Part shown: piece after piece, positions 1 to 64,000 of the stretch
Layout of the letters: each line of letters opens with the position of its first letter
Numbering within the stretch: position 1 is the stretch's first letter
Assembly (NCBI RefSeq): GCF_002156875.1
Contig: NZ_NCSY01000006.1
Coordinates: 124,001-188,000 of the forward strand
DNA length: 64,000 nt
Direction of reading: 5' to 3'
DNA from: Bacillus sp. EAC
Lineage (GTDB): Bacteria > Bacillota > Bacilli > Bacillales > Bacillaceae_G
Made by a program: the position numbers and the translations under genes
Notes under the pieces: generated by a model
Databases searched by the model: none
The model's input: the letters and a program-made list of their open reading frames with translations, nothing else
Told to the model about the DNA's origin: nothing

Positions 1-1667
1 CTAAAACGTAATTCACTACGCTCTTCACTCATTGGTAATGATAAGCGCACAGGCTCAGCATCTCCAGATTCCAGAGCAAATCGTTTTACCTTACTATTAC
101 TTGTTAAAGAATAAGTAACTGCTTCAAAAAGTCCTGTATGTTGTAAAAATTGACGTATTTTTCTACGTTTTGCTTGATATGGAGTTAATTGTCCACGGCT
201 AGCAACACCAGTTGGTAGAGTAGCTGGAATATGATCGTATCCATATAATCTTCCTACTTCTTCTACCAAATCTTCTTCAATTGAAATATCTCCACGACGA
301 CTTGGTACAGTTACAGTGAATACCTCTCCGTCTTGTATTGCTTCTAAGCGTAAGCGACGGAATATATCTTTTACAGTTGCAGCATCAATAGATGTGCCAA
401 GTACACCATTTATTTTAGTTACAGAAACAGAAACAGTTTTAACTTCATCTGCTAAGTGATCAGCAATTACTATGCCATCTACGATAGTCCCACCAGCAAG
501 TTCTGCCATTAACTCGGCAGCACGTTCTGAAGATGGGAACGTACGAGATGCATCGATACCTTTTTCAAAACGAGCACTTGATTCACTACGCAAACCTAAA
601 TCTTTTGATGTTTGACGAACACTTTGACCTCTAAAAACAGCTGATTCAATTAATACATCTACCGTTTCTTCATCTACTTCCGTATTTTGACCACCCATTA
701 CTCCTGCAATCGCAACAGCTTCTTTTTCTGTCGAAATAACTAAATGATGTGGCTGTAATGATCTTTCTTCACCATCTAATGTAACAATTGTTTCATTCTC
801 ATTAGCTTGGCGAACGATAATTTGCTTACTATTTAATTTATGATAATCAAAAGCATGAAGTGGTTGACCATATTCAATTAAAATATAATTCGTAATATCA
901 ACAACATTATTAATTGGACGAATCCCTGCACTCATTAAACGTGCTTGCATCCAAAGTGGAGAAGGTCCAATTTTCACACCTTTTACTAATTTTGCGCTAT
1001 AGTAAGGAGCATCTTCTTTCGATTTTACTGAAACAGAAACATAATCAGCAGTTGAAGTGGAATCAGCTTTTACTGATGGTAGTTTTACTTCACGATCTAA
1101 AATGGCAGCTACTTCGTACGCTACTCCAATCATGTTTAAACAATCTGCACGATTTGGTGTTAGACCTAATTCCAATACAGCATCGTCGCGATGTAAAACC
1201 TCTAAAGCGTCCGCTCCTACTTCAGCATCATTCGGTAATACAAAGATACCATTAGAGAATTCTTTTGCGACTACCTTACCTTCAATTCCTAGTTCTTGAA
1301 GTGAACAAATCATTCCTTCAGATACTTCACCACGTAATTTAGCCTTCTTAATTTTAAAATTACCTGGTAATACAGCTCCTACTTTTGCTACGATGACTTT
1401 TTGACCTTTCGCAACATTAGGTGCTCCACAAATAATTTGTACAGGTTGTTCCTCTCCAACATCAACTGTACATTTTGATAATTTATCAGCCTCAGGATGT
1501 TGTTCGCGTTCCATTACATAACCTACTACAACATTTTTGATTCCTTCAGAAAGATTATTTACCCCTTCAACCTCAATACCTGCTTTTGTTATTAATTTCG
1601 CAAGTTCTTCAGGTGTAACACCACTTAAATCAACGTATTCTTGTAACCATTTAGTTGATACAAACAT
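1..1667 (-). CDS. pheT: Phenylalanine-tRNA ligase beta subunit, partial (3' end outside window)
   Basis: Beta subunit of the heterotetrameric phenylalanyl-tRNA synthetase, cytoplasmic; it binds tRNA and edits mischarged Tyr-tRNA while PheS does the catalysis. I translated it from the ATG at 1667, behind a GGAGGGG ribosome site. It stays open through 555 codons to the left edge; the family is about 800 residues long, so roughly the last third is missing. Visible parts are the N-terminal start ([14 protein letters not shown]), the EMAP-like tRNA-binding domain (about residues 40-150, with QIICGAPNV), and the B3/B4 editing region followed by B5. It follows pheS with a gap of 18 bases and is surely co-transcribed with it under the T-box. 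Confidence 0.95.
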
Positions 1668-1685
1668 GTTTTGTCCCCTCCTACC

Positions 1686-2720
1686 TTACATTTGTTGGAA
1701 TTGCTTTAAGAATCGAATATCGTTCGTATAGAAATGACGGATATCATCAATACCATATTTTAATAATGCGATACGTTCTGGTCCCATACCGAAAGCAAAA
1801 CCTTGAACTTCTTTTGGATTATAACCTGCCATTTCAAGTACATTTGGATGAACCATTCCAGCACCTAAAATTTCAATCCAGCCAGTTTGCTTACACATAT
1901 TACAGCCTTTTCCACCACATTTCATACAAGAAATGTCCATCTCTACTGATGGCTCAGTGAAAGGGAAGAAACTTGGACGTAATCGAATTTCACGATCTTC
2001 ACCAAACATCTTTTTCGCAAAAAGTTGTAATGTCCCTTTTAAATCACTCATTGAAATGTTTTCACCAATTACTAATCCTTCAATTTGCATAAATTGGTGT
2101 GAATGCGTTGCATCATCATCGTCTCGACGGTACACTTTACCAGGACAAATAATTTTTATTGGACCTTTTTCAACATTTGCTTCCATCGTTCTAGCTTGCA
2201 CTGGAGAAGTATGAGTTCTCATTAATGTTTCTTCTGTTATATAAAATGAATCCTGCATATCACGTGCCGGATGACCTTTTGGTAAATTTAATGCTTCGAA
2301 ATTGTAATAGTCTTTTTCAACTTCTGGACCTTCAGCAATTTCATAACCCATTCCAATAAATAGGTCCTCGATTTCTTGAATAACTGCTCTTAAAGGATGT
2401 ACACCACCAGAGCCAACTGGACGACCAGGAAGGGTAACGTCAATGCTTTCACTTTCTAATTTTTCGTTAATAGCATTTTGCTCTAGTAAAACTTGCTTCG
2501 CTTCAAGTTTTTCTTGGATCGCTGCACGTACTTCATTTGCAACTGCTCCCATTTTTGGACGCTCTTCAGGAGACAAATCCTTCATTGCTTTCATTGCCTC
2601 AGTAATCGGACCTTTTTTTCCAAGATAAGCAATTCGTACTTCATTTAATGCTTTTAAATCTTGTGCTTCTTCAATTTGCTTAATTGCTTCTTCTTGTAAA
2701 GAAACTAAACGCTCTTGCAT
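1686..2720 (-). CDS. pheS: Phenylalanine-tRNA ligase alpha subunit
   Basis: Catalytic alpha subunit of class II phenylalanyl-tRNA synthetase (344 aa, usual length). It has an N-terminal coiled-coil tRNA-binding arm (about 1-90), then the class II aminoacylation core with [12 protein letters not shown] near 150-160, the motif 2 region around [14 protein letters not shown] (197-210) and motif 3 [14 protein letters not shown] near 311-324. Four cysteines at 265, 268, 273 and 276 form the CxxC...CxxC knuckle found in this subunit in Gram-positive bacteria. The ATG follows GGAGGATTATTC. It is first in the pheS-pheT operon and is regulated by the T-box leader upstream. Confidence 0.97.
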
Positions 2721-2763
2721 GAATAATCCTCCTAATCATTTTTCAATTTTTTTAATTTTAAAC

Positions 2764-3053
2764 ATAAAAAAACCTCGCTCCCAAAAAGGGACGAGGATTG
2801 ATCGCGGTACCACCCTAATTAACAGTTAATAATTGCAAACACAAAGTAACTGCTCACTTCATTCATATAACGATCTACTTAGATAGACCGAGTCGCCTTT
2901 ACATTATAAAAATGGTCCCGGCGCTAGCTCAAGAGGTGAATTCAATTTGATCTTCTATAAAAGTGCTTTCAGTCTACGACACTTTCTCCCTAAATAGAGA
3001 TTTAAATTTACTATTCTCTATCAATGCTTTTATGTATTAAATTTTCTTAACTT
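2764..3053 (-). promoter_or_regulatory. T-box leader, tRNA-Phe specific, controlling pheST
   Basis: The 5' leader of pheS carries the T-box motif AGGGTGGTACCGCGAT on the minus strand (2801-2816). A terminator follows directly (CCTCGTCCC / GGGAGCGAGG plus a T-run, 2764-2796). In the specifier region GAATTCACC is seen, with TTC, a phenylalanine codon, at 2940-2938. Uncharged tRNA-Phe is expected to pair with TTC and the T-box bulge and favour the antiterminator. Specifier, T-box and terminator stand in the normal order, so the element looks intact. Confidence 0.93.
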
Positions 3054-3082
3054 ATTATAGTGATATTTTCTAATTAATGCAA
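3054..3082 (-). promoter_or_regulatory. SigA-type promoter of the T-box/pheST transcript
   Basis: Reading the minus strand: TTGCAT (3082-3077), a 17-base spacer, then TATAAT (3059-3054). It lies just upstream of the T-box leader. Confidence 0.75.
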
Positions 3083-3167
3083 CTGCTCTTCAACTATATT
3101 TTTAAAAGAATTTAATGATTCAAAAATTGGTGCTAAATATTCATATCATTTTCTAAATTGACGTAGC

Positions 3168-3917
3168 CTATAAACTGTACATTAAAATTCCAGCTGCTAT
3201 ACCCACATTTAATGATTCAGCTTTTCCATAAATGGGAATGTAAAGATTTTCATCTGTTTCAGAAAGGAGTTTTGAATTAACACCTTTTCCTTCGTTTCCA
3301 ACAATAATGGCAAAACGAGATGAGACGCTAACTTCATTAAACGGTTTTGCATTTTGAAGTGAAGTTCCGTATACTTTCATTCCTTTTTCCTTCAAGTTTA
3401 TAATTGTTTCACCTAGATCTCCGCGTACGATTGGTAAATGGAATAAAGATCCTTGTGTTGAACGAATCGTTTTTGAATTATATAAATCGCTTGTACCAGT
3501 TCCTAAAACAACTGCATCATAGCCAGCAGCATCAGCAGTTCTAATCATCGTCCCGACATTACCTGGATCTTGAACCTCATCAATTAGTAATATTTTCGAA
3601 GTTTTTTCAAAATCTACTCTAACAAATGAGAATTCAATAATCGCATAAATACCTTGAGTTGTCTCTGTTTCGCTTAACTCTTTACTAACTTCTTTTGAAA
3701 TATAAGTAATCTCAAAAGATCCTGTTGAAAAGTTTGATGGCATATCAATTTCTTCACAAATTAGTAAATGGAGAATAGGGGCATCATGTTTAATTGCCTC
3801 CTCAACTAAATGAAATCCTTCTACTATAAATTGTTTTGCTTTATCTCGACCTTTTTTTGTATGTAGCTTTTTCCAAGCTTTTACAGAAGTATTTTGTATG
3901 GAATCAATTTGTTTCAT
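3168..3917 (-). CDS. ysgA: TrmH/SpoU-family RNA 2'-O-methyltransferase (YsgA-like)
   Basis: SAM-dependent RNA ribose methyltransferase of the SPOUT class; the exact modified nucleotide (rRNA or tRNA) cannot be told from sequence. It is 249 aa. The N-terminal substrate-binding domain (about 1-95) includes a conserved region, KQFIVEGFHLVEEA. The C-terminal trefoil-knot domain carries the three family motifs: DEVQDPGNVGTMIRTADAAG, IVGNEGKGV and IPIYGKAESLNVGIAAGIL near the end. The last two bind SAM. The ATG at 3917 follows AAAGGAATTTTC. It lies between pheS and sspI, as in B. subtilis. Confidence 0.9.
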   Translation of the reverse strand: MKQIDSIQNTSVKAWKKLHTKKGRDKAKQFIVEGFHLVEEAIKHDAPILHLLICEEIDMPSNFSTGSFEITYISKEVSKELSETETTQGIYAIIEFSFVRVDFEKTSKILLIDEVQDPGNVGTMIRTADAAGYDAVVLGTGTSDLYNSKTIRSTQGSLFHLPIVRGDLGETIINLKEKGMKVYGTSLQNAKPFNEVSVSSRFAIIVGNEGKGVNSKLLSETDENLYIPIYGKAESLNVGIAAGILMYSL

Positions 3918-3939
3918 GAAAATTCCTTTACCTTTCTAC

Positions 3940-3968
3940 GTATATCTTACCGTTAATAATACATAAAT
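3940..3968 (+). promoter_or_regulatory. Possible forespore (SigF/SigG-type) promoter of sspI
   Basis: GTATA (3940-3944) and CATAAAT (3962-3968) stand 17 bases apart, about 55 bases before the sspI start. The -35 fits the GHATR pattern; the -10 deviates from CATNNTA in its last bases. The expectation comes from sspI being a forespore gene. Weak evidence. Confidence 0.3.
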
Positions 3969-4021
3969 TTGTTTCTGTTTACAAATACTACATAAAGCTT
4001 AATATGAAAGGAGAATTCAAA

Positions 4022-4231
4022 ATGAATTTTAACATTCGCGGTGCAGTTCTTCACAATATTACTGGGAATAATAGTGATCAATTAGAGGCAACAATCGTTG
4101 ACGCCATTCAAAGTGGTGAAGAAAAAGTTTTACCAGGTTTAGGAGTCCTTTTAGAAGTTTTCTGGAGTCATGCTTCTGAAGAACAAAAGCATGCATTATT
4201 AGCAGTTCTAGAAAATGGAGTAAAGGGTTAA
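4022..4231 (+). CDS. sspI: Small acid-soluble spore protein SspI
   Basis: Minor spore core protein (69 aa) made in the forespore. It matches the SspI family throughout: [28 protein letters not shown] is nearly invariant in the family. An in-frame ATG lies at 4004, but the one at 4022 has the better-placed ribosome site (AAAGGAGAATTCAAA) and matches the usual start ([10 protein letters not shown]). It is monocistronic, convergent with opuA, and followed by a strong terminator. A SigF/SigG promoter is expected upstream; a weak candidate is listed separately. Confidence 0.95.
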
Positions 4232-4260
4232 AACAAAGTGCATATGCACTTTGTTTTAAC
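4229..4260 (+). terminator. Bidirectional terminator between sspI and opuABC
   Basis: Perfect inverted repeat around GTGCATATGCAC, with arms AAAACAAAGTGCA and TGCACTTTGTTTT. The T-rich right flank suits sspI; the A-rich left flank suits the minus strand. Confidence 0.85.
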
Positions 4261-4294
4261 CCTTTACATCTTTTCAGATATGACAATACAGACT

Positions 4295-6034
4295 TTATTT
4301 TTGCTTATTCTTCAGGTCTTCAATCGAATCGATATCCATGTACTCAGGAACCGTTAATCCCAATTTAGTACCTTTTAAATTTGGTCCAAGATCGACCAAT
4401 TTATTTTTATATTCTTTAATATAATCAAAGTGTGTAGTTGGAAGCCATGCAGCTACTAATGCATCTGCACTTCCATTGGCTACTCCTGCAAACATAGGAC
4501 CTGCTTCGACTTGTTTTATTGTTACGTCATAACCTTGATTTTTCAAGACAGTTCCAATCACATTTGTACTAGCAATTTCTGACTCCCATGCCACATAGAC
4601 GAGACTAATTTTTTCGTTTTTCCCATGTGGTACTCCATTCGTCCATTTTGATACAATATCCTGATGTTTTTTCACCCAATTCTCAGCTGCTTTCTGTGGC
4701 TTCATTCCTCCCTGGATATCTACCATCACTTCTTCCATATCAGATGGTTTCCAATAGAATTGGTCAAGAACCTTATATGCTCCTGGATTTTCTTCTTTTA
4801 ATCCTTGTCTGACCATTGTGTGGATTGATTCATCTTTACCGAATGAACCTTTTGGATCTTCTAAATACTTCAGCTTATATTTCGAAAACATCCAATGAGG
4901 AGTCCACCCTGTGACAATGATTGGTTCTTTTCTTTCATATGCTTTTTTCAATTCTGCAGTCATAGCTGCAGAAGAACCTTCTTTTAAGGTCCAGCCCTTC
5001 AAATCATAATCAACCATAGCCTTTTCTGTTGCTTTCATCAGACCTGCTCCAGGGTCAATACCTGTGATTTCATAATTTACCGAATCACCAACATTGTTTG
5101 AAATGCCATTTTCAGCTTTGTTCCCTGTAAAAGCAACTCCGATAATAGATATGGTTAGGATTAGTGAAAATAATCCATATACGTATTTTTTAGTAACTAT
5201 TTTCCCATAGGCAGGTTTAAGTAAATTTTGGGAAATTCTGTCCAAGATAATCGCAATGATGACGATCGATAGACCAGCTTCGAAACCTTCCCCAACCTTA
5301 ATTTGTGTAACTGCACGGTACACTTCTGCACCTAAACCAGGTGCACCCACTAATGAGGAGATAACAACCATCGATAAAGACAGCATGATACTTTGATTGA
5401 TACCGGCTAATATAGTAGGCGCAGCAAGTGGTAACTGTACCTTAAATAGCTTTTGCCATGTTGTTGATCCAAAAGCATTTGAAGCTTCAATCAATTCCTT
5501 TGGCACTTCTCGAATACCTAGATTTGTCAGCCTAATCGTTGGTGGAACAGCGAAAATAACGGACGCTAAAATTCCAGGAACAACACCGATTCCAAAAAAG
5601 AGAATTGATGGGATAAGGTATACAAATGCCGGCATTGTTTGCATGAAATCAAGAACAGGAGAAATAACCTGTTTTACTCCTTCTTTTTGAGAAGCCCAGA
5701 TTCCTATTGGGATACCTATTACAACTGTTATGACAACAGACGAAATAATTAACGCCATTGACTCAATTGTTGCATCCCAAAGGCCAAGATTATTTATTAA
5801 CAACAAGCCGATCAATGTAAATAGACCAACAGTCCATCGACTTGTATAACATGCGATTATTGTAATCAATAAAATTAGAACTATGGAAGGACCGAGTCCT
5901 AATACCTTGACAAGGATTTCCAAAATGGTTTCGGTGATGTTTGTAACTGCACTGAAAAAAGGATTGAAATATTTGATAATCCAATCAACGATTAAATCAA
6001 TCCATTCAGCTAAAGGTAATTTTTCCATACCCAT
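4295..6034 (-). CDS. opuABC: Glycine betaine ABC transporter, permease fused to substrate-binding protein (OpuABC)
   Basis: Membrane permease and extracellular receptor of the osmoprotectant importer OpuA in one chain (579 aa). Residues about 1-300 are a BPD-type inner-membrane domain with several hydrophobic helices and the EAA loop (EVPKELIEASNAFGSTTWQKLFKVQLP) that docks on the ATPase. A further helix near 285-305 tethers an OpuAC-type binding domain (about 315-579, beginning NYEITGIDPGAG, with GWTPHWMF). In B. subtilis these are separate opuAB and opuAC genes; a fusion is known in Lactococcus and some other Firmicutes. The ATG follows the opuAA stop codon with no intervening base, so translation is likely coupled. 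Expected to import glycine betaine under salt stress. Confidence 0.93.
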   Translation of the reverse strand: MGMEKLPLAEWIDLIVDWIIKYFNPFFSAVTNITETILEILVKVLGLGPSIVLILLITIIACYTSRWTVGLFTLIGLLLINNLGLWDATIESMALIISSVVITVVIGIPIGIWASQKEGVKQVISPVLDFMQTMPAFVYLIPSILFFGIGVVPGILASVIFAVPPTIRLTNLGIREVPKELIEASNAFGSTTWQKLFKVQLPLAAPTILAGINQSIMLSLSMVVISSLVGAPGLGAEVYRAVTQIKVGEGFEAGLSIVIIAIILDRISQNLLKPAYGKIVTKKYVYGLFSLILTISIIGVAFTGNKAENGISNNVGDSVNYEITGIDPGAGLMKATEKAMVDYDLKGWTLKEGSSAAMTAELKKAYERKEPIIVTGWTPHWMFSKYKLKYLEDPKGSFGKDESIHTMVRQGLKEENPGAYKVLDQFYWKPSDMEEVMVDIQGGMKPQKAAENWVKKHQDIVSKWTNGVPHGKNEKISLVYVAWESEIASTNVIGTVLKNQGYDVTIKQVEAGPMFAGVANGSADALVAAWLPTTHFDYIKEYKNKLVDLGPNLKGTKLGLTVPEYMDIDSIEDLKNKQK

Positions 6035-7237
6035 TTAACCTCCTTTTATGTTTAAATCGTCTTTTTTACCCGCAAGCGCTCCAATTACGGCCCCACGGAT
6101 AATGACACCTTTTAATCTATTTTCATTATCTACAACTGCAAGCGGAAGAACAGAAGTTGCAAGTGCTTCTATTACATCAGTTAGCAATGTCTCCTCAGAA
6201 ACCGCTACAATATTTTTTTGCATGGCTTCTTCAACTGTTTGGTTTTCCCTAAGAGCAATCGAAGCATCATCCGCTGTAATTGCCCCAAGCAATTTTTGTC
6301 TACGATCGACAACAAAAATACTAGAATATCCTTGATCTCTCATTATTTGTAGCGCCACCCTTGGACCGCGATCTGGGGTAATTCTTTCAGCACGCTTTTG
6401 AACATTCGCTGCCGTTAAAACTTTTGATAGGTCTACATCCTCTACAAATCGTTCTACATATTCATTAGCGGGATTAACCATTATTTCTTCCGGTGATCCG
6501 ATTTGAATAATATTGCCGTCTTTCATAAGTGCAATTCTGTCACCGATTCGCAAAGCTTCATCAAGGTCATGCGTTATAAATATAATCGTTTTTTTCAATG
6601 TTTCTTGTAATTCTAAAAGTTCATTCTGCATATCCTTACGAATTAATGGATCTAGTGCACTGAAAGCTTCATCCATTAGTAATATATCTGTGTCACTTGT
6701 AAGAGCCCTTGCAAGACCTACCCGTTGCTGCATTCCACCACTTAACTGTGACGGAAATTGGTTCTCATACCCTTTTAATCCGACAATCTCTAACGATTGC
6801 AAAGCTTTTTCTCTTCTATTAGAAGGAGGAATATCTTGAATTTCAAGACTATATTCCGTATTTTCAAGAACAGTCTTATGGGGGAAAAGAGCGAAATTTT
6901 GGAATACCATACTTATTTTCTTCCTTCTCACATTTCTTAACTTTTGTGAGTTCATTTTCACAATATCTTCATCATCTATTAATATTTGACCTGTGGTCGG
7001 TTCGATTAATCTATTCAGCATTCGAATTAATGTTGATTTACCACTGCCCGAAAGTCCCATAACAACAAAAATTTCCCCAGGATAAATCTCAAAACTAGCA
7101 TCATTCACACCAATTGTAGCTCCTGATTGCTCTAAAATTTCTTTTTTTGAAAATCCTTTCTCAAGCAATTTTATTGCGTTTTTTGGAGATTTCCCGAATA
7201 TCTTCGTTACATTTTTCACGACAACTTTTGATTTCAT
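6035..7237 (-). CDS. opuAA: Glycine betaine ABC transporter ATP-binding protein with CBS pair (OpuAA)
   Basis: Cytoplasmic ATPase powering OpuA (400 aa). The nucleotide-binding domain has Walker A GLSGSGKST (about 61-69), signature LSGGMQQRVGLARAL and Walker B ILLMDEAFSALD. It ends in two tandem CBS motifs (about 280-390), which in related OpuA proteins sense ionic strength or cyclic di-AMP. Two adjacent ATGs exist (7240 and 7237); the second is better spaced from GAGGTG and is used here. It is first in a two-gene operon behind a SigA-like promoter. Confidence 0.94.
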   Translation of the reverse strand: MKSKVVVKNVTKIFGKSPKNAIKLLEKGFSKKEILEQSGATIGVNDASFEIYPGEIFVVMGLSGSGKSTLIRMLNRLIEPTTGQILIDDEDIVKMNSQKLRNVRRKKISMVFQNFALFPHKTVLENTEYSLEIQDIPPSNRREKALQSLEIVGLKGYENQFPSQLSGGMQQRVGLARALTSDTDILLMDEAFSALDPLIRKDMQNELLELQETLKKTIIFITHDLDEALRIGDRIALMKDGNIIQIGSPEEIMVNPANEYVERFVEDVDLSKVLTAANVQKRAERITPDRGPRVALQIMRDQGYSSIFVVDRRQKLLGAITADDASIALRENQTVEEAMQKNIVAVSEETLLTDVIEALATSVLPLAVVDNENRLKGVIIRGAVIGALAGKKDDLNIKGG

Positions 7238-7297
7238 CATCTCACCTCAAAACTATTATTTTTTTGAATCTTACAACTAGCATTTCAGTTGGTATTA

Positions 7298-7327
7298 GTT
7301 ATAGTTCCGGCGCAAGTAATCTATCAA
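7298..7327 (-). promoter_or_regulatory. SigA-type promoter of opuA operon
   Basis: On the minus strand: TTGATA (7327-7322), 18-base spacer, TATAAC (7303-7298), about 60 bases before the opuAA start. Confidence 0.6.
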
Positions 7328-7799
7328 AATTGAACATTAAGAACTGTATTTTTAATTTGAGTCAAGGAAAAACGAAAGTAGCCAAGTACTATAAAAGATC
7401 TTGGCTACTCGTTATTCGACAATTATGAATGTTATTTACTACGTAAATAAATTCAATATCATTTTGAAGTTAATTTGGAGAAATTAAAAGAAGAAACTAT
7501 CCAAAGTCATTAAAAAAGACAAGTAGTCATTTCAAAAGTTCCATTTGATTTGTACTTATATCAAAAAGAAATAAGTTCGCACCAGAACGCATTGCTATAA
7601 CCAATCCCAACGTATTATCCACATCTTACTAAAAGTTGTAATACCATCGTAACAATAAAATGTGACGAAGATATGTCAGAACGATGTTAGACGTGCTACA
7701 TTATATTACAATTCATAAACTACCTATCTCTTAATGGAAGACATTTTCACTTTAACTCTAGATAATTCTCGAGTGAAACATGTAAATGAGTTTCCAACA
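7328..7799. other. Intergenic region upstream of opuA with one inverted repeat
   Basis: No convincing gene. It contains an inverted repeat GTAGCCAAG / CTTGGCTAC (7378-7408, 13-base loop) without a clear T-run. A stretch at about 7459-7596 reads protein-like on the plus strand but is interrupted by a stop, so it may be a gene relic. Confidence 0.4.
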
Positions 7800-7834
7800 A
7801 AAAAATCCCTCAAATGTCATTGAGGGATTTTCCA
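7800..7834 (-). terminator. Terminator of ysdC
   Basis: AAATCCCTCAA...TTGAGGGATTT hairpin, with a T-run on the minus strand just after the ysdC stop. Confidence 0.85.
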
Positions 7835-7835
7835 A

Positions 7836-8921
7836 TTAATTATAAGTTAATTTTTCAACTGTTTCTCGATCTAATCGTTTAATAACTTCTACAATCAGTT
7901 TTACTGTATTTTCATAATCATCACGGTGAAGTATACCAGAATGGGAATGAATATATCTCGTTGGGATTGTAATTGCTATTGCAGGAACACCTTTCATTGT
8001 AATATGCATTGCACCTGCATCTGTGCCACCACCTGGCATTGATTCATATTGATAAGGGATTCCACATTCTTCAGCCACATTTACGACAAATTCACGTAAA
8101 TCTTTATGTGAAACCATAGATGCATCGTATAAAACGATTTGTGGACCTTTACCTAACTTACCTTGTGCTTCTCTTTCAGAAACACCTGGCATATCTCCTG
8201 CTACACCTACATCTAATGCAAACCCAATATCAGGCTCAATTGCATATGTAGAAGTTTTAGCCCCACGAAGACCTACTTCTTCTTGAACAGTACCTACGCC
8301 AAAAACGATATTAGGATGAGGTTGATTTTGTAGTTGTTCTAAAACGTCGATTGCGACTGCGCAACCAATTCGATTATCCCAAGCTTTTGCTAGTAATAAT
8401 TTTTCATTTTTCATCGTTTGAAATTCAAAATATGGTACAACTTGATCACCTGGTCGTACACCAAATTCCATTGCTTCTTCTCGGCTTGAAGCACCGATGT
8501 CAATAAACATATCTTTTATATCAACTACTTTTCTTCTAGCCTCTGCACTCATAATATGTGGCGGTTTAGAACCGATAACTCCAACAACATTACCTTCTTT
8601 TGTCGAAATTGTAACACGTTGAGCCAGCATAACTTGTGACCACCAGCCACCTATTGTTTGAAAACGTAAGAATCCTTTATCATCTATTTGAGTTACCATA
8701 AATCCAACTTCATCAAGATGTCCGGCTACAAGTATTCTTGGACCATTTGCATCTCCAGTTTTAACTGCAATCAAACTTCCTAAATTATCCGTTGTAACTT
8801 GATCTGCAAGGGGTGCGATGTATTTTTTCATGACTTCACGGGGTTCATGCTCAAAACCGGCTACACCATTTGCATCTGTTAATTCTTTTAACATTTGTAA
8901 CTTAGCATCTAAAGTAGACAA
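7836..8921 (-). CDS. ysdC: M42-family metallopeptidase (YsdC, glutamyl aminopeptidase/endoglucanase-like)
   Basis: Cytoplasmic dinuclear-metal aminopeptidase of the M42 (TET/PepA) family, 361 aa. Metal-site motifs are visible: [34 protein letters not shown] (catalytic Glu pair), ALDVGVAGD and the C-terminal [11 protein letters not shown]. The substrate is not certain; family members trim N-terminal residues from peptides. An ATG at 8927 overlaps the ribosome site AAAGGATGG, so the TTG at 8921 is the likelier start and gives the length usual for YsdC. A strong terminator follows. Confidence 0.9.
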
Positions 8922-8927
8922 GGTCAT

Positions 8928-9333
8928 CCATCCTTTTATTTTTAAAGTTTATGTACAACTAATATTATACATTCACGTATTCCTTTTGACAAAATCTTAT
9001 GTAAATTTAATTATTATGCTCCTATATGGAGCTTAGTAGCTCTCCACTTATTGATGCTCGCTTTATAGTAGGATGTATCTCATTGCAATGCGCATGAGTG
9101 AGTCACACCTTTCCTACTGCTCCCGCAAGAGGCTCGCACCTTCCACTCCAATCATCTATTAGATCAATAGTTTGCATTATTAATCCCTTTAAAAAACAAC
9201 AATGTTAGAAAAACCTAAAATTAGTTTAAACTTTGAACACAAGGTGACTTGCTGATTAGTCGCATAAAATTCATAGGATTCTCATGAAATTAACAAATTA
9301 AGTTAAATAGAACTATTTTTTTAGGATTATTAT
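8928..9333. other. Gene-free region between ysdC and nos
   Basis: No gene seen. Most of 9034-9154 is a decayed copy of a structured repeat (listed separately). A short hairpin GCTCC/GGAGC stands at 9018-9032. The last 70 bases hold the nos promoter. Confidence 0.6.
9034..9154 (-). repeat. Decayed palindromic repeat, family II copy a
   Basis: Read on the minus strand it begins ATTGGAGTGGAAGGTGCGAG and ends with an AAGCGAGCATC segment followed by AGTGG. It contains nested arms GTAGGA/TCCTAC and CTCAT/ATGAG. The layout resembles the dispersed 120-150 base palindromic repeats common in Bacillaceae intergenic regions; I cannot give it a formal name. Copies b to d elsewhere in the window share the ends. 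Confidence 0.6.
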
Positions 9334-9362
9334 TTGAAGCAATGTGTAAATAAGCTTACAAT
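9334..9362 (+). promoter_or_regulatory. SigA-type promoter of nos
   Basis: TTGAAG (9334-9339), 17-base spacer, TACAAT (9357-9362), about 40 bases before the nos start. Confidence 0.6.
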
Positions 9363-9401
9363 GTAAAAGTACAATTTTAAATATTTCGTTTGGAGATCAT
9401 A

Positions 9402-10481
9402 ATGATTACAAAATCTGTTTTATATAAAGAGGCAAAAAGCTTTATTACACAATGCTATCAAGAATTGAGTATTGAAGATCGTATTGAAGAACGTTTAAGA
9501 AGTATTGAATCTGAAATTCAATCTTCTGGATTCTATACTCATACGTATGAAGAACTAGAACATGGTGCCAAAATGGCTTGGCGAAATAGTAATCGTTGTA
9601 TTGGAAGGCTATTTTGGGATAAGCTTCATGTTTTAGATGCACGACATATTAATGATGAAGAAAGTATCCAAGTTGAGATTTTAAATCATATAAATCATGC
9701 TACTAATTCAGGGAAAATTCTTCCAACAATCACAATCTTTAAGCCAGATTTAGGTGAAAATAATTCGATTAAAATTCATAATCACCAGCTTTTACGTTAT
9801 GCGGGTTATGAAACAGAAAACGGTGTTATCGGAGATCCTCTTTCTATCCAATTTACAAAAGAATGTGAAAGCTTAGGATGGGGAGGAAATAAAACTAATT
9901 TTGATTATTTACCTATCGTGTTTTCAATTGATGGTAAAAACCCAAAATGGTTTTCAATTCCGAATGAATCAATTCTTGATGTACCAATTGAGCATCCAGA
10001 CTATGATTTTTCATCTTTACAAGCTAAATGGTATGCAGTTCCCATGATTTCAGATATGACTTTAGAAATTGGGGGAATTTCATATAGTGCTGCTCCATTT
10101 AATGGATGGTACATGGGAACTGAAATAGGTGCACGTAATTTTGCAGATGAATTCCGCTATAATTTATTACCTAAAGTCGCTTCCATTATTGGGTTAGATA
10201 CAAACAGAGTGAGTTCACTATGGAAAGACCGTGCACTAGTTGAATTAAATATAGCTGTCTTACATTCTTTTAAGAAGAATGGCGTTAGCATTGTTGACCA
10301 TCATTCAGCAGCTCAACAATTTCTTCAATTTGAAAAGAAAGAGGCAGAATGCGGAAGACATTTAACTGGAAATTGGAAATGGCTTATACCTCCTATGTCT
10401 CCGGCAACTACGCATGTATTTCATAATCGTTATGATGATACAATCATTAAACCTAACTTTTTCCCGAAGCGTGTAAGATAA
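9402..10481 (+). CDS. nos: Bacterial nitric oxide synthase, oxygenase domain only
   Basis: Heme-thiolate enzyme that oxidises L-arginine to citrulline and NO in two steps, using electrons from cellular flavodoxin-type reductases because it has no fused reductase domain. It is 359 aa, usual for Bacillus NOS. The proximal heme Cys is C66 in WRNSNRCIGR. The arginine-binding segment FNGWYMGTEIGARNFADEFRY holds the substrate Glu. The C-terminal NWKWLIPPMSPATTHVFH is the pterin and dimer region. The ATG at 9402 has TTTGGAGAT upstream; an in-frame TTG at 9390 lies before that ribosome site and is not needed. The gene stands opposite to its conserved neighbours ysdC and rplT. Confidence 0.96.
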   Translation: MITKSVLYKEAKSFITQCYQELSIEDRIEERLRSIESEIQSSGFYTHTYEELEHGAKMAWRNSNRCIGRLFWDKLHVLDARHINDEESIQVEILNHINHATNSGKILPTITIFKPDLGENNSIKIHNHQLLRYAGYETENGVIGDPLSIQFTKECESLGWGGNKTNFDYLPIVFSIDGKNPKWFSIPNESILDVPIEHPDYDFSSLQAKWYAVPMISDMTLEIGGISYSAAPFNGWYMGTEIGARNFADEFRYNLLPKVASIIGLDTNRVSSLWKDRALVELNIAVLHSFKKNGVSIVDHHSAAQQFLQFEKKEAECGRHLTGNWKWLIPPMSPATTHVFHNRYDDTIIKPNFFPKRVR

Positions 10482-10494
10482 AATTGATTAATAA

Positions 10495-10541
10495 AAAAAC
10501 CTTAAATAATTGGCTAAAGTCAATCATTAAGGTTTTTTATT
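10495..10541 (+). terminator. Terminator of nos
   Basis: AAAAAACCTTAA ... TTAAGGTTTTTT hairpin directly after nos, usable from both sides. Confidence 0.85.
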
Positions 10542-10604
10542 TTATTTGATACAATATTTAGTATGACTATTTACAATCAAATCAAAAAATAAAGGGGTTT
10601 TTTC

Positions 10605-11426
10605 ATGGCATTCTTCAAAAATGAACATGTAACAGTATTCCAAAGTGCACTATTTCAAACAAATTCGACTGTTGTTGAAACAGGAGATTTTATACTCGTA
10701 GTTGATCCGACTTGGTTACCTGGTGAAATAAAAGAGATACAACAATATGTAGAGTCAATTAAAGGAGAACGTCCTGTATATTTATATTTTACACATGGCG
10801 ATTTTGATCATATTATTGGCTATCATGCATTTCCAGAGGCGAAGACAATCGGTAGTATCAATTTACATAATCATCCCGAAAAAGAAACGAAAGTAGAAAA
10901 AATACGTCAATTTTATCTTGATAATTATATTAAGATTACTGAACCTATTCAATTTCCAAAACTCGATATAATAATTGAGGAAGATGGACAAACGCTTCAA
11001 ATTGGGAATACAAATTTATTATTTTTTAATGCACCTGGACATACGAAAGATGGGCTTTTCCTCTATATTGAGAAATTGGGAGTTTGGATTACTGGAGACT
11101 ATTTATCTGACTTTGAACTTCCAATTGTTTTTGATAGTGTGAAGAGTTACTATGGTACGTTAGATAAAGCAGAAAAACATATTACAGATTTTGATTTTTC
11201 CATTTTGATTCCTGGTCATGGTCAAATTGCCTTGGATCGATTTGATAGTTTAAACAGAGTTAAAACTGGTAGAGATTACTTAAAGAGACTTCAAGTAGCT
11301 GTATATGACAATGATGAGAATGCACTACAATTGTTAGAAGAAGAATTTCTGTTCCCATCAAATTTCACAAAATTTTGTCATGAATCAAACGTGAAGAATA
11401 TGAAACAAGAGTTTTGTTTATCGTAA
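10605..11426 (+). CDS. Metallo-beta-lactamase-fold hydrolase
   Basis: Cytoplasmic MBL-superfamily hydrolase (273 aa), exact substrate unknown. The fold's landmarks are present: the metal loop THGDFDH (about 64-70), FFNAPGHTKDG with the third-site His, the GDYLSDFE aspartate and IPGHGQ near 205. The loop is HxDxDH instead of the common HxHxDH, so the usual second His is Asp. A good ribosome site (AAAGGGG) precedes the ATG. It follows nos on the same strand, but a terminator separates them, so a functional link is only a guess. Confidence 0.85.
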   Translation: MAFFKNEHVTVFQSALFQTNSTVVETGDFILVVDPTWLPGEIKEIQQYVESIKGERPVYLYFTHGDFDHIIGYHAFPEAKTIGSINLHNHPEKETKVEKIRQFYLDNYIKITEPIQFPKLDIIIEEDGQTLQIGNTNLLFFNAPGHTKDGLFLYIEKLGVWITGDYLSDFELPIVFDSVKSYYGTLDKAEKHITDFDFSILIPGHGQIALDRFDSLNRVKTGRDYLKRLQVAVYDNDENALQLLEEEFLFPSNFTKFCHESNVKNMKQEFCLS

Positions 11427-11467
11427 ATTCTATCTGTTAAGTAGTTGCATATTTATTGACCTATATG

Positions 11468-11510
11468 AAGAAAAATCCTTAACAATTAAATGTTAAGGAT
11501 TTTTTATTTA
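11468..11510 (+). terminator. Bidirectional terminator between MBL hydrolase and rplT
   Basis: AAAAATCCTTAACA ... TGTTAAGGATTTTTT hairpin between convergent genes. Confidence 0.9.
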
Positions 11511-11512
11511 AA

Positions 11513-11869
11513 TTATTTTAAGTTAGCTTTTGCAGCGTTTGCTAATTCAGCAAATGCATTTGCATCAGTAACAGCTAGGTCAGCTAACATTTTACGGTTA
11601 ACTTCGATTCCAGCTAATTTTAAACCGTGCATTAAACGGCTGTAAGAAAGACCGTTCATACGAGCAGCCGCGTTGATACGAGTGATCCATAATTTACGGA
11701 AATCACGTTTCTTTTGACGACGGTCACGGTATGCATACATTAATGATTTCATAACTTGTTGGTTTGCAACTTTGAATAATGTATGTTTTGAACCGTAATA
11801 ACCTTTTGCTAATTTAATAACCTTTTTACGACGAGCGCGTGTAACTGTACCGCCTTTAACTCTTGGCAT
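11513..11869 (-). CDS. rplT: 50S ribosomal protein L20
   Basis: 118 aa, full length. It starts [29 protein letters not shown] and continues as expected for L20, a primary 23S rRNA binder needed for early 50S assembly. In Bacillus L20 also represses its own operon by binding the infC leader, which is present here. Last gene of infC-rpmI-rplT. Confidence 0.99.
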
Positions 11870-11910
11870 ATTGTTTCCCTCCTAGATATATATCTAATCC
11901 GTTATCGTTC

Positions 11911-12111
11911 TTATTTCATGTTTGTAAGCATGAAGCGAATACGTTTGAAATCGCCTTTGCTTACTAATGAAGCTTTACGTAATTTACGTTTTGCTTTTGT
12001 AGATTTGTTAGCGAATAAGTGGCTTGTGTATGCAGAATTACGTTTTAATTTACCAGAACCAGTTCTTTTAAAACGTTTTGCTGAACCACGGTGAGTTTTC
12101 ATTTTAGGCAT
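11911..12111 (-). CDS. rpmI: 50S ribosomal protein L35
   Basis: 66 aa, [24 protein letters not shown]. The frame extends 6 codons further upstream, but the ATG at 12111 follows AGGAGGAAACACGAT and gives the standard L35 N-terminus. Middle gene of infC-rpmI-rplT. Confidence 0.98.
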
Positions 12112-12134
12112 ATCGTGTTTCCTCCTCAAATAAA

Positions 12135-12650
12135 TTACTTTTCGTTTTTAGGTGCTAAGACTAAGAACATACTACGACCATCCATTTTTGGGTGTGACTC
12201 AACAGTTGCAACTTCTGCACAAGCAGTTGAGAAACGATCAAGTACTCGTTGTCCAATTTCCTTATGCGTAATAGCGCGTCCTTTAAATCGAATAGACGCT
12301 TTAACTTTATCGCCTTTTTCTAAGAACTTAATTGCATTACGAAGCTTTGTGTTAAAGTCATGTTCATCAATTGTTGGACTTAAACGAACTTCTTTCATGC
12401 TAATAATTTTTTGGTTTTTACGGCTCTCTTTGTCTTTCTTTTGTTGCTCGAAACGGAATTTTCCGTAGTCCATAATACGACATACAGGTGGTTTAGCCGT
12501 TGGTGCAACCATTACTAGATCAAGGTTAACATTTGAAGCTAACTCAAGAGCCTCTTGTTTTGTCTTGATTCCAAGCTGATCTCCGTTAGGACCAATTAAT
12601 CGAACTTCACGCGCACGAATTCCATCGTTTACCATCATGTCTTTGCTAAT
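12135..12650 (-). CDS. infC: Translation initiation factor IF-3 (ATT start)
   Basis: IF-3 (171 aa) binds the 30S subunit and proofreads initiation codons. The N domain ([15 protein letters not shown]...) and C domain ([30 protein letters not shown]...) are complete. The start is taken as ATT at 12650 (reads [12 protein letters not shown]), eight bases after GGAGGTG. This is the known autoregulatory non-AUG start of infC: IF-3 discriminates against it and so limits its own synthesis. The upstream extension to 12752 runs into the terminator of the leader and is not coding. Confidence 0.95.
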
Positions 12651-12718
12651 AGTAAAACACCTCCAAGGTATTGTAAGAATTACATTAATTTGTTTCATTG
12701 AAGCAATCCTCAAACTCA

Positions 12719-12857
12719 ACAAAAAAGTGTGAGTATATAAATACACCCACACTTACAGTATCAATTAATTAATGATTCTGTTACCTGATAACAGCTTAAT
12801 GCGTCATCCAGGTGAGAAGCGGGTGCCTCTACTTCAACAAATAAGTATTCTTTTCTT
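12719..12857 (-). promoter_or_regulatory. L20 leader (autoregulatory) of infC-rpmI-rplT
   Basis: The 5' UTR contains the L20-leader-type segment GAGGCACCCGCTTCTCACCTGG. It ends in a Rho-independent terminator (AGTGTG...CACACT then T6, 12719-12753), well before the infC start. L20 binding to the leader is known in B. subtilis to cause premature termination. Assigned by position and motif. Confidence 0.85.
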
Positions 12858-12862
12858 ACGTT

Positions 12863-12892
12863 ACTATAACATAGCGACATGATGTTTGTCAA
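12863..12892 (-). promoter_or_regulatory. SigA promoter of infC operon
   Basis: TTGACA (12892-12887), 18-base spacer, TATAGT (12868-12863) on the minus strand, just before the L20 leader. Confidence 0.8.
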
Positions 12893-12975
12893 TATCAGCG
12901 TGTTTTCGTTCGCAACAAAATTTATTATAGCAAAGAAACTTATTTATGACAATCATTTTTTTATTCCTATAAAAT

Positions 12976-13809
12976 TCATTTCGATTTCTCCTGCGAAAAC
13001 TCTTGTAATGTATGTATCAGTACGCGTTCTTGAAAGATATTTTGTAACGTTACAATTAAAGCTAAATCTACTGTTGAAGTGTATAAATGGATTCTTTTTG
13101 GAGCAATCGCGGCTAAAGGCACGATTAATTCATTATCAATGTATTCTCGGTTTTCAACGAGCTTTCCATATTCTTTTAATCTTTCTCGAGATAAAGGTAA
13201 TAAAAGATGATCGTATAGTGTAAACTTTCCGTCATAAACGATATGCACATTTGGAATTAACGAATCTGATTTCAGAACTTGTTGCCTTAAATTTTCAATT
13301 AAATTTTGATACTCATTCTCGAGCTTATATTCATCAATTGCAATTTCACAAACATAAGCAAGCTGTTTATAGTACTCTTTTAAGCGGAAAGTAATAAATG
13401 ACTCAAAACTAAAACTTATTCCATCTTTCAAATATTGAAAGAGTGCATTTGTTACCAAGATTTTACTTCTTCTAATTTTCTTTTGATTTGGTACACTTCG
13501 CCTTGTACCGCGTAATAATGATTGTGCAATTGGTATGATTTGGTGTTGCTCGTCTTCCTCATAGAAAAAAGATGTATGTAAAATGGACTGCATCCATTTA
13601 TCTTCTTTTCGAAGTAAAATAAATTGTACTAGCGTTGGAACTAAAATACCTTTTATTATATCTTCAGTGTTTTGAGGAAAAGTTATTAAAATTGTATTCG
13701 TTTTGTGTTTTCTTAGAAAGTATGGTCTCGATTGCTTTTTTAAGCGTTTTTGTAATCGTTCGTAGACATAAGCTGCATCAATGGGTTCATTGAAAAAAAT
13801 TTCAATCAC
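12976..13809 (-). CDS. ytxC: Putative sporulation protein YtxC
   Basis: 277 aa, YtxC family, a spore-former protein of unknown biochemical role found next to dnaI. No membrane helix or known catalytic motif is visible; the protein is rich in charged helices. The GTG at 13809 follows AAAGGGGGGAACAG and is preferred to the TTG at 13827, which lies within the ribosome-site region. In B. subtilis thrS stands between ytxC and infC; here it is absent and ytxC directly precedes the infC leader. Confidence 0.8.
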   Translation of the reverse strand: MIEIFFNEPIDAAYVYERLQKRLKKQSRPYFLRKHKTNTILITFPQNTEDIIKGILVPTLVQFILLRKEDKWMQSILHTSFFYEEDEQHQIIPIAQSLLRGTRRSVPNQKKIRRSKILVTNALFQYLKDGISFSFESFITFRLKEYYKQLAYVCEIAIDEYKLENEYQNLIENLRQQVLKSDSLIPNVHIVYDGKFTLYDHLLLPLSRERLKEYGKLVENREYIDNELIVPLAAIAPKRIHLYTSTVDLALIVTLQNIFQERVLIHTLQEFSQEKSK

Positions 13810-13863
13810 CCTGTTCCCCCCTTTCAAGCACCACCTAGTCCTATATATATTAAGGGGATAATT

Positions 13864-13918
13864 AAAAAATGACGCAAAATCACATAGTTATTTAGTAATT
13901 AGTGATTTTACGTCATTT
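13864..13918 (-). terminator. Terminator of the dnaB-dnaI transcript
   Basis: Long arms AAATGACG-AAAATCAC and GTGATTTT-CGTCATTT, followed by T6 on the minus strand, 13 bases past dnaI. Confidence 0.85.
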
Positions 13919-13930
13919 ATTTAATTTTTT

Positions 13931-14869
13931 TTAAGAGAAATGTCTTCTATTTGAACCAGAAATGCTTATTGGTTTCGCCAAATATTTAACACGATCCACA
14001 ATTCGAGCCGCTTTTACTTTTTCTTCTTCTCCACGTTGTGAATATGTTAAATGATGTTCTAGTTGATTTAAATCGGCATTTGAAGTGAAGAAAGTAGGTA
14101 GTTTTTCAAGCATACGGTATTGAAGAATCGTACCTAATATCTCATCTCTAGCCCAACTAGACATTTGTTCGGCACCTATATCATCTAACATTAAGACTTC
14201 AACTTTTTTGACTGCTTCGATCTTTTCTTCTAAAGTCCCTTCGCTTATTGAACTTTTGATTTCTCGTAAAAATTCTGGTAAATAGACTAACATAGAATTA
14301 ATTTCTTCATCTGCTAATTCATTTGCAATCGCCCCGAGAATATATGTTTTTCCAACTCCAAAAGGACCATGTAAATATAACCCTTGACTCATTTTCCCTT
14401 TTTCATAATTCATTATGAATTGACGCGCTGCAGAAATAGCTTCAAATCGACCTGAATCTTCTAATGAAAGATTCGACATTGTTGCTTGTAGTACGTCTTT
14501 AGGTAGGTATAGACATTTAATTAGTGCTTCGTGTTTTTTTCGATTATCATTTTTCATTCCATTAGGGCAACGATCATATTGAACATCTATTCGTTTCCCT
14601 TGAATAATTAAATGAGGATGGTAACCTTGTACCATATTTTTACACTCACCAAAGGTTGGACAATCTTCACACTCGACACTTTGACCGATATATTCATAAA
14701 GCTTACCAAGGCTTTTATCTATCATATCATCTGTAATTTCACTTTTATGTTCAATCAAAAATGGAGCAATTTTTGGGTGACTGCGGACTTCTTGTCGCAT
14801 TTTTTCAAAAGTATCTTGGAATTGTTTATTTTTCATTAATGCAGTAAATGCGTTTTGAATCGGTTCCAT
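13931..14869 (-). CDS. dnaI: Primosomal protein / helicase loader DnaI
   Basis: 312-aa AAA+ ATPase that loads the replicative helicase DnaC at oriC and at stalled forks. The N-terminal domain has zinc ligands C67, C70, C76 and C101 (with H84 near). Walker A GPFGVGKT is at 168-175, Walker B VLMLDD at 225-230, and the sensor 1 TSN near 262-264. It follows dnaB with about 12 bases between, in the standard dnaB-dnaI order. Confidence 0.97.
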   Translation of the reverse strand: MEPIQNAFTALMKNKQFQDTFEKMRQEVRSHPKIAPFLIEHKSEITDDMIDKSLGKLYEYIGQSVECEDCPTFGECKNMVQGYHPHLIIQGKRIDVQYDRCPNGMKNDNRKKHEALIKCLYLPKDVLQATMSNLSLEDSGRFEAISAARQFIMNYEKGKMSQGLYLHGPFGVGKTYILGAIANELADEEINSMLVYLPEFLREIKSSISEGTLEEKIEAVKKVEVLMLDDIGAEQMSSWARDEILGTILQYRMLEKLPTFFTSNADLNQLEHHLTYSQRGEEEKVKAARIVDRVKYLAKPISISGSNRRHFS

Positions 14870-14881
14870 TACGTCCTCCCA

Positions 14882-16306
14882 TTAACGTTTCTTCTTATTT
14901 TTAAACATTTCTAGTTCTTTTTCTAAGCGTTTTCTTTCTTCGTCAATTGCAGAATTAGTTTGAGGTGCACTTGCTGCCTTCTCAGTTGTTGTATTTGATT
15001 GTAACCAATCTGGCACAATTTCAGTTCGAATAGACTTATTTCGTCGATTTCCTGATTTAGCCTTCGCAACAGTTGTTCCTTGTCTTGTTTCTTCAAATTC
15101 TTTTCTCGCAAGTTCCATCGCTTGTTTAACAGTCGTTACACCTTTTCTTGCCCAATGGCTTGCGATTTTAATTACATAATTTCTTGAAAGTTTTTTATCT
15201 AAACGAATCATTACATAGTCGATCAGCACATTTGCTACACCAGGTAATAATTTTTGGTCAATCATAATCTCTTCAATAATCTTCAAATCAGCTTCACTTG
15301 GTTCTGCCCCGCCAGAAATTTCTTTTAAATATTGACGTGGTGAAATTGTTTCAAAGCATTGTATTAATTTTTCTTCTTGAGTTGTAGGTTGTTCTTTTCC
15401 CATTTCTCTATGCTGAATAGGTTGGACTTTCTCAACAATAGTCGGTAGGGCTTCATGGTGTTGGAACTGGTACCAATCCCTTGCCTCGATTCGAAGAGTT
15501 TCAATATTTATTTTATTCTCATCATTAAGTGCACGCATGACAATAGTCTTCATCTGTATTGGATTAATCCCATATAAGAATGCAAGTTTCAAAATAGTTT
15601 CTTTTACTTCTTGTGTAAAAGATCTTTTCGGAACGAATGAGTCAGAAAGTCCATCAAGAAATAAATCATAATCAAATTGCTCCATTTTCACGGAAACTTT
15701 TAATGGATGATGATCCTGTAATATTCTAGTATTCTGATTTTCATTTTGTTTTGACTCATTATTTTGCTGGGATTCATGCATTTGATCCATTGAGATTGTT
15801 TGGAATACCGCATCAAACGAGCTAGAAATATCACGATAACCTTCTTTAGAAAAAGCTTGTCTACTAAAGAAACTTTTTGTTCGCTGATATTGGGTCTTAC
15901 CTAAGGTTTTAAAGAGAAAGATATTTAAAATAGGATCTTCGAAAAAAGAGTGGGGATCAAGCGGAGAATGAAGCTCATAAAGTAGCCTCTTAGTACCTTC
16001 TTCATACCCTTCAAATACTTTAAGTAAACCGATTCCTTCTAATATAAGCCTTTGTTCATAAATCGATTTTAAATTACTTCTCATTCCAAGCATTAAGGAA
16101 TGATGTGTTAACGTATTAGGATTTAGGTCTGTTTGTTCACATTCACTCCACAACGTCATATATAAACTTAAAGCTTGACTACCAATTATTGGCTGATACA
16201 ACATGGTCAAAACTTGTCTATGAAAATTATGTAAATATCCTGCAGCCATTACAGTGTATGGATCAGCAGGTAGAACATCCATCCAATGTTGCTTATCAAT
16301 AGACAT
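14882..16306 (-). CDS. dnaB: Replication initiation and membrane attachment protein DnaB
   Basis: 474 aa, the Gram-positive DnaB co-loader (not the helicase of the same name), which works with DnaD and DnaI. The N-terminal winged-helix DDBH1 region (HWMDVLPADPYTVM...) is followed by the DDBH2/YxxxIxxxW-type region near 330-420 (RNYVIKIASHWARKGV). A basic linker and charged tail (FKNKKKR) follow. It lies downstream of nrdR, as in B. subtilis. Confidence 0.95.
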   Translation of the reverse strand: MSIDKQHWMDVLPADPYTVMAAGYLHNFHRQVLTMLYQPIIGSQALSLYMTLWSECEQTDLNPNTLTHHSLMLGMRSNLKSIYEQRLILEGIGLLKVFEGYEEGTKRLLYELHSPLDPHSFFEDPILNIFLFKTLGKTQYQRTKSFFSRQAFSKEGYRDISSSFDAVFQTISMDQMHESQQNNESKQNENQNTRILQDHHPLKVSVKMEQFDYDLFLDGLSDSFVPKRSFTQEVKETILKLAFLYGINPIQMKTIVMRALNDENKINIETLRIEARDWYQFQHHEALPTIVEKVQPIQHREMGKEQPTTQEEKLIQCFETISPRQYLKEISGGAEPSEADLKIIEEIMIDQKLLPGVANVLIDYVMIRLDKKLSRNYVIKIASHWARKGVTTVKQAMELARKEFEETRQGTTVAKAKSGNRRNKSIRTEIVPDWLQSNTTTEKAASAPQTNSAIDEERKRLEKELEMFKNKKKR

Positions 16307-16341
16307 TCAAACATTCCCTTCTAGTATCAAAAAGCGAAGTA

Positions 16342-16812
16342 TTATTCGTCCTTACCTCGCTCTTTATTGATTAAATCTTTTAATTCATCTATAAATACAT
16401 TAATATCTTTAAATTGACGATAAACAGAAGCAAAGCGTACATAAGCTACTTCATCAACTTTTGATAAATGATCCATAACCATTTCACCAAGAACCTCACT
16501 CGGAACTTCTGAAATGCCACTATTTCTTAATTCTTTTTCTATATTACTAATAATGTCTTCAAGCTGCGATAAAGATACAGGACGTTTTTCACAAGCTTTA
16601 ATAAGACCTCTTAGCATTTTATCTTTACTAAACTCTTCACGAGCGCCTTCCTTTTTTACAACTAAAATAGGATTATCTTCTACTCGCTCGAAAGTAGTAA
16701 AACGATGTTGACATTCTTCACACTCTCGTCTTCTTCTAATTGACCGACCTTCGTCAACAGGTCTGCTATCAAGAACTCGCGTCCCGTTAAAATTACATGT
16801 TGGACATTTCAT
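16342..16812 (-). CDS. nrdR: Transcriptional repressor NrdR
   Basis: 156-aa regulator of ribonucleotide reductase genes. Zinc-ribbon cysteines are C3, C6, C31 and C34 (MKCPTC ... CEEC), followed by the ATP-cone (about 49-139), which senses ATP/dATP. The ATG is at 16812, and the gene heads the nrdR-dnaB-dnaI cluster. Confidence 0.97.
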
Positions 16813-16907
16813 CGTTCAAATTCAACTCCAAACACTATATTGTTTAAACGTATTATTATAACTCTATACTATAACAAATTCAAAATAAACTAAAGTTTAA
16901 ATTAAAA

Positions 16908-17026
16908 GTGGAAGGCGTTCGCTCTGCCCTGACAAGCATTGGACGGTTTACGGTGAAGGTTGGTTTTTAACCTTTGCCGTAAATTGGCTTATGACCTCGA
17001 GGGGCAAACGCCTGGAACTGGACACA
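16908..17026 (+). repeat. Structured palindromic repeat, family I copy A
   Basis: About 119 bases. Outer arms GGCGTT / AACGCC (16914-16919, 17007-17012) and TGCCC / GGGCA (16925-16929, 17002-17006). Inner stem TTTACGGTGAAGGTT (16947-16961) with its partner at 16969-16983, 15 pairs including two G-U. It shares the flanking sequence GGAAGGCGTT..., GACAAGCAT, GGCTTATGACCTCGAG and AACGCCTGGA with copy B at 23893. It fills the gap between nrdR and speD. Confidence 0.85.
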
Positions 17027-17110
17027 ATGAAAAGTAGTGACAGGTTGAGCAAGACTTATAATGACTTTTCATTAATAGCTGAAGAGGTCCTTTCATACTA
17101 ATTATAAACG

Positions 17111-17150
17111 AAAAAAGAGAGGTGAATAATCACCTCTCTCCGTTTTTTTA
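17111..17150 (-). terminator. Terminator of speD
   Basis: GAGAGGTGA / TCACCTCTC hairpin with T6 on the minus strand, overlapping the end of speD by a few bases. Confidence 0.9.
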
Positions 17151-17534
17151 GTTACCGCTTGCTACTTTTACTTTATTAACTTGAATGGGACCCATTCCTC
17201 TTGGTAGCTCAACATTTTCTCGCGTGTCAGCTTCTAAAGCTTCAGCGATAAAGTTTGCAGCTACATTCGGATCAATTCTATCACCACAAGTATAAACATC
17301 AATACTTGCATAACCATGCTCAGGAAAACTGTGAATAGTTAAGTGTGATTCTGAAATGATTACGACACCACTAACGCCATGAGGAGCGAACTTGTGAAAA
17401 GCAACTTCACGAACTTCTGCGCCAGAGCGTAATGCAGCATCAACAAAAGTCTCCTCAATAAATTTCATATCATTTAATTTTTCAGTATTACAACCCCATA
17501 GTTCTGAAATGACGTGACGACCCATAGTATCCAT
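17148..17534 (-). CDS. speD: S-adenosylmethionine decarboxylase proenzyme
   Basis: Makes decarboxylated SAM, the aminopropyl donor for spermidine. 128 aa, the short class 1B type that self-cleaves at Glu62-Ser63 ([10 protein letters not shown]) to form the pyruvoyl cofactor; H68 and C83 are the conserved processing and catalytic residues. Two ATGs exist: the one at 17540 is only two bases from the ribosome site GGGGG; the one at 17534 is eight bases away and gives the usual [15 protein letters not shown] start. The 5' UTR is long and strongly structured (separate entry). No speE is adjacent. Confidence 0.96.
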
Positions 17535-17539
17535 ATTCA

Positions 17540-17662
17540 TTTCCCCCTTAAATAATTTTGCATGACTTCTATTGCGAAAGTATGATCAACTACCACGGGG
17601 GAAAGTTAGTCCAAAGAGGTCCTAACCCTTTAAGTAGTTAGTTATACTTTTAGAAGTTCACG
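17540..17662 (-). promoter_or_regulatory. Structured 5' leader of speD, riboswitch-like candidate
   Basis: Seen directly (plus-strand positions): ACTTCTA 17565-17571 pairs with 17651-17657; AAAGTAT 17577-17583 with 17644-17650; AACTAC 17588-17593 with 17634-17639; GTTAG 17605-17609 with 17622-17626; CC/GG caps the tip. Between helices lie a 5-base bulge and a 4x4 internal loop. GGGGGAAA at 17597-17604 is a perfect 8-base complement of TTTCCCCC at 17540-17547, which on the mRNA is the Shine-Dalgarno GGGGGAAA. The ligand is unknown; SAM, polyamines or related compounds are inference from the gene. I recognise no named family. Confidence 0.6.
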
Positions 17663-17668
17663 AAAGTT

Positions 17669-17697
17669 AGTATACGTTTTTTAAAATTGAATTGCAA
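17669..17697 (-). promoter_or_regulatory. SigA-type promoter of speD
   Basis: TTGCAA (17697-17692), 17-base spacer, TATACT (17674-17669) on the minus strand. It places the start of transcription near 17662, just before the structured leader. Confidence 0.65.
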
Positions 17698-17805
17698 GAT
17701 AAATTCTTATTTTTTTGTAATTTCTTAGTTTAATTGTGAAATTATTATGTAAAAATTACGAATCCGCTTCCATCTGTCATAATTAGTATTCCTTTCGAGA
17801 CAAGC
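17698..17805. other. Gene-free spacer upstream of the speD promoter
   Basis: AT-rich; nothing recognised. It completes the non-coding gap between speD and the gapB terminator. Confidence 0.5.
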
Positions 17806-17807
17806 AG

Positions 17808-17857
17808 AAAAAGACTAGCTGATATTGTATTTACAATATCTTCTAGCCTTTTGTATT
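17808..17857 (-). terminator. Terminator of gapB
   Basis: Arms GGCTAG.AGATATTGT / ACAATATC.CTAGTC followed by T5 on the minus strand. Confidence 0.8.
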
Positions 17858-17886
17858 CGCTTACAATATAATTTGTGTTGCTCTAA

Positions 17887-18912
17887 TTAATTTTGTACAG
17901 TCTCAAGCTTACTAATTTTAGTTGCAACAATTGAAACTAAATCTACAACTCTTCTTGAATAACCCCATTCATTATCGTACCATGCTAATACTTTTACTTT
18001 TCTACCGTCAATTACCATTGTAGAAAGTGCATCAATGATCGCTGAATGTGTATTGCTATTAAAGTCAATTGATACTAATGGTTCGTTACAATATTCAATA
18101 ATACCATGCATTGAACCTTTTGAAGCCGTTTCGAAAACTTCATTAATTTCTTCAACTGTAACATCTCTTTTTAAGTCAACTACTAAGTCAACTAATGATA
18201 CATTTGGAGTAGGTACACGTAAAGCCATTCCATGTAATTTACCATTTAAATGTGGAAGGACTTTTGAAAGTGCTTTTGCTGCTCCTGTAGTAGTTGGAAT
18301 AATTGATTGACTACAAGCACGAGCTCGGCGTAAATCTTTATGTGGATTATCTATATTTTTTTGATCATTTGTAAATGAATGAACTGTTGTCATTAGACCA
18401 TTTACAATTCCAAATTGTTCGTCTAATACTTTTACAACAGGTGCTAAACAATTTGTAGTGCATGATGCATTTGAAATAATATGATGTTTATCTAAATCTA
18501 ACTCATGATCATTTACACCAATAACAACTGTAATGTCCTCATTTTTACCTGGTGCAGTAATTATTACTTTTTGAGCCCCAGCACTAATATGCATTTTTGC
18601 TTTTTCTGCATCGTTAAATTTTCCAGTTGCTTCAATTACGATATCAACATTTAACTCTTTCCATGGAAGTAACTCAGGATTACGTTCACTGATTAGCTCA
18701 ATACGCTTTCCATCAACGATTAAATGATCTGCATTTGCTACAACCTCACCGTCAAATTTCCCATGAACAGTGTCATATTTAATTAAGTGCGCTAAAGTCT
18801 CAGAAGGGTAGCTTGCATTAATTGCAACGATATTATAATCGTGATTTTTAATTGCCTGACGGAAAACCATGCGCCCAATTCGTCCAAATCCATTTATTGC
18901 TACATTTACCAT
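17887..18912 (-). CDS. gapB: Glyceraldehyde-3-phosphate dehydrogenase, gluconeogenic (GapB type)
   Basis: Reversible oxidation of GAP to 1,3-bisphosphoglycerate; GapB is the NADP-preferring isoform used in gluconeogenesis. 341 aa. Rossmann start VAINGFGRIGRMVFRQA; INASYPS after the second strand (31-37) lacks the acidic residue typical of NAD-specific GapA. The catalytic Cys is C151 in SNASCTTNCLAPV. The position near speD and coaE matches the B. subtilis gapB locus. Control by CcpN is supported by two sites at the promoter. Confidence 0.95.
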   Translation of the reverse strand: MVNVAINGFGRIGRMVFRQAIKNHDYNIVAINASYPSETLAHLIKYDTVHGKFDGEVVANADHLIVDGKRIELISERNPELLPWKELNVDIVIEATGKFNDAEKAKMHISAGAQKVIITAPGKNEDITVVIGVNDHELDLDKHHIISNASCTTNCLAPVVKVLDEQFGIVNGLMTTVHSFTNDQKNIDNPHKDLRRARACSQSIIPTTTGAAKALSKVLPHLNGKLHGMALRVPTPNVSLVDLVVDLKRDVTVEEINEVFETASKGSMHGIIEYCNEPLVSIDFNSNTHSAIIDALSTMVIDGRKVKVLAWYDNEWGYSRRVVDLVSIVATKISKLETVQN

Positions 18913-18927
18913 AAGTAAACCCCCAAT

Positions 18928-18970
18928 TAAGTTATACTGATTTATTATATCCCTTAATTAGTATAACACA
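18928..18970 (-). promoter_or_regulatory. gapB promoter with two CcpN-type sites
   Basis: On the minus strand the -10 is TATAAT (18949-18944) with a poor -35. TGTGTTATACT (18970-18960) matches the reported CcpN consensus TRTGHYATAYW in all positions. Facing it on the plus strand, TAAGTTATACT (18928-18938) matches in 10 of 11. The pair brackets the -10. CcpN represses gapB in the presence of glucose in B. subtilis. Confidence 0.6.
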
Positions 18971-19003
18971 TAACGCTTGTTTTGGTTAAACTATTTACAT
19001 TAT

Positions 19004-19600
19004 TTATGAAATTATTTTATTTAAAAGCTCAACAACTTGTCTTTTTGTATCCTCAAGGTCTCCATTATTATCAATCACATAGTCTGCTCTTGCTTCTTTT
19101 TCTTTTACTGGTATTTGAGAAGCGATACGTAAAAGTGCATCCTCTTTTGTTAATTCATTGCGCTTCATTAATCGTTTTAACTGAGTTTCTTCTGAAACGC
19201 TTACTACAATCACCTTTTCAACTAATTCGATTGAATTACCCTCATATAAAAGAGGTATATCTAATATTACAAGAGGTTCCCCCTTGGCTAAGTATGTATC
19301 AGCTTGTTTCACCATTTCACGTCTAACCTCTGGATGAACAATCGAATTTAATTGTAAGCGCTTTTCTTTATCATTAAATATTATACTACCAAGTAAAGGT
19401 CGATTAATATCACCATTTTCTAGTAAAATTTGGCTACCAAACACCTCAACAATCTTCACATAAGCAGGTTGTCCAATTTCAACAACTTCTTTTGCAATAA
19501 GATCTGCATCAACGATTGGAATATTTAATTCCTTAAAAAAATTTGAAACAGTACTCTTTCCACTTGCAATGCTACCAGTTAGTCCATAAATTTTTCCCAT
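19004..19600 (-). CDS. coaE: Dephospho-CoA kinase
   Basis: Last step of CoA synthesis: phosphorylates the 3'-OH of dephospho-CoA. 198 aa with P-loop GLTGSIASGKST (6-17), the DADLIAKEVV substrate segment and the PLLYE motif of the CoA domain. The ATG follows AAAGGAGAATAAG. It lies between gapB and ytaF as in B. subtilis. Confidence 0.96.
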   Translation of the reverse strand: MGKIYGLTGSIASGKSTVSNFFKELNIPIVDADLIAKEVVEIGQPAYVKIVEVFGSQILLENGDINRPLLGSIIFNDKEKRLQLNSIVHPEVRREMVKQADTYLAKGEPLVILDIPLLYEGNSIELVEKVIVVSVSEETQLKRLMKRNELTKEDALLRIASQIPVKEKEARADYVIDNNGDLEDTKRQVVELLNKIIS

Positions 19601-19670
19601 CTTATTCTCCTTAAAAAGTTAAAGAGGTACCAAACGGAAATAAATCCATTCGGATACGCTCTATAGTTGA

Positions 19671-20321
19671 TTACATTTTCATTAAACCTAGTAAGATTAA
19701 AAATACACCAGGTAAAAACGTTAATTTTTGAAGCCATAAGTTTTTGGATAATATATTACCTAATTTCATTCCAAACAATAAAAATAATGCGCTAGCAGTT
19801 GAAGTCACTACAGCCGTTAACAACGGAGAAAAACCTAACATTGAAGCACCAATTCCAGCTCCAAATGCATCAAGAGAAAGTGCAAATCCTAATAATATCG
19901 CTTCTAAACCTCTAATACTACCCGAACGATCCAAATCGGCAGCAGTCGGCTTTCGTAATATTTTCACTACAATGCCTAATATTTCAAATTCAAAATCAAT
20001 CACTTTATCCTCTACTTCAATCTTTTCTTCGACTGAGGAATTTGAACCTTTATTTGATCGGTAAAATTGGAATAACACCCATAAACCGATACATACAAGA
20101 ACGAATCCTCCAATTCTTTTAGCCAATAAAGGAGAAAAAAAGTTAGTAATTGCATGCCCAATCCCCATTGAGGTCATTAAAATGATCCCTGAACAACTTG
20201 CAATTGTAATGATTGATTTTAATGGTATCTTTACTTTTCGAAGTCCATAAGTAAATCCAACACTACAGCTATCTAGGCTTAATGCGCATGCTAGTAGTAA
20301 TAATGATAGCATATTTACCAT
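19671..20321 (-). CDS. ytaF: Sporulation membrane protein YtaF (MntP-like fold)
   Basis: 216-aa integral membrane protein with six predicted helices in two repeats of three; each repeat carries the ALSLDS/ALSLDAFGAG motif (near residues 14-19 and 147-152), as in the MntP/YtaF family of putative ion exporters. The linker between repeats is charged. The ATG at 20321 follows AGAGAGGAGCC; the extension to 20351 has no ribosome site. Its exact function in spore formation is not established by sequence. Confidence 0.85.
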   Translation of the reverse strand: MVNMLSLLLLACALSLDSCSVGFTYGLRKVKIPLKSIITIASCSGIILMTSMGIGHAITNFFSPLLAKRIGGFVLVCIGLWVLFQFYRSNKGSNSSVEEKIEVEDKVIDFEFEILGIVVKILRKPTAADLDRSGSIRGLEAILLGFALSLDAFGAGIGASMLGFSPLLTAVVTSTASALFLLFGMKLGNILSKNLWLQKLTFLPGVFLILLGLMKM

Positions 20322-20380
20322 AAAAAATAGGCTCCTCTCTTTCGTACTCAAGTTATAGTATGAAAGAAAGGAACCGTATG

Positions 20381-21214
20381 TTAATTTTTTTTAGGCTGAC
20401 ATATTGGACAATACGAGGTTCCTCGCCCACCAACAGTTATTTTCTCTATTGGTTGACCACAATTTTGACACGCTAAACCTTTGCGACCGTAAACTTTAAT
20501 GATATCTTGGAAAGTTCCTACTTTGCCTTGAGAATTTACATAAGAGCGAATTGTACTTCCACCTAATTCTACAGCTTCGTGTAAAGTTGCAGTGATTGTT
20601 TCAGCTAGTAATTTAATTTGTTTGAGCTTTAATTGAGATGCAGGCGTTTCTGGATGAATACCAGATCTAAACAACACTTCATCAACATAGATATTACCTA
20701 ACCCTACAACCAATTCTTGATCCAGCAAAACTACTTTAATTTTACGATTGGTATTCTGGATTTTCTTTTTTAAATAGTTTGCTGTAAACTCGTCCGAGAA
20801 AGGCTCCGGTCCTAATTTAGCAAGTGGAGACTGACGATATTCTTCACCTTTAGTAAATAAATGCATTGTCCCAAACTTACGCACATCTTGATATCGTAAC
20901 TCTGTACCATCTTCAAATAAAAATCTTACATGAGTATGTGGTGCAACAGGTTCTTCAGTTGGAAACACTCGAAATTTCCCTTCCATTCTTAAATGAGAAA
21001 CAAGAGTTAGATCAGTCAATTGAAATAAAAGAAACTTCCCTCGACGATTAACGTCCTCAACAGTTTGTCCTTGTAGTAAAAGTTGAAATTCTTCGACATC
21101 CTTTGGCTGTTTAATAATATTTTCCCAAGAAACAATCACAGAAGAAATCGTCTTACCAACTACTAAATCTACTAATGTGCGTCTAACCGTTTCAACTTCA
21201 GGTAATTCTGGCAT
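20381..21214 (-). CDS. mutM: Formamidopyrimidine-DNA glycosylase
   Basis: Bifunctional glycosylase/AP lyase removing 8-oxoguanine and Fapy lesions. 277 aa. N-terminal PELPEVE with catalytic Pro (after Met removal) and Glu; middle HhH-like H2TH region; C-terminal zinc finger with cysteines in CQNCGQPI and YCPICQ, plus the VGGRGTSYC loop. Directly follows polA. Confidence 0.97.
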   Translation of the reverse strand: MPELPEVETVRRTLVDLVVGKTISSVIVSWENIIKQPKDVEEFQLLLQGQTVEDVNRRGKFLLFQLTDLTLVSHLRMEGKFRVFPTEEPVAPHTHVRFLFEDGTELRYQDVRKFGTMHLFTKGEEYRQSPLAKLGPEPFSDEFTANYLKKKIQNTNRKIKVVLLDQELVVGLGNIYVDEVLFRSGIHPETPASQLKLKQIKLLAETITATLHEAVELGGSTIRSYVNSQGKVGTFQDIIKVYGRKGLACQNCGQPIEKITVGGRGTSYCPICQPKKN

Positions 21215-21234
21215 ACACTTTCTTCCTATTCTAT

Positions 21235-23868
21235 TTATTTTGCTTCAAACCATGATTCTCCGGAATTAAAATCCACTTTTAATGGAACTACTAATTCAAC
21301 TGCATGTTCCATCACTTCTGGAACAAGTTTTTCTAAAATAGCTAATTCTTCAATTGGTGCTTCCAAAATTAATTCATCGTGTACTTGTAAGATTAATTTC
21401 GCTTGGAGTTTCTCCGCCTTTAAACGCTCGTCTAATAAAATCATCGCTTTTTTAATTATATCCGCTGCACTTCCTTGGATCGGTGTGTTCATTGCTGTTC
21501 GCTCAGCAAACCCACGAACGTTAAAGTTAGAGCTAGAAATTTCAGGGATATAACGACGTCTGTTCAAAATCGTACTAACAAAACCATCTAATTTTGCTTT
21601 TTGAATAATATCAGACATATAATCTTTTACTTTAGGATAACTTGCAAAATATTTTTCAATAAAAGTAGATGCTTCCCTACGTGTAATACCCAGACCCTGA
21701 GATAGACCATAGTCGCTAATTCCATAAACGATTCCAAAGTTTACAGCTTTAGCTTGTCTCCTCATATTACTTGTAACTTCATCTGCACTAACGTGGAAAA
21801 CGTCCATTGCAGTTTTCGTATGAACATCGAAATCATTTTTGAAGGCTTCCATTAAATTGTCGTCTTGGGCGATATGCGCTAATACTCTTAATTCGATTTG
21901 GGAGTAGTCTGCTGCAAAAATAACCCAATCTTTTTTTGAAGCTACAAAAGCTTTTCTAATTTTCCTACCTTCTTCAAGACGAATAGGAATATTTTGTAAA
22001 TTCGGGTCAATCGAGCTTAATCGTCCAGTTTGTGCTAATACTTGATTAAATCGAGTATGAACTTTTGAATCATTCGGATTAATAACTTTCAATAACCCCT
22101 CAACATAAGTTGAATTCAACTTACCAACTTGTCGATAATGAAGTATTAATCGAATAATTTCATGCTCATTTTCCAATTTTTCTAGTACGTCTGCAGAAGT
22201 CGAATAACCTGTTTTTGTCTTTTTGCCTGATGGTAAATTTAGTTTTTCAAACAAAATTACGCCAAGTTGTTTTGGAGAATTAATATTAAAGTTTTCTCCT
22301 GCATGTTCAAAGATTTTCTCTTCAAGGTCTTTTAATGTAATCGCCAATTCAGTTCCCATTGTTCGAAGAGTTTCTTCACGAACAGTTACTCCTTCAAATT
22401 CCATATCACCTAAAATGAATGTTAAAGGTAACTCCAGTTCAGTTAAAAGTTCAAATTGGCTATTTTGACGAAGCGCTTCTTCAAGAGATTCTCTCAGCAT
22501 ACTAATTGCAATTGCCTTTCGAACGATATAATCTGCTAATACTTCTTCAGTAGGCTGAGTTTGTTTAGCACCTTTGCCATATATAAATTCCGCTGTTTGA
22601 ATCGAAAAATTAATTTTTCCGTTTACAATATCGCCAAATTCTTTATTCGATTGAGCAGGATCATTTATATATGAAGCAAGTAAAGGATCAAAATCTACAC
22701 CTTGAAGATTTATTCCCTTCCATTTCAACGCTACATATGCGCCCTTCGCATCGTAAACATTCTTTTCCACAGTTTTATCTTCTAACCAATTTTTAAAAAC
22801 TGTCGACTCTAATCCAACCTTTGTTGGGATAAAGAAATTTCCCTTATCATTTGATAACCCGAACCCTTGTATGATTTCACTATGATAATTTTCGCCAATC
22901 ATCTCTACTATTAAGCTTGAATGATTTGAAAGATGGTTTTCATCAATCGAATCAAGCGTTTCATAATTTATTTCTTCAAGTTCTTCAGTTGGTCCGTTTT
23001 CTGATGAAACACCTAATTTCGCAAGTAAAGAAGTAAAACCAAGTGATTTAAAAAATTCAGCAACTTTATTCAATTCAGCATCTGGTCTAACTGTATCGCT
23101 AACTGTCAACTCGATTGGAGAATCTGTTTTAATTGTTGCTAATTTTTTACTCATGATTGCTTGCTCTTTATTCTCACTTAAATTCTGAACTAGCTTGGCT
23201 CCGCTTATTTCATCAATATGCTCATATACACCCTCAACTGTATTAAATTGCTTTAAAAGTTTAATTGCAGTTTTTTCACCTATTCCAGGGACACCAGGTA
23301 TATTATCAGATTTATCCCCCATCAACCCCTTCATATCAATAATTTGTTCAGGAGTAATCTCATATTTTTCATTAATAGCTTCAGGAGTAAATTCCTCAAC
23401 TTCAGTAATTCCCTTTTTAGTCATACTAACAGTGACCCGTTCATCCACAAGTTGCAATAAATCTCGGTCTCCTGAAATAACTTTCACTTCATAATCTTCT
23501 TTTGAAGCTTGACCAGCAAGAGTACCGATAATATCGTCAGCCTCATAATTCTCAAGTTCATATCGAGCTATTCCATATGTATCTAATAATTGACGAACTA
23601 GAGGAAATTGTTCACTTAATTCAGGTGGCGTTTTTTGTCTTCCGCCTTTATATTCTTTAAAAGTACTATGTCTAAATGTTGTTTTACCTGCATCAAATGC
23701 TACTAACATATGACTTGGATTTTCATCCTCAAGGATCTTCATAAGCATCATCGTAAACCCATAAATTGCATTTGTATGAACACCCTTATCATTACTTAAA
23801 AGAGGTAAAGCAAAAAAAGCCCTATAGGCAATACTATTTCCATCGATTAAAATTAACTTCTTCTTCAA
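21235..23868 (-). CDS. polA: DNA polymerase I
   Basis: 877 aa, repair and Okazaki-fragment polymerase. N-terminal 5'-3' exonuclease (about 1-290, LILIDGNSIAYRAFFA), a middle 3'-5' exonuclease-like domain whose catalytic acidic residues (usual DTE) are not visible, as in other Bacillus Pol I, and the polymerase domain with motif A DYSQIELR (about 656), motif B RRQAKAVNFGIVYG and motif C VHDE (about 828). The start is TTG at 23868, seven bases after GGAGG. Confidence 0.97.
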   Translation of the reverse strand: MKKKLILIDGNSIAYRAFFALPLLSNDKGVHTNAIYGFTMMLMKILEDENPSHMLVAFDAGKTTFRHSTFKEYKGGRQKTPPELSEQFPLVRQLLDTYGIARYELENYEADDIIGTLAGQASKEDYEVKVISGDRDLLQLVDERVTVSMTKKGITEVEEFTPEAINEKYEITPEQIIDMKGLMGDKSDNIPGVPGIGEKTAIKLLKQFNTVEGVYEHIDEISGAKLVQNLSENKEQAIMSKKLATIKTDSPIELTVSDTVRPDAELNKVAEFFKSLGFTSLLAKLGVSSENGPTEELEEINYETLDSIDENHLSNHSSLIVEMIGENYHSEIIQGFGLSNDKGNFFIPTKVGLESTVFKNWLEDKTVEKNVYDAKGAYVALKWKGINLQGVDFDPLLASYINDPAQSNKEFGDIVNGKINFSIQTAEFIYGKGAKQTQPTEEVLADYIVRKAIAISMLRESLEEALRQNSQFELLTELELPLTFILGDMEFEGVTVREETLRTMGTELAITLKDLEEKIFEHAGENFNINSPKQLGVILFEKLNLPSGKKTKTGYSTSADVLEKLENEHEIIRLILHYRQVGKLNSTYVEGLLKVINPNDSKVHTRFNQVLAQTGRLSSIDPNLQNIPIRLEEGRKIRKAFVASKKDWVIFAADYSQIELRVLAHIAQDDNLMEAFKNDFDVHTKTAMDVFHVSADEVTSNMRRQAKAVNFGIVYGISDYGLSQGLGITRREASTFIEKYFASYPKVKDYMSDIIQKAKLDGFVSTILNRRRYIPEISSSNFNVRGFAERTAMNTPIQGSAADIIKKAMILLDERLKAEKLQAKLILQVHDELILEAPIEELAILEKLVPEVMEHAVELVVPLKVDFNSGESWFEAK

Positions 23869-23892
23869 AATAAAACCTCCAAATTATGAAAT

Positions 23893-24010
23893 GCGGAAGG
23901 CGTTTGTTCAGCAGCGACAAGCATAAGACAGGTTCTAGTAAAGGTTGATTTTTACCTTTACTAGAATTTGGCTTATGACCTCGAGCTGCTAACGCCTGGA
24001 GCTAGACACC
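23893..24010 (+). repeat. Structured palindromic repeat, family I copy B
   Basis: Same layout as the copy at 16908. Outer arms GGCGTT/AACGCC (23899-23904, 23991-23996) and AGCAGC/GCTGCT (23910-23915, 23985-23990). Inner stem TTCTAGTAAAGGT (23933-23945) pairs perfectly with 23954-23966 (13 bp). The stem sequence differs from copy A while pairing is kept. Confidence 0.85.
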
Positions 24011-24017
24011 ACGAAAT

Positions 24018-24052
24018 GCGGAAGTGCCTTGGTCAGCCCCGACAAGCATAAG
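24018..24052 (+). repeat. Truncated family I repeat, copy C
   Basis: GCGGAAG...GGTCAGCCCCGACAAGCATAAG repeats the left 35 bases of copy B, eight bases after it, and stops before the inner stem. An incomplete tandem unit. Confidence 0.7.
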
Positions 24053-24162
24053 CAACTAATATCACCTTATATAATACGATTTAAAATCGATCAATAAATT
24101 TATTAATTATACTTTTTTCAATTTTTTCCTTTTTTCTATTTTAACACGAACTATATAGAAAA

Positions 24163-24272
24163 GAAAAAGAGGCAGCCTTTAAGATTCTTTAGTTCCATAG
24201 GTTTTAATCCTTCTTGTTGGATTATTGTTTAACCTATAGAAATTGAATCAAATGACTGCCTTCTTTTTAGCT
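24163..24272 (-). terminator. Large multi-stem terminator of the DUF4177 gene
   Basis: Nested arms: GAGGCAG with CTGCCTTC, GATTC with GAATC, CATAGGTT with AACCTATAG, AATCC with GGATT. On the minus strand it ends in TTTTTCTTTTC. Unusually long (about 110 bases) for a terminator. Confidence 0.6.
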
Positions 24273-24440
24273 GAGTATTTCCCTTTCGAATATTAATTCG
24301 ACACAGGCTACTTCCTGAGCTTGCTGATTATTTAGTACTTGATGTAATCGCCATCCACTTTTTGCATAATTTCCAACTACATCATAATAATGACGATTTG
24401 AGGATTTAGTATTAACTTTCACAAATTCGTATTCATACAT
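24267..24440 (-). CDS. DUF4177 domain-containing small protein
   Basis: 57 aa: MYEYEFVKVN...GWRLHQVL...CVELIFERE, the YEYK...GWELVx...ERP pattern of DUF4177. Function unknown. The ATG at 24440 has GGGGAGG seven bases upstream; a further extension to 24473 passes through that ribosome site and is rejected. It lies alone between polA and the DUF1761 gene; its stop codon overlaps the T-rich end of the large hairpin downstream. Confidence 0.75.
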   Translation of the reverse strand: MYEYEFVKVNTKSSNRHYYDVVGNYAKSGWRLHQVLNNQQAQEVACVELIFEREILS

Positions 24441-24510
24441 TTGTAAACCTCCCCTGTTAATTCTTATAATCATAATTTCCCCAACTTTTACAAAAGTAAT
24501 ATCATAGTAA

Positions 24511-24548
24511 ATAAAAAAGAAGTAACCTAATTGGTTTCCTCTTTTAAT
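24511..24548 (-). terminator. Terminator of the DUF1761 gene
   Basis: GGAAACC / GGTTACTTC hairpin with a T-run on the minus strand. Confidence 0.65.
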
Positions 24549-24576
24549 GATTTAAATTTTCTCTTATGAAAACTTA

Positions 24577-24987
24577 CTAAGCAAATGCAGCAATAATAAT
24601 CCCCATTACTGTTAAAGCAACAATATGATAGCCTGAGCTTATGAAAAATAAGATTCTACGGCGTCCTTCAAAGAAAGTAGGTGAAACTTCTCTACATGCT
24701 GCAATACCAAACCCAGCCAAGAAACCTACTAATGCACCATCAAGAATAGTTACATGATCGATTAAATTGATAAAGACTGAAAGTACATAAGCTGATATAA
24801 ATGAAGCCAAAATATTTAGTAAATAACCTAAATTAGCACCTTTCATATCAATTTCCTCTTTTTTCTTTCCCATACCCTTCATCCAGATATTTGCAAAAAG
24901 TAAAGGTGAGTACCATAAGGTTCCAATAATTGTATTTGAAATTGCCGAAAATAAGATTGCTAATAAACTTACATCTGTTAAATTCAC
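24577..24987 (-). CDS. DUF1761 domain-containing membrane protein
   Basis: 136 aa with four hydrophobic helices (about 5-27, 49-75, 80-98, 113-135). The GTLWYSPLLFANIWMKGMG segment after the first helix is typical of DUF1761. The family has no established function. Single gene with its own terminator, inserted between polA and phoR, which are adjacent in B. subtilis. Confidence 0.75.
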   Translation of the reverse strand: MNLTDVSLLAILFSAISNTIIGTLWYSPLLFANIWMKGMGKKKEEIDMKGANLGYLLNILASFISAYVLSVFINLIDHVTILDGALVGFLAGFGIAACREVSPTFFEGRRRILFFISSGYHIVALTVMGIIIAAFA

Positions 24988-25106
24988 TTAAGAAAACTTC
25001 CTCTCAAATTGTTTACAATAATTATACAATATTTAGTAAATATCTCTAATTTCTTTTTAATAAAGGTCTTAGTATTATGAAAAAACACTTAATAAACTAA
25101 CAGAGC

Positions 25107-25147
25107 TATTACAAAAAAAATCCCGGAAGTAGAATTAACTTCCGGTT
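25107..25147 (-). terminator. Terminator of phoPR
   Basis: CCGGAAGT / ACTTCCGG hairpin followed by T8 on the minus strand. Confidence 0.8.
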
Positions 25148-25241
25148 TCAAGACAACTCCTTGGATGAAGGGGTTTTCATCATTATCATAACAATTTTAT
25201 ATTAACTATTATTAAACCTACTGTAAAAACAATGTAAATTG

Positions 25242-27008
25242 TTATATATTTAAATCTTTATTTAACGTTACAATAAATGATGTCCCAAATCCAAGTTTAC
25301 TTTCAACTTCTATTTTACCTTTATGGGCTTCAACTAAATGCTTCACGATTGCTAATCCTAGCCCAGTGCCTCCAGAATTTCTACTTCTTGCTTTATCTAC
25401 GCGATAGAACCGTTCAAAAATACGAGAAATTTCATTTTTCCCAATCCCTACACCTGTATCATTAACACGAACGATAATTTGATCGTCTGTTTCAGTAGAA
25501 GTAATAAATACTTTCCCACCTGCTGGAGTATAATGAATTGCATTATCCATAAGGTTGATAAATACTTGTTTTAATCTCAAAGCATCTCCATTAACAACTA
25601 ATGGACTTTTTAAATATGTTTTGAAATCGATGTTTTTCTCTTCAGCCTTTTGTTTAAGCATTTGCTGAACATCTTCAATAATGTTATTTATTGAGACATT
25701 TGTTCGATCCAATTTAAAATTCTGTTGTTCAATTTTAGATAGATCTAGTAAATCCTGGATTAAAGTTTGCATTCGATCACTTTCAGTCAGGATAATCGTT
25801 AAGAAATTTTTGCATAATTCCTCATTTTCCATTGCTCCATCCAGTAGCGTTTCTGTAAAACCTTTTATCGATGTAATCGGTGTCTTTAATTCATGAGATA
25901 CATTTGCGAAGAAATCCTTTCGAACTTGCTCCAGTTTTTTCAATTCACTTATGTCGTGGAAAACTAGTACAATCCCTTTCCATTCATGATTTATCCCAAT
26001 GATTGGTGCACCGTAAACCTCAAAATGTTTTCTCTCAATTGATAATGGGAGTGTTATTTGTCTTCTGACCTTCACTTCTTTTAAGAAGATTTCTTCAACA
26101 ATTTCAATAATTTCATTATGTGTAAAAGCATCATAATACAACTCATCAATAATGCTTCTTGAATCAACTTTAAAAATCTCCTTATACGTTTTATTGATTA
26201 GATTGACGTGTCCTCTACTATTGATTAAGACAACACCACTACCAATATTATGTATAAGAGTATTTAATCGATCTTGCTGCATTTCTTGTTGCATCGTCAT
26301 TTCTTGAAGATTTTTAGCTAATACATTCATCGCTTGGCTTAATGTAGTAGTCATTTCGTTACTTTCAGTGTATGTTCTTGCCTTATAGTTTCCTTTTGAC
26401 AACTCAAGAGCTACCTGGGTTATATCCTCAATTGGTTTTGAAAATTGATGCGAATATCGAATAACTAACACAATAATTGCTACTAAGACAATACCTAACA
26501 AGGATATTAATAAGATCCATATACTGCGATAAACTTCCTTTATTGATTTAATCGAATAATCAATCAATAAATATTGTTTATTTCCTTTTTGATCATTTAT
26601 TTTATTTCCAAAATATCTAGCATCAGAGTCTTTTTGTTTAAATTTAACGGGCTCATTAGATTGATCAAGTCTAGAAATAAATTCCTTTAACTTTTTATCT
26701 GAGAGATTTAGTGTATTATCTTGATTACTAGATTTAGCGATTAAATTATTATGATCACCATATAAATATACTTCAATATTTAAATCCTTCGAAATTTTAT
26801 TCATCGTTTGATTAGATATATTATTTGTTAACGGAATATGAGATTCCAAAAATGTTGATAATAAATTCGTTTCTTTTTCAATTCTCTGATCATAGTTTGT
26901 CAGATAAAACGATTTAAATGTTTGCCCTAAAATGACACCTAAAATAATTAAAATGATGATAATAATAATAGATAATCCATAAAGCAATTTGCGATTCAGT
27001 TTACTCAT
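25242..27008 (-). CDS. phoR: Sensor histidine kinase PhoR
   Basis: 588-aa membrane kinase of the phosphate-starvation system. TM1 about 8-30, an extracytoplasmic sensing region (about 31-165), TM2 about 166-187, then HAMP, PAS and HisKA with phospho-acceptor His near 371 (FFANVSHELKTPITSIKGFTETLLDGA), and the HATPase domain (MDNAIHYTPAGG, VNDTGVGIG, GGTGLGLAIVKHLVEAHKG). The start overlaps phoP by 8 bases, indicating coupling. Confidence 0.93.
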   Translation of the reverse strand: MSKLNRKLLYGLSIIIIIILIILGVILGQTFKSFYLTNYDQRIEKETNLLSTFLESHIPLTNNISNQTMNKISKDLNIEVYLYGDHNNLIAKSSNQDNTLNLSDKKLKEFISRLDQSNEPVKFKQKDSDARYFGNKINDQKGNKQYLLIDYSIKSIKEVYRSIWILLISLLGIVLVAIIVLVIRYSHQFSKPIEDITQVALELSKGNYKARTYTESNEMTTTLSQAMNVLAKNLQEMTMQQEMQQDRLNTLIHNIGSGVVLINSRGHVNLINKTYKEIFKVDSRSIIDELYYDAFTHNEIIEIVEEIFLKEVKVRRQITLPLSIERKHFEVYGAPIIGINHEWKGIVLVFHDISELKKLEQVRKDFFANVSHELKTPITSIKGFTETLLDGAMENEELCKNFLTIILTESDRMQTLIQDLLDLSKIEQQNFKLDRTNVSINNIIEDVQQMLKQKAEEKNIDFKTYLKSPLVVNGDALRLKQVFINLMDNAIHYTPAGGKVFITSTETDDQIIVRVNDTGVGIGKNEISRIFERFYRVDKARSRNSGGTGLGLAIVKHLVEAHKGKIEVESKLGFGTSFIVTLNKDLNI

Positions 27009-27717
27009 TGATTCTCGGTTCCTCTAACTTATACCCTAATCCACGAATTGTTTTAATATAAATTGGTTTTTTTGAATCTTGTTCAATTTTTTCTCTTAAA
27101 TGACTGATATGGACATCGACGATTCGTGTATCACCTGCAAAATCGTAATTCCACACAGCACTTAATAGTTGATCTCTAGTTAATACTCTACCTTTATTTT
27201 TGGTTAAATAAAGTAAAAGTTCAAATTCCTTAGGAGTTAATTCTAACTGTACTCCTTGGAAATAAGCTTCATAATACTCAGGTAATATTTTTAATTCAGC
27301 AATAATTAACGTATCAGTGTCTTCACTAGATTGAACTGGAGTTTCGGTTATTTTACTTCTTCTTAAAATTGCTTTTACTCTTGCTACAACTTCTCTTGGG
27401 CTAAATGGTTTTGTCATATAATCATCCGCACCAAGTTCAAGTCCTAAAACTTTATCAAATTCATCATCTTTCGCCGTCACCATTAATATCGGGGTAGTAT
27501 TTCTTTGTAATCTTAATTCTTTACAAACTTCCATACCATCTTTTTTCGGTAGCATTAAATCTAAAACGATTAATTCTGGTTTTTCGTCAGTAGCTTTTTG
27601 CAGTGCTTCGTCTCCATCAGTAGCTGTAACTACTTGAAAACCAGCTTGTTCTAGGTTGAATTTAATTAAGGTTAAGATATGCTCTTCGTCGTCTACTACA
27701 AGAATTTTATTAGTCAT
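27001..27717 (-). CDS. phoP: Response regulator PhoP
   Basis: 238 aa, OmpR/PhoB family. Receiver domain with the phospho-acceptor D53 (VLDLMLPKKDG), acidic pair D9-D10 and Lys of MTKPFSPREV; C-terminal winged helix with ELTPKEFELLLYL and RIVDVHISHLREKIE...IRGLGYKLE. Partner of PhoR; controls phosphate uptake and wall polymer switching. The ribosome site GGAGGAG precedes the ATG. Confidence 0.95.
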   Translation of the reverse strand: MTNKILVVDDEEHILTLIKFNLEQAGFQVVTATDGDEALQKATDEKPELIVLDLMLPKKDGMEVCKELRLQRNTTPILMVTAKDDEFDKVLGLELGADDYMTKPFSPREVVARVKAILRRSKITETPVQSSEDTDTLIIAELKILPEYYEAYFQGVQLELTPKEFELLLYLTKNKGRVLTRDQLLSAVWNYDFAGDTRIVDVHISHLREKIEQDSKKPIYIKTIRGLGYKLEEPRINE

Positions 27718-28171
27718 AACTTGCTCCTCCAGGTTTTTTTAGAAAACCTTCATCCGAATTTATCTATTTATATTATTATCATACTAGAATTTCATTCAGC
27801 CGTAAAATATTCATAGTCTTCCAATAATTATAAAACTAATTCATTTGATAATTACAAATGCTGTTATTTAAGTAGGGTCTTAGTGGCTACCACTCCAGGT
27901 TGCCTGCTTTCCTTGGGTCGGGCTGTGAAGCTCTTCTGGGCATTCATGCCTGTGTGAGTTTCCCGCTACCACCAATATAGGAGTCATGTACCTTCTGTTC
28001 CATTCAACTTCTACTTTAATTGTTAGGATTAAAGATAAAAACTATTCGAGGGACTATTTATCGTAAAAAATTGTAATTTTGAATATGGTCCTAGTTTTCT
28101 TCCACTCCAATCGATTTCTTTATTAGGAAGTTTGATTATAACCATTCAGCATTCTTTTAGAAAAGAACCTA
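27718..28171. other. Gene-free region upstream of phoP
   Basis: No gene. It contains a decayed family II repeat (27878-28010) and, at 28099-28117, a short fragment resembling the repeat's left end (CTTCCACTCCAATCGATTT). A short hairpin stands directly before the phoP ribosome site (27732-27750). No Pho box was found. Confidence 0.5.
27878..28010 (-). repeat. Decayed palindromic repeat, family II copy b
   Basis: On the minus strand it begins TTGAATGGAACAGAAGGTAC and ATGACTCC, contains GCGGGAAAC and AGCCCGACCCAAGGAAAGCAGGCA, and ends CCTGGAGTGG. Same end signature and spacing as copy a at 9034. Confidence 0.6.
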
Positions 28172-28201
28172 AAAAAAAGAATGTCTATTGACATTCTTCT
28201 T
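28172..28201 (-). terminator. Terminator of the MaoC-like gene
   Basis: AAGAATGTC / GACATTCTT hairpin with T8 on the minus strand, touching the stop codon. Confidence 0.85.
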
Positions 28202-28670
28202 AAAAATTCTCGTATAATAAACTATTTGATTGATCTACAGTCGGTGGAATAACAGTAATATTCCCAGTAGCGATAGTTGTCTGTGACTTATTTAAAACGC
28301 TTACATTTAGTGATACTTCATTTTTTTTCGTGTTTATGTCAACGACTTCAAAATGAATTGAAATTGTTTCATTATGATGAATATGATGATCGAACTGGAT
28401 TTCTTTTTTCACAATATGGCTTCCAGGTCCTGGTAGATGTTTTGTTACCGCACTTGCCACTAATCCACTTATAATGATTCCAGGTACGATAGGTTTTTTA
28501 AACCTCGTTTGAGATGCATAATTATATTGAGTATATAAAGGATTTGTATCCCCAGTTAATGCGAGGTATAAATAAATATGTTGTTCATCAATATGTTCAG
28601 TTACGATTAATTTTTCACCAATTGATATGTCTTCGAGTTTACGTCCTATTTTAGCTTTTTTAGTTAACAT
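28200..28670 (-). CDS. MaoC-like hotdog-fold dehydratase
   Basis: 156 aa, single hotdog domain. The hydratase-2 motif is partly kept: YLALTGDTNPLYTQYNYASQTRFKKPIVPGIIISGLVASAV, with Asp and His/Tyr positions of the R-hydratase signature (D-x-N-P-x-H) changed to DTNPLY, so the usual catalytic His is Tyr here. Members act on enoyl-CoA or enoyl-ACP; the substrate cannot be assigned. It lies between phoP and mdh. Confidence 0.75.
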   Translation of the reverse strand: MLTKKAKIGRKLEDISIGEKLIVTEHIDEQHIYLYLALTGDTNPLYTQYNYASQTRFKKPIVPGIIISGLVASAVTKHLPGPGSHIVKKEIQFDHHIHHNETISIHFEVVDINTKKNEVSLNVSVLNKSQTTIATGNITVIPPTVDQSNSLLYENF

Positions 28671-28906
28671 ATTGAACCCCCTGTTTATCTTAATATTTTA
28701 AAAATTCGATAAACAACCTCAAATTTCCTTCTTAATCGTCAAATTTTATTAAAAAAGTTCTGGTAAATACTACTAAGTAGAAAACAGAGAAAATCTCTAC
28801 TATTTTAATAGTATGAACAATCAAGACAACTTCCTTTCAAAAGTGGCGTAGTTTCCCTTTCAATCAATATTTCTAAAAACAACAATATTATATAATAACG
28901 CGTAAA
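28671..28906. other. Non-coding region between MaoC-like gene and mdh terminator
   Basis: AT-rich. A palindrome TACTATT-AA-AATAGTA lies at about 28797-28812, upstream of the MaoC-like gene; it could be an operator, but I recognise no regulator. Otherwise nothing seen. Confidence 0.4.
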
Positions 28907-28945
28907 AAAAAGAAAAAGCCTTAAAAGGCTTTTTCTTTTTTTTTT
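28907..28945 (-). terminator. Terminator of citZ-icd-mdh
   Basis: AAGAAAAAGCCTT / AAGGCTTTTTCTT perfect hairpin with T-runs on both sides. Confidence 0.9.
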
Positions 28946-28977
28946 GGCTCAGCGTTTAAATTTCTCTAATAATCGTT

Positions 28978-29916
28978 TTAAGATAAAACGTTCATTACGT
29001 TTTTAACAGCTTCAACCGAACGATCTAAGGCTGCTTTTTCATCAGCAGTTAATTCTAATTCTATGATTTGCTCAATACCATTACCACCGATGATAGTAGG
29101 TACTCCTAAATAAATACCGTTATAACCATATTCGCCTTCTAAGAATGCGATAGTTGGTAATACACGACGTTGATCTTTAAGAATAGCTTCTACCATTTCT
29201 ACCAATGAAGCAGCTGGTGCATAGTATGCACTACCGTTCCCTAATAGATTTACGATTTCTCCGCCACCCTTACGAGTACGTTCCACGATTTCATCTAATC
29301 GATCTTTTGGAATTAAGTTTTCTAATGGTATTCCACCTGCATAAGAGAAACGTACTAATGGTACCATTTCGTCTCCATGCCCTCCTAGAACGAAACCAGA
29401 AATATCTTTTACAGATAAGTTTAATTCTTGAGCCACAAACGTTCTAAAACGTGCAGTGTCAAGAACACCTGATTGTCCGATTACACGGTGTTTAGGTAAA
29501 CCAGATTCTTTGTATACCGTATATGTCATTGCATCAACTGGGTTTGTTAATACAACAATTGTACAGTTTGGAGAGTGCTTTACGATTTCACGAGTAACTG
29601 CCTTCATTATGTTTGAGTTTGTTGATACTAAATCATCACGGCTCATACCAGGTTTACGAGCAATACCAGCAGTAATTACTACAACATCAGAGTTAGCTGT
29701 GTCAGCATAATCACTTGTACCAGTAATGTTTGCATCAAAACCTTGAACTGGACTAGCTTCAAGCATGTCTAAAGCTTTACCTTTAGTAGGGTTTTCTAAT
29801 TGTGGAATGTCGACTATTACTACATCCCCTAATTCTTTTTGAGCTAGCAAGAAAGCTGTTGTTGCACCAGTAAATCCAGCACCTACTACAGAAATTTTAC
29901 GTCTACTAATTGACAT
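28978..29916 (-). CDS. mdh: Malate dehydrogenase
   Basis: NAD-dependent, TCA cycle; 312 aa, LDH-like class. [15 protein letters not shown] (nucleotide loop), [30 protein letters not shown] (mobile loop with substrate Arg), catalytic His in [11 protein letters not shown], and TNPVDAMTY. The ATG at 29916 follows GGGGAGG; an extension to 29943 lies upstream of that site. Last gene of citZ-icd-mdh. Confidence 0.97.
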
Positions 29917-29948
29917 ATTAAATTCCTCCCCTTTAATTGACACCTTTA

Positions 29949-31229
29949 TTATACTAGAACTGACTCCATATTAGAAATTAATTCGTTAGCAAATTCAGAG
30001 CATTTTACTTCTCTAGCGCCATCCATTAAACGAGCAAAATCGTAAGTTACAACTTTTGATTCAATTGTTTTTTCCATTGAATTTAAAATCATAGAAGCAG
30101 CTTCATTCCATCCCATATGCTCAAGCATTAATACACCTGATAAAATAACTGATGATGGATTAACTTTGTCAAGTCCAGCATATTTAGGTGCTGTACCATG
30201 AGTTGCTTCAAAAATTGCATGTCCAGTTTCGTAGTTGATATTTGCTCCTGGAGCGATACCGATACCACCAACTTGTGCTGCAAGTGCATCTGAAATGTAA
30301 TCTCCATTTAAGTTCATTGTAGCTACTACATCAAACTCACGTGGTCTTGTTAAGATTTGTTGTAAGAAGATATCAGCAATGCTATCTTTTACTAAGATTT
30401 TTCCAGCTTTTTCAGCATCTTCCATTGCTTTATTTGCAGCATCTTTACCGCTAGTTTCTACGATGCGATCATATTCAGCCCATGTAAATACTTTATCACC
30501 GAATTCTTGTTCAGCAACTTCATAACCCCAGTTTTTAAATGCGCCTTCAGTAAATTTCATGATGTTACCTTTGTGTACTAAAGTTAAAGACTTACGGTTT
30601 TCTTGAATTGCATAATTGATAGCAGCACGCACAAGACGTTTTGTACCTTCTTCAGAAATTGGTTTGATTCCGATACCTGAAGTTTCAGGGAAACGAATTT
30701 TATTAACTCCCATTTCTTTTTGTAAGAATTCTAATACTTTTTGTGCTGCTTCAGAACCTTTTTCATATTCAATACCAGCATAAATATCTTCTGTATTTTC
30801 ACGGAAAATTACCATATCAGTATCTTCAGGACGTTTAACCGGAGAAGGTACTCCTTCAAAGTAACGTACTGGACGTAAACATACAAATAGGTCTAATTCT
30901 TGACGAAGGGCAACGTTTAATGAACGAATTCCTCCACCAACTGGTGTCGTTAATGGACCTTTAATTGCGATCATATATTCGTCAATAACGTTTAATGTTT
31001 CTTGTGGAAGCCATTCACCAGTTACGTTGAATGCCTTTTCTCCAGCAAGTACTTCTTTCCATTCGATTTTACGAGTTCCATTATATGCTTTTTCAACAGC
31101 TGCATCTAATACGCGTGAAGATGCTGCCCAAATATCTGGGCCTGTCCCGTCTCCTTCAATAAAAGGAATGATTGGATTGTTTGGAACGTTTAACTCGCCA
31201 TTTACTAAAGTAATTTTTTCAGCTTGCAT
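29949..31229 (-). CDS. icd: Isocitrate dehydrogenase (NADP)
   Basis: 426 aa; converts isocitrate to 2-oxoglutarate. [39 protein letters not shown] (substrate arginines and the phosphorylatable Ser in this family), [39 protein letters not shown] and [18 protein letters not shown]. The ATG follows AAGGGGGAGCAACC. It lies between citZ and mdh, separated from citZ by a stable hairpin. Confidence 0.97.
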
Positions 31230-31268
31230 GGTTGCTCCCCCTTGTATAAATGTTTAATTACATACTTA

Positions 31269-31294
31269 TGAGAGGAAGATTTCTCTTCCTCTCT
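31269..31294 (-). other. GAAA-capped hairpin in the citZ-icd intercistronic region
   Basis: Perfect 10-bp stem GAGAGGAAGA / TCTTCCTCTC with a GAAA tetraloop on the mRNA. No T-run on the minus strand, so probably not a simple terminator; a processing or stability element is possible. Confidence 0.6.
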
Positions 31295-31350
31295 TTACTA
31301 TATCATTATTATTCTAACATTAAATACTATTTTAAGTATTCAATATCTTC

Positions 31351-32469
31351 TTATACTCTCTCTTCAATTGGAATATAAGCGTTTTTATCTGGTCCAACAT
31401 AATCAGCACGAGGGCGGATAATACGGTTGTTATCATATTGCTCTAAAATATGAGCTGCCCATCCAGACATACGACTTATCGCAAAAATCGGAGTAAATAA
31501 GTCATGTTCAATTCCTAAGCTGTGGTATACAGACGCTGAATAGAAATCAACGTTAGGTGGAATATTCTTTTGAGTGGTAACAATCTCTTCAATTTTTTCA
31601 GACATTTCATACCATTTTGACTCGCCAGTAATATCTCCTAATTGACGTGACATTTCTTTAAGATGTTTCGCACGAGGATCTCCACCACGATATACGCGAT
31701 GACCAAATCCCATGATTTTAGCTTTTGCATCCATTTTTTCTTGGATGAAAGTTTCTACATTTTCAATGCTACCGATTTCAGCTAACATTTTCATAACGCT
31801 TTCATTTGCACCACCGTGTAATGGGCCTTTTAAAGCACCAATTGCAGCTGTAATACCTGAGTAAATATCAGATAATGTTGCTACACATACACGTGCTGTA
31901 AAAGTTGATGCATTTAATTCATGATCAGCATGTAAAACTAATGCTTTATTAATTGCTTCTTCAGCAATTTCATTTGGCTCATCACCAGTTAACATGTACA
32001 AGAAATTTGCAGCGAATGAAATATCTTTACGAGGAGCAACTGGCTCAAGCCCGCGACGGATTCGAGAAAACGCTGCCACAAATGTCGATACTTTTGCTTG
32101 AAGTTGGATTGCCTTTAGATAATTAGAGTCAGAATCCATTGCCTCTGCTTGTTCATCATACATAGCTAGCATAGAAATAACTGTACGTAATACCGTCATA
32201 GGATGTACATTTTTTAAGTTTGTTGTTTTTAAGAAAGTAATAACTTCTTCTGGTAAAACTGCATTATCAGCTAATTGAGCTGAGAACTCATTAAGTTGAA
32301 CTTTAGTTGGTAACTTACGATGCCAAAGTAAGTAAACTACTTCTTCGAAACTCGCAAATTCTGCTAATTCATCAATTCCGATACCAACATACGTTAATGT
32401 ATCATCAATAATAGAACTTATAGAAGTTGTAGCAGCTACAACGCCTTCTAAACCACTTTTAACTGTCAT
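31351..32469 (-). CDS. citZ: Citrate synthase
   Basis: 372 aa; condenses oxaloacetate and acetyl-CoA. Catalytic motifs: LKGPLHGGANESVMKML (His), GFGHRVYRGGDPRAKHLKEM (His), and NVDFYSASVYHSLGI (Asp). The ATG follows AAAGGGGAGAGGGGAAT. It heads citZ-icd-mdh with a long structured leader. Confidence 0.97.
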   Translation of the reverse strand: MTVKSGLEGVVAATTSISSIIDDTLTYVGIGIDELAEFASFEEVVYLLWHRKLPTKVQLNEFSAQLADNAVLPEEVITFLKTTNLKNVHPMTVLRTVISMLAMYDEQAEAMDSDSNYLKAIQLQAKVSTFVAAFSRIRRGLEPVAPRKDISFAANFLYMLTGDEPNEIAEEAINKALVLHADHELNASTFTARVCVATLSDIYSGITAAIGALKGPLHGGANESVMKMLAEIGSIENVETFIQEKMDAKAKIMGFGHRVYRGGDPRAKHLKEMSRQLGDITGESKWYEMSEKIEEIVTTQKNIPPNVDFYSASVYHSLGIEHDLFTPIFAISRMSGWAAHILEQYDNNRIIRPRADYVGPDKNAYIPIEERV

Positions 32470-32505
32470 ATTCCCCTCTCCCCTTTACGTAAAAAAATTT
32501 CTTTT

Positions 32506-32557
32506 AGTGTTTTACTTACATATACTGGTATAACACTTCCCCTTACCATGTATATGT
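32506..32557 (-). promoter_or_regulatory. citZ leader hairpin with possible pseudoknot
   Basis: ACATATAC (32518-32525) pairs with GTATATGT (32550-32557) and TGGTA (32526-32530) with TACCA (32544-32548): 13 bp with one bulged base. AACACT (32532-32537) in the loop is complementary to AGTGTT (32506-32511), which lies outside the stem, allowing an H-type pseudoknot. In B. subtilis aconitase is reported to bind the citZ leader and CcpC to bind its promoter; which applies here is open. Confidence 0.55.
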
Positions 32558-32580
32558 AGAAAGGAACCCTACTATCTGTT

Positions 32581-32609
32581 ATTATAAACAATAATCTGAC
32601 TTTTGTGAA
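32581..32609 (-). promoter_or_regulatory. SigA-type promoter of citZ
   Basis: TTCACA (32609-32604), 17-base spacer, TATAAT (32586-32581) on the minus strand, giving a leader of about 105 bases. Confidence 0.7.
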
Positions 32610-32644
32610 TGAAAACAATTTACTAAAATATAATTATTGTGAAA

Positions 32645-33103
32645 CTACTTAATAAATTCTACAATCCAAATGAATAGATATGCGATTCCGGCCCCAATAA
32701 GTGGACCTACTGCAACACCTTTAAAAAGCGCAACCGATAAAACAGTACCAAGTACTAAGGCAGCTGTTATTTGAGGACTCGTTGCTAATAATTGAACCCC
32801 TCCCTTTGCAAGAAGTGCTACTGCAATACCTGATAATAATGCGATCCAGGCTACAGGTGTTTTCAATGCATCTAATAAGTGTTTAAACCCAATCTCACCT
32901 GTTGCGATTGGAACTAATACGGCAATAGTTATAATCGTTACACCTAAATTAATCCCCTTAGACTGTAAATATGGAAATACTCTATCTCCAATAGGAGTAT
33001 ATTTAAGGAGTAACAATACTATAATTGAAATAATTAGTGAATTATTTTTAGCTATAACTCCAATTAATAATAAAATTATTAGAAAGATTGCCGATTCACT
33101 CAT
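32645..33103 (-). CDS. ytwI: DUF441 membrane protein (YtwI)
   Basis: 152 aa, four or five hydrophobic helices; the LLLLKYTPIGDRVFPYLQSKGINLGVTIITIAVLVPIATG stretch is characteristic of the UPF0756/DUF441 family. No known function. The ATG at 33103 follows AGAGGAAAGATAATT. It lies between citZ and ytvI, as in B. subtilis. Confidence 0.8.
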   Translation of the reverse strand: MSESAIFLIILLLIGVIAKNNSLIISIIVLLLLKYTPIGDRVFPYLQSKGINLGVTIITIAVLVPIATGEIGFKHLLDALKTPVAWIALLSGIAVALLAKGGVQLLATSPQITAALVLGTVLSVALFKGVAVGPLIGAGIAYLFIWIVEFIK

Positions 33104-33235
33104 AATTATCTTTCCTCTCATTGTATAATTTATTAATAAATACTATCAAACTTTACTATTATAAAAAAATAATTCTTGATAAAATAGAATAGACAAGCCA
33201 ATAGCCAATTTCTCAATTGAAAGGGGTGACGAATT

Positions 33236-34348
33236 TTGAGTAGAAGTTTAGTTTACCAACTCATTCGTTTCTTATTTGTAACTGTTTGTATTGTTGTAGG
33301 ACTTTACTTAGCATTATTCGTTTCAAAACTTACATATCCATTTATAATCGCATTTATTATTGCATTTCTTTTAAATCCACTTGTGAACTTATTAAATGAG
33401 AAAGCAAAGATTCCAAGGGGAATATCAGTATTTATCTCAATCATTTTATTGTTATCAGTTGTAGCAGGATTATTTACATTGCTAATTACAGAGATTATTT
33501 CGGGTACCACGTATTTAATACAAGTTGTGCCTGATAATTTTGAGCGTATTGTTTATTTTGTTGAAAATATCGTCACTGATAAAATCATTCCTTTATATGA
33601 CGTAGTCATGAATGAATACAGTCAATTGGGTGCTGGTCAACAGGAAACGATTCGTACGAATATCCAATCAATTGGTGATTCCGTTATTAATATGGGAAAA
33701 GGTGCTTTAAATGGCATCATTAATGGTATCAAATTAATCATCGCAATACTTCCAAATACAGCTACATTAATCTTTGTATCCTTGTTAGCAACTTTCTTTA
33801 TTAGTAAAGATTGGTATAAGATCAAAAATTTATTCGCAATTTACACACCGAACCGACTTCAGCACTATAGTAAAACGATCTTTACAGATTTACGAAAAGC
33901 TTTATTTGGATTTATAAAAGCTCATATTACTCTTATTTCTATGACAACAGTACTTGTATTAATCGGGTTATTAATTCTAAGAGTTCCATTTGCAATTACG
34001 ATTGCTATTTTAATTGGACTAATTGATTTACTCCCATACTTGGGAACAGGATTAATATTTGTTCCATGGATACTTTACACTTTCCTAACTAATGATTATT
34101 CATTAACGATTGGTCTCGCAATCTTATATGGTGTTGTAATTATTCAGCGTCAACTTGCTGAGCCGAAAGTACTTTCGTCAAATATTGGACTACATCCACT
34201 TCCTACTTTAATTTCCTTATTTATAGGATTTAAGTTTTTTGGATTATTAGGTTTAATAATTGGCCCAGTGACTTTGGTTATTTTATCTACATTATACCGA
34301 GCAAAAGTATTTCATGAACTATGGATATATATAAAAGGTACTAAATAA
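33236..34348 (+). CDS. ytvI: Sporulation integral membrane protein YtvI (AI-2E transporter family)
   Basis: 370 aa, AI-2E/PerM superfamily membrane protein, seven or eight helices in the arrangement 2+1+5, with a soluble stretch (about 80-145) after the third helix. GLIDLLPYLGTGLIFVPW and the C-terminal GLHPLPTLISLFIGFKFFGLLGLIIGPV are family motifs. TTG start at 33236, after GAAAGGGGTGACGAATT. In B. subtilis the gene is expressed in sporulation; transported substrate unknown. Confidence 0.88.
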   Translation: MSRSLVYQLIRFLFVTVCIVVGLYLALFVSKLTYPFIIAFIIAFLLNPLVNLLNEKAKIPRGISVFISIILLLSVVAGLFTLLITEIISGTTYLIQVVPDNFERIVYFVENIVTDKIIPLYDVVMNEYSQLGAGQQETIRTNIQSIGDSVINMGKGALNGIINGIKLIIAILPNTATLIFVSLLATFFISKDWYKIKNLFAIYTPNRLQHYSKTIFTDLRKALFGFIKAHITLISMTTVLVLIGLLILRVPFAITIAILIGLIDLLPYLGTGLIFVPWILYTFLTNDYSLTIGLAILYGVVIIQRQLAEPKVLSSNIGLHPLPTLISLFIGFKFFGLLGLIIGPVTLVILSTLYRAKVFHELWIYIKGTK

Positions 34349-34349
34349 A

Positions 34350-34389
34350 AAAAACGTGAAAACAATTTTGTTTTCACGTTTTTTTATTT
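34350..34389 (+). terminator. Terminator of ytvI
   Basis: AAAAAACGTGAAAACA / TGTTTTCACGTTTTTT hairpin, bidirectional. Confidence 0.92.
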
Positions 34390-34427
34390 TATGACTCTGT
34401 TAATCTACATTGGTTAATCCTCAGAGG

Positions 34428-34823
34428 TTATTTTTTAATATAACCTGTCCAAACAATGTTTCCTTTTAGTTTCTTCATTAAGACATAGAGAATTTGTTGA
34501 ACTAATTTTAATCGTATAGGTTTTATTAATAAAATAATCGCACATATGTCAGTTATTGGACCTGGAATAGCTAATAAAAGGCCAATTAAAAAGAAAGACA
34601 GACCTTCAACCATTAATAAGTCTGGCGTTTTACCAGCTCGAAGTTGCTCTCCAGCCTGTTGTTTAACAGTAACCCAAACATTTTTCATAATATACACGCC
34701 AATTAATACCGTTCCAATTAACCATAAAAAGATTGATAAAGAGCCTATCAACTTACCAAGAAGGATCAAGCAAATAAAATCAATAACAGGAATTAACAAT
34801 AGCCAACCTAGAATCTTTTTCAG
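34428..34823 (-). CDS. fxsA: FxsA family membrane protein
   Basis: 131 aa. FxsA/UPF0716 family: short N-terminal helix pair (GWLLLIPVIDFICLILLGKLIGSLSIFLWLI), the RAGKTPDLLMVEGLSFFLIGLLLAIPGPITD signature and a basic tail. In E. coli FxsA relieves phage T7 exclusion by F; its role in Bacillus is unknown. No ATG, GTG or TTG stands in a normal position after the clear ribosome site GAGGTG; a CTG at 34823, six bases on, is the most plausible start. The in-frame TTG at 34853 precedes that site and lacks its own. Confidence 0.7.
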   Translation of the reverse strand: MKKILGWLLLIPVIDFICLILLGKLIGSLSIFLWLIGTVLIGVYIMKNVWVTVKQQAGEQLRAGKTPDLLMVEGLSFFLIGLLLAIPGPITDICAIILLIKPIRLKLVQQILYVLMKKLKGNIVWTGYIKK

Positions 34824-34853
34824 GAAGCTCACCTCATAATGATTAATTTTCAA

Positions 34854-34891
34854 AAATAAAGAGAAGGAATTTTCATCCCTTCTCTTTATTA
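34854..34891 (-). terminator. Terminator of pyk
   Basis: AAAGAGAAGG / CCTTCTCTTT hairpin directly after pyk, symmetrical A/T flanks. Confidence 0.85.
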
Positions 34892-34895
34892 TATA

Positions 34896-36650
34896 TTATA
34901 AAATGCTCTTATGTCCTGTACTAACTATTCCTCGTGATGCATCTACAGTAACTGCTTGACCATTAACAAGAATATCAGTTGCATTTTCAACTCCAACGAT
35001 TACAGGGATACCTAAACTAACACCAACTACTGCTGCATGACTAGTTAATCCACCTTCTTCTGTAATAATTGCTGCTGCTTTTTCAATTGCAGGCATCATA
35101 TCTCTATCTGTGCAATTAGTTACTAAAATACTTCCATTTGTAACTTTTGAAACTGCTTCTTCACCAGTTCTTGCAACAACTACTTTACCTGCCGCTGTTT
35201 TACGACCAATTCCTTGACCTTGAGCTATTACATCTCCAACTACATGAATTTTCATCATATTCGTCATACCTGTTTCACCAACTGGTAATCCAGCAGTAAT
35301 GATAACAGTATCACCATTAGATACAAATTTTGCATCCTGAGCTGCGTCCATTGCATGTTGTAACATTTCATCAGTAGAGTTCGCTTTTGCTCTATATTGA
35401 GTTTGAACACCCCAAACTAATGTTAAACGACGACAAATGCGAATATCAGAGGTAATTGCTAATATCGGCGCCTTTGGACGATATTTAGAAATCATTTTTG
35501 CAGTATGTCCACTTTCAGTAGGAGCGATAATAGCAGCTACTGATAAGTTTAATGCTGTTGCTGCAACTGATTGACCGATTGCATCTGTAATAGTTGCCTT
35601 GTTTTCTTTTTGGCGTTTCTTGAATAATTCTTCATATTGTAAGCTTTTTTCAATACGAAGAGCGATTGAATTCATCATTGACACTGATTCAACTGGATAT
35701 GTACCAGCAGCTGTTTCACCAGATAACATAATTGCATCAGTACCATCAAGAATTGCATTTGCAACGTCACTTGCTTCAGCACGTGTTGGACGTGGATTAC
35801 GTTGCATTGAATCTAACATTTGAGTTGCAGTAATAACTGGCTTACCTAAAATGTTACATTTTTTAATTAATGATTTTTGTACTAATGGTACCTCTTCAGG
35901 CGGGATTTCTACACCCATATCTCCACGAGCTACCATTAAACCATCTGAAACTTCAAGAATTTCGTCGATGTTATCGATTCCTTCTTGATTCTCAATTTTT
36001 GTAATGATTTGGATATATTCTGCCTTATGTTTACCTAAAAGTTCGCGAATTTCTAATACATCTGTAGCTTTACGTACAAAAGATGCAGCGATAAAGTCGA
36101 TTCCTTGTTCTATACCAAATTCGATATCACTTACATCTTTCTCAGTAATACCAGGTAAATTTACACGTACATTTGGAACGTTAACACCTTTTTTATTTTT
36201 TACTAATCCACTATTTAAAACTTTAGTGCGAATATCTTTTCCTTCAATACCGATAACTTCTAAACCAATTAAGCCATCATCAATTAAGATTCTAGATCCT
36301 ACATGTACATCATCAATTAACCCTTCGTAAGATACAGCAAATTTTTCTGCAGTACCCATAACAGGTTCAGTTGTGATAATTACTTCGTTTCCAGTTTTTA
36401 ATTCAGCTTGGCCACCTTCAAAATCTAACGTACGAATTTCAGGGCCTTTCGTATCTAAAAGTATTGCTACTGTTTTTCCAGTTTTTTCTGACGCTTCACG
36501 AATACTTTTTATTCTTCCAGCATGTTCTTCATGAGATCCATGAGAGAAGTTTAGACGAGCTACATTCATTCCAGCATCTATTAACTGTACTAATTTTTCT
36601 ACCGATTCACTGGCAGGACCAATCGTACAAACTATTTTTGTTTTGCGCAT
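34896..36650 (-). CDS. pyk: Pyruvate kinase with C-terminal PEP-utiliser domain
   Basis: 584 aa; last glycolytic step, PEP plus ADP to pyruvate plus ATP. Barrel with [40 protein letters not shown] and [11 protein letters not shown]. The extra C-terminal domain (about 475-584, [33 protein letters not shown]) is the phosphohistidine-like domain seen in Bacillaceae enzymes, with the TSHAAVVG His. The ATG follows GGAGGTAAAAAA. It is downstream of pfkA, with a hairpin and a possible cre in between. Confidence 0.97.
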
Positions 36651-36738
36651 TTTTTTACCTCCAAGTAATTTAAAAAGAAACTAAAATCTTTCTTAAAATC
36701 TATTTTCAATACTACATTAAAAAAATTAAAATTCGAAG

Positions 36739-36752
36739 TGAAAACGATTGCT
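36739..36752 (-). promoter_or_regulatory. Possible cre (CcpA) site between pfkA and pyk
   Basis: AGCAATCGTTTTCA on the minus strand matches 12 of 14 positions of TGWAANCGNTNWCA, including the central CG. Only an inspection match. Confidence 0.35.
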
Positions 36753-36754
36753 CA

Positions 36755-37736
<982 letters not shown>

Positions 37737-37927
37737 TCACCTCTAAGATTTTCCATTAATACATTTATTTATTTAAATAAAGTAACATGTTATACATTTT
37801 TAAACAATAGCTATTATGTGAACTTTTTCATAAACTTAGGTAAAGGTATCCATCACTTTTTTATACAAGACGATTTACTACACAGATTTACGGTTATTTT
37901 TTACTAATATTCTAAAATAATACAAAA

Positions 37928-37966
37928 AAAGAGCATGCTCACATAATTGTTTCACACACTCTCGAA
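37928..37966 (-). terminator. Terminator of accDA
   Basis: Minus-strand stem AGAGTGTGT / GCATGCTCT (with G-U pairs) followed by T7, just past accA. Confidence 0.65.
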
Positions 37967-37980
37967 GTTAAATCAAAATA

Positions 37981-38937
37981 TTATTTATAATAAGAAATCT
38001 TACCTAACTTTGCGTGCTTATCATATCGTTGTTGAACTAGTTCATCTTTATCCATTGATAAAATAGATTTTAACGTATCATATAAATATTTATCAATATA
38101 TTTAGCTTGTTGTTCAACATCATTTTGTGCCCCACCTTTTACTTCAGGGATAATTTGGTCAACTACCTCTAATTCAAGTAAATCTGGAGCTGTGATTTTC
38201 ATTGATTCTGCGGCTTTACGAGCTAAAGAAGAATCTTTCCAAAGTAATGCAGCTGCACCTTCTGGTGAGATTACAGAATAAGTTGAGTTCTCTAGCATAA
38301 GTAATTTATTACCTATACCTAATCCAAGAGCACCTCCACTACCACCTTCACCAATTACGATACAAATTACAGGTACTTTTAAACCCGCCATTTCAAATAA
38401 ATTTCGAGCGATCGCTTCACTTTGCCCACGTTCCTCTGCAGCTTTCCCAGGATAAGCTCCTTTTGTATCAATGAAAGTGATAATAGGTCGATTAAATTTC
38501 TCAGCCTGTTTCATTAATCTAAGCGCTTTTCTATATCCTTCAGGATGCGGCATACCGAAATTACGTTTTATATTTTCTTTCGTATCTTTACCACGTTGAT
38601 GACCTACGACTGTTACTGGTAAACCATGATATTTAGCAATTCCTGAAACGATTGCAGCATCATCACCAAATAATCGATCACCATGACATTCAAAGAAATC
38701 CGTAAACAATCGATTTACGTAGTCCATCGTAGTCGGACGTTCTGGATGTCTTGCCACTTGAACACGATCCCAAACACCCATATTACCATAAATTTCATTC
38801 TCTAACGTCTTTAAACGCTCTTCTAAACGTCTAATTTCCTCAGAAAAATCTACATCATGTTGATTTGTATATACTTTTAATTCATCGATTTTTGTTTTTA
38901 ATTCATGAATCGGCTTTTCAAATTCTAACATAACCAC
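37981..38937 (-). CDS. accA: Acetyl-CoA carboxylase carboxyltransferase subunit alpha
   Basis: 318 aa. Transfers the carboxyl group from biotin to acetyl-CoA together with AccD, making malonyl-CoA. N-terminal coiled coil (about 5-48), then the crotonase-like core with [34 protein letters not shown] and [38 protein letters not shown]. The GTG at 38937 overlaps the last base of the accD stop (TAGTG) and is well spaced from GGAGGTG; an ATG two codons later is possible. Confidence 0.96.
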
Positions 38938-39794
38938 TATTGAAGGACACCTCCTCGATGTATATCAAGTATCGTAAATAATTTTGAACGCATTTCAGTA
39001 CGAGGAAGTACTGCATCAAGTTGTCCATGATTTAGAAGGAATTCCGCTGTTTGGAAATCTTCCGGTAATTCTTCACGAATCGTTTGTTCAATAATACGAC
39101 GACCAGCAAAACCAATTAATGCTCCAGGCTCAGCAAAATTATAATCTCCTAAAGATGCAAAACTTGCTGATACCCCACCAGTAGTAGGGTTTGTTAAGAT
39201 TGAAATTGCTAAGCAGCCAAACTCACTATGCCTTTTAAGTGCAGCACTTGTTTTTGCCATTTGCATTAAACTTAATATACCTTCCTGCATACGTGCTCCA
39301 CCTGATGCAGTAAAAATAATAAATGGAAGTGACTCCGCTGTCGCATTTTCAATAGCTCTCGTAATTTTTTCTCCTACTACAGAGCCCATGCTTCCCATTC
39401 TAAATCTTGAATCCATTATAGCAATTACAACGGGAATACCATCAATCGTTCCTTTTCCAGTAACTACTGCTTCGTTAAGATTCGTTTTTTTGCGATCACT
39501 TTCTAGTTTTTCTATATAATCTGGAAAATGTAATGGGTTAGCAGAAATCATATCATTATCATATTCTTCAAACGTATCTTCATCGATTAAACTTTCAATT
39601 CTTTCAAATGCTGTCATTTGATGATGAAAGCCACAATTACTACAAACTTTTACATTTTTTATTAATTCTTTTGTAATACTTATTTTTTTACATTTAGGAC
39701 ATTTTGTCATAACACCGTCAGGTAAATCTGTTTTCATTACTTCTGAAGGTATGGATGCATATTTTTTCTTTTTGGAAAATAAGTCTTTTAGCAA
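38937..39794 (-). CDS. accD: Acetyl-CoA carboxylase carboxyltransferase subunit beta
   Basis: 285 aa. N-terminal zinc ribbon (CPKCKK...CSNCGFH, about 31-53), then the carboxyltransferase core with [38 protein letters not shown] and [18 protein letters not shown] start at 39794 after GGGAGGAATTAGG; the five extra upstream codons include the ribosome site itself. First in accDA; a FapR-like palindrome lies at its promoter. Confidence 0.96.
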
Positions 39795-39814
39795 CCTAAT
39801 TCCTCCCAACTTTT

Positions 39815-39831
39815 TTAGTACTAAATACTAA
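39815..39831. promoter_or_regulatory. Putative FapR operator of accDA
   Basis: Perfect palindrome TTAGTA-N5-TACTAA, matching the FapR box of fatty-acid synthesis genes. It lies 21-37 bases before the accD start, just downstream of the -10, where a repressor would block initiation. FapR senses malonyl-CoA, the product of this enzyme. Confidence 0.6.
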
Positions 39832-39837
39832 TAGGAT

Positions 39838-39865
39838 ACTATAAATGTTATACACTTTTTGTTAA
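39838..39865 (-). promoter_or_regulatory. SigA-type promoter of accDA
   Basis: TTAACA (39865-39860), 16-base spacer, TATAGT (39843-39838) on the minus strand. Confidence 0.65.
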
Positions 39866-40031
39866 CATTTGTCGATAAAATTCAGCTAAATTTCGTCAAT
39901 TCAATTTTTCTTGGTAACAGAAATTTGTAAAATTATCCAAGCAAAATTTTAACATTATTGACTAAAATTCCCTTTAATTTCAACGATTTATAAAGTTTTT
40001 TACCACATCTAAGTATTATAACAGATAAAAA

Positions 40032-40077
40032 AGGATAGTACTACATTACTTATTTTCAGCATTGTAATACTATCCCC
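40032..40077 (-). terminator. Terminator of malic enzyme gene
   Basis: GGATAGTA.TACATTAC / GTAATACTATCC hairpin with T6 on the minus strand. The rest of the accD-ytsJ gap (39866-40031) shows nothing else. Confidence 0.8.
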
Positions 40078-40106
40078 TCCAAATATTAATATCTGGTGAT
40101 AAATTA

Positions 40107-41339
40107 TTATTTAATTAAAGCTAGTCTTTTCGTTTTTTCTTCAATTTCTTTTGGATCAACTTTAATTCTAGCTACACCTGTTTCCATCGCTGCTTTAGCA
40201 ACACTTGATGCTACTTTTGGAGCAACACGCGGATCAAACGGTGCTGGAATAATAAAATCTGGAGATAGTTCATCTTCACTAACTAAACTTGCAATCGCAT
40301 TAACAGCAGCTATTTTCATCTCTTCATTGATATGCGTAGCTCGCACATCTAATGCTCCACGGAAAATACCAGGGAATGCTAAAACATTATTTACTTGGTT
40401 AGGATAATCACTACGGCCAGTACCAATTACTAAAGCACCAGCTTCTTTTGCATCCTCTGGCATTATCTCTGGATCTGGATTTGCCATTGCAAAGATAATT
40501 GGATTTTCATTCATTGAGCTCACCATTTCTTTTGTTACTGCTCCTTTTACAGAAACCCCAACAAATACGTCAGCACCTTTAATTACATCTTCAAGACTTC
40601 CTTGAATTCGATCTTTGTTTGTATATTTTGCAACTTCGTCCTTCACACTGTTCATTCCATTTGGACGACCTTCATAGATAGCACCTTTTGTATCGCACAT
40701 AATGATTGAGCGTACACCAAAACGATTTAATAATTTTAAAATCGCAATTCCTGCTGCACCTGCACCGTTTAAAACAACTTTAATATCTGCCATTTTTTTA
40801 TTTACTAATTTTAATGCATTTACTAATCCAGCAAGTGTAACAATTGCTGTACCATGCTGATCATCATGGAAAATTGGAATATTTGTTTCACGCTTTAATC
40901 TTTCTTCTATAATAAAACAGTTTGGAGCTGCAATATCTTCTAAATTAATCCCACCAAATGTAGGTTCTAACAATTTAACTGTTTGGATAATAAGTTCTAC
41001 ATCCTGTGTATTTAAACAAATTGGAAATGCATCAACACCAGCGAAGCTCTTAAATAGAGCAGCTTTCCCTTCCATTACAGGTAATGCAGCTTCAGGTCCA
41101 ATGTTCCCAAGACCAAGTACAGCAGATCCATCTGAAACAACACCAACCATGTTACCTTTCATAGTGTACTCATACACTCTGCTTTTTTCTTCATAAATTT
41201 CTTTACATGGTTCAGCAACACCTGGTGAATATGCTAAGCTTAGTTCCTTCGCATTTGTAACAGGTACTTTTGAAATTGTTTCTAATTTACCTTGATGAAC
41301 TCTATGCATATGTAATGCTTCTTCACTTAATAATGACAA
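40107..41339 (-). CDS. ytsJ: NAD(P)-dependent malic enzyme
   Basis: 410 aa, same length as B. subtilis YtsJ, which is NADP-preferring. Oxidative decarboxylation of malate to pyruvate. Malic N-domain (LSLAYSPGVAEPCKEI, DGSAVLGLGNIGPEAALPVMEGKA, EDIAAPNCFIIEERL, HDDQHGTAIV) and the NAD(P) domain (VVLNGAGAAGIAILKLL). The TTG at 41339 is nine bases after AGGGAGA and preferred to a GTG at 41348 next to it. A small hairpin (GTTGAAA/TTTCAAC, 41368-41385) precedes the ribosome site. It lies between accD and dnaE. Confidence 0.93.
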   Translation of the reverse strand: MSLLSEEALHMHRVHQGKLETISKVPVTNAKELSLAYSPGVAEPCKEIYEEKSRVYEYTMKGNMVGVVSDGSAVLGLGNIGPEAALPVMEGKAALFKSFAGVDAFPICLNTQDVELIIQTVKLLEPTFGGINLEDIAAPNCFIIEERLKRETNIPIFHDDQHGTAIVTLAGLVNALKLVNKKMADIKVVLNGAGAAGIAILKLLNRFGVRSIIMCDTKGAIYEGRPNGMNSVKDEVAKYTNKDRIQGSLEDVIKGADVFVGVSVKGAVTKEMVSSMNENPIIFAMANPDPEIMPEDAKEAGALVIGTGRSDYPNQVNNVLAFPGIFRGALDVRATHINEEMKIAAVNAIASLVSEDELSPDFIIPAPFDPRVAPKVASSVAKAAMETGVARIKVDPKEIEEKTKRLALIK

Positions 41340-41479
41340 ACTGTTCACTCTCCCTAATAACGACGAGTTGAAAACATTTCAACTGTTTATTTCCTGGTGA
41401 TTTTTATTTTTAAAGATGATGTAATTATTTTTTCCAACAACATCCCAAGTTAATAATAAATGATTTTGAAGAAAAATGT

Positions 41480-44400
41480 CTATTTCTTTAATACAACATT
41501 TTCGTCTCCAACTAATTTTTTTAACATTGTTAAACAATTTAATGTAGGGTTAACATAATATTGTTCTGAAAGTTGAACCGCTTTTTTTTCCTCTTCATAA
41601 TAGAGAACAACCTTTGTATGTCCCTTATACTGGGCAATTGTTTGTTGAATTGTATAAGAAATGTTCTTGTTAGTATGCCCAGTAATTTTAATAAATAAAG
41701 TAAACTCTTTTTGATCAATTAGTTCTTCTATTTCATCAATTGTAAAAATTTCATTTATGATTAACTGTTTTCTTTCTTCACGCTCATCAATTTTTGCTTT
41801 AACGATGACAACTTCTTTTTCCTTTAATTTGTGACGATACTTTTCAAATGTCCTAGGAAAAATAACTGCATCAATTTGAGTGCCAATATCTTCAACTTGT
41901 AAAAACGCCATATGTTGCTGTTTTTTCGTCTTTGTTATTCTTAGGTCTCGAATGTAAACAAATATTAGCTGTTCTTCATCCTTTTTTTGAATACTTAATT
42001 CGATAGTTGAGCTATTACTTTCTTTTTGTAACTTCTCATATTGGCTAATTGGATGACCTGTTAAATAAGTACCAAGTGCTTGTTTTTCAAGTTCAAGTTT
42101 CATTGAAATCTTCATTGGTTCTACTTGAATTAATTCTGGTTTAGGCACAAATTCTTCATCAAGAAATAAATCAACCTGATCTTCATTTTCAGGTCTTACT
42201 ATTTCAACATAGTCAAAAATAATATCAATATTTGCAAGTAAACTTGCTCGATCTAAGTTGAACTCATCAAAACAACCTGCATAAATTAAATTTTCGATGC
42301 TTTTTCGATTTAAAGCCTTTGGTGAAATTTTTATACAAACATCAAAAAAATCCTTATAAGGTCGCTTTTGTAATATTTCACGAACAGTCGCCATTCCTAT
42401 ATTTTTAATCGCTAATAAGCTATATCGAATGCCCTTCCCCTCAACAACGAATGCATATTGACTTTTATTAATTGACGGAGGATATATCGGTATTCCTTTT
42501 AACTTAGCTTCACCTATATAAGTTGATACTTTTTCATCACTACCAATAAAACTTGATAACAATGCAGCATAAAATTGTAATGGATAGTTTGCTTTTAAAT
42601 ATGCTAGTTGATAGGCAATCATACTATAGGCTACAGCATGACTTCTATTAAAACCATAGTTCGCAAATTGGACAATTAAATCGTAAACTTCATTTGCAAC
42701 TTCCTCTTCGTATCCTTTAGAAATTGCCCCCTTAACAAAATGAATTCTTTCTTTATCTAATACTTCCTTCTTCTTTTTACTCATTGCACGACGAAGTAAA
42801 TCAGCCTCACTTAAACTGAAGCCCGATAAAGTAGAAGCAATCTGCATAATTTGCTCTTGATAAATTATGACTCCATATGTTGGTTCTAATATTTTCTCCA
42901 AGACAGGATGGGGATACGTAACTTTCTCTAAACCATGTTTATATTGAATAAATTTAGGAATTTGCTCCATTGGACCTGGGCGATATAATGCGTTTACAGC
43001 AACTATATCTTCGAATTGATTTGGTTGTAATTGCTGTAAAACCCTTCTCATACCAGAACTCTCTAATTGAAATACACCTGAAGTATCTCCTTTACTCAGT
43101 AAATCAAACGTTTTTGCATCCTCTAAAGGTAGTTCATCTAATTTAATTTCCACACCAGTTGTCTCTTTTATTAAACGACACACTTCTTCTAACAGACTTA
43201 AATTTCGAAGACCAAGAAAATCCATTTTTACTAACCCAAGTTCTTCTAAAACTTCCGCAGGATATTGGGTTAAGAACACACCATGATTTCCTTCTTGAAG
43301 AGGTACAACATTCGTTAAAGGTTGTTCTGATATAATCACGCCAGCTGCGTGAATACTTGTATGACGTGGTAATCCTTCAACTCGACAAGCAACTTCAAAA
43401 ATACGTTTATGAATACCAGAATGCTCTACATGACTACTAAAAGCCTTTGATGCAGTGTAAACATCCTTTAAAGACATCCCAAATGATGAAGGTATTAATT
43501 TCGAAAACCGATCGATTTCAATCGGAGTTAACCCCATAACTCTTGCTATATCTCTGATAGCCGCTTTTGCACCTAATGTACCAAACGTAATAATTTGAGC
43601 TACATGAACTTCTCCATATTTTGAAGCAACATAATCAATCATTTCATCACGACGATGATCCGGAAAATCAATATCAATATCCGGCATCGAAATTCTTTCT
43701 TCATTTAAAAAACGTTCAAAAAGCAAGTTGTACTCTATCGGATCAACATTTGTGATTTTTAGTACATATGAAACTAATGAACCCGCTGCAGAACCACGTC
43801 CTGGCCCAACAGTTATGCCTTGTTCAAGAGCATATTTAATGAAATCCCAAACGATAAGGAAGTAATCATTGAAGCCCATTTTATGAATTATTTTGAGTTC
43901 CATTTCTAATCTTTGTTTATGTAATTCATCAATTTTTCCGTACCGCTCAATTAATCCTTCTTCACAAACGAGTTTTAAATAGTCAACTGTTTCATATTCT
44001 ACTGGAACTGGATATTTTGGTAAAAGCGGTTGATGAAAAGGTATGTTAACATCACATAAGTCCGCAATATGTACCGTATTTTGAAAGGACTGCTCTTCAT
44101 CCGTAAACTGCTTTAATAGCTCATCTTTTGTTTTAAAGTAATATTCTTGTGAACGTAATCTTGGTCTTGATTCATCCGATAATTTCGTACCATTTTTAAC
44201 TGCAAATAAAGCATCTTGTATGAGAGCATCTTCTTTTTCTACATATCGAACATCATTTGTTACTACTAATTTAATCGATGTTTCATTTTGAAGTTTCTTA
44301 ATTAATGGATAGAGTGTACCATTTTCAGGCAAACTGTGATCTTGAATGCTTATATAAAAATCAGGAAAAATTTCTTGATATTCTTTCACATGCTCCAATG

Positions 44401-44824
44401 CTTTTTCGTAATTGCCATTTAAAAGTAAAGTTTCTATTTCACCTTCTAAACCTGGAGTTATAGCTATTACACCTTGACGATAAGCAGTTAACCATCGTTT
44501 TGGAATCCCTTGTGGCGATTTAGTGCCAATAATACTCGTTAGCTTCAATAAATTTTGATAACCTTCTAAATTTTTTGCTAATAATATTAATGAATAGGCA
44601 TTCTGGTCATCCATCAAAATTGAAAGTTTTACCCCAATAATTGGCTTAATGCCAGCTTTTTTACACGCATGATAAAAAGGAACTACCCCGTACATGACAT
44701 TTTCATCTGCAATTGCTAGCGCTTGATGGCCTTGTAAAACAGCTGAACTTACTAAATCTTCTATTTTACATGCACTTTGCAATAGGCTATACGAACTTTG
44801 AACCTGCAAATGAACGAAACTCAT
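41480..44824 (-). CDS. dnaE: DNA polymerase III subunit alpha (DnaE)
   Basis: 1114 aa, DnaE3-type replicative polymerase (lagging-strand primer extension in Bacillus). N-terminal PHP domain (about 1-200), C-family polymerase core with catalytic Asp motif MPDIDIDFPDHRRDEM (about 378-392), AIRDIARVMGL and GPGRGSAAGSLVSYVL, then the tandem HhH and C-terminal OB fold (YIRDLRITKTKKQQHMAFLQVEDIGTQIDAVIFP). The ATG follows GGAGGAGTGTAG. It is divergent from ytrH. Confidence 0.96.
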   Translation of the reverse strand: MSFVHLQVQSSYSLLQSACKIEDLVSSAVLQGHQALAIADENVMYGVVPFYHACKKAGIKPIIGVKLSILMDDQNAYSLILLAKNLEGYQNLLKLTSIIGTKSPQGIPKRWLTAYRQGVIAITPGLEGEIETLLLNGNYEKALEHVKEYQEIFPDFYISIQDHSLPENGTLYPLIKKLQNETSIKLVVTNDVRYVEKEDALIQDALFAVKNGTKLSDESRPRLRSQEYYFKTKDELLKQFTDEEQSFQNTVHIADLCDVNIPFHQPLLPKYPVPVEYETVDYLKLVCEEGLIERYGKIDELHKQRLEMELKIIHKMGFNDYFLIVWDFIKYALEQGITVGPGRGSAAGSLVSYVLKITNVDPIEYNLLFERFLNEERISMPDIDIDFPDHRRDEMIDYVASKYGEVHVAQIITFGTLGAKAAIRDIARVMGLTPIEIDRFSKLIPSSFGMSLKDVYTASKAFSSHVEHSGIHKRIFEVACRVEGLPRHTSIHAAGVIISEQPLTNVVPLQEGNHGVFLTQYPAEVLEELGLVKMDFLGLRNLSLLEEVCRLIKETTGVEIKLDELPLEDAKTFDLLSKGDTSGVFQLESSGMRRVLQQLQPNQFEDIVAVNALYRPGPMEQIPKFIQYKHGLEKVTYPHPVLEKILEPTYGVIIYQEQIMQIASTLSGFSLSEADLLRRAMSKKKKEVLDKERIHFVKGAISKGYEEEVANEVYDLIVQFANYGFNRSHAVAYSMIAYQLAYLKANYPLQFYAALLSSFIGSDEKVSTYIGEAKLKGIPIYPPSINKSQYAFVVEGKGIRYSLLAIKNIGMATVREILQKRPYKDFFDVCIKISPKALNRKSIENLIYAGCFDEFNLDRASLLANIDIIFDYVEIVRPENEDQVDLFLDEEFVPKPELIQVEPMKISMKLELEKQALGTYLTGHPISQYEKLQKESNSSTIELSIQKKDEEQLIFVYIRDLRITKTKKQQHMAFLQVEDIGTQIDAVIFPRTFEKYRHKLKEKEVVIVKAKIDEREERKQLIINEIFTIDEIEELIDQKEFTLFIKITGHTNKNISYTIQQTIAQYKGHTKVVLYYEEEKKAVQLSEQYYVNPTLNCLTMLKKLVGDENVVLKK

Positions 44825-45005
44825 CTACACTCCTCCTTATCTCCTTAGTATTTTATTCTATTCTATCACAAAATACGAACTTACATTCTATTTTTGTTCG
44901 TAAAAATTTCAAACCAATTTATCTTCTATTTTAAACTACATGAAAGATTCATCATACACAAAACACTTTGTCCATATACTTTGTATTAGAGAAGGAGTGA
45001 GTTTT

Positions 45006-45341
45006 GTGGAGCTTAAATTACCTTTTATACCTGCATTTATTTCAATGTATTTTGTAGCACTTGGTATAATAATCGGAGGATCAATCATTGGTTCAATGGG
45101 ATATTATATTATAGGACAGCCACCACTTAGTAGCATGTATGATTTATCTATGAAATTACGTATTTGGGCAATTGTAGGCGCAGTCGGAGGAACCTTTGAT
45201 ACGTTTTATAGCTTTGAAAAGGGCTTATTTGAAGGAGAAATCATCGAATTTATGAAACAAATATTTTTGATCATCGCGGCAATGGGAGGAACCCATACAG
45301 GAACAGTCATTTTACAGTGGCTCACAAGGGAGCATGTTTAA
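45006..45341 (+). CDS. ytrH: Sporulation protein YtrH
   Basis: 111-aa membrane protein with about three helices (about 9-37, 52-72, 86-108). In B. subtilis ytrH-ytrI is a SigE-controlled pair needed for efficient sporulation. GTG start at 45006, eight bases after AAGGAG; the further upstream ATG at 44940 has no ribosome site and precedes it. It ends directly against ytrI. Confidence 0.85.
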   Translation: MELKLPFIPAFISMYFVALGIIIGGSIIGSMGYYIIGQPPLSSMYDLSMKLRIWAIVGAVGGTFDTFYSFEKGLFEGEIIEFMKQIFLIIAAMGGTHTGTVILQWLTREHV

Positions 45342-45845
45342 ATGAAGGCACCACCTGAACGGCTTTCTTTCGGATGGGCAAAATTTTTCGCAGGCATATT
45401 TTTCGGCTCACTCATCAGCTGGTTTGTTTTTATTTATATGCATGGTATAACTCAAGAACAGCAAATTGTATTAATTAGTAATTTAAAAGGTGAAATCATT
45501 GATTTAAAAAAGAGCAATAGTACACTAATCGAAAATCACGAACGATTGAATGAGGAAAACAAAAAGAACCTAATAGTACAAGAAATAAAAGTTAGTATTT
45601 TAAACGCTGAACAGTATAATATTAACAAATTTACAAAACATCAAGTAGAATCTGCTGTGGTAAATGACTTGAACAATTTACTCACTCAAGATATTAAAAG
45701 CGTTTCACAAAATCGAGAATTATTACGTCGAGCAATAGAGAACAAAGTTTATAAAAAAGACGATCGTCGATTCAAACTTGAAATTGATACAATTTACTTT
45801 GATACAGTTTTAGAAATTACGTTAAAAATAAAAAGCACAAAATAA
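45342..45845 (+). CDS. ytrI: Sporulation membrane protein YtrI
   Basis: 167 aa: one N-terminal transmembrane helix (about 13-33), then a coiled coil (about 38-75) and a small extracytoplasmic domain. Partner of YtrH; the ATG follows the ytrH TAA with no gap. Confidence 0.85.
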   Translation: MKAPPERLSFGWAKFFAGIFFGSLISWFVFIYMHGITQEQQIVLISNLKGEIIDLKKSNSTLIENHERLNEENKKNLIVQEIKVSILNAEQYNINKFTKHQVESAVVNDLNNLLTQDIKSVSQNRELLRRAIENKVYKKDDRRFKLEIDTIYFDTVLEITLKIKSTK

Positions 45846-45847
45846 AT

Positions 45848-45881
45848 GAGAGGCTGCACTTCACTCGCTGCCTCTCATTAT
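45848..45881 (+). terminator. Bidirectional terminator between ytrI and nrnA
   Basis: ATGAGAGGC / GCCTCTCAT hairpin between convergent genes. Confidence 0.75.
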
Positions 45882-45888
45882 ACTTTAT

Positions 45889-46827
45889 TTATACTTCTTT
45901 ACACACTTTTTGTAATTCTTCTACTACTTTTTCTGCGTCTTCCCATGAAAAGATTTTCGCTCCGGATGCTAGTGGATGCCCTCCACCATTAAATTTTGCA
46001 GCAACTCCATTTATAACCGGACCTTTTGAACGAAGTCTTACTCGAATTAAGTCATCCTCTTCTAAGAAAATAACCCAAGCCTTCACACCTTTTATATGAC
46101 CAAGTGAGCTTACAGCTAAAGATGCCTGTTCTGAATTAACATTATATTTATCCATTAATTCTTTTGTCATCTTTATGTGCCCAACACCTTCTTCTGTTAA
46201 ATTGAAGTTTTGAAGGACATATCCGTTTAAATGAGCCATTTCAATAGATGTTTCATACATATTGTCATATATCTCTGTAATTGAAAAATCTTTTTTTATT
46301 AACTGGCTTGCTGCATGGAATGTTCTTTCAGTTGTACTTTGGAATAAAAATCTGCCTGTATCTCCAATAATACCTGAATAGATTAAACGAGCCGCTTTAT
46401 CTGTTAGAACAAGTTGTTCATTACTACTTTCAGCTAGTTCAAATATTAATTCACTAGTAGAACTTGCTGTTGTATCAACATGCATAATATCGCCATATGG
46501 ATCTACATTAGGATGATGATCAATTTTAATTAACTTTTTACCAGTATTAAAGCGTCCATCATCAACTCTTTCTGTATTTGCAGTATCACAAACAATTACA
46601 AGTGCATCATTGTATACATTGTCTTCAATTTTATCCATTTGATATAAATAACTTAATGACTGTGGCAACTCACCCACTACATAAACCTTTTTTTCTGGGT
46701 AGCTAGTTTTAATCATTTCTGCTAAACCACATTGTGACCCAATCGCGTCCGGATCAGGGCGCACGTGACGATGAATAATAATCGTATCGAATTGATCAAT
46801 ATCCTTTAATATCTGTTCTTTCATCAT
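45889..46827 (-). CDS. nrnA: NanoRNase/pAp phosphatase NrnA
   Basis: 312 aa DHH-DHHA1 phosphoesterase that degrades 2-5 nt RNAs and dephosphorylates pAp. HRHVRPDPDAIGSQCGLAE, DTANTERVD, IDHHPNVDPYGD (the DHH motif) and, in DHHA1, FNGGGHPLASGA. Mn-dependent in known members. Confidence 0.95.
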   Translation of the reverse strand: MMKEQILKDIDQFDTIIIHRHVRPDPDAIGSQCGLAEMIKTSYPEKKVYVVGELPQSLSYLYQMDKIEDNVYNDALVIVCDTANTERVDDGRFNTGKKLIKIDHHPNVDPYGDIMHVDTTASSTSELIFELAESSNEQLVLTDKAARLIYSGIIGDTGRFLFQSTTERTFHAASQLIKKDFSITEIYDNMYETSIEMAHLNGYVLQNFNLTEEGVGHIKMTKELMDKYNVNSEQASLAVSSLGHIKGVKAWVIFLEEDDLIRVRLRSKGPVINGVAAKFNGGGHPLASGAKIFSWEDAEKVVEELQKVCKEV

Positions 46828-46918
46828 TTAACTCTCCTTTATTATTAAAACTTTTGAAATATAGTTTCTATCAAGTTAAAATAGAAATATGTATAAGTAA
46901 TTGAAAGGTGGAAGCTAA

Positions 46919-47209
46919 TTGAATAGCATCGCAACAATCGTATTAATTTCTTTTCTATTCTTCTTATTTTATGTTACCAAATTTTTCTTTACAAGCGAAC
47001 TTTTAACTAAAAAAATTGCTGGCTCTCGTGCTAGGTTAACTTTTGGTTTATTTTTATTACTTTATGGTGTTAACCAAATTATTGCAAAACTTGAATTAGT
47101 GACAATTTGTGTTGGTGTTGTATTCATCATATTCGGACTAGCTAATTTATATCGAGGCTACATGCAAAACAAACATTATAAAGCAATTGAAAATAAGCAA
47201 ACAGTTTAA
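46919..47209 (+). CDS. ytpI: YtpI family membrane protein
   Basis: 96 aa with three hydrophobic helices (about 1-22, 39-57, 60-80). Matches YtpI by position (between nrnA and ytoI) and the ARLTFGLFLLLYGVNQI stretch. Function unknown. TTG start after AAAGGTGGAAGCTAA. Confidence 0.75.
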   Translation: MNSIATIVLISFLFFLFYVTKFFFTSELLTKKIAGSRARLTFGLFLLLYGVNQIIAKLELVTICVGVVFIIFGLANLYRGYMQNKHYKAIENKQTV

Positions 47210-47229
47210 TACGTCAGATTTACGTAAAG

Positions 47230-47262
47230 AAAGGAAGGGAGATTTCTCCCTTCCTTTTTTGA
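47230..47262 (+). terminator. Terminator of ytpI
   Basis: GAAGGGAG / CTCCCTTC hairpin with T6 on the plus strand, also usable for ytoI. Confidence 0.88.
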
Positions 47263-48579
47263 TTAACGATCTAATAATTGCATCATCATTAATGCTTTAC
47301 CAACTAAAGTACCTTGTTGATACACTTCAACATCAACTTTTCCAAATTTACGCCCTAGCTCCAATACCCTAGGTTTAATTTCAATTACATCATCGATTTG
47401 TACTGGTTGAACAAAATAAATCGTAATATTTTCAACGATTAGGTCACCTTTTTTCATTTCACGAACAGCACGTTTTCCTGCTTCTGTAACTATCGTCGTA
47501 AATACCCCATGTGACAAAGTTCCAATAAAGTTTGTCATTTGAGGAGTTACATTACATCGAATGACAAGTTCATCACTTTTTTGATCTTTATCATTATGGA
47601 ATTGACTAGTTACAATATCATCAATTGTTTCACCGACTTGTGGTTGTCTTTGTATCTGCTGAAGTGCTTCTAGTACATCTTGTCTGCTAATTATTCCTAA
47701 TAAAATATTAGATGAGTTTACAACTGGAAGAAGTTCAATACCTTCCCAAACCATCATTCTTGCAGCTGCTGCAACAGACATTTTTTCATTTATACTTATC
47801 GGATGTCTTGTCATTATTTTATCAATACGCTGTGATCGTTGCTCATGAATGATATCTTTAGACGTTACAATCCCTATTAATTTACCACGATCATCTACAA
47901 CTGGATAACGACCATGTCCTGTGTTTCGATTGAATTCGAACCATTTTTCGACGTCATCTGTCGGTGATAATGTCGCAGTTTTTTCAGATGGTATTAATAT
48001 ATCTTCTACAAGTACAATATCTTTTTTGATTAATTGATCATAAATTGCACGATTAATTAAAGTTGCAACTGTAAATGTGTCATAACTAGATGATATAATT
48101 GGCATTTTCATTTCATCAGCTAATCGCTTTACACTTTCATCTGTATCAAATCCACCAGTAACAAGAACCGCTGACCCTTCCCTTAAAGCAAGTTCATGTG
48201 CTTTTACTCTATTTCCTACGATCAATAAGTTATTCGCACTTATGTAACGCATCATTGCATCAAGCTGCATGGCACCGATTACAAATTTATTTAAAGTTTT
48301 ATGTAAACCTTCTTTTCCGCCTAAAACTTGTCCATCAACAATATTTACAACTTCTGCAAAAGTTAATTTTTCGATGTTTTCTTTACGCTTTGTTTCAATT
48401 CGAATTGTCCCAACTCGCTCAATCGTACTTACATAGCCTTTATTTTCTGCATCTTTAATAGCTCTATAAGCAGTTCCTTCACTTACACTTAAGTCTTTCG
48501 CTATTTGTCTTACAGAAATTTTGTGACCAACTGGCAGTTGTTCTATATGTTCTAGTATTTGATCATGCTTTGTAGTCAA
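47263..48579 (-). CDS. ytoI: CBS and DRTGG domain-containing regulatory protein YtoI
   Basis: 438 aa, four modules in order: N-terminal winged helix (about 1-60, VRQIAKDLSVSEGTAYRAIKDAENKGYV), DRTGG domain (about 75-180), CBS pair (about 195-310, with FNRNTGHGRYPVVDDRGKLIGIVTSKDI and GIELLPVVNSSNILLGIISRQD) and a C-terminal hotdog domain (about 330-438). The CBS pair probably binds an adenine nucleotide; target genes unknown. Confidence 0.88.
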   Translation of the reverse strand: MTTKHDQILEHIEQLPVGHKISVRQIAKDLSVSEGTAYRAIKDAENKGYVSTIERVGTIRIETKRKENIEKLTFAEVVNIVDGQVLGGKEGLHKTLNKFVIGAMQLDAMMRYISANNLLIVGNRVKAHELALREGSAVLVTGGFDTDESVKRLADEMKMPIISSSYDTFTVATLINRAIYDQLIKKDIVLVEDILIPSEKTATLSPTDDVEKWFEFNRNTGHGRYPVVDDRGKLIGIVTSKDIIHEQRSQRIDKIMTRHPISINEKMSVAAAARMMVWEGIELLPVVNSSNILLGIISRQDVLEALQQIQRQPQVGETIDDIVTSQFHNDKDQKSDELVIRCNVTPQMTNFIGTLSHGVFTTIVTEAGKRAVREMKKGDLIVENITIYFVQPVQIDDVIEIKPRVLELGRKFGKVDVEVYQQGTLVGKALMMMQLLDR

Positions 48580-48649
48580 TTACCTCACCAAGCTTTCAAT
48601 GGTTGTATTAATATTTTTATTAACTATTATATAACAATTCATACCATTA

Positions 48650-48678
48650 AAAAAAGCACGTTTCAACGTGCTTCTTAA
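48650..48678 (-). terminator. Terminator of ytkL
   Basis: AAGCACGTT / AACGTGCTT hairpin, T7 on the minus strand. Confidence 0.88.
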
Positions 48679-48709
48679 TCTGTACTATTATTTTTGTTCT
48701 ATATCTATA

Positions 48710-49402
48710 TTACAATAGTGAAATCGTTGTATTTGGTTCGTGAATAATTCCATTTTTATTTGGTAGTTTATTAATAAATTCATTAGGATCTACTTGAATA
48801 GGAGGGAAAGTATTAAAGTGCATTGGAACAACTTGTTTCGCATTAATCCATTCAGAAGCGATAACTGCATCATCAATACCCATTGTAAAATGATTTCCAA
48901 TTGGTAAATAAGCTATATCAATATTTTCATACTCACCTAAAGTTTTCATACCCCTATACAAAGCAGTATCACCCGCATGATAAAGTGTTTTTCCTGCTAT
49001 TTTTAATAACACCCCAGATGGAGGACCTACATTAATGATTTGTTTATTCTCCTCGTCTACGATACTTGAACCGTGTATCGCTTCAACTAACTTTAATTTA
49101 CCGAATGAAAATTCTTTTTCTCCACCAATATGCATTGGGATCACTTTTACACCTTGCCATGAAATCCAGGTAGCTAATTCTACTGGTGCAATTACTGTCG
49201 CATCATTTTGTTTAGCGAGTTCCACAGTATCACCTAAATGATCGCCATGTCCATGAGTAACATAAATATAGTTCACTTTTATATTTTCTACTTTTACATT
49301 CGTATGCGGATTACCATTAATAAATGGATCAATGATAATTGCATCATGCCCATGTTCAACTAACAAAACACTATGTCCAAAAAATGTGATTTTCAAATGC
49401 AT
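48710..49402 (-). CDS. ytkL: UPF0173 metal-dependent hydrolase YtkL
   Basis: 230 aa MBL-fold protein with the full HxHxDH metal loop (YVTHGHGDHLGDTVE), GHSVLLVEHGHDAIIIDPFI at the start, and LYHAGDTALYRG. The substrate is unknown. It lies upstream of ytoI and divergent from the M24 peptidase gene. Confidence 0.88.
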   Translation of the reverse strand: MHLKITFFGHSVLLVEHGHDAIIIDPFINGNPHTNVKVENIKVNYIYVTHGHGDHLGDTVELAKQNDATVIAPVELATWISWQGVKVIPMHIGGEKEFSFGKLKLVEAIHGSSIVDEENKQIINVGPPSGVLLKIAGKTLYHAGDTALYRGMKTLGEYENIDIAYLPIGNHFTMGIDDAVIASEWINAKQVVPMHFNTFPPIQVDPNEFINKLPNKNGIIHEPNTTISLL

Positions 49403-49602
49403 TCACTCCCTAATTAATATTGGTTTCTTCCACATTTTAACAGAAAATTGCTTTTTACAAAATCATGAACTAAAAGAATCAAAAAAATGAGATATGCTTA
49501 TTTTACGAAATTCATTAACTAGTGATAAAATAGTATTATAAAAACTGTAAAAACTAATTTTGGTATGTGCAGTTAATTTGATTTAAAGGAAGGATGTTAC
49601 AT

Positions 49603-50697
49603 ATGGAACACCGTATACAAAATCTATCAACTTGGTTAAAAGAACAAGATATTCAACTAGGATTCATTACATCTACTGAGAATGTATTTTATCTAACAAA
49701 TTTCCATTGTAATCCCCATGAACGACTTTTAGGATGTCTTGTATTTCCTAATTCAGAACCAATCCTTGTATGTCCACAAATGGAAGTAGGTCATGTAAAA
49801 CATGCTGGTTGGAAATATGAAGTGATTGGTTTTAACGATAGCCAGGACCCATGGACAATGATTCAAGAATCATTAGCTAAACGTAATATCTCTGTTAGTC
49901 GTATGGCGATTGAAAAAGAACATCTTCTAGTTCAACGTTATGAAAAATTAGTACAACTTTTCCCTGGTGTACAATTCCTTGCAGCAGAAGAAAAATTACA
50001 TGAATTACGATTAATTAAAGATAGTGAAGAAATTCGTCGTATGCAAGTAGCAGCAGAAGCAGCTGATATGGCTTGTCAAATCATCGTTGATCGCATTGCT
50101 GAAGGTAAAACAGAGATGGATTTAATTGCTGAAATGGAATACGAAATGAAAAAGAAAGGTATTTCAAAAACATCTTTTAGTACGTTAGTATTAACTGGTG
50201 CAAATTCAGCGTTACCACATGGTAATCCTGGAACTAATCCAATTAAAAAAGGCGATTTCGTTCTGATGGATTTAGGATTTATCGTAGATGGTTATTGCTC
50301 TGATATCACACGTACTGTAATGTTTGGTGAACCAAATGAACAACAACGTGAAATTTATGAAACTGTACTAAAAGGTCAACTTGCTGCTATTGAAGCAAGT
50401 AAACCTGGTGAAGTTTTAGGTAATGTTGATCGCGCAGCTCGTAAAATCATTTCTGATGCTGGCTACGGAGAATACTTTGTTCACCGCATTGGTCACGGCT
50501 TAGGTATTGGTATTCACGATTATCCATCAGTAAATGATTCAAATACAGATATTATTAAAACAGGAATGTCATATACAATCGAACCTGGAATTTATGTACC
50601 AAACGTGGGTGGGGTACGAATTGAAGATGATATTATTATTACTGAAACAGGCGCTATCACACTTACAAAATTCCCTAAAGACTTAATCATCTTATAA
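49603..50697 (+). CDS. M24-family Xaa-Pro dipeptidase/aminopeptidase
   Basis: 364 aa, creatinase N-domain (about 1-125) and pita-bread M24 domain (about 130-364). Dinuclear metal ligands visible: Asp in LMDLGFIVDGYCSDITRTV (two), His in HRIGHGLGIGIHD, Glu in IEPGIYVPNVGGVRIEDD (two). Cleaves Xaa-Pro dipeptides or N-terminal residues. Two ATGs in frame; 49603 is nine bases past AAGGAAGG, while 49594 overlaps that site. A GNAT gene follows within two bases. Confidence 0.9.
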   Translation: MEHRIQNLSTWLKEQDIQLGFITSTENVFYLTNFHCNPHERLLGCLVFPNSEPILVCPQMEVGHVKHAGWKYEVIGFNDSQDPWTMIQESLAKRNISVSRMAIEKEHLLVQRYEKLVQLFPGVQFLAAEEKLHELRLIKDSEEIRRMQVAAEAADMACQIIVDRIAEGKTEMDLIAEMEYEMKKKGISKTSFSTLVLTGANSALPHGNPGTNPIKKGDFVLMDLGFIVDGYCSDITRTVMFGEPNEQQREIYETVLKGQLAAIEASKPGEVLGNVDRAARKIISDAGYGEYFVHRIGHGLGIGIHDYPSVNDSNTDIIKTGMSYTIEPGIYVPNVGGVRIEDDIIITETGAITLTKFPKDLIIL

Positions 50698-50698
50698 G

Positions 50699-51223
50699 AT
50701 GGTTCTTGTAGACTCGATTAAAATTCGTCAAGTGCTTCCATCTGATATTCCTATCATGCATAAGTGGGAATGTGATGAAGAAATAGGAAAACTTGTAGGA
50801 ATCGAATCACCTAGAACACTTGAAGAAATGACAAATGGATATAATCAATATTTTGAAGGTTTAAAACCTACACTTCATTTATTTACAATTGAATATGCTG
50901 GTCATTGCGTTGGAAGAGTGGAATTAGGTAATCTTGATACAGAAAATAGTCATGCTGCTTTTGGTATCGTCATTGGAGACAAATCTTTTCAATATAAAGG
51001 ACTAGGTTCATTCGCTCTTAATCATCTCTTACAATATGCGTTCAATGAATTAAAGCTAACTAAATTATACGGTGAAGTATATGATTTTAATGTGGCTTCC
51101 CAAAAATTCCTTACTAAAGTTGGTTTTAAATTAGATGGCGTTTTACGTAAGCATGAGTTTTTTAGAGGGTCTCATCGTGATATGTACCAATACAGTTTTT
51201 TAAGTGAAGAATTTGTAAATTAA
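50699..51223 (+). CDS. GNAT family N-acetyltransferase
   Basis: 174 aa, RimJ/RimL-type: KIRQVLPSDIPIMHKW..., GIVIGDKSFQYKGLGSFALNHLLQYAF (acetyl-CoA loop), AsnVASQKFLTKVGFKLDGVLRKHEF. Acceptor unknown. The ATG is one base after the stop of the upstream peptidase gene, so the two form an operon. Confidence 0.85.
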   Translation: MVLVDSIKIRQVLPSDIPIMHKWECDEEIGKLVGIESPRTLEEMTNGYNQYFEGLKPTLHLFTIEYAGHCVGRVELGNLDTENSHAAFGIVIGDKSFQYKGLGSFALNHLLQYAFNELKLTKLYGEVYDFNVASQKFLTKVGFKLDGVLRKHEFFRGSHRDMYQYSFLSEEFVN

Positions 51224-51235
51224 TTTCAAAAAATT

Positions 51236-51282
51236 AATAGGCATTCTAAAGTAATTTTTTACTTTAGACTGCCTATTTTTAA
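51236..51282 (+). terminator. Terminator of the peptidase-GNAT operon
   Basis: TAGGCA.TCTAAAGTA / TACTTTAGA.TGCCTA hairpin followed by T5. Confidence 0.85.
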
Positions 51283-51321
51283 CTTTGAGCCTATTCGATT
51301 GTATCTCATTGTGATATCTAA

Positions 51322-51376
51322 CCAATCCCAACTTCTACTTTCAAAGGAGTCTCCCATTTTCCGTCCCAATCAAATT
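51322..51376 (-). repeat. Internally deleted family II repeat, copy c
   Basis: On the minus strand: TTGATTGGGACGGAAAATGG, GAGACTCC, then GAAGTTGGGATTGG. Left end and first motif of family II, right end altered. Less certain than copies a and b. Confidence 0.4.
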
Positions 51377-51413
51377 CTACAGCAACAGTTGGTTGTATAA
51401 AAACGGGCAAAAT

Positions 51414-51456
51414 AAAAAATCCCTGAACCATAATAATGGAAAAGGGATTATTTTTA
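51414..51456 (-). terminator. Terminator of ald
   Basis: AAAAATCCC..CCAT / ATGG..GGGATTATTTTT hairpin just past ald. Confidence 0.8.
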
Positions 51457-52590
51457 TTAGTTAGCAGATACAGAAGTACCTTGTAATAATGTTGTTGCTT
51501 CTTTATATTCTAAGCCATGTGCTTCAGCAACAGCTTCATATGTTACATAACCATCAAGCGTGTTAATTCCCTTGAACAATGCAGAATTTTCTAAGCAAGC
51601 TTTTTGATAGCCTTTGTTAGCAATTTGCACTGCATAAGGTACAGTAACATTTGTTAATGCCATTGTTGACGTACGAGGTACTGCTCCTGGCATATTTGCT
51701 ACAGCATAATGAACAACACCATGTTTCTCATATGTTGGGAAATCATGAGTTGTAATACGATCAGTTGTTTCAAAAATTCCACCTTGGTCAATTGCAATGT
51801 CTACTACAACAGAACCTGGTTCCATTGCTTCGATCATTTCTTTTGTAACAAGTTTTGGAGCTTTTGCTCCTGGAATTAATACAGCACCAATTACAAGATC
51901 TGATTTTTTAACAGCTTCAGCAATATTGTAAGGGTTTGACATTAATGTTGTAATTTGATGACCAAAAATGTCATCTAATTGACGTAAACGATCAGGATTT
52001 AAGTCAATCATTGTAACGTGAGCCCCAAGACCAACAGCTACTTTAGCAGCATTTGTTCCTGCAACCCCACCACCAATAATAGTTACATGACCACGACCAA
52101 CACCAGGTACTCCACCTAAAAGAATACCTTTTCCGCCTTTGTTTTTCTCAAGGAATTGAGCACCGATTTGAGCTGACATACGACCAGCTACTTCACTCAT
52201 AGGAGTTAATAGTGGTAATGTATTTCCAACTTGTACAGTCTCATAAGCAATTCCGACAACTTTATTATCAATTAAAGCCTTAGTTAATTCAGGCTCTGGA
52301 GCTAAATGTAAGTATGTGAATAAAATTAACCCTTCACGGAAATATCCATATTCACTTGGAATTGGTTCTTTAACTTTCATAACCATTTCATTATTCCAAG
52401 CTTCTTCAGCAGTTTCAACAATTGTTGCGCCAGCTTTTACATATTCTTCATCAGTAAAGCCTGAACCAATTCCAGCTCCTGCTTCAATGTATACTGAATG
52501 ACCATGTCCAACTAAGTTCATTACACCAGCTGGAGTCATTGCTACTCGATTTTCATTATTTTTTATTTCTTTTGGTACCCCAATACGCAT
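51457..52590 (-). CDS. ald: Alanine dehydrogenase
   Basis: 377 aa; NAD-dependent L-alanine to pyruvate plus ammonia, needed in sporulating Bacillus. [23 protein letters not shown], substrate Lys in [27 protein letters not shown], Rossmann motif [22 protein letters not shown], and [40 protein letters not shown]. Single gene with its own terminator and a possible cre upstream. Confidence 0.96.
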
Positions 52591-52663
52591 TTTATTTCCC
52601 CCTGAAATATATTTAATTCGTGCCTCTTAGGATGAGTTCTAGCAAAAATGTTAATACACCTTT

Positions 52664-52708
52664 ATTTTATCACAAATAGCTATAATGTCCCAAATGAAAA
52701 CGCTTAAT
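52664..52708 (-). promoter_or_regulatory. ald promoter with candidate cre site
   Basis: Minus strand: TTGGGA (52693-52688), 18 bases, TAAAAT (52669-52664). Upstream, plus-strand TGAAAACGCTTAAT (52695-52708) fits 12 of 14 cre positions. Both by inspection only. Confidence 0.4.
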
Positions 52709-52794
52709 TTCAAACAATTTTATTTATTAAAAGTTTATTCAGAATCTTTTTTACTATAATTTATGCTTATCTATTAGAATTGTCCCATGTCTTA

Positions 52795-53565
52795 TCATAA
52801 TGGATGGTGCCTATATTTATGGATTACATCCAATCCACCTGTTAGTTCGATTACATCTCCTGTAATAAAGTCTGATTCTTCTTTACACAAGAATAGTACC
52901 ATTCTTGCAATATCTTCACCCGTTCCGAATCTTCCTACTGGTGCATTTCCTTTCCCAAACTTCAACGCATCTTCGCGTGAGGCTTCTTTCATATCTCCAA
53001 AAATGTCACCAGGACATACCATATTCGAAGTAATCCCATTTTCTGCTTCTTCATAAGCTACCGTCTTTGTCAAAGAGACTAAACCAACTTTAGCTGCACT
53101 AAATGCCGAACGATAGATCCAGCCTGATGCATTATTTGCACCCTGAAAACCATAATTAATAATTCGACCAAATTTCTGTTCTCTCATTATGGGGATAATT
53201 TGCTTCAACAAATAAAATACACTATGCAAATTACCATATAACAAGTATTCCCACTCCTCATCAGAGTAGTCAGCCATTTTTTTACGATTAAATAAATATG
53301 GTCCAGCATTATTAATAAGACAATCCACTCTACCGAATTTTAACATGGTTTTAGATACAATCTCTTTTAGAAATTCCTTATTCGTGATATCCCCTTTAAT
53401 AAAAAGAATTCGATCTGAATACTCTACCCAATCTTTTTTCATATTTACAACTGCTTCTTCATCCGAAAAATAAGTTACCGTTACTGAATAGCCTTCTTTT
53501 AAAAATGACTCAGTAACCTTTTTACCTAATCCTTTCGTCCCTGCCGTAATGACAGCATGTTTCAT
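52795..53565 (-). CDS. ytkK: SDR-family protein, YtkK-like, with altered active site
   Basis: 256-aa short-chain dehydrogenase/reductase fold. Nucleotide motif TAGTKGLG (7-14), GDITN (58-62), NNAG (85-88). The usual catalytic YxxxK reads FSAAK (155-159), so Tyr is Phe, and the Ser position about 13 residues earlier is in YGFQGAN, with no Ser. The Lys is kept. It may bind a dinucleotide without normal reductase chemistry. The ATG at 53565 follows GAAAGGAAG; the upstream frame to 53610 precedes that site. The symbol rests on overall resemblance. Confidence 0.75.
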   Translation of the reverse strand: MKHAVITAGTKGLGKKVTESFLKEGYSVTVTYFSDEEAVVNMKKDWVEYSDRILFIKGDITNKEFLKEIVSKTMLKFGRVDCLINNAGPYLFNRKKMADYSDEEWEYLLYGNLHSVFYLLKQIIPIMREQKFGRIINYGFQGANNASGWIYRSAFSAAKVGLVSLTKTVAYEEAENGITSNMVCPGDIFGDMKEASREDALKFGKGNAPVGRFGTGEDIARMVLFLCKEESDFITGDVIELTGGLDVIHKYRHHPL

Positions 53566-54062
53566 AATATTCTTCCTTTCAAATCTAATATCCTGAATAC
53601 AGTTATTCAAAAATCAGATCAAACACACTAAATTGCCAACTTAAATTTATGTTTTAATTCTTCATTAGATTAATTATGTACTCATATTTATGTATTTATC
53701 TTATACAAAATTAAATGAAATAAGTAAAATAAAACTAATCGTATGATTACTAATAAGATTTCAATTTCAATTATTAGTAAATAAATGATAACTCAGTTTC
53801 TCTTTTATGTTAAATATATATAATTATTATTCATGAAAAAGATATATCCTTTTTTTATTTGGCTGTTTTCGTAAACTTTGTTGATGTTTGAGAAGTATCA
53901 TAATTGATTTATACTCCAGGATACTTGCTTTCCTTTAGAAGGAAGATACCACTCCTGAACGCGTTTACCCGCTTGTTTTTATTGAATTTTATTTAAATCT
54001 TAATTTTGAATTGTTACTCTTATTTTTTTTTTTGTATAATAAAGTGTAGAGGGGGAGTACGG
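53566..54062. other. Gene-free region between ytkK-like gene and unknown gene
   Basis: AT-rich, no gene. It holds a family II repeat remnant (53905-53975) and, near 54035-54045, a TATAAT-like -10 for the next gene. Otherwise nothing recognised. Confidence 0.5.
53905..53975 (-). repeat. Family II repeat remnant, copy d
   Basis: On the minus strand: GCGGGTAAACGCG, AGGAGTGGTATC, GGAAAGCAAGTA, CCTGGAGTATAAATCAAT; this resembles the right half of the element. Confidence 0.45.
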
Positions 54063-54386
54063 ATGTTACAAGATTTTTTTTCATATAATGAACGATTAGG
54101 TATTTATCTACCCAAGCTGAATTTACACTGGGAAGATTACTCTCTTGCTGAGCAACAATTTATTCTTACGGAATGGGAATGTATTAGAGGAGAGATTCCA
54201 GATCAAATTAAAAGGCTTGAGTATTTAATAAATGAAAAACAAGAGCAGTTGAATCATGAACATGATTTTGCAAAGAGCTGTAAATTAAATTCACAAATTG
54301 CAGATTTAGCTTCGGTTATTAATGATTTATGGATTTGGTTTAGAAGTAATCAACAAATGTCTCAAGAATCGAAAATGCATGGATAA
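54063..54386 (+). CDS. Hypothetical coiled-coil protein
   Basis: 107 aa, not recognised. MLQDFFSYNERLGIYLPKLNLHWEDYSLAEQQFILTEWE, then a charged helical stretch (about 45-85) likely to form a coiled coil, and DLWIWFRSNQQM near the end. No signal peptide, membrane helix or Cys/His cluster. The ATG at 54063 follows GGGGG with seven bases between; the upstream extension is a hydrophobic artefact. A strong terminator follows, and codon use looks like that of its neighbours, so it is probably a real gene. Confidence 0.65.
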   Translation: MLQDFFSYNERLGIYLPKLNLHWEDYSLAEQQFILTEWECIRGEIPDQIKRLEYLINEKQEQLNHEHDFAKSCKLNSQIADLASVINDLWIWFRSNQQMSQESKMHG

Positions 54387-54426
54387 AAAACAAGAACCAA
54401 CAGTTAAACTGTTGGTTCTTGTTTTA
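54386..54426 (+). terminator. Bidirectional terminator
   Basis: AACAAGAACCAACAGTT / AACTGTTGGTTCTTGTT perfect hairpin between convergent genes; overlaps the last codons of the minus-strand EcsC gene. Confidence 0.92.
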
Positions 54427-55252
54427 TTCGCTTGGAAAGTAACCGAAATTGATAAAAATATTTTGCAAATTCCAGTATGTTCTTTGTAACATTTTCGTTC
54501 CACTTTGCACCTACAGTTACTCCTAAAAGTGGAATTCCTCCCAGCAACCTATTTTTCAAGGAATAAATTAAAAATAGTTTACTCATTTGCAGTAATATCG
54601 TTTGATAATATACTTCACTTTTAAATTCATGTTCCCATTTTGCAAAAACATCATCATCATCATGCTTTAAAATATCACTCATTAACGTGTTCCATGCTTC
54701 ATATTTCTCTTTGTTTGGCAGTAAGGCAGCTTGTAACACTTTTAAACTACATTCCATTTCCATTGGAATACTTACGTCATAGCCATAGCACATGGCGATT
54801 TCCTGCACCGATTTCAGATTAATAAATAAAAGGGAAGGCAAATCACAAACCAAGGCTAATTTTGAACTTGTTCCACTAATCCCACCTTGGACACTTGAAA
54901 TAATAAGTGCCTTAGAGATTTCTTGATCAGCTAAAAAATCAAGTTGACGGATTGGCAAACGCTTTAAATCATTAATTATTGACACGTCTTTTCTAAGAAT
55001 TTTTGCTCTTTTAATGATATCTAACTTTTTTTCTTGAAACTGTTTTGACGTTTGTAATAAAGATTGTGTATGGAAAAATGCGGTTGAAAAAAAATCATTA
55101 AATGCATTTGTATAGACTTGAGGAATTTTTCGAAAGAAAAAAGAAGAAGTCTTGTGAAAAGTTTGCTCAAATTTATTCGAGCTTGAATGCTGTTTCTTTT
55201 CAATCCAATCATTAATTTCTAACCAAAGGTTATATTCTTTTATATTTTCCAT
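54404..55252 (-). CDS. EcsC family protein
   Basis: 282 aa. The KALIISSVQGGISGTSSKLALVCDLPSLLFINLKSVQEIAMCYGYDVS segment and LLGGIPLLGVTVGAKWNENVTKNI are the EcsC-family core, weakly hydrophobic. EcsC lies with the EcsAB ABC transporter in Bacillus, but this copy stands alone. Function unknown. The ATG follows GAGGTGATGGC. Confidence 0.8.
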   Translation of the reverse strand: MENIKEYNLWLEINDWIEKKQHSSSNKFEQTFHKTSSFFFRKIPQVYTNAFNDFFSTAFFHTQSLLQTSKQFQEKKLDIIKRAKILRKDVSIINDLKRLPIRQLDFLADQEISKALIISSVQGGISGTSSKLALVCDLPSLLFINLKSVQEIAMCYGYDVSIPMEMECSLKVLQAALLPNKEKYEAWNTLMSDILKHDDDDVFAKWEHEFKSEVYYQTILLQMSKLFLIYSLKNRLLGGIPLLGVTVGAKWNENVTKNILEFAKYFYQFRLLSKRIKQEPTV

Positions 55253-55268
55253 GCCATCACCTCAGAAA

Positions 55269-55345
55269 GTAAAAAAACGTAGAGCGTAAAAAGTGATCTC
55301 ATAATAGAATATGAAATCATCTTTTTTTGTATGCTCTACGTTTAG
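55269..55345 (-). terminator. Long terminator of ackA
   Basis: AACGTAGAGC / GCTCTACGTT with a second inner stem AAAAAGTGAT / ATCATCTTTTT. Lies between ackA and the EcsC gene. Confidence 0.7.
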
Positions 55346-55367
55346 ATCATTCTTTTATATGAACTAA

Positions 55368-56555
55368 TTACATTCCTACTCGAACAACATCTCTTGCGAT
55401 AACAACTTCTTCATTTGTTGGAATGATAATTACTTTTACTGGTGAGTGATCAAAGCTTATAAATGCTTCTTTACCACGAATATTATTTTTACTTGGATCG
55501 AAATAAACACCCATAAATTCTAGACCTTCTAATACTGCTTGACGAATTTCCGGACCATTTTCACCAATACCAGCCGTGAAAATAATCGCATCTACACCTT
55601 TCATACGAGCAGCATAAGAACCAAGATATTTATGAATACGACTTACGAATACATCTTGAGCAATGATTGCACGTTTATTTCCTTCTTCTGCAGCAGTCTC
55701 AATATCACGTAGATCACTTGAGAATCCTGAAATTCCAAGCATTCCACTTTCTTTATTTAATACATCAAGTACTTCTTCAGCAGTTTTGCCTGTTTTTTCC
55801 ATGATAAATGGTATAAGCGCTGGATCTAAGTTTCCTGAACGAGTACCCATTGTTACACCAGCAAGTGGTGTGAATCCCATTGAAGTATCAATTGATTTAC
55901 CACCTTTAACCGCAGCAATACTAGCTCCGTTTCCTAAGTGACAAGAAATCAATCTTAATTCTTCAATTGGTTTACCAATTAATTCTGCCGCTCTAGCAGT
56001 TACAAACTTATGTGATGTACCATGGAAACCATATTTACGGATCCCAAATTCTTTATAATACTCATAAGGTAAGCTGTATAAAAATGACTCTTCAGGCATT
56101 GTTTGATGGAAAGCTGTATCAAATACTGCAACAGCTGGAATGTTAGGTAATATCTCTCTAAACGCACGAATTCCAACTAAGTTAGCAGGATTATGAAGTG
56201 GAGCTAAGTCGGAAAGATTTTCAATTTGTTTTTCAACTTCTTCAGTGATTAAAGCTGAATCGTCGAATAATTCCCCACCATGTACGACACGATGTCCAAC
56301 ACCATGGATTTCATCAAACGAAGAAATTACACCTAAACCTGTTAGCTTTTCTAATAGCATTTTCACTGCTACAGAGTGATCTACGATATCAGTTACTTCT
56401 TTGATTTTTTCACCATTTACACTGATTGTAAATATGCTATCTTTCAAACCGATACGTTCAACTAAACCTATCGTTAATACTTTCTCGCTAGGCATTTCAA
56501 TTAACTGGAACTTTAATGAAGACGAACCAGCATTAATTGCTAGAATATTTGCCAT
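55368..56555 (-). CDS. ackA: Acetate kinase
   Basis: 395 aa; acetyl phosphate plus ADP to acetate plus ATP, overflow metabolism. ASKHA fold: [88 protein letters not shown], and FTAGIGEN. The ATG at 56555 follows AAAGGAGAGG. It is downstream of ytxK, as in B. subtilis. Confidence 0.97.
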
Positions 56556-56649
56556 GTATTTTACCTCTCCTTTAAACATGAAACTGTTATATTTTTTTAA
56601 TTCAAATCATTATAACACAATTTAGTTTACGTGTTTAAAAGTTCAATTA

Positions 56650-57639
56650 TTATAAATTTTCTTTAAACCATTCATTCATTTGAAGCATAATGTCTTCTAC
56701 TGCTTTCATGTTTGATAACTTAGGGAAATCAACTAATAAAGCCTGTTTTGGCTTCTTCATATTTTCTGCATTTTTTCGGATTATTAATATGCTTTTTTGA
56801 TGTTTTTCGTCCTTAAAGGCAGATACTGGCAACTGTATTAATCCTTGAATAACACCTGTTTCATTTATATAGCTTTGCAATTGTTGAGTTTGATCCGATG
56901 TAAATAAGTGATTTGGAACAAGAGATATGAAAAATCCACCAGATTTTAAGTAGTTCATGCTTTGCTCAATAAATAAATGATGAGCGTATGACATGCCTTC
57001 TTTTGCTTTAAGTTTAAAATCATTTGCTCTTTGATCATTTGGATAATATCCGATCGGTAAATCACAAACAACTAAGTCTACTGGATCAATAAATAGTGGT
57101 GCTAAGCTATCTTGATTAAACAACTCAATTTCATGACCTAATAAATTACCGATAACAAATGCAATTCTTACTAATACGTCATCTATGTCTATTCCGAATG
57201 ATTCCGTAAATTTATCTTTTGAAGCATTCATAATCGTTAATAAAAGATTCCCCGTTCCAATGGCAGGATCTAATATTGTTAAGTCTTTTTTACCTTCAGT
57301 AAATTTTCCAACTATATATGAAATGATAAAAGCAATGCCATCTGGTGTCATTTCATGATTAGTTTGAACTCCTTGTTTCATCCCCTTTAAAATGGCTAAT
57401 TGGAATGCTCGACGAATACTTTCATTTTCTTTAGAAGTATTTATAAACTGTTGAATTGTATTCATTAATCTTTCTTTTTGTGACTCATTTATTTCTTCTT
57501 GTAGAATTTCTCCCTCGAAAAAATTCTCACCTGTTTCAATTAAAGCTTCTAGATAGGAAATATCAAGATTATCTTTTAAACATTCTGTAGATTCATCTAT
57601 GTAATTAAATACAGTTTCAACTGAATTTTGATTATTCAT
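56650..57639 (-). CDS. ytxK: SAM-dependent methyltransferase YtxK (class I, N6-adenine type fold)
   Basis: 329 aa. Helical N-terminal domain (about 1-90), then a Rossmann methyltransferase resembling the HsdM/N6-adenine group: motif I LDPAIGTGNLLLTIM, motif IV-like VCDLPIGYYP (DLPIGYY instead of the usual NPPF/Y), PKQALLVDFP near the end. No specificity subunit or nuclease nearby, so a restriction role is unlikely. Target unknown. Confidence 0.85.
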   Translation of the reverse strand: MNNQNSVETVFNYIDESTECLKDNLDISYLEALIETGENFFEGEILQEEINESQKERLMNTIQQFINTSKENESIRRAFQLAILKGMKQGVQTNHEMTPDGIAFIISYIVGKFTEGKKDLTILDPAIGTGNLLLTIMNASKDKFTESFGIDIDDVLVRIAFVIGNLLGHEIELFNQDSLAPLFIDPVDLVVCDLPIGYYPNDQRANDFKLKAKEGMSYAHHLFIEQSMNYLKSGGFFISLVPNHLFTSDQTQQLQSYINETGVIQGLIQLPVSAFKDEKHQKSILIIRKNAENMKKPKQALLVDFPKLSNMKAVEDIMLQMNEWFKENL

Positions 57640-57925
57640 ATTTTATTCCTCACTTTCTTAAAGAGCATCATTGTTTCTCATTATACGTATGCCTTTTAAA
57701 CGTGTCCACTTTATTGGAGTAGCAGAATTATTTCTATTTAATCCAAAGGAAAGTAAACACTAATTTTGTTGAAGTATTTTATTATCCGTATACTATCATC
57801 TTACCGTTTTTTTTTGCATTGGATATATTTACATTTTGAACTTTTTATGGCTTTCACACATTCGTAATGTTTTTCTAATATAATAAATTCCATAATAACA
57901 ACAAAGAGAAAATGAAGGAGTATTT

Positions 57926-58654
57926 ATGAATAATTATTATAAATTAGCTTTTTTTTGGGTACTTCAAGTTGTTAGTTGTGTGCTTTATTTTAATTTTTCT
58001 TTAACAATTCCAGCTATTTTTTTTACAGCTGTTTTTATTATAAGTGCAATAGTCTTTAGTTTGACGTCAACTCTACTTTCATTCACTTATTATGTAACTG
58101 TTACACTAATTTCTGCTTTTTATTATTTATATCTAGCTTTATCCGAAGGTTGGACACCTGCTGAACAAGAAAATCATATAATAGCCCATTTCATTTCAAT
58201 CATTTCCTTATTTATCTTATTTATTTCAAGTTACTTCTTTAAAAAAATTGCAAAAGAAAATAAGACATTGTCCAATGAATTGAAAGAGCTTGAGGAGTTT
58301 ATAGTAAATACGAAGGTATTGTCACAAAGAGAATTCGAGAAGCGTTCTGAAATCATATTAAATGGAATGAAACGAAGAAATGAAAGCGGATATTTAATTT
58401 CAATTGATTTATCTAGATTTAAAAAGAGTATTCAGCAAAGTATTTTCTTCGATTTGTCTGAAGTAGCTTTAAATTCGGTACGAGATCAATATGATTTAGT
58501 CGGTCAATTTGAGTCTGACAAAGTAAAAATCTTGCTACAAAATACATCTGAAGATGGATTAAGCCTTGTATTAAACAGAATACTTACAAATATGAATAAA
58601 AAAATAGACTCGAAAATGAATGAATTACTAATTATCGAGACAACTCAAATATAA
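57926..58654 (+). CDS. Membrane protein with degenerate GGDEF domain (YdaK-like)
   Basis: 242 aa. Four hydrophobic helices (about 8-24, 27-50, 54-72, 85-104), a charged coiled coil (106-130), then a domain that follows GGDEF spacing: YLISIDLSRFKKSIQ (156-170), SVRDQYDLVGQF, the GGDEF position reading ESDKV (196-200), KILLQNTSEDGLSLVLNRIL. The catalytic motif is lost. The inhibitory-site RxxD reads DQYD, with Arg one residue further away, so cyclic di-GMP binding is uncertain. It is followed within a few bases by a GT2 gene, the same pairing as ydaK and ydaM in B. subtilis. Probable role: regulatory subunit of the glycosyltransferase (inference). Confidence 0.72.
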   Translation: MNNYYKLAFFWVLQVVSCVLYFNFSLTIPAIFFTAVFIISAIVFSLTSTLLSFTYYVTVTLISAFYYLYLALSEGWTPAEQENHIIAHFISIISLFILFISSYFFKKIAKENKTLSNELKELEEFIVNTKVLSQREFEKRSEIILNGMKRRNESGYLISIDLSRFKKSIQQSIFFDLSEVALNSVRDQYDLVGQFESDKVKILLQNTSEDGLSLVLNRILTNMNKKIDSKMNELLIIETTQI

Positions 58655-58673
58655 AATGGTAGGTGAAATTAAT

Positions 58674-59996
58674 TTGCGTCTTTTTGTTGTCATTATTGGT
58701 TTCATTTTATTTTGTTTAAGTATAATCACCATTTCAGCTTTAATTGGAGTTAAATTGATTTTGCTTTTTTCTACATTTTTGTTTATCACTTTATTACTGT
58801 ATTATTCACTATTAACAATAGCTGGATTATATTTTCGTTCTAAATCAAAGAATCATTACAAATTAAAAGAACCAATAACTAATTATCCAAGTGTTGATAT
58901 TTTAATACCAGCACATAATGAGGGGGTAGTAATAAAAAATACTCTTGCAGCAATGGCCAAAATTAAGTACCCAGGAAATCTAACAATTTATTTATTAGAT
59001 GATAATTCGCAAGATGAAACAGGAGAGATAGCTGGCCAATATGCGAAAGCATACAACCATATCCAACATATTAAAGTACCTTCTGGTGAACCAAAAGGAA
59101 AGTCACGTGTATTAAATTATGGATTAACTATTTCAAAAGGTGACTACTTTTGTGTTTATGATGCCGACAATCAGCCTGAACCTACAGCTTTATTACAGTT
59201 AGTCGAAGCAGTCCTTGTGACAAAAAATGCTGCAGGAGCAGTTGGTTATGTAAAAACGATTAATGAATCAAAAAATTTGTTAACACGAATGATCTCAATC
59301 GAATTTCAGGTATTCCAATTATTAATGCAATCTGGTAGATGGCAATTATTTAAAACTGGATCTCTAACTGGGACAAACATGCTTGTTAAAAGAGATGTAA
59401 TTAATGAACTAGGTGGCTATGATCCATATGCGATCGCTGAGGATGCGGAATTAACTTTACGTATTACTCAAGCAGGATATTTTCTTCCGATTGTTCCAGA
59501 GGCAGTCACTTGGGAACAAGAGCCTGAAACAATTAAGGTGTATATAAAACAAAGAACTCGTTGGCTACAAGGTAATTTATATATACTTGAAAAAGTTTTT
59601 ACGAATCGTAGTTACTGGCACGGGAAATTAATTATTCACTCATTACATCAATTATTAGTATATGTTGTATTTTGGATATTTTTAGTCATATCATATTCTT
59701 GGTTTTTCTTAGGGGTATTTGGTCTATTTTCTGTTCACTACACATTACCGCTACTCTTTATCTGGTATCTTTCGTATATCGTATACACAGCTCAACTATT
59801 CAGCGCTCAAATTTCCGAAAAAACATTGACTCCTTTTAATATTTTTTGTTCCTTTATTATGTATTTTACGTATGCCCAATTATTTACTTTTTTGTTTGTA
59901 AGGAGCCTTGTGTTATATATCAAAGCCAAAATAAATAAGAAAACAATTGGCTGGGACAAGACTACTCGTTATTCCCATCAAAAACAATTATTTTAG
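58674..59996 (+). CDS. Family 2 glycosyltransferase, processive membrane type (YdaM/IcaA-like)
   Basis: 440 aa. Two N-terminal helices, a cytoplasmic GT-A domain, three or four C-terminal helices: the layout of cellulose, PNAG and hyaluronan synthases. Catalytic landmarks: LLDDNS (107-112), YDADNQ (162-167), TGTNMLVKR, AEDAELTLR (256-257 the ED) and KQRTRWLQGN (QxxRW, 293-297). No PilZ domain. TTG at 58674, eight bases after AGGTG, is preferred to the ATG at 58656, which has no ribosome site. Probably exports an exopolysaccharide; sugar unknown. Forms an operon with the degenerate GGDEF gene. Confidence 0.85.
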   Translation: MRLFVVIIGFILFCLSIITISALIGVKLILLFSTFLFITLLLYYSLLTIAGLYFRSKSKNHYKLKEPITNYPSVDILIPAHNEGVVIKNTLAAMAKIKYPGNLTIYLLDDNSQDETGEIAGQYAKAYNHIQHIKVPSGEPKGKSRVLNYGLTISKGDYFCVYDADNQPEPTALLQLVEAVLVTKNAAGAVGYVKTINESKNLLTRMISIEFQVFQLLMQSGRWQLFKTGSLTGTNMLVKRDVINELGGYDPYAIAEDAELTLRITQAGYFLPIVPEAVTWEQEPETIKVYIKQRTRWLQGNLYILEKVFTNRSYWHGKLIIHSLHQLLVYVVFWIFLVISYSWFFLGVFGLFSVHYTLPLLFIWYLSYIVYTAQLFSAQISEKTLTPFNIFCSFIMYFTYAQLFTFLFVRSLVLYIKAKINKKTIGWDKTTRYSHQKQLF

Positions 59997-60011
59997 ATAC
60001 ACTTCCAAACA

Positions 60012-60207
60012 AAAGACCTCCCATTCAAAAGGAGGTCTCCAACTATTGTCAAACGCTCGCTTTCTTGTGGTGCTCATTACCGTTAATGGTAACTCCGCTC
60101 CTCATCAGACTTCGCGCCTCGAAAGACAAGCGTTTTCAATCAGTCTGAACATCAGATTTTCGGCACTTCGCCTACACAATGAGACCTCTCATTTATAGGA
60201 GGTCTTT
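60012..60207. repeat. Palindromic element, family III, between convergent genes
   Basis: Bounded by a perfect 10-bp terminal inverted repeat AAAGACCTCC (60012-60021) / GGAGGTCTTT (60198-60207). Each end can also form a local hairpin (60012-60040 and 60182-60205). The centre has arms AAACGCT / AGCGTTT (60051-60057, 60129-60135), CTTTC / GAAAG (60060-60064, 60121-60125) and TTACC / GGTAA (60077-60081, 60088-60092). The right end overlaps the last two bases of the minus-strand stop codon. Hairpins probably also serve as terminators. Confidence 0.75.
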
Positions 60208-61252
60208 AGCTTATTTTTTCATTTTCTTTTTTTGAGCTTGGTTTCTTAATTCGTGTAATATAGTTTAAAGATTTTTTTCCGTGTACTAAAAAATACAATG
60301 ATTTGATGACTGGCATTAATGAATTTGGCTTATATGCCAAGTACTTAGCATCCCATTGATTAGCAAATTTGCTTTTAAATGTTAATAGTCCTTTGAAATT
60401 ATATATCGAATTACCGTATTTAAATAAAAGTTTAGCTGCTTTTTCGATTAAAGAAGAATTAGATTCTAATCCTACTCTTGCTAATGGAGCCATCCCTAGG
60501 CTACAACAATTATATCCATTTTCTTTAGCCCAGAATAAAATTGAAACAAATAGCATATCCATTGCACCGTATGGTAATTCTTTTTGGTATCTCATTAGAT
60601 CAATTGTTATAAGATCCTTTTGAATAGGAAGTGTAGCGAATGCAATCATTTTTCCATTTTTATCTCTTAAGCGAGCTACAGGAAAATTAGATACATAATC
60701 ATAATGGAAGGATCCTACAGAAAATGATAACTCTTCCCTACCATCTAACCATTCATCCGATACAATTTTTAACTCTTGAAGTAAATTCATATCATGTTCA
60801 GGCATAGATACTTCAAATTGATACCCTTGTCGTAAAAATTTATTTCTCTTTGTTCTTAATTTTGCACCCTTTTTCCCAGCAATCTCATATCGGTTTAGCT
60901 CGACTATAGCTTCTTCACCTAGTTTAAATAAGCGATATCCAGCATCTTCATACATCGATTTCGCCTTTTCGTTTATTTGATAAAAGCATGGTACGCTGTT
61001 CATATTTTTACAGTAATTTTCAAATTCAATTAATTTTTCAACAGAATTTTCTCCAATTGCTTCGCCTAAAACAATACACTTATTACTATGTTTGCGATAG
61101 ACAAATGCAGCTTTCTGATCTTTTGTTATAAAAACCTTTTTATCACCTAGTAAACCTAGATGTGTTAGTGATGAACCCCCGTATGTTTGAATGAGTTGTT
61201 GAATAAGCTCAATCGTCATTTTTTTCTTTGGTTCATTTATCGTTTCTTTCAT
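60206..61252 (-). CDS. DUF2156 protein: MprF-type aminoacyltransferase domain without membrane part
   Basis: 348 aa. Tandem GNAT-fold region matching the cytosolic C-terminal half of MprF (lysyl-phosphatidylglycerol synthase): SLTHLGLLGDKKVFITKDQKAAFVYRKHSNKCIVLGEAIG, the RTKRNKFLRQGY, LDGREELSFSVGSFHYDY and DLMRYQKELPYGAMDMLFVSILFWAKENGYNCCSLGMAPLARVGL motifs. There is no flippase domain. Could aminoacylate lipids or another acceptor using charged tRNA; acceptor unknown. The ATG at 61252 follows GGGGGAATT. Convergent with the GT2 gene. Confidence 0.8.
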   Translation of the reverse strand: MKETINEPKKKMTIELIQQLIQTYGGSSLTHLGLLGDKKVFITKDQKAAFVYRKHSNKCIVLGEAIGENSVEKLIEFENYCKNMNSVPCFYQINEKAKSMYEDAGYRLFKLGEEAIVELNRYEIAGKKGAKLRTKRNKFLRQGYQFEVSMPEHDMNLLQELKIVSDEWLDGREELSFSVGSFHYDYVSNFPVARLRDKNGKMIAFATLPIQKDLITIDLMRYQKELPYGAMDMLFVSILFWAKENGYNCCSLGMAPLARVGLESNSSLIEKAAKLLFKYGNSIYNFKGLLTFKSKFANQWDAKYLAYKPNSLMPVIKSLYFLVHGKKSLNYITRIKKPSSKKENEKIS

Positions 61253-61414
61253 AATTCCCCCAAAAAGATACAATTTTCATTACAGTTTCTATTTTACAAA
61301 AAAAAACATCTTAATGGATATAGAATTATTGAAGTATTTAATCAAACTAATATTTGGTAAAAGGTAAGCCCTACTGTATAATTCAATTTATTAACTATTA
61401 ATGGATGTGAAATA

Positions 61415-62221
61415 ATGAATAAAAAAATAGGTTTTATCGGTTGTGGTAAAATGGCCCAAGCAATGATTGGTGGATTAATCGATTCGAAGCTAATTGGAAA
61501 AAATCAAATTTTTGTAAGTGCTAGATCTACTGAGACCCTTGTAAAGGTTAAAAACTTATATGATGTTCAAACATTACAAAATAATATTGATTTAGCAAAA
61601 CAAGTAGATTATTTATTTTTAGCAGTTAAACCTGATTTGTATCCGTTCATAATCGAAGAAATAAAGGATTCAATTTCAAATTCAACGGTTATTATCACAA
61701 TTGCGGCAGGAATCACGCTAGAAGGTGTGGAAAAATCATTTGGACGAGAAGTTAAAATTGTACGAACAATGCCAAATACCCCTTCATTAGTTAGCGAAGG
61801 TATGAGCGCGCTTTGTCATAATCAAGTCGTAACAATGGTTGAGCTTGAAGAAGTAATGGCCATTTTCAATAGTTTTGGAAAATGTGAAATCGTTAATGAA
61901 AAACTAATGGATGCAATTCCTGCAGTTAGTGGTTCTTCACCTGCATATGTTTATTTAATGATTGAGGCATTAGCTGATGGAGCAGTTCTACAAGGAATTC
62001 CACGTAACCAATCATATAAATTAGCTGCTCAGGCAGTTCTAGGTGCTGCTAAAATGGTTCTGGACACTGAATTACATCCTGGTGAACTTAAAGACCAAGT
62101 TTGTACGCCAGGTGGTGCAACAATTGAAGCGATAGCTGAATTAGAAAAGCAAGGCTTCCGTTCAGCAATTCTTTCTGCCATGGAAAGATGTACAGAAAAA
62201 TCAAAATCTCTTGGTAAATAG
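61415..62221 (+). CDS. proC: Pyrroline-5-carboxylate reductase
   Basis: 268 aa; last step of proline synthesis. KIGFIGCGKMAQAMIGGLI (NAD(P) loop), FLAVKPDLYP, RTMPNTPSLVSEGMSAL, AVSGSSPAYVYLMIEALADGAVLQGIPR and QVCTPGGATIEAIAELEKQGFRSAILSAM. ATG at 61415. Bacillus often has several paralogues; this one cannot be assigned to proG, proH or proI. Confidence 0.94.
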   Translation: MNKKIGFIGCGKMAQAMIGGLIDSKLIGKNQIFVSARSTETLVKVKNLYDVQTLQNNIDLAKQVDYLFLAVKPDLYPFIIEEIKDSISNSTVIITIAAGITLEGVEKSFGREVKIVRTMPNTPSLVSEGMSALCHNQVVTMVELEEVMAIFNSFGKCEIVNEKLMDAIPAVSGSSPAYVYLMIEALADGAVLQGIPRNQSYKLAAQAVLGAAKMVLDTELHPGELKDQVCTPGGATIEAIAELEKQGFRSAILSAMERCTEKSKSLGK

Positions 62222-62240
62222 AAACATAAAAATGAAGCTT

Positions 62241-62273
62241 AAAAAAACCTCTCAATTCGAGAGGTTTTTTCTA
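62241..62273 (+). terminator. Terminator of proC
   Basis: AAAACCTCTC / GAGAGGTTTT hairpin followed by T6. Confidence 0.88.
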
Positions 62274-62317
62274 TGATTATTTATCAAAAATAGTAAGAAA
62301 ACTTTTACTTCCTAAAT

Positions 62318-62353
62318 AAAAAAACTGCCGAGTTGTCTTCGACAGTTTTTTTC
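62318..62353 (-). terminator. Terminator of tpx
   Basis: ACTGTCGA / TCGGCAGT hairpin with T7 on the minus strand. Confidence 0.85.
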
Positions 62354-62358
62354 AAGAA

Positions 62359-62859
62359 TTATTTAGCCGCTTTTACAGCTTCGATTGCTGCTTCGTAGTT
62401 TGGATGAGTTGTACCTTCACTTACGTACTCAACATAAGTAACAACGTCATTTGAATCTACTACGAATACTGCACGAGCTAATAAACGTAATTCTTGCATT
62501 AATACGCCATATGCTTCACCGAAAGAAGCATCACGGTGATCTGAGAAAGTATGTACATTTTCTAGTCCACTTGCTGCACACCATCTTTTTTGTGCGAAAG
62601 GTAAGTCCATAGAAATTGTTAAAACATCAACGTTTCCTAAGTTAGATGCTTCTTCATTAAAACGACGAGTTTGAGCATCACAAATACCAGTATCTACAGA
62701 AGGAACTGCACTAATTAAACGAACTTTTCCAGCTGAATTTTCTAAAGTTACTGGGCTTAAGTCATTTGCTAATACTGAAAAGTTTGGAGCTTTATCTCCT
62801 ACTTTTACTTCGTTACCGATTAAAGTTACAGGATTGTTTTTAAAAGTTACATTTGCCAT
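62359..62859 (-). CDS. tpx: Thiol peroxidase
   Basis: 166 aa, atypical 2-Cys peroxiredoxin, reduces hydroperoxides with thioredoxin. Peroxidatic C60 in [15 protein letters not shown] and resolving C94 in KRWCAASG. The ATG at 62859 follows TTGGGAGGAAATATC; the few upstream in-frame codons are within the leader. Located between ytfJ and the accessory block preceding ytxK. Confidence 0.97.
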
Positions 62860-62950
62860 GATATTTCCTCCCAAAATTACAAAATGTTCACAACATTTAT
62901 CTTACTGGAAGGAACTACTGAATGCAATTAACTTAACTTAATTTTTATAT

Positions 62951-63394
62951 TTAATCCAATTCTGAATCATATCCATCATCTTCATCAGAAGAATCTTCTT
63001 TTTTCTTCATATAACTTTTTACTTTTTCAAGCGCTTGAGGGGTTAGATCCATCAACTTTTCAATCAAATGTGTATTTTGATCTAAGTGTAAAAGTTTCAC
63101 TCCATCTTTATTTACAATCAAAAAAGCGATAGGAGTAATCGATGCACCACCACCAGTTCCCCCTCCAAATGGATGAGGACTTCTTACTTCAGCTTGTTTC
63201 ACCCCATCAACAAGATGGTAATTACGGAACTCACTCCCTCCTGCTGCGAAACCTACGCCTACCTTTGAAACTGTTAAAATCAAGCTACCATCTGGAGTTG
63301 AAATCGGATCTCCAATAATAGTATTTACATTAATCATTGCTGATAAATTTTCCATCGCTGCGTGCATTAAGTCCCCAATTGGATGTTGACTCAT
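62951..63394 (-). CDS. ytfJ: Sporulation protein YtfJ (GerW family)
   Basis: 147 aa: MSQHPIGDLMHAAMENLSAMINVNTIIGDPISTPDGSLILTVSKVGVGFAAGGSEF, then a glycine-rich GGGTGGGASITPIAFLIVN. In B. subtilis (GerW) it is needed for normal germination after SigF-dependent expression. The ATG at 63394 follows AGAGGTGATTAAA. It follows ytfI closely. Confidence 0.92.
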   Translation of the reverse strand: MSQHPIGDLMHAAMENLSAMINVNTIIGDPISTPDGSLILTVSKVGVGFAAGGSEFRNYHLVDGVKQAEVRSPHPFGGGTGGGASITPIAFLIVNKDGVKLLHLDQNTHLIEKLMDLTPQALEKVKSYMKKKEDSSDEDDGYDSELD

Positions 63395-63405
63395 TTTAAT
63401 CACCT

Positions 63406-64000
63406 CTAATTAGTTTCAATTGGATGTGTTGCTTTAAAATCTTTTCTAGTTTTCAAATAAGCTTTTAGCAATAATAGTCCTGTGAAGACCGCTTTGCGTA
63501 CCGAAAATGAAAAACGAATTTTACCTGAAGTTTCCATTATCGATGCATAATAGTTAGGTGTAATATCTATATTTGGCGGCTGATGTAGGATCGTGAACTT
63601 TCTTAATAAATTCTCAAAAATACCAATCGCACTATAAACAGTTCCTATAGAAATACCCGTTAAAGCTGAATTCCCAACACCAAAGTGAATATGATAAGTC
63701 AAATTGTAAATTTGTACTGACTTTAAAAATTGAATAATGATAGTATGTGCATTTGAATATAAGTTTATGAAAAAATCAATTTGTTGCAGGACAGATAAAT
63801 CCCTTTTTTTCTCTAAATTCTTAGCATCTTCCTTTACTTCTTCCGGTCTTTTTAACGGTATATTAAAGGTAAACTTTATTAAATTCTTCAAAATTGATAT
63901 TTTAACATTCATAAACCTTTCTTCGTTCGTGTAGACAGTTTTAATCATTACTCTCATATGAATAAAAAGGATAAAGAAAATTAAGAGAAGAATGATGATT
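63406..64000 (-). CDS. ytfI: DUF2953 protein YtfI, partial (5' end outside window)
   Basis: About 198 codons visible. The frame stays open to the right edge, where it reads a hydrophobic stretch (IIILLLIFFILFIH), the N-terminal membrane helix of this family; so the start lies beyond the window and an internal ATG at 63957 is not the real one. DUF2953 core: FHVGVGNSALTGISIGTVY-like region (HFGVGNSALTGISIG) and NIDITPNYYASIMETSGKIRFSFSVRKAVF. Conserved partner of ytfJ in spore formers; role unknown. Confidence 0.85.
   Translation of the reverse strand, partial: IIILLLIFFILFIHMRVMIKTVYTNEERFMNVKISILKNLIKFTFNIPLKRPEEVKEDAKNLEKKRDLSVLQQIDFFINLYSNAHTIIIQFLKSVQIYNLTYHIHFGVGNSALTGISIGTVYSAIGIFENLLRKFTILHQPPNIDITPNYYASIMETSGKIRFSFSVRKAVFTGLLLLKAYLKTRKDFKATHPIETN

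Follow-up and report, generated by a model that had tools for sequence, protein, structure and literature searches.

The speD leader in the window

The question raised by this locus is whether the transcribed region upstream of speD is a regulatory RNA and, if so, of what kind. In the window, the 64,000 nt stretch of Bacillus sp. EAC DNA analysed here, speD (17148..17540, minus strand, as are all features of the locus) is an ORF encoding a 130 amino acid SAM (adenosylmethionine) decarboxylase (TIGR03330, 139.9 bits, cut-off 75.65), and the closest named relatives by SpeD are Gottfriedia, with 96-97% identity. A first-pass annotation of the DNA had placed a promoter upstream of the gene, and a sigma-A-like sequence, TTGCAA-N17-TATACT, is indeed present there at 17669..17697. 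Alone it is no better than chance, with 2 promoter sites found versus a shuffle mean of 1.8, and it counts as evidence because a matching pattern recurs at 78 of 80 related speD loci. With the start site inferred from this promoter, a structured leader RNA occupies 17541..17665, and R1, a covariance model of 38 leaders, matches 17543-17665 with 118.2 bits (E 1.6e-18), the second-best match in the window scoring 15.6 bits.

The same annotation had read the leader as an undescribed translational riboswitch, with four nested helices and an internal strand complementary to the Shine-Dalgarno (SD) region, and every base pair of the helices and of the 8-base complement was confirmed. Named from the base of the hairpin, P1 joins 17651..17657 to 17565..17571, lower P2 (P2b) joins 17644..17650 to 17577..17583 and upper P2 (P2a) joins 17634..17639 to 17588..17593. 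For P3, only the inner five bases of each strand (17605-17609/17622-17626) had been recognized; the helix is longer, formed by GGGUUAG at 17622..17628 and CUAACUU at 17603..17609, and 99.8% of its cells (helix 2) are paired in 55 leaders. The anti-SD strand, UUUCCCCC (17597..17604), is complementary to the SD region, GGGGGAAA (17540..17547), the last A of which is the A of the start codon. P3 and the anti-SD strand fall within a near-invariant 37-nt core, AAAGGGUUAG-N12-CUAACUUNCCCCCGU, at 17595..17631. As a single sequence the window leader folds in an only mildly unusual way (z -1.17), with 29 of 200 shuffles folding equally well. The case for a speD leader RNA is a comparative one, built from sequence: P2 covariation, the near-invariant core, P1 complementarity and the association with SpeD.

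Conservation and covariation

Conservation was evaluated in 80 speD loci from named genomes, mostly Bacillaceae and relatives; as these are the best SpeD matches listed, the set is biased to relatives, a bias from which the genome samples described below are free. A pattern scan located the core in all 80 loci, with a G-rich SD behind it. Mean pairwise identity of the core is 96.4%, versus 39.0% at speD fourfold sites and 79.4% for the SpeD protein (79 of the 80 loci, L311 having been added by hand). The most conserved unit is the core of upper P2, P3 and anti-SD strand, and not the nested hairpin as a whole. In L170 (genome G279), some dozens of bases are inserted in the P3 terminal loop with the rest of the core intact, so this end of P3 looks peripheral.

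Two alignments were made. For A1, 40 dereplicated leaders were reduced to 38 by omitting L067 and L071, in which no -10 element was recognised. A2 holds 55 diverse leaders out of 162 pattern matches, passed through an 80% identity filter and aligned without structure; it leaves out L170, with its long loop insert, and leaders outside the pattern, among them L012, L054, L058, L065, L090, L108 and L176. For P2a and P3 together, 94.8% of the cells in A2 are paired, compared with 17.8-55.0% in slid controls, and there are 49 double-change cells versus 15.3 in shuffles. This covariation is mainly in P2a, where 5 of 7 pairs have double changes. P3 is nearly fixed, its changes being U-A to G-C in one leader, G-U to G-C in two and A-U to G-U in three, and CCCCC of the anti-SD strand is invariant in all 55 leaders; being nearly fixed in sequence, P3 and the Bacillaceae-type anti-SD give little covariation. 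The hairpin cap has a tandem G-A/A-G in 53 of the 55 leaders and a closing C-G pair in 54, around a variable loop. Counting against P3, L164 has CGAAC in place of CUAAC, and in L012, a near relative outside the A2 pattern, U replaces A in P3 and one pair is broken.

P2 was also evaluated in A4, for which 81 hand-chosen loci gave 79 matches aligned to a second covariance model, R2; here 11 of 13 pairs have double changes, with 42 double-change cells versus 5.4 in shuffles, in an alignment fitted to the structure under test. P1 is formed by pairing of the 5′-end with a 3′ GAAnnnCAY motif. In the 87 leaders that have a 5′ TCGTRAAC motif, the P1 duplex energy is -8.1 kcal/mol versus -4.8 kcal/mol with shuffled 3′ segments, 76 of the 87 doing better than their own shuffled mean and 62 doing so by more than 1 s.d. 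With 3′ segments swapped from other leaders the value is -7.35, almost as good because the motif is shared. Two observations could have counted against the riboswitch reading, namely helices that do not covary across related speD leaders and an anti-SD/SD complementarity that is lost in close relatives. P2 does covary, and CCCCC/GGGGG is kept. The leader has the conserved 5′ structure with covariation expected of a translational riboswitch.

A reading frame also crosses the core, and its product might be what is conserved: a leader peptide ending ...TNFPPW-stop that stalls ribosomes in response to polyamines. In 133 of 166 distinct leaders this frame runs open across the core, with its stop 13 codons beyond AAA. 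An ATG, GTG or TTG is present upstream in that frame in only 47 of the 166, at differing distances, and the upstream opening is three codons or fewer in 77. In the window leader itself the frame lacks a start and is closed by a UAA just upstream, and variable sites occur at all codon positions. No conserved short ORF with a start codon was found in these leaders, which refutes a leader-peptide attenuator as a general mechanism and makes such a peptide extremely improbable here.

Distribution of the leader and its link to SpeD

R1 matches are present in 203 of 249 genomes of the order (46 are without) and in 188 of 398 genomes of the class. In a phylum-wide sample, screened through filters that lose weak matches, 8 of 398 genomes have a match, and all 8 are within the class. 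R2, built from diverged leaders, matches in 233 of the 398 class genomes, the window genome among them (E 3.2e-5). Jointly, R1 and R2 find the leader in 263 of the 398 sampled Bacilli genomes. SpeD-family genes (PF02675) are present in 292 of these; the two co-occur in 262 genomes, SpeD stands without the leader in 30 and the leader without SpeD in 1, the match in this last genome being at bases 17-64 of a contig and pointing off its end. With R1 alone the association table with SpeD is 187/1/105/105, giving a p of 2.6e-35 that is overstated because the genomes are related. At the level of loci, 219 distinct leaders fit two patterns, 218 of them with enough flanking sequence, and in all 218 the N-terminus of SpeD comes next.

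Among genomes looked at closely, G270, G308 and G368 each have two speD genes, with a leader of its own before each. G359 has two speD genes of different subfamilies (L188 and L206), and in the upstream stretch examined the leader is present only at L206. The 30 SpeD-bearing class genomes without a leader match, out of 292, include G138, G164, G273 and G335, and some leader-less SpeD belong to a weaker-scoring, longer type resembling that of E. coli (L202, L207-L209).

A second conserved module in diverged leaders

SpeD loci that R1 missed revealed a diverged form of the leader, designated type-2, with the arrangement UAGGAACCAGGAUUCAC - apical part - GUGAAUGACGUAGGUCCUAGCG ... GCUAGGAAGGGGG followed by the start codon. 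The type-2 leaders tabulated are 82 distinct sequences of 102 pattern matches, with misfits such as L193 outside the table. What is strongly conserved in these is the lower P2 helix together with its internal loop. The fate of the P3 core differs by family: some retain it, others have an altered form, and in more of them a shorter hairpin stands in its place. The window leader and those of other Bacillaceae show no sequence conservation of the lower loop. There are also intermediate leaders with both modules, for example L165, L167, L168 and L171. Judged from these sequences the speD RNA has, unexpectedly, two conserved modules of which different lineages keep different ones, a refinement of the first scheme in that relatives belonging to other families have a conserved internal loop in lower P2. 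We suggest, tentatively and with more doubt than belief, that the leaders make up a widespread and old class of polyamine-pathway riboswitches in Bacilli. Its upper module would be the P3/anti-SD core and its lower module the P2 internal loop (AGGA/UGACGUA), each lost, replaced or relaxed by lineage, as though a single anti-SD were served by a pair of sensors or by the two halves of one pocket.

The two strands of the putative switch can be followed across the 82 type-2 leaders. An apical CTCCTC is accompanied by a GGAG-type SD in 17 of 17 cases, CCCCC occurs with an AAGGGGG SD in 52 of 52 and CCCTCG with AAGGGGG in 12 of 12; one leader has CCCC. In energy the covariation is one-way: with SDs from their own class CTCCTC strands reach -13.8 kcal/mol, versus -9.5 kcal/mol with those of the CCCCC class, whereas CCCCC strands bind their own SDs at -13.1 kcal/mol and those of the GGAG class better, at -14.5 kcal/mol. 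The independent events of change are probably few. Additional single leaders have CUCUCCU/AGGAGAG and, in L311, UCUCCUC/GAGGAGA, each with 7 Watson-Crick pairs, and in L199 anti-SD and SD form no ungapped helix of 5 pairs. Since both strands are fixed in the Bacillaceae type, the pairing there rests on invariance. In the host genome AAGGGGG is found at 34 sites (reversed control 11) and AAGGAGG at 101 (reversed control 34); AAGGGGG is a fairly common SD in this host and the SD sequence by itself is, therefore, weak evidence.

In some type-2 leaders, such as L204 and L190, inspection by eye suggests an alternative partner for UCCUAGC of lower P2, namely GCUAGGA immediately ahead of the SD. In these leaders a hairpin next to the SD could thus apparently form only at the expense of lower P2, a possible second switch.

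Predicted folds and a proposed mechanism

The best predicted fold of the window RNA, at -31.1 kcal/mol, has the anti-SD on the SD, the C-G pairs of this helix having a predicted pairing probability of ~0.78. Folds with the SD free and with P1, P2 and P3 formed are predicted at -29.9 to -30.3 kcal/mol, and in the lowest of these the CCC of the anti-SD is taken up by GGG of the core, a built-in competitor. The window RNA is, therefore, predicted to be bistable, with two near-isoenergetic folds. As the anti-SD is in the loop between P3 and P2 and the SD is outside P2, SD pairing while P2 stands would make a pseudoknot, a topology that the folding programs used leave unscored. A transcription-terminating riboswitch would have an intrinsic terminator in the leader, but there are no terminator-like sites within 17400-17900, which makes translational control the simpler reading.

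In the mechanism we propose, P1, P2 and P3 would stack into one hairpin, and the C-rich anti-SD would block ribosome binding by pairing with the SD, whether as part of a pseudoknot on P2 or in a mutually exclusive fold. A signal linked to polyamine synthesis would shift the balance between the SD-free and SD-covered states, presumably as a ligand or protein stabilizes one of them, and would presumably turn speD off. That a conserved translational regulatory RNA precedes speD is well supported. It is likely, in our view, that this RNA acts in cis to set SAM decarboxylase translation through the anti-SD/SD switch.

Two near-equal folds, with the SD covered in the better one, would also be consistent with a static structure that damps translation or sets its timing without a specific signal, as a constitutive brake or a thermosensor. 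Cover of that kind needs neither a 37-nt core at 96% identity nor the conserved internal loop of the relatives, and we consider it distinctly unlikely. A protein, SpeD itself or another regulator, might bind the leader and hold the SD shut in the manner of ribosomal-protein leaders. The near-invariant hairpin with its tandem G-A/A-G cap would suit a protein site, and a 79-nt Hfq-associated RNA from speD-gapB of B. subtilis, listed as 'Unknown or speD leader region' (PMC3574147), also lends weight to a protein partner. By name and place this peak is probably a copy of the window-type leader; in the accessible part of that report it is given no structure, conservation or function. However, invariance extends to the P3/P2 loop and to the anti-SD strand, which resembles ligand-gated switches, and the P3 hairpin is replaced in many relatives in which the speD control elements are still there. 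Control by a protein is, on balance, unlikely, if less so than a fixed structure.

The riboswitch reading is the one we favour, with reasonable but incomplete confidence. SpeD makes the aminopropyl donor, and end-product repression by spermidine is for this reason the first choice; spermidine as the putative ligand falls somewhat short of an even chance. Taken together, dcSAM, SAM, MTA and other compounds are less probable candidates, and plain SAM is made somewhat less likely by the tight speD association, as a leader responding to SAM should turn up before other genes too. An unusual specificity of the decarboxylase, considered as a hint to the ligand, was rejected, as TIGR03330 was matched by all four SpeD proteins checked from loci with the leader.

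Relation to known regulatory RNAs

At gathering cut-offs, Rfam 15 has no family at the leader, either in the window or at 20 further loci that include distant leaders, nor at L184-L187 and L202, SpeD-family loci missed by the models. The SAM-I riboswitch (RF00162) has no leader match at gathering cut-offs and none to E 10 on 17300-17900. What the first-pass reading had anticipated is borne out to this extent: tied to speD is a structured leader that Rfam 15 lacks and that is built like a translational switch. SAM-II and preQ1-II are pseudoknot riboswitches that cover the SD, and the speD leader would work alike if a ligand stabilizes the loop strand on the SD, but no Rfam family matches it, by sequence or by covariance model.

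The spermidine riboswitch, as described in the accessible part of PMC10853860, is a SAM-I variant located before polyamine genes of Gram-positives, including speD, for which end-product control was proposed. It shares the placement before speD in Gram-positive bacteria with the window leader. The 13 examples documented there have the four-stem SAM-I architecture, with transcription termination shown, whereas the window leader consists of one stacked hairpin plus an anti-SD, with no RF00162 match and no terminator. The same source notes that convincing polyamine riboswitches were long missing and that more classes are expected (PMC10853860).

Searches of open-licence PubMed Central, a body of work that covers few subscription papers, turned up no description of the speD leader RNA. 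The leader is best read as a family of switches, apparently undescribed, that act in cis on translation of SAM decarboxylase and are probably riboswitches. Its presence in 262 of 292 sampled SpeD-bearing Bacilli genomes could explain how spermidine synthesis is set in these organisms. Were the signal a protein or another metabolite, the leader would nonetheless count as a conserved regulatory RNA that Rfam 15 lacks. It also occurs in the B. subtilis group (L101, L103, L109), so testing in a model organism is possible.

Known leader RNAs were also encountered. At L189:2940-3044 (plus strand), a SAM-I riboswitch (RF00162, 92.3 bits) is ~1 kb from the speD leader of that genome, on the opposite strand. 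The window itself has an ordinary T-box leader (RF00230, 2784-3033, minus strand, 114.8 bits) and an equally ordinary ribosomal protein L20 leader (RF00558, 12715-12840, minus strand, 81.2 bits).
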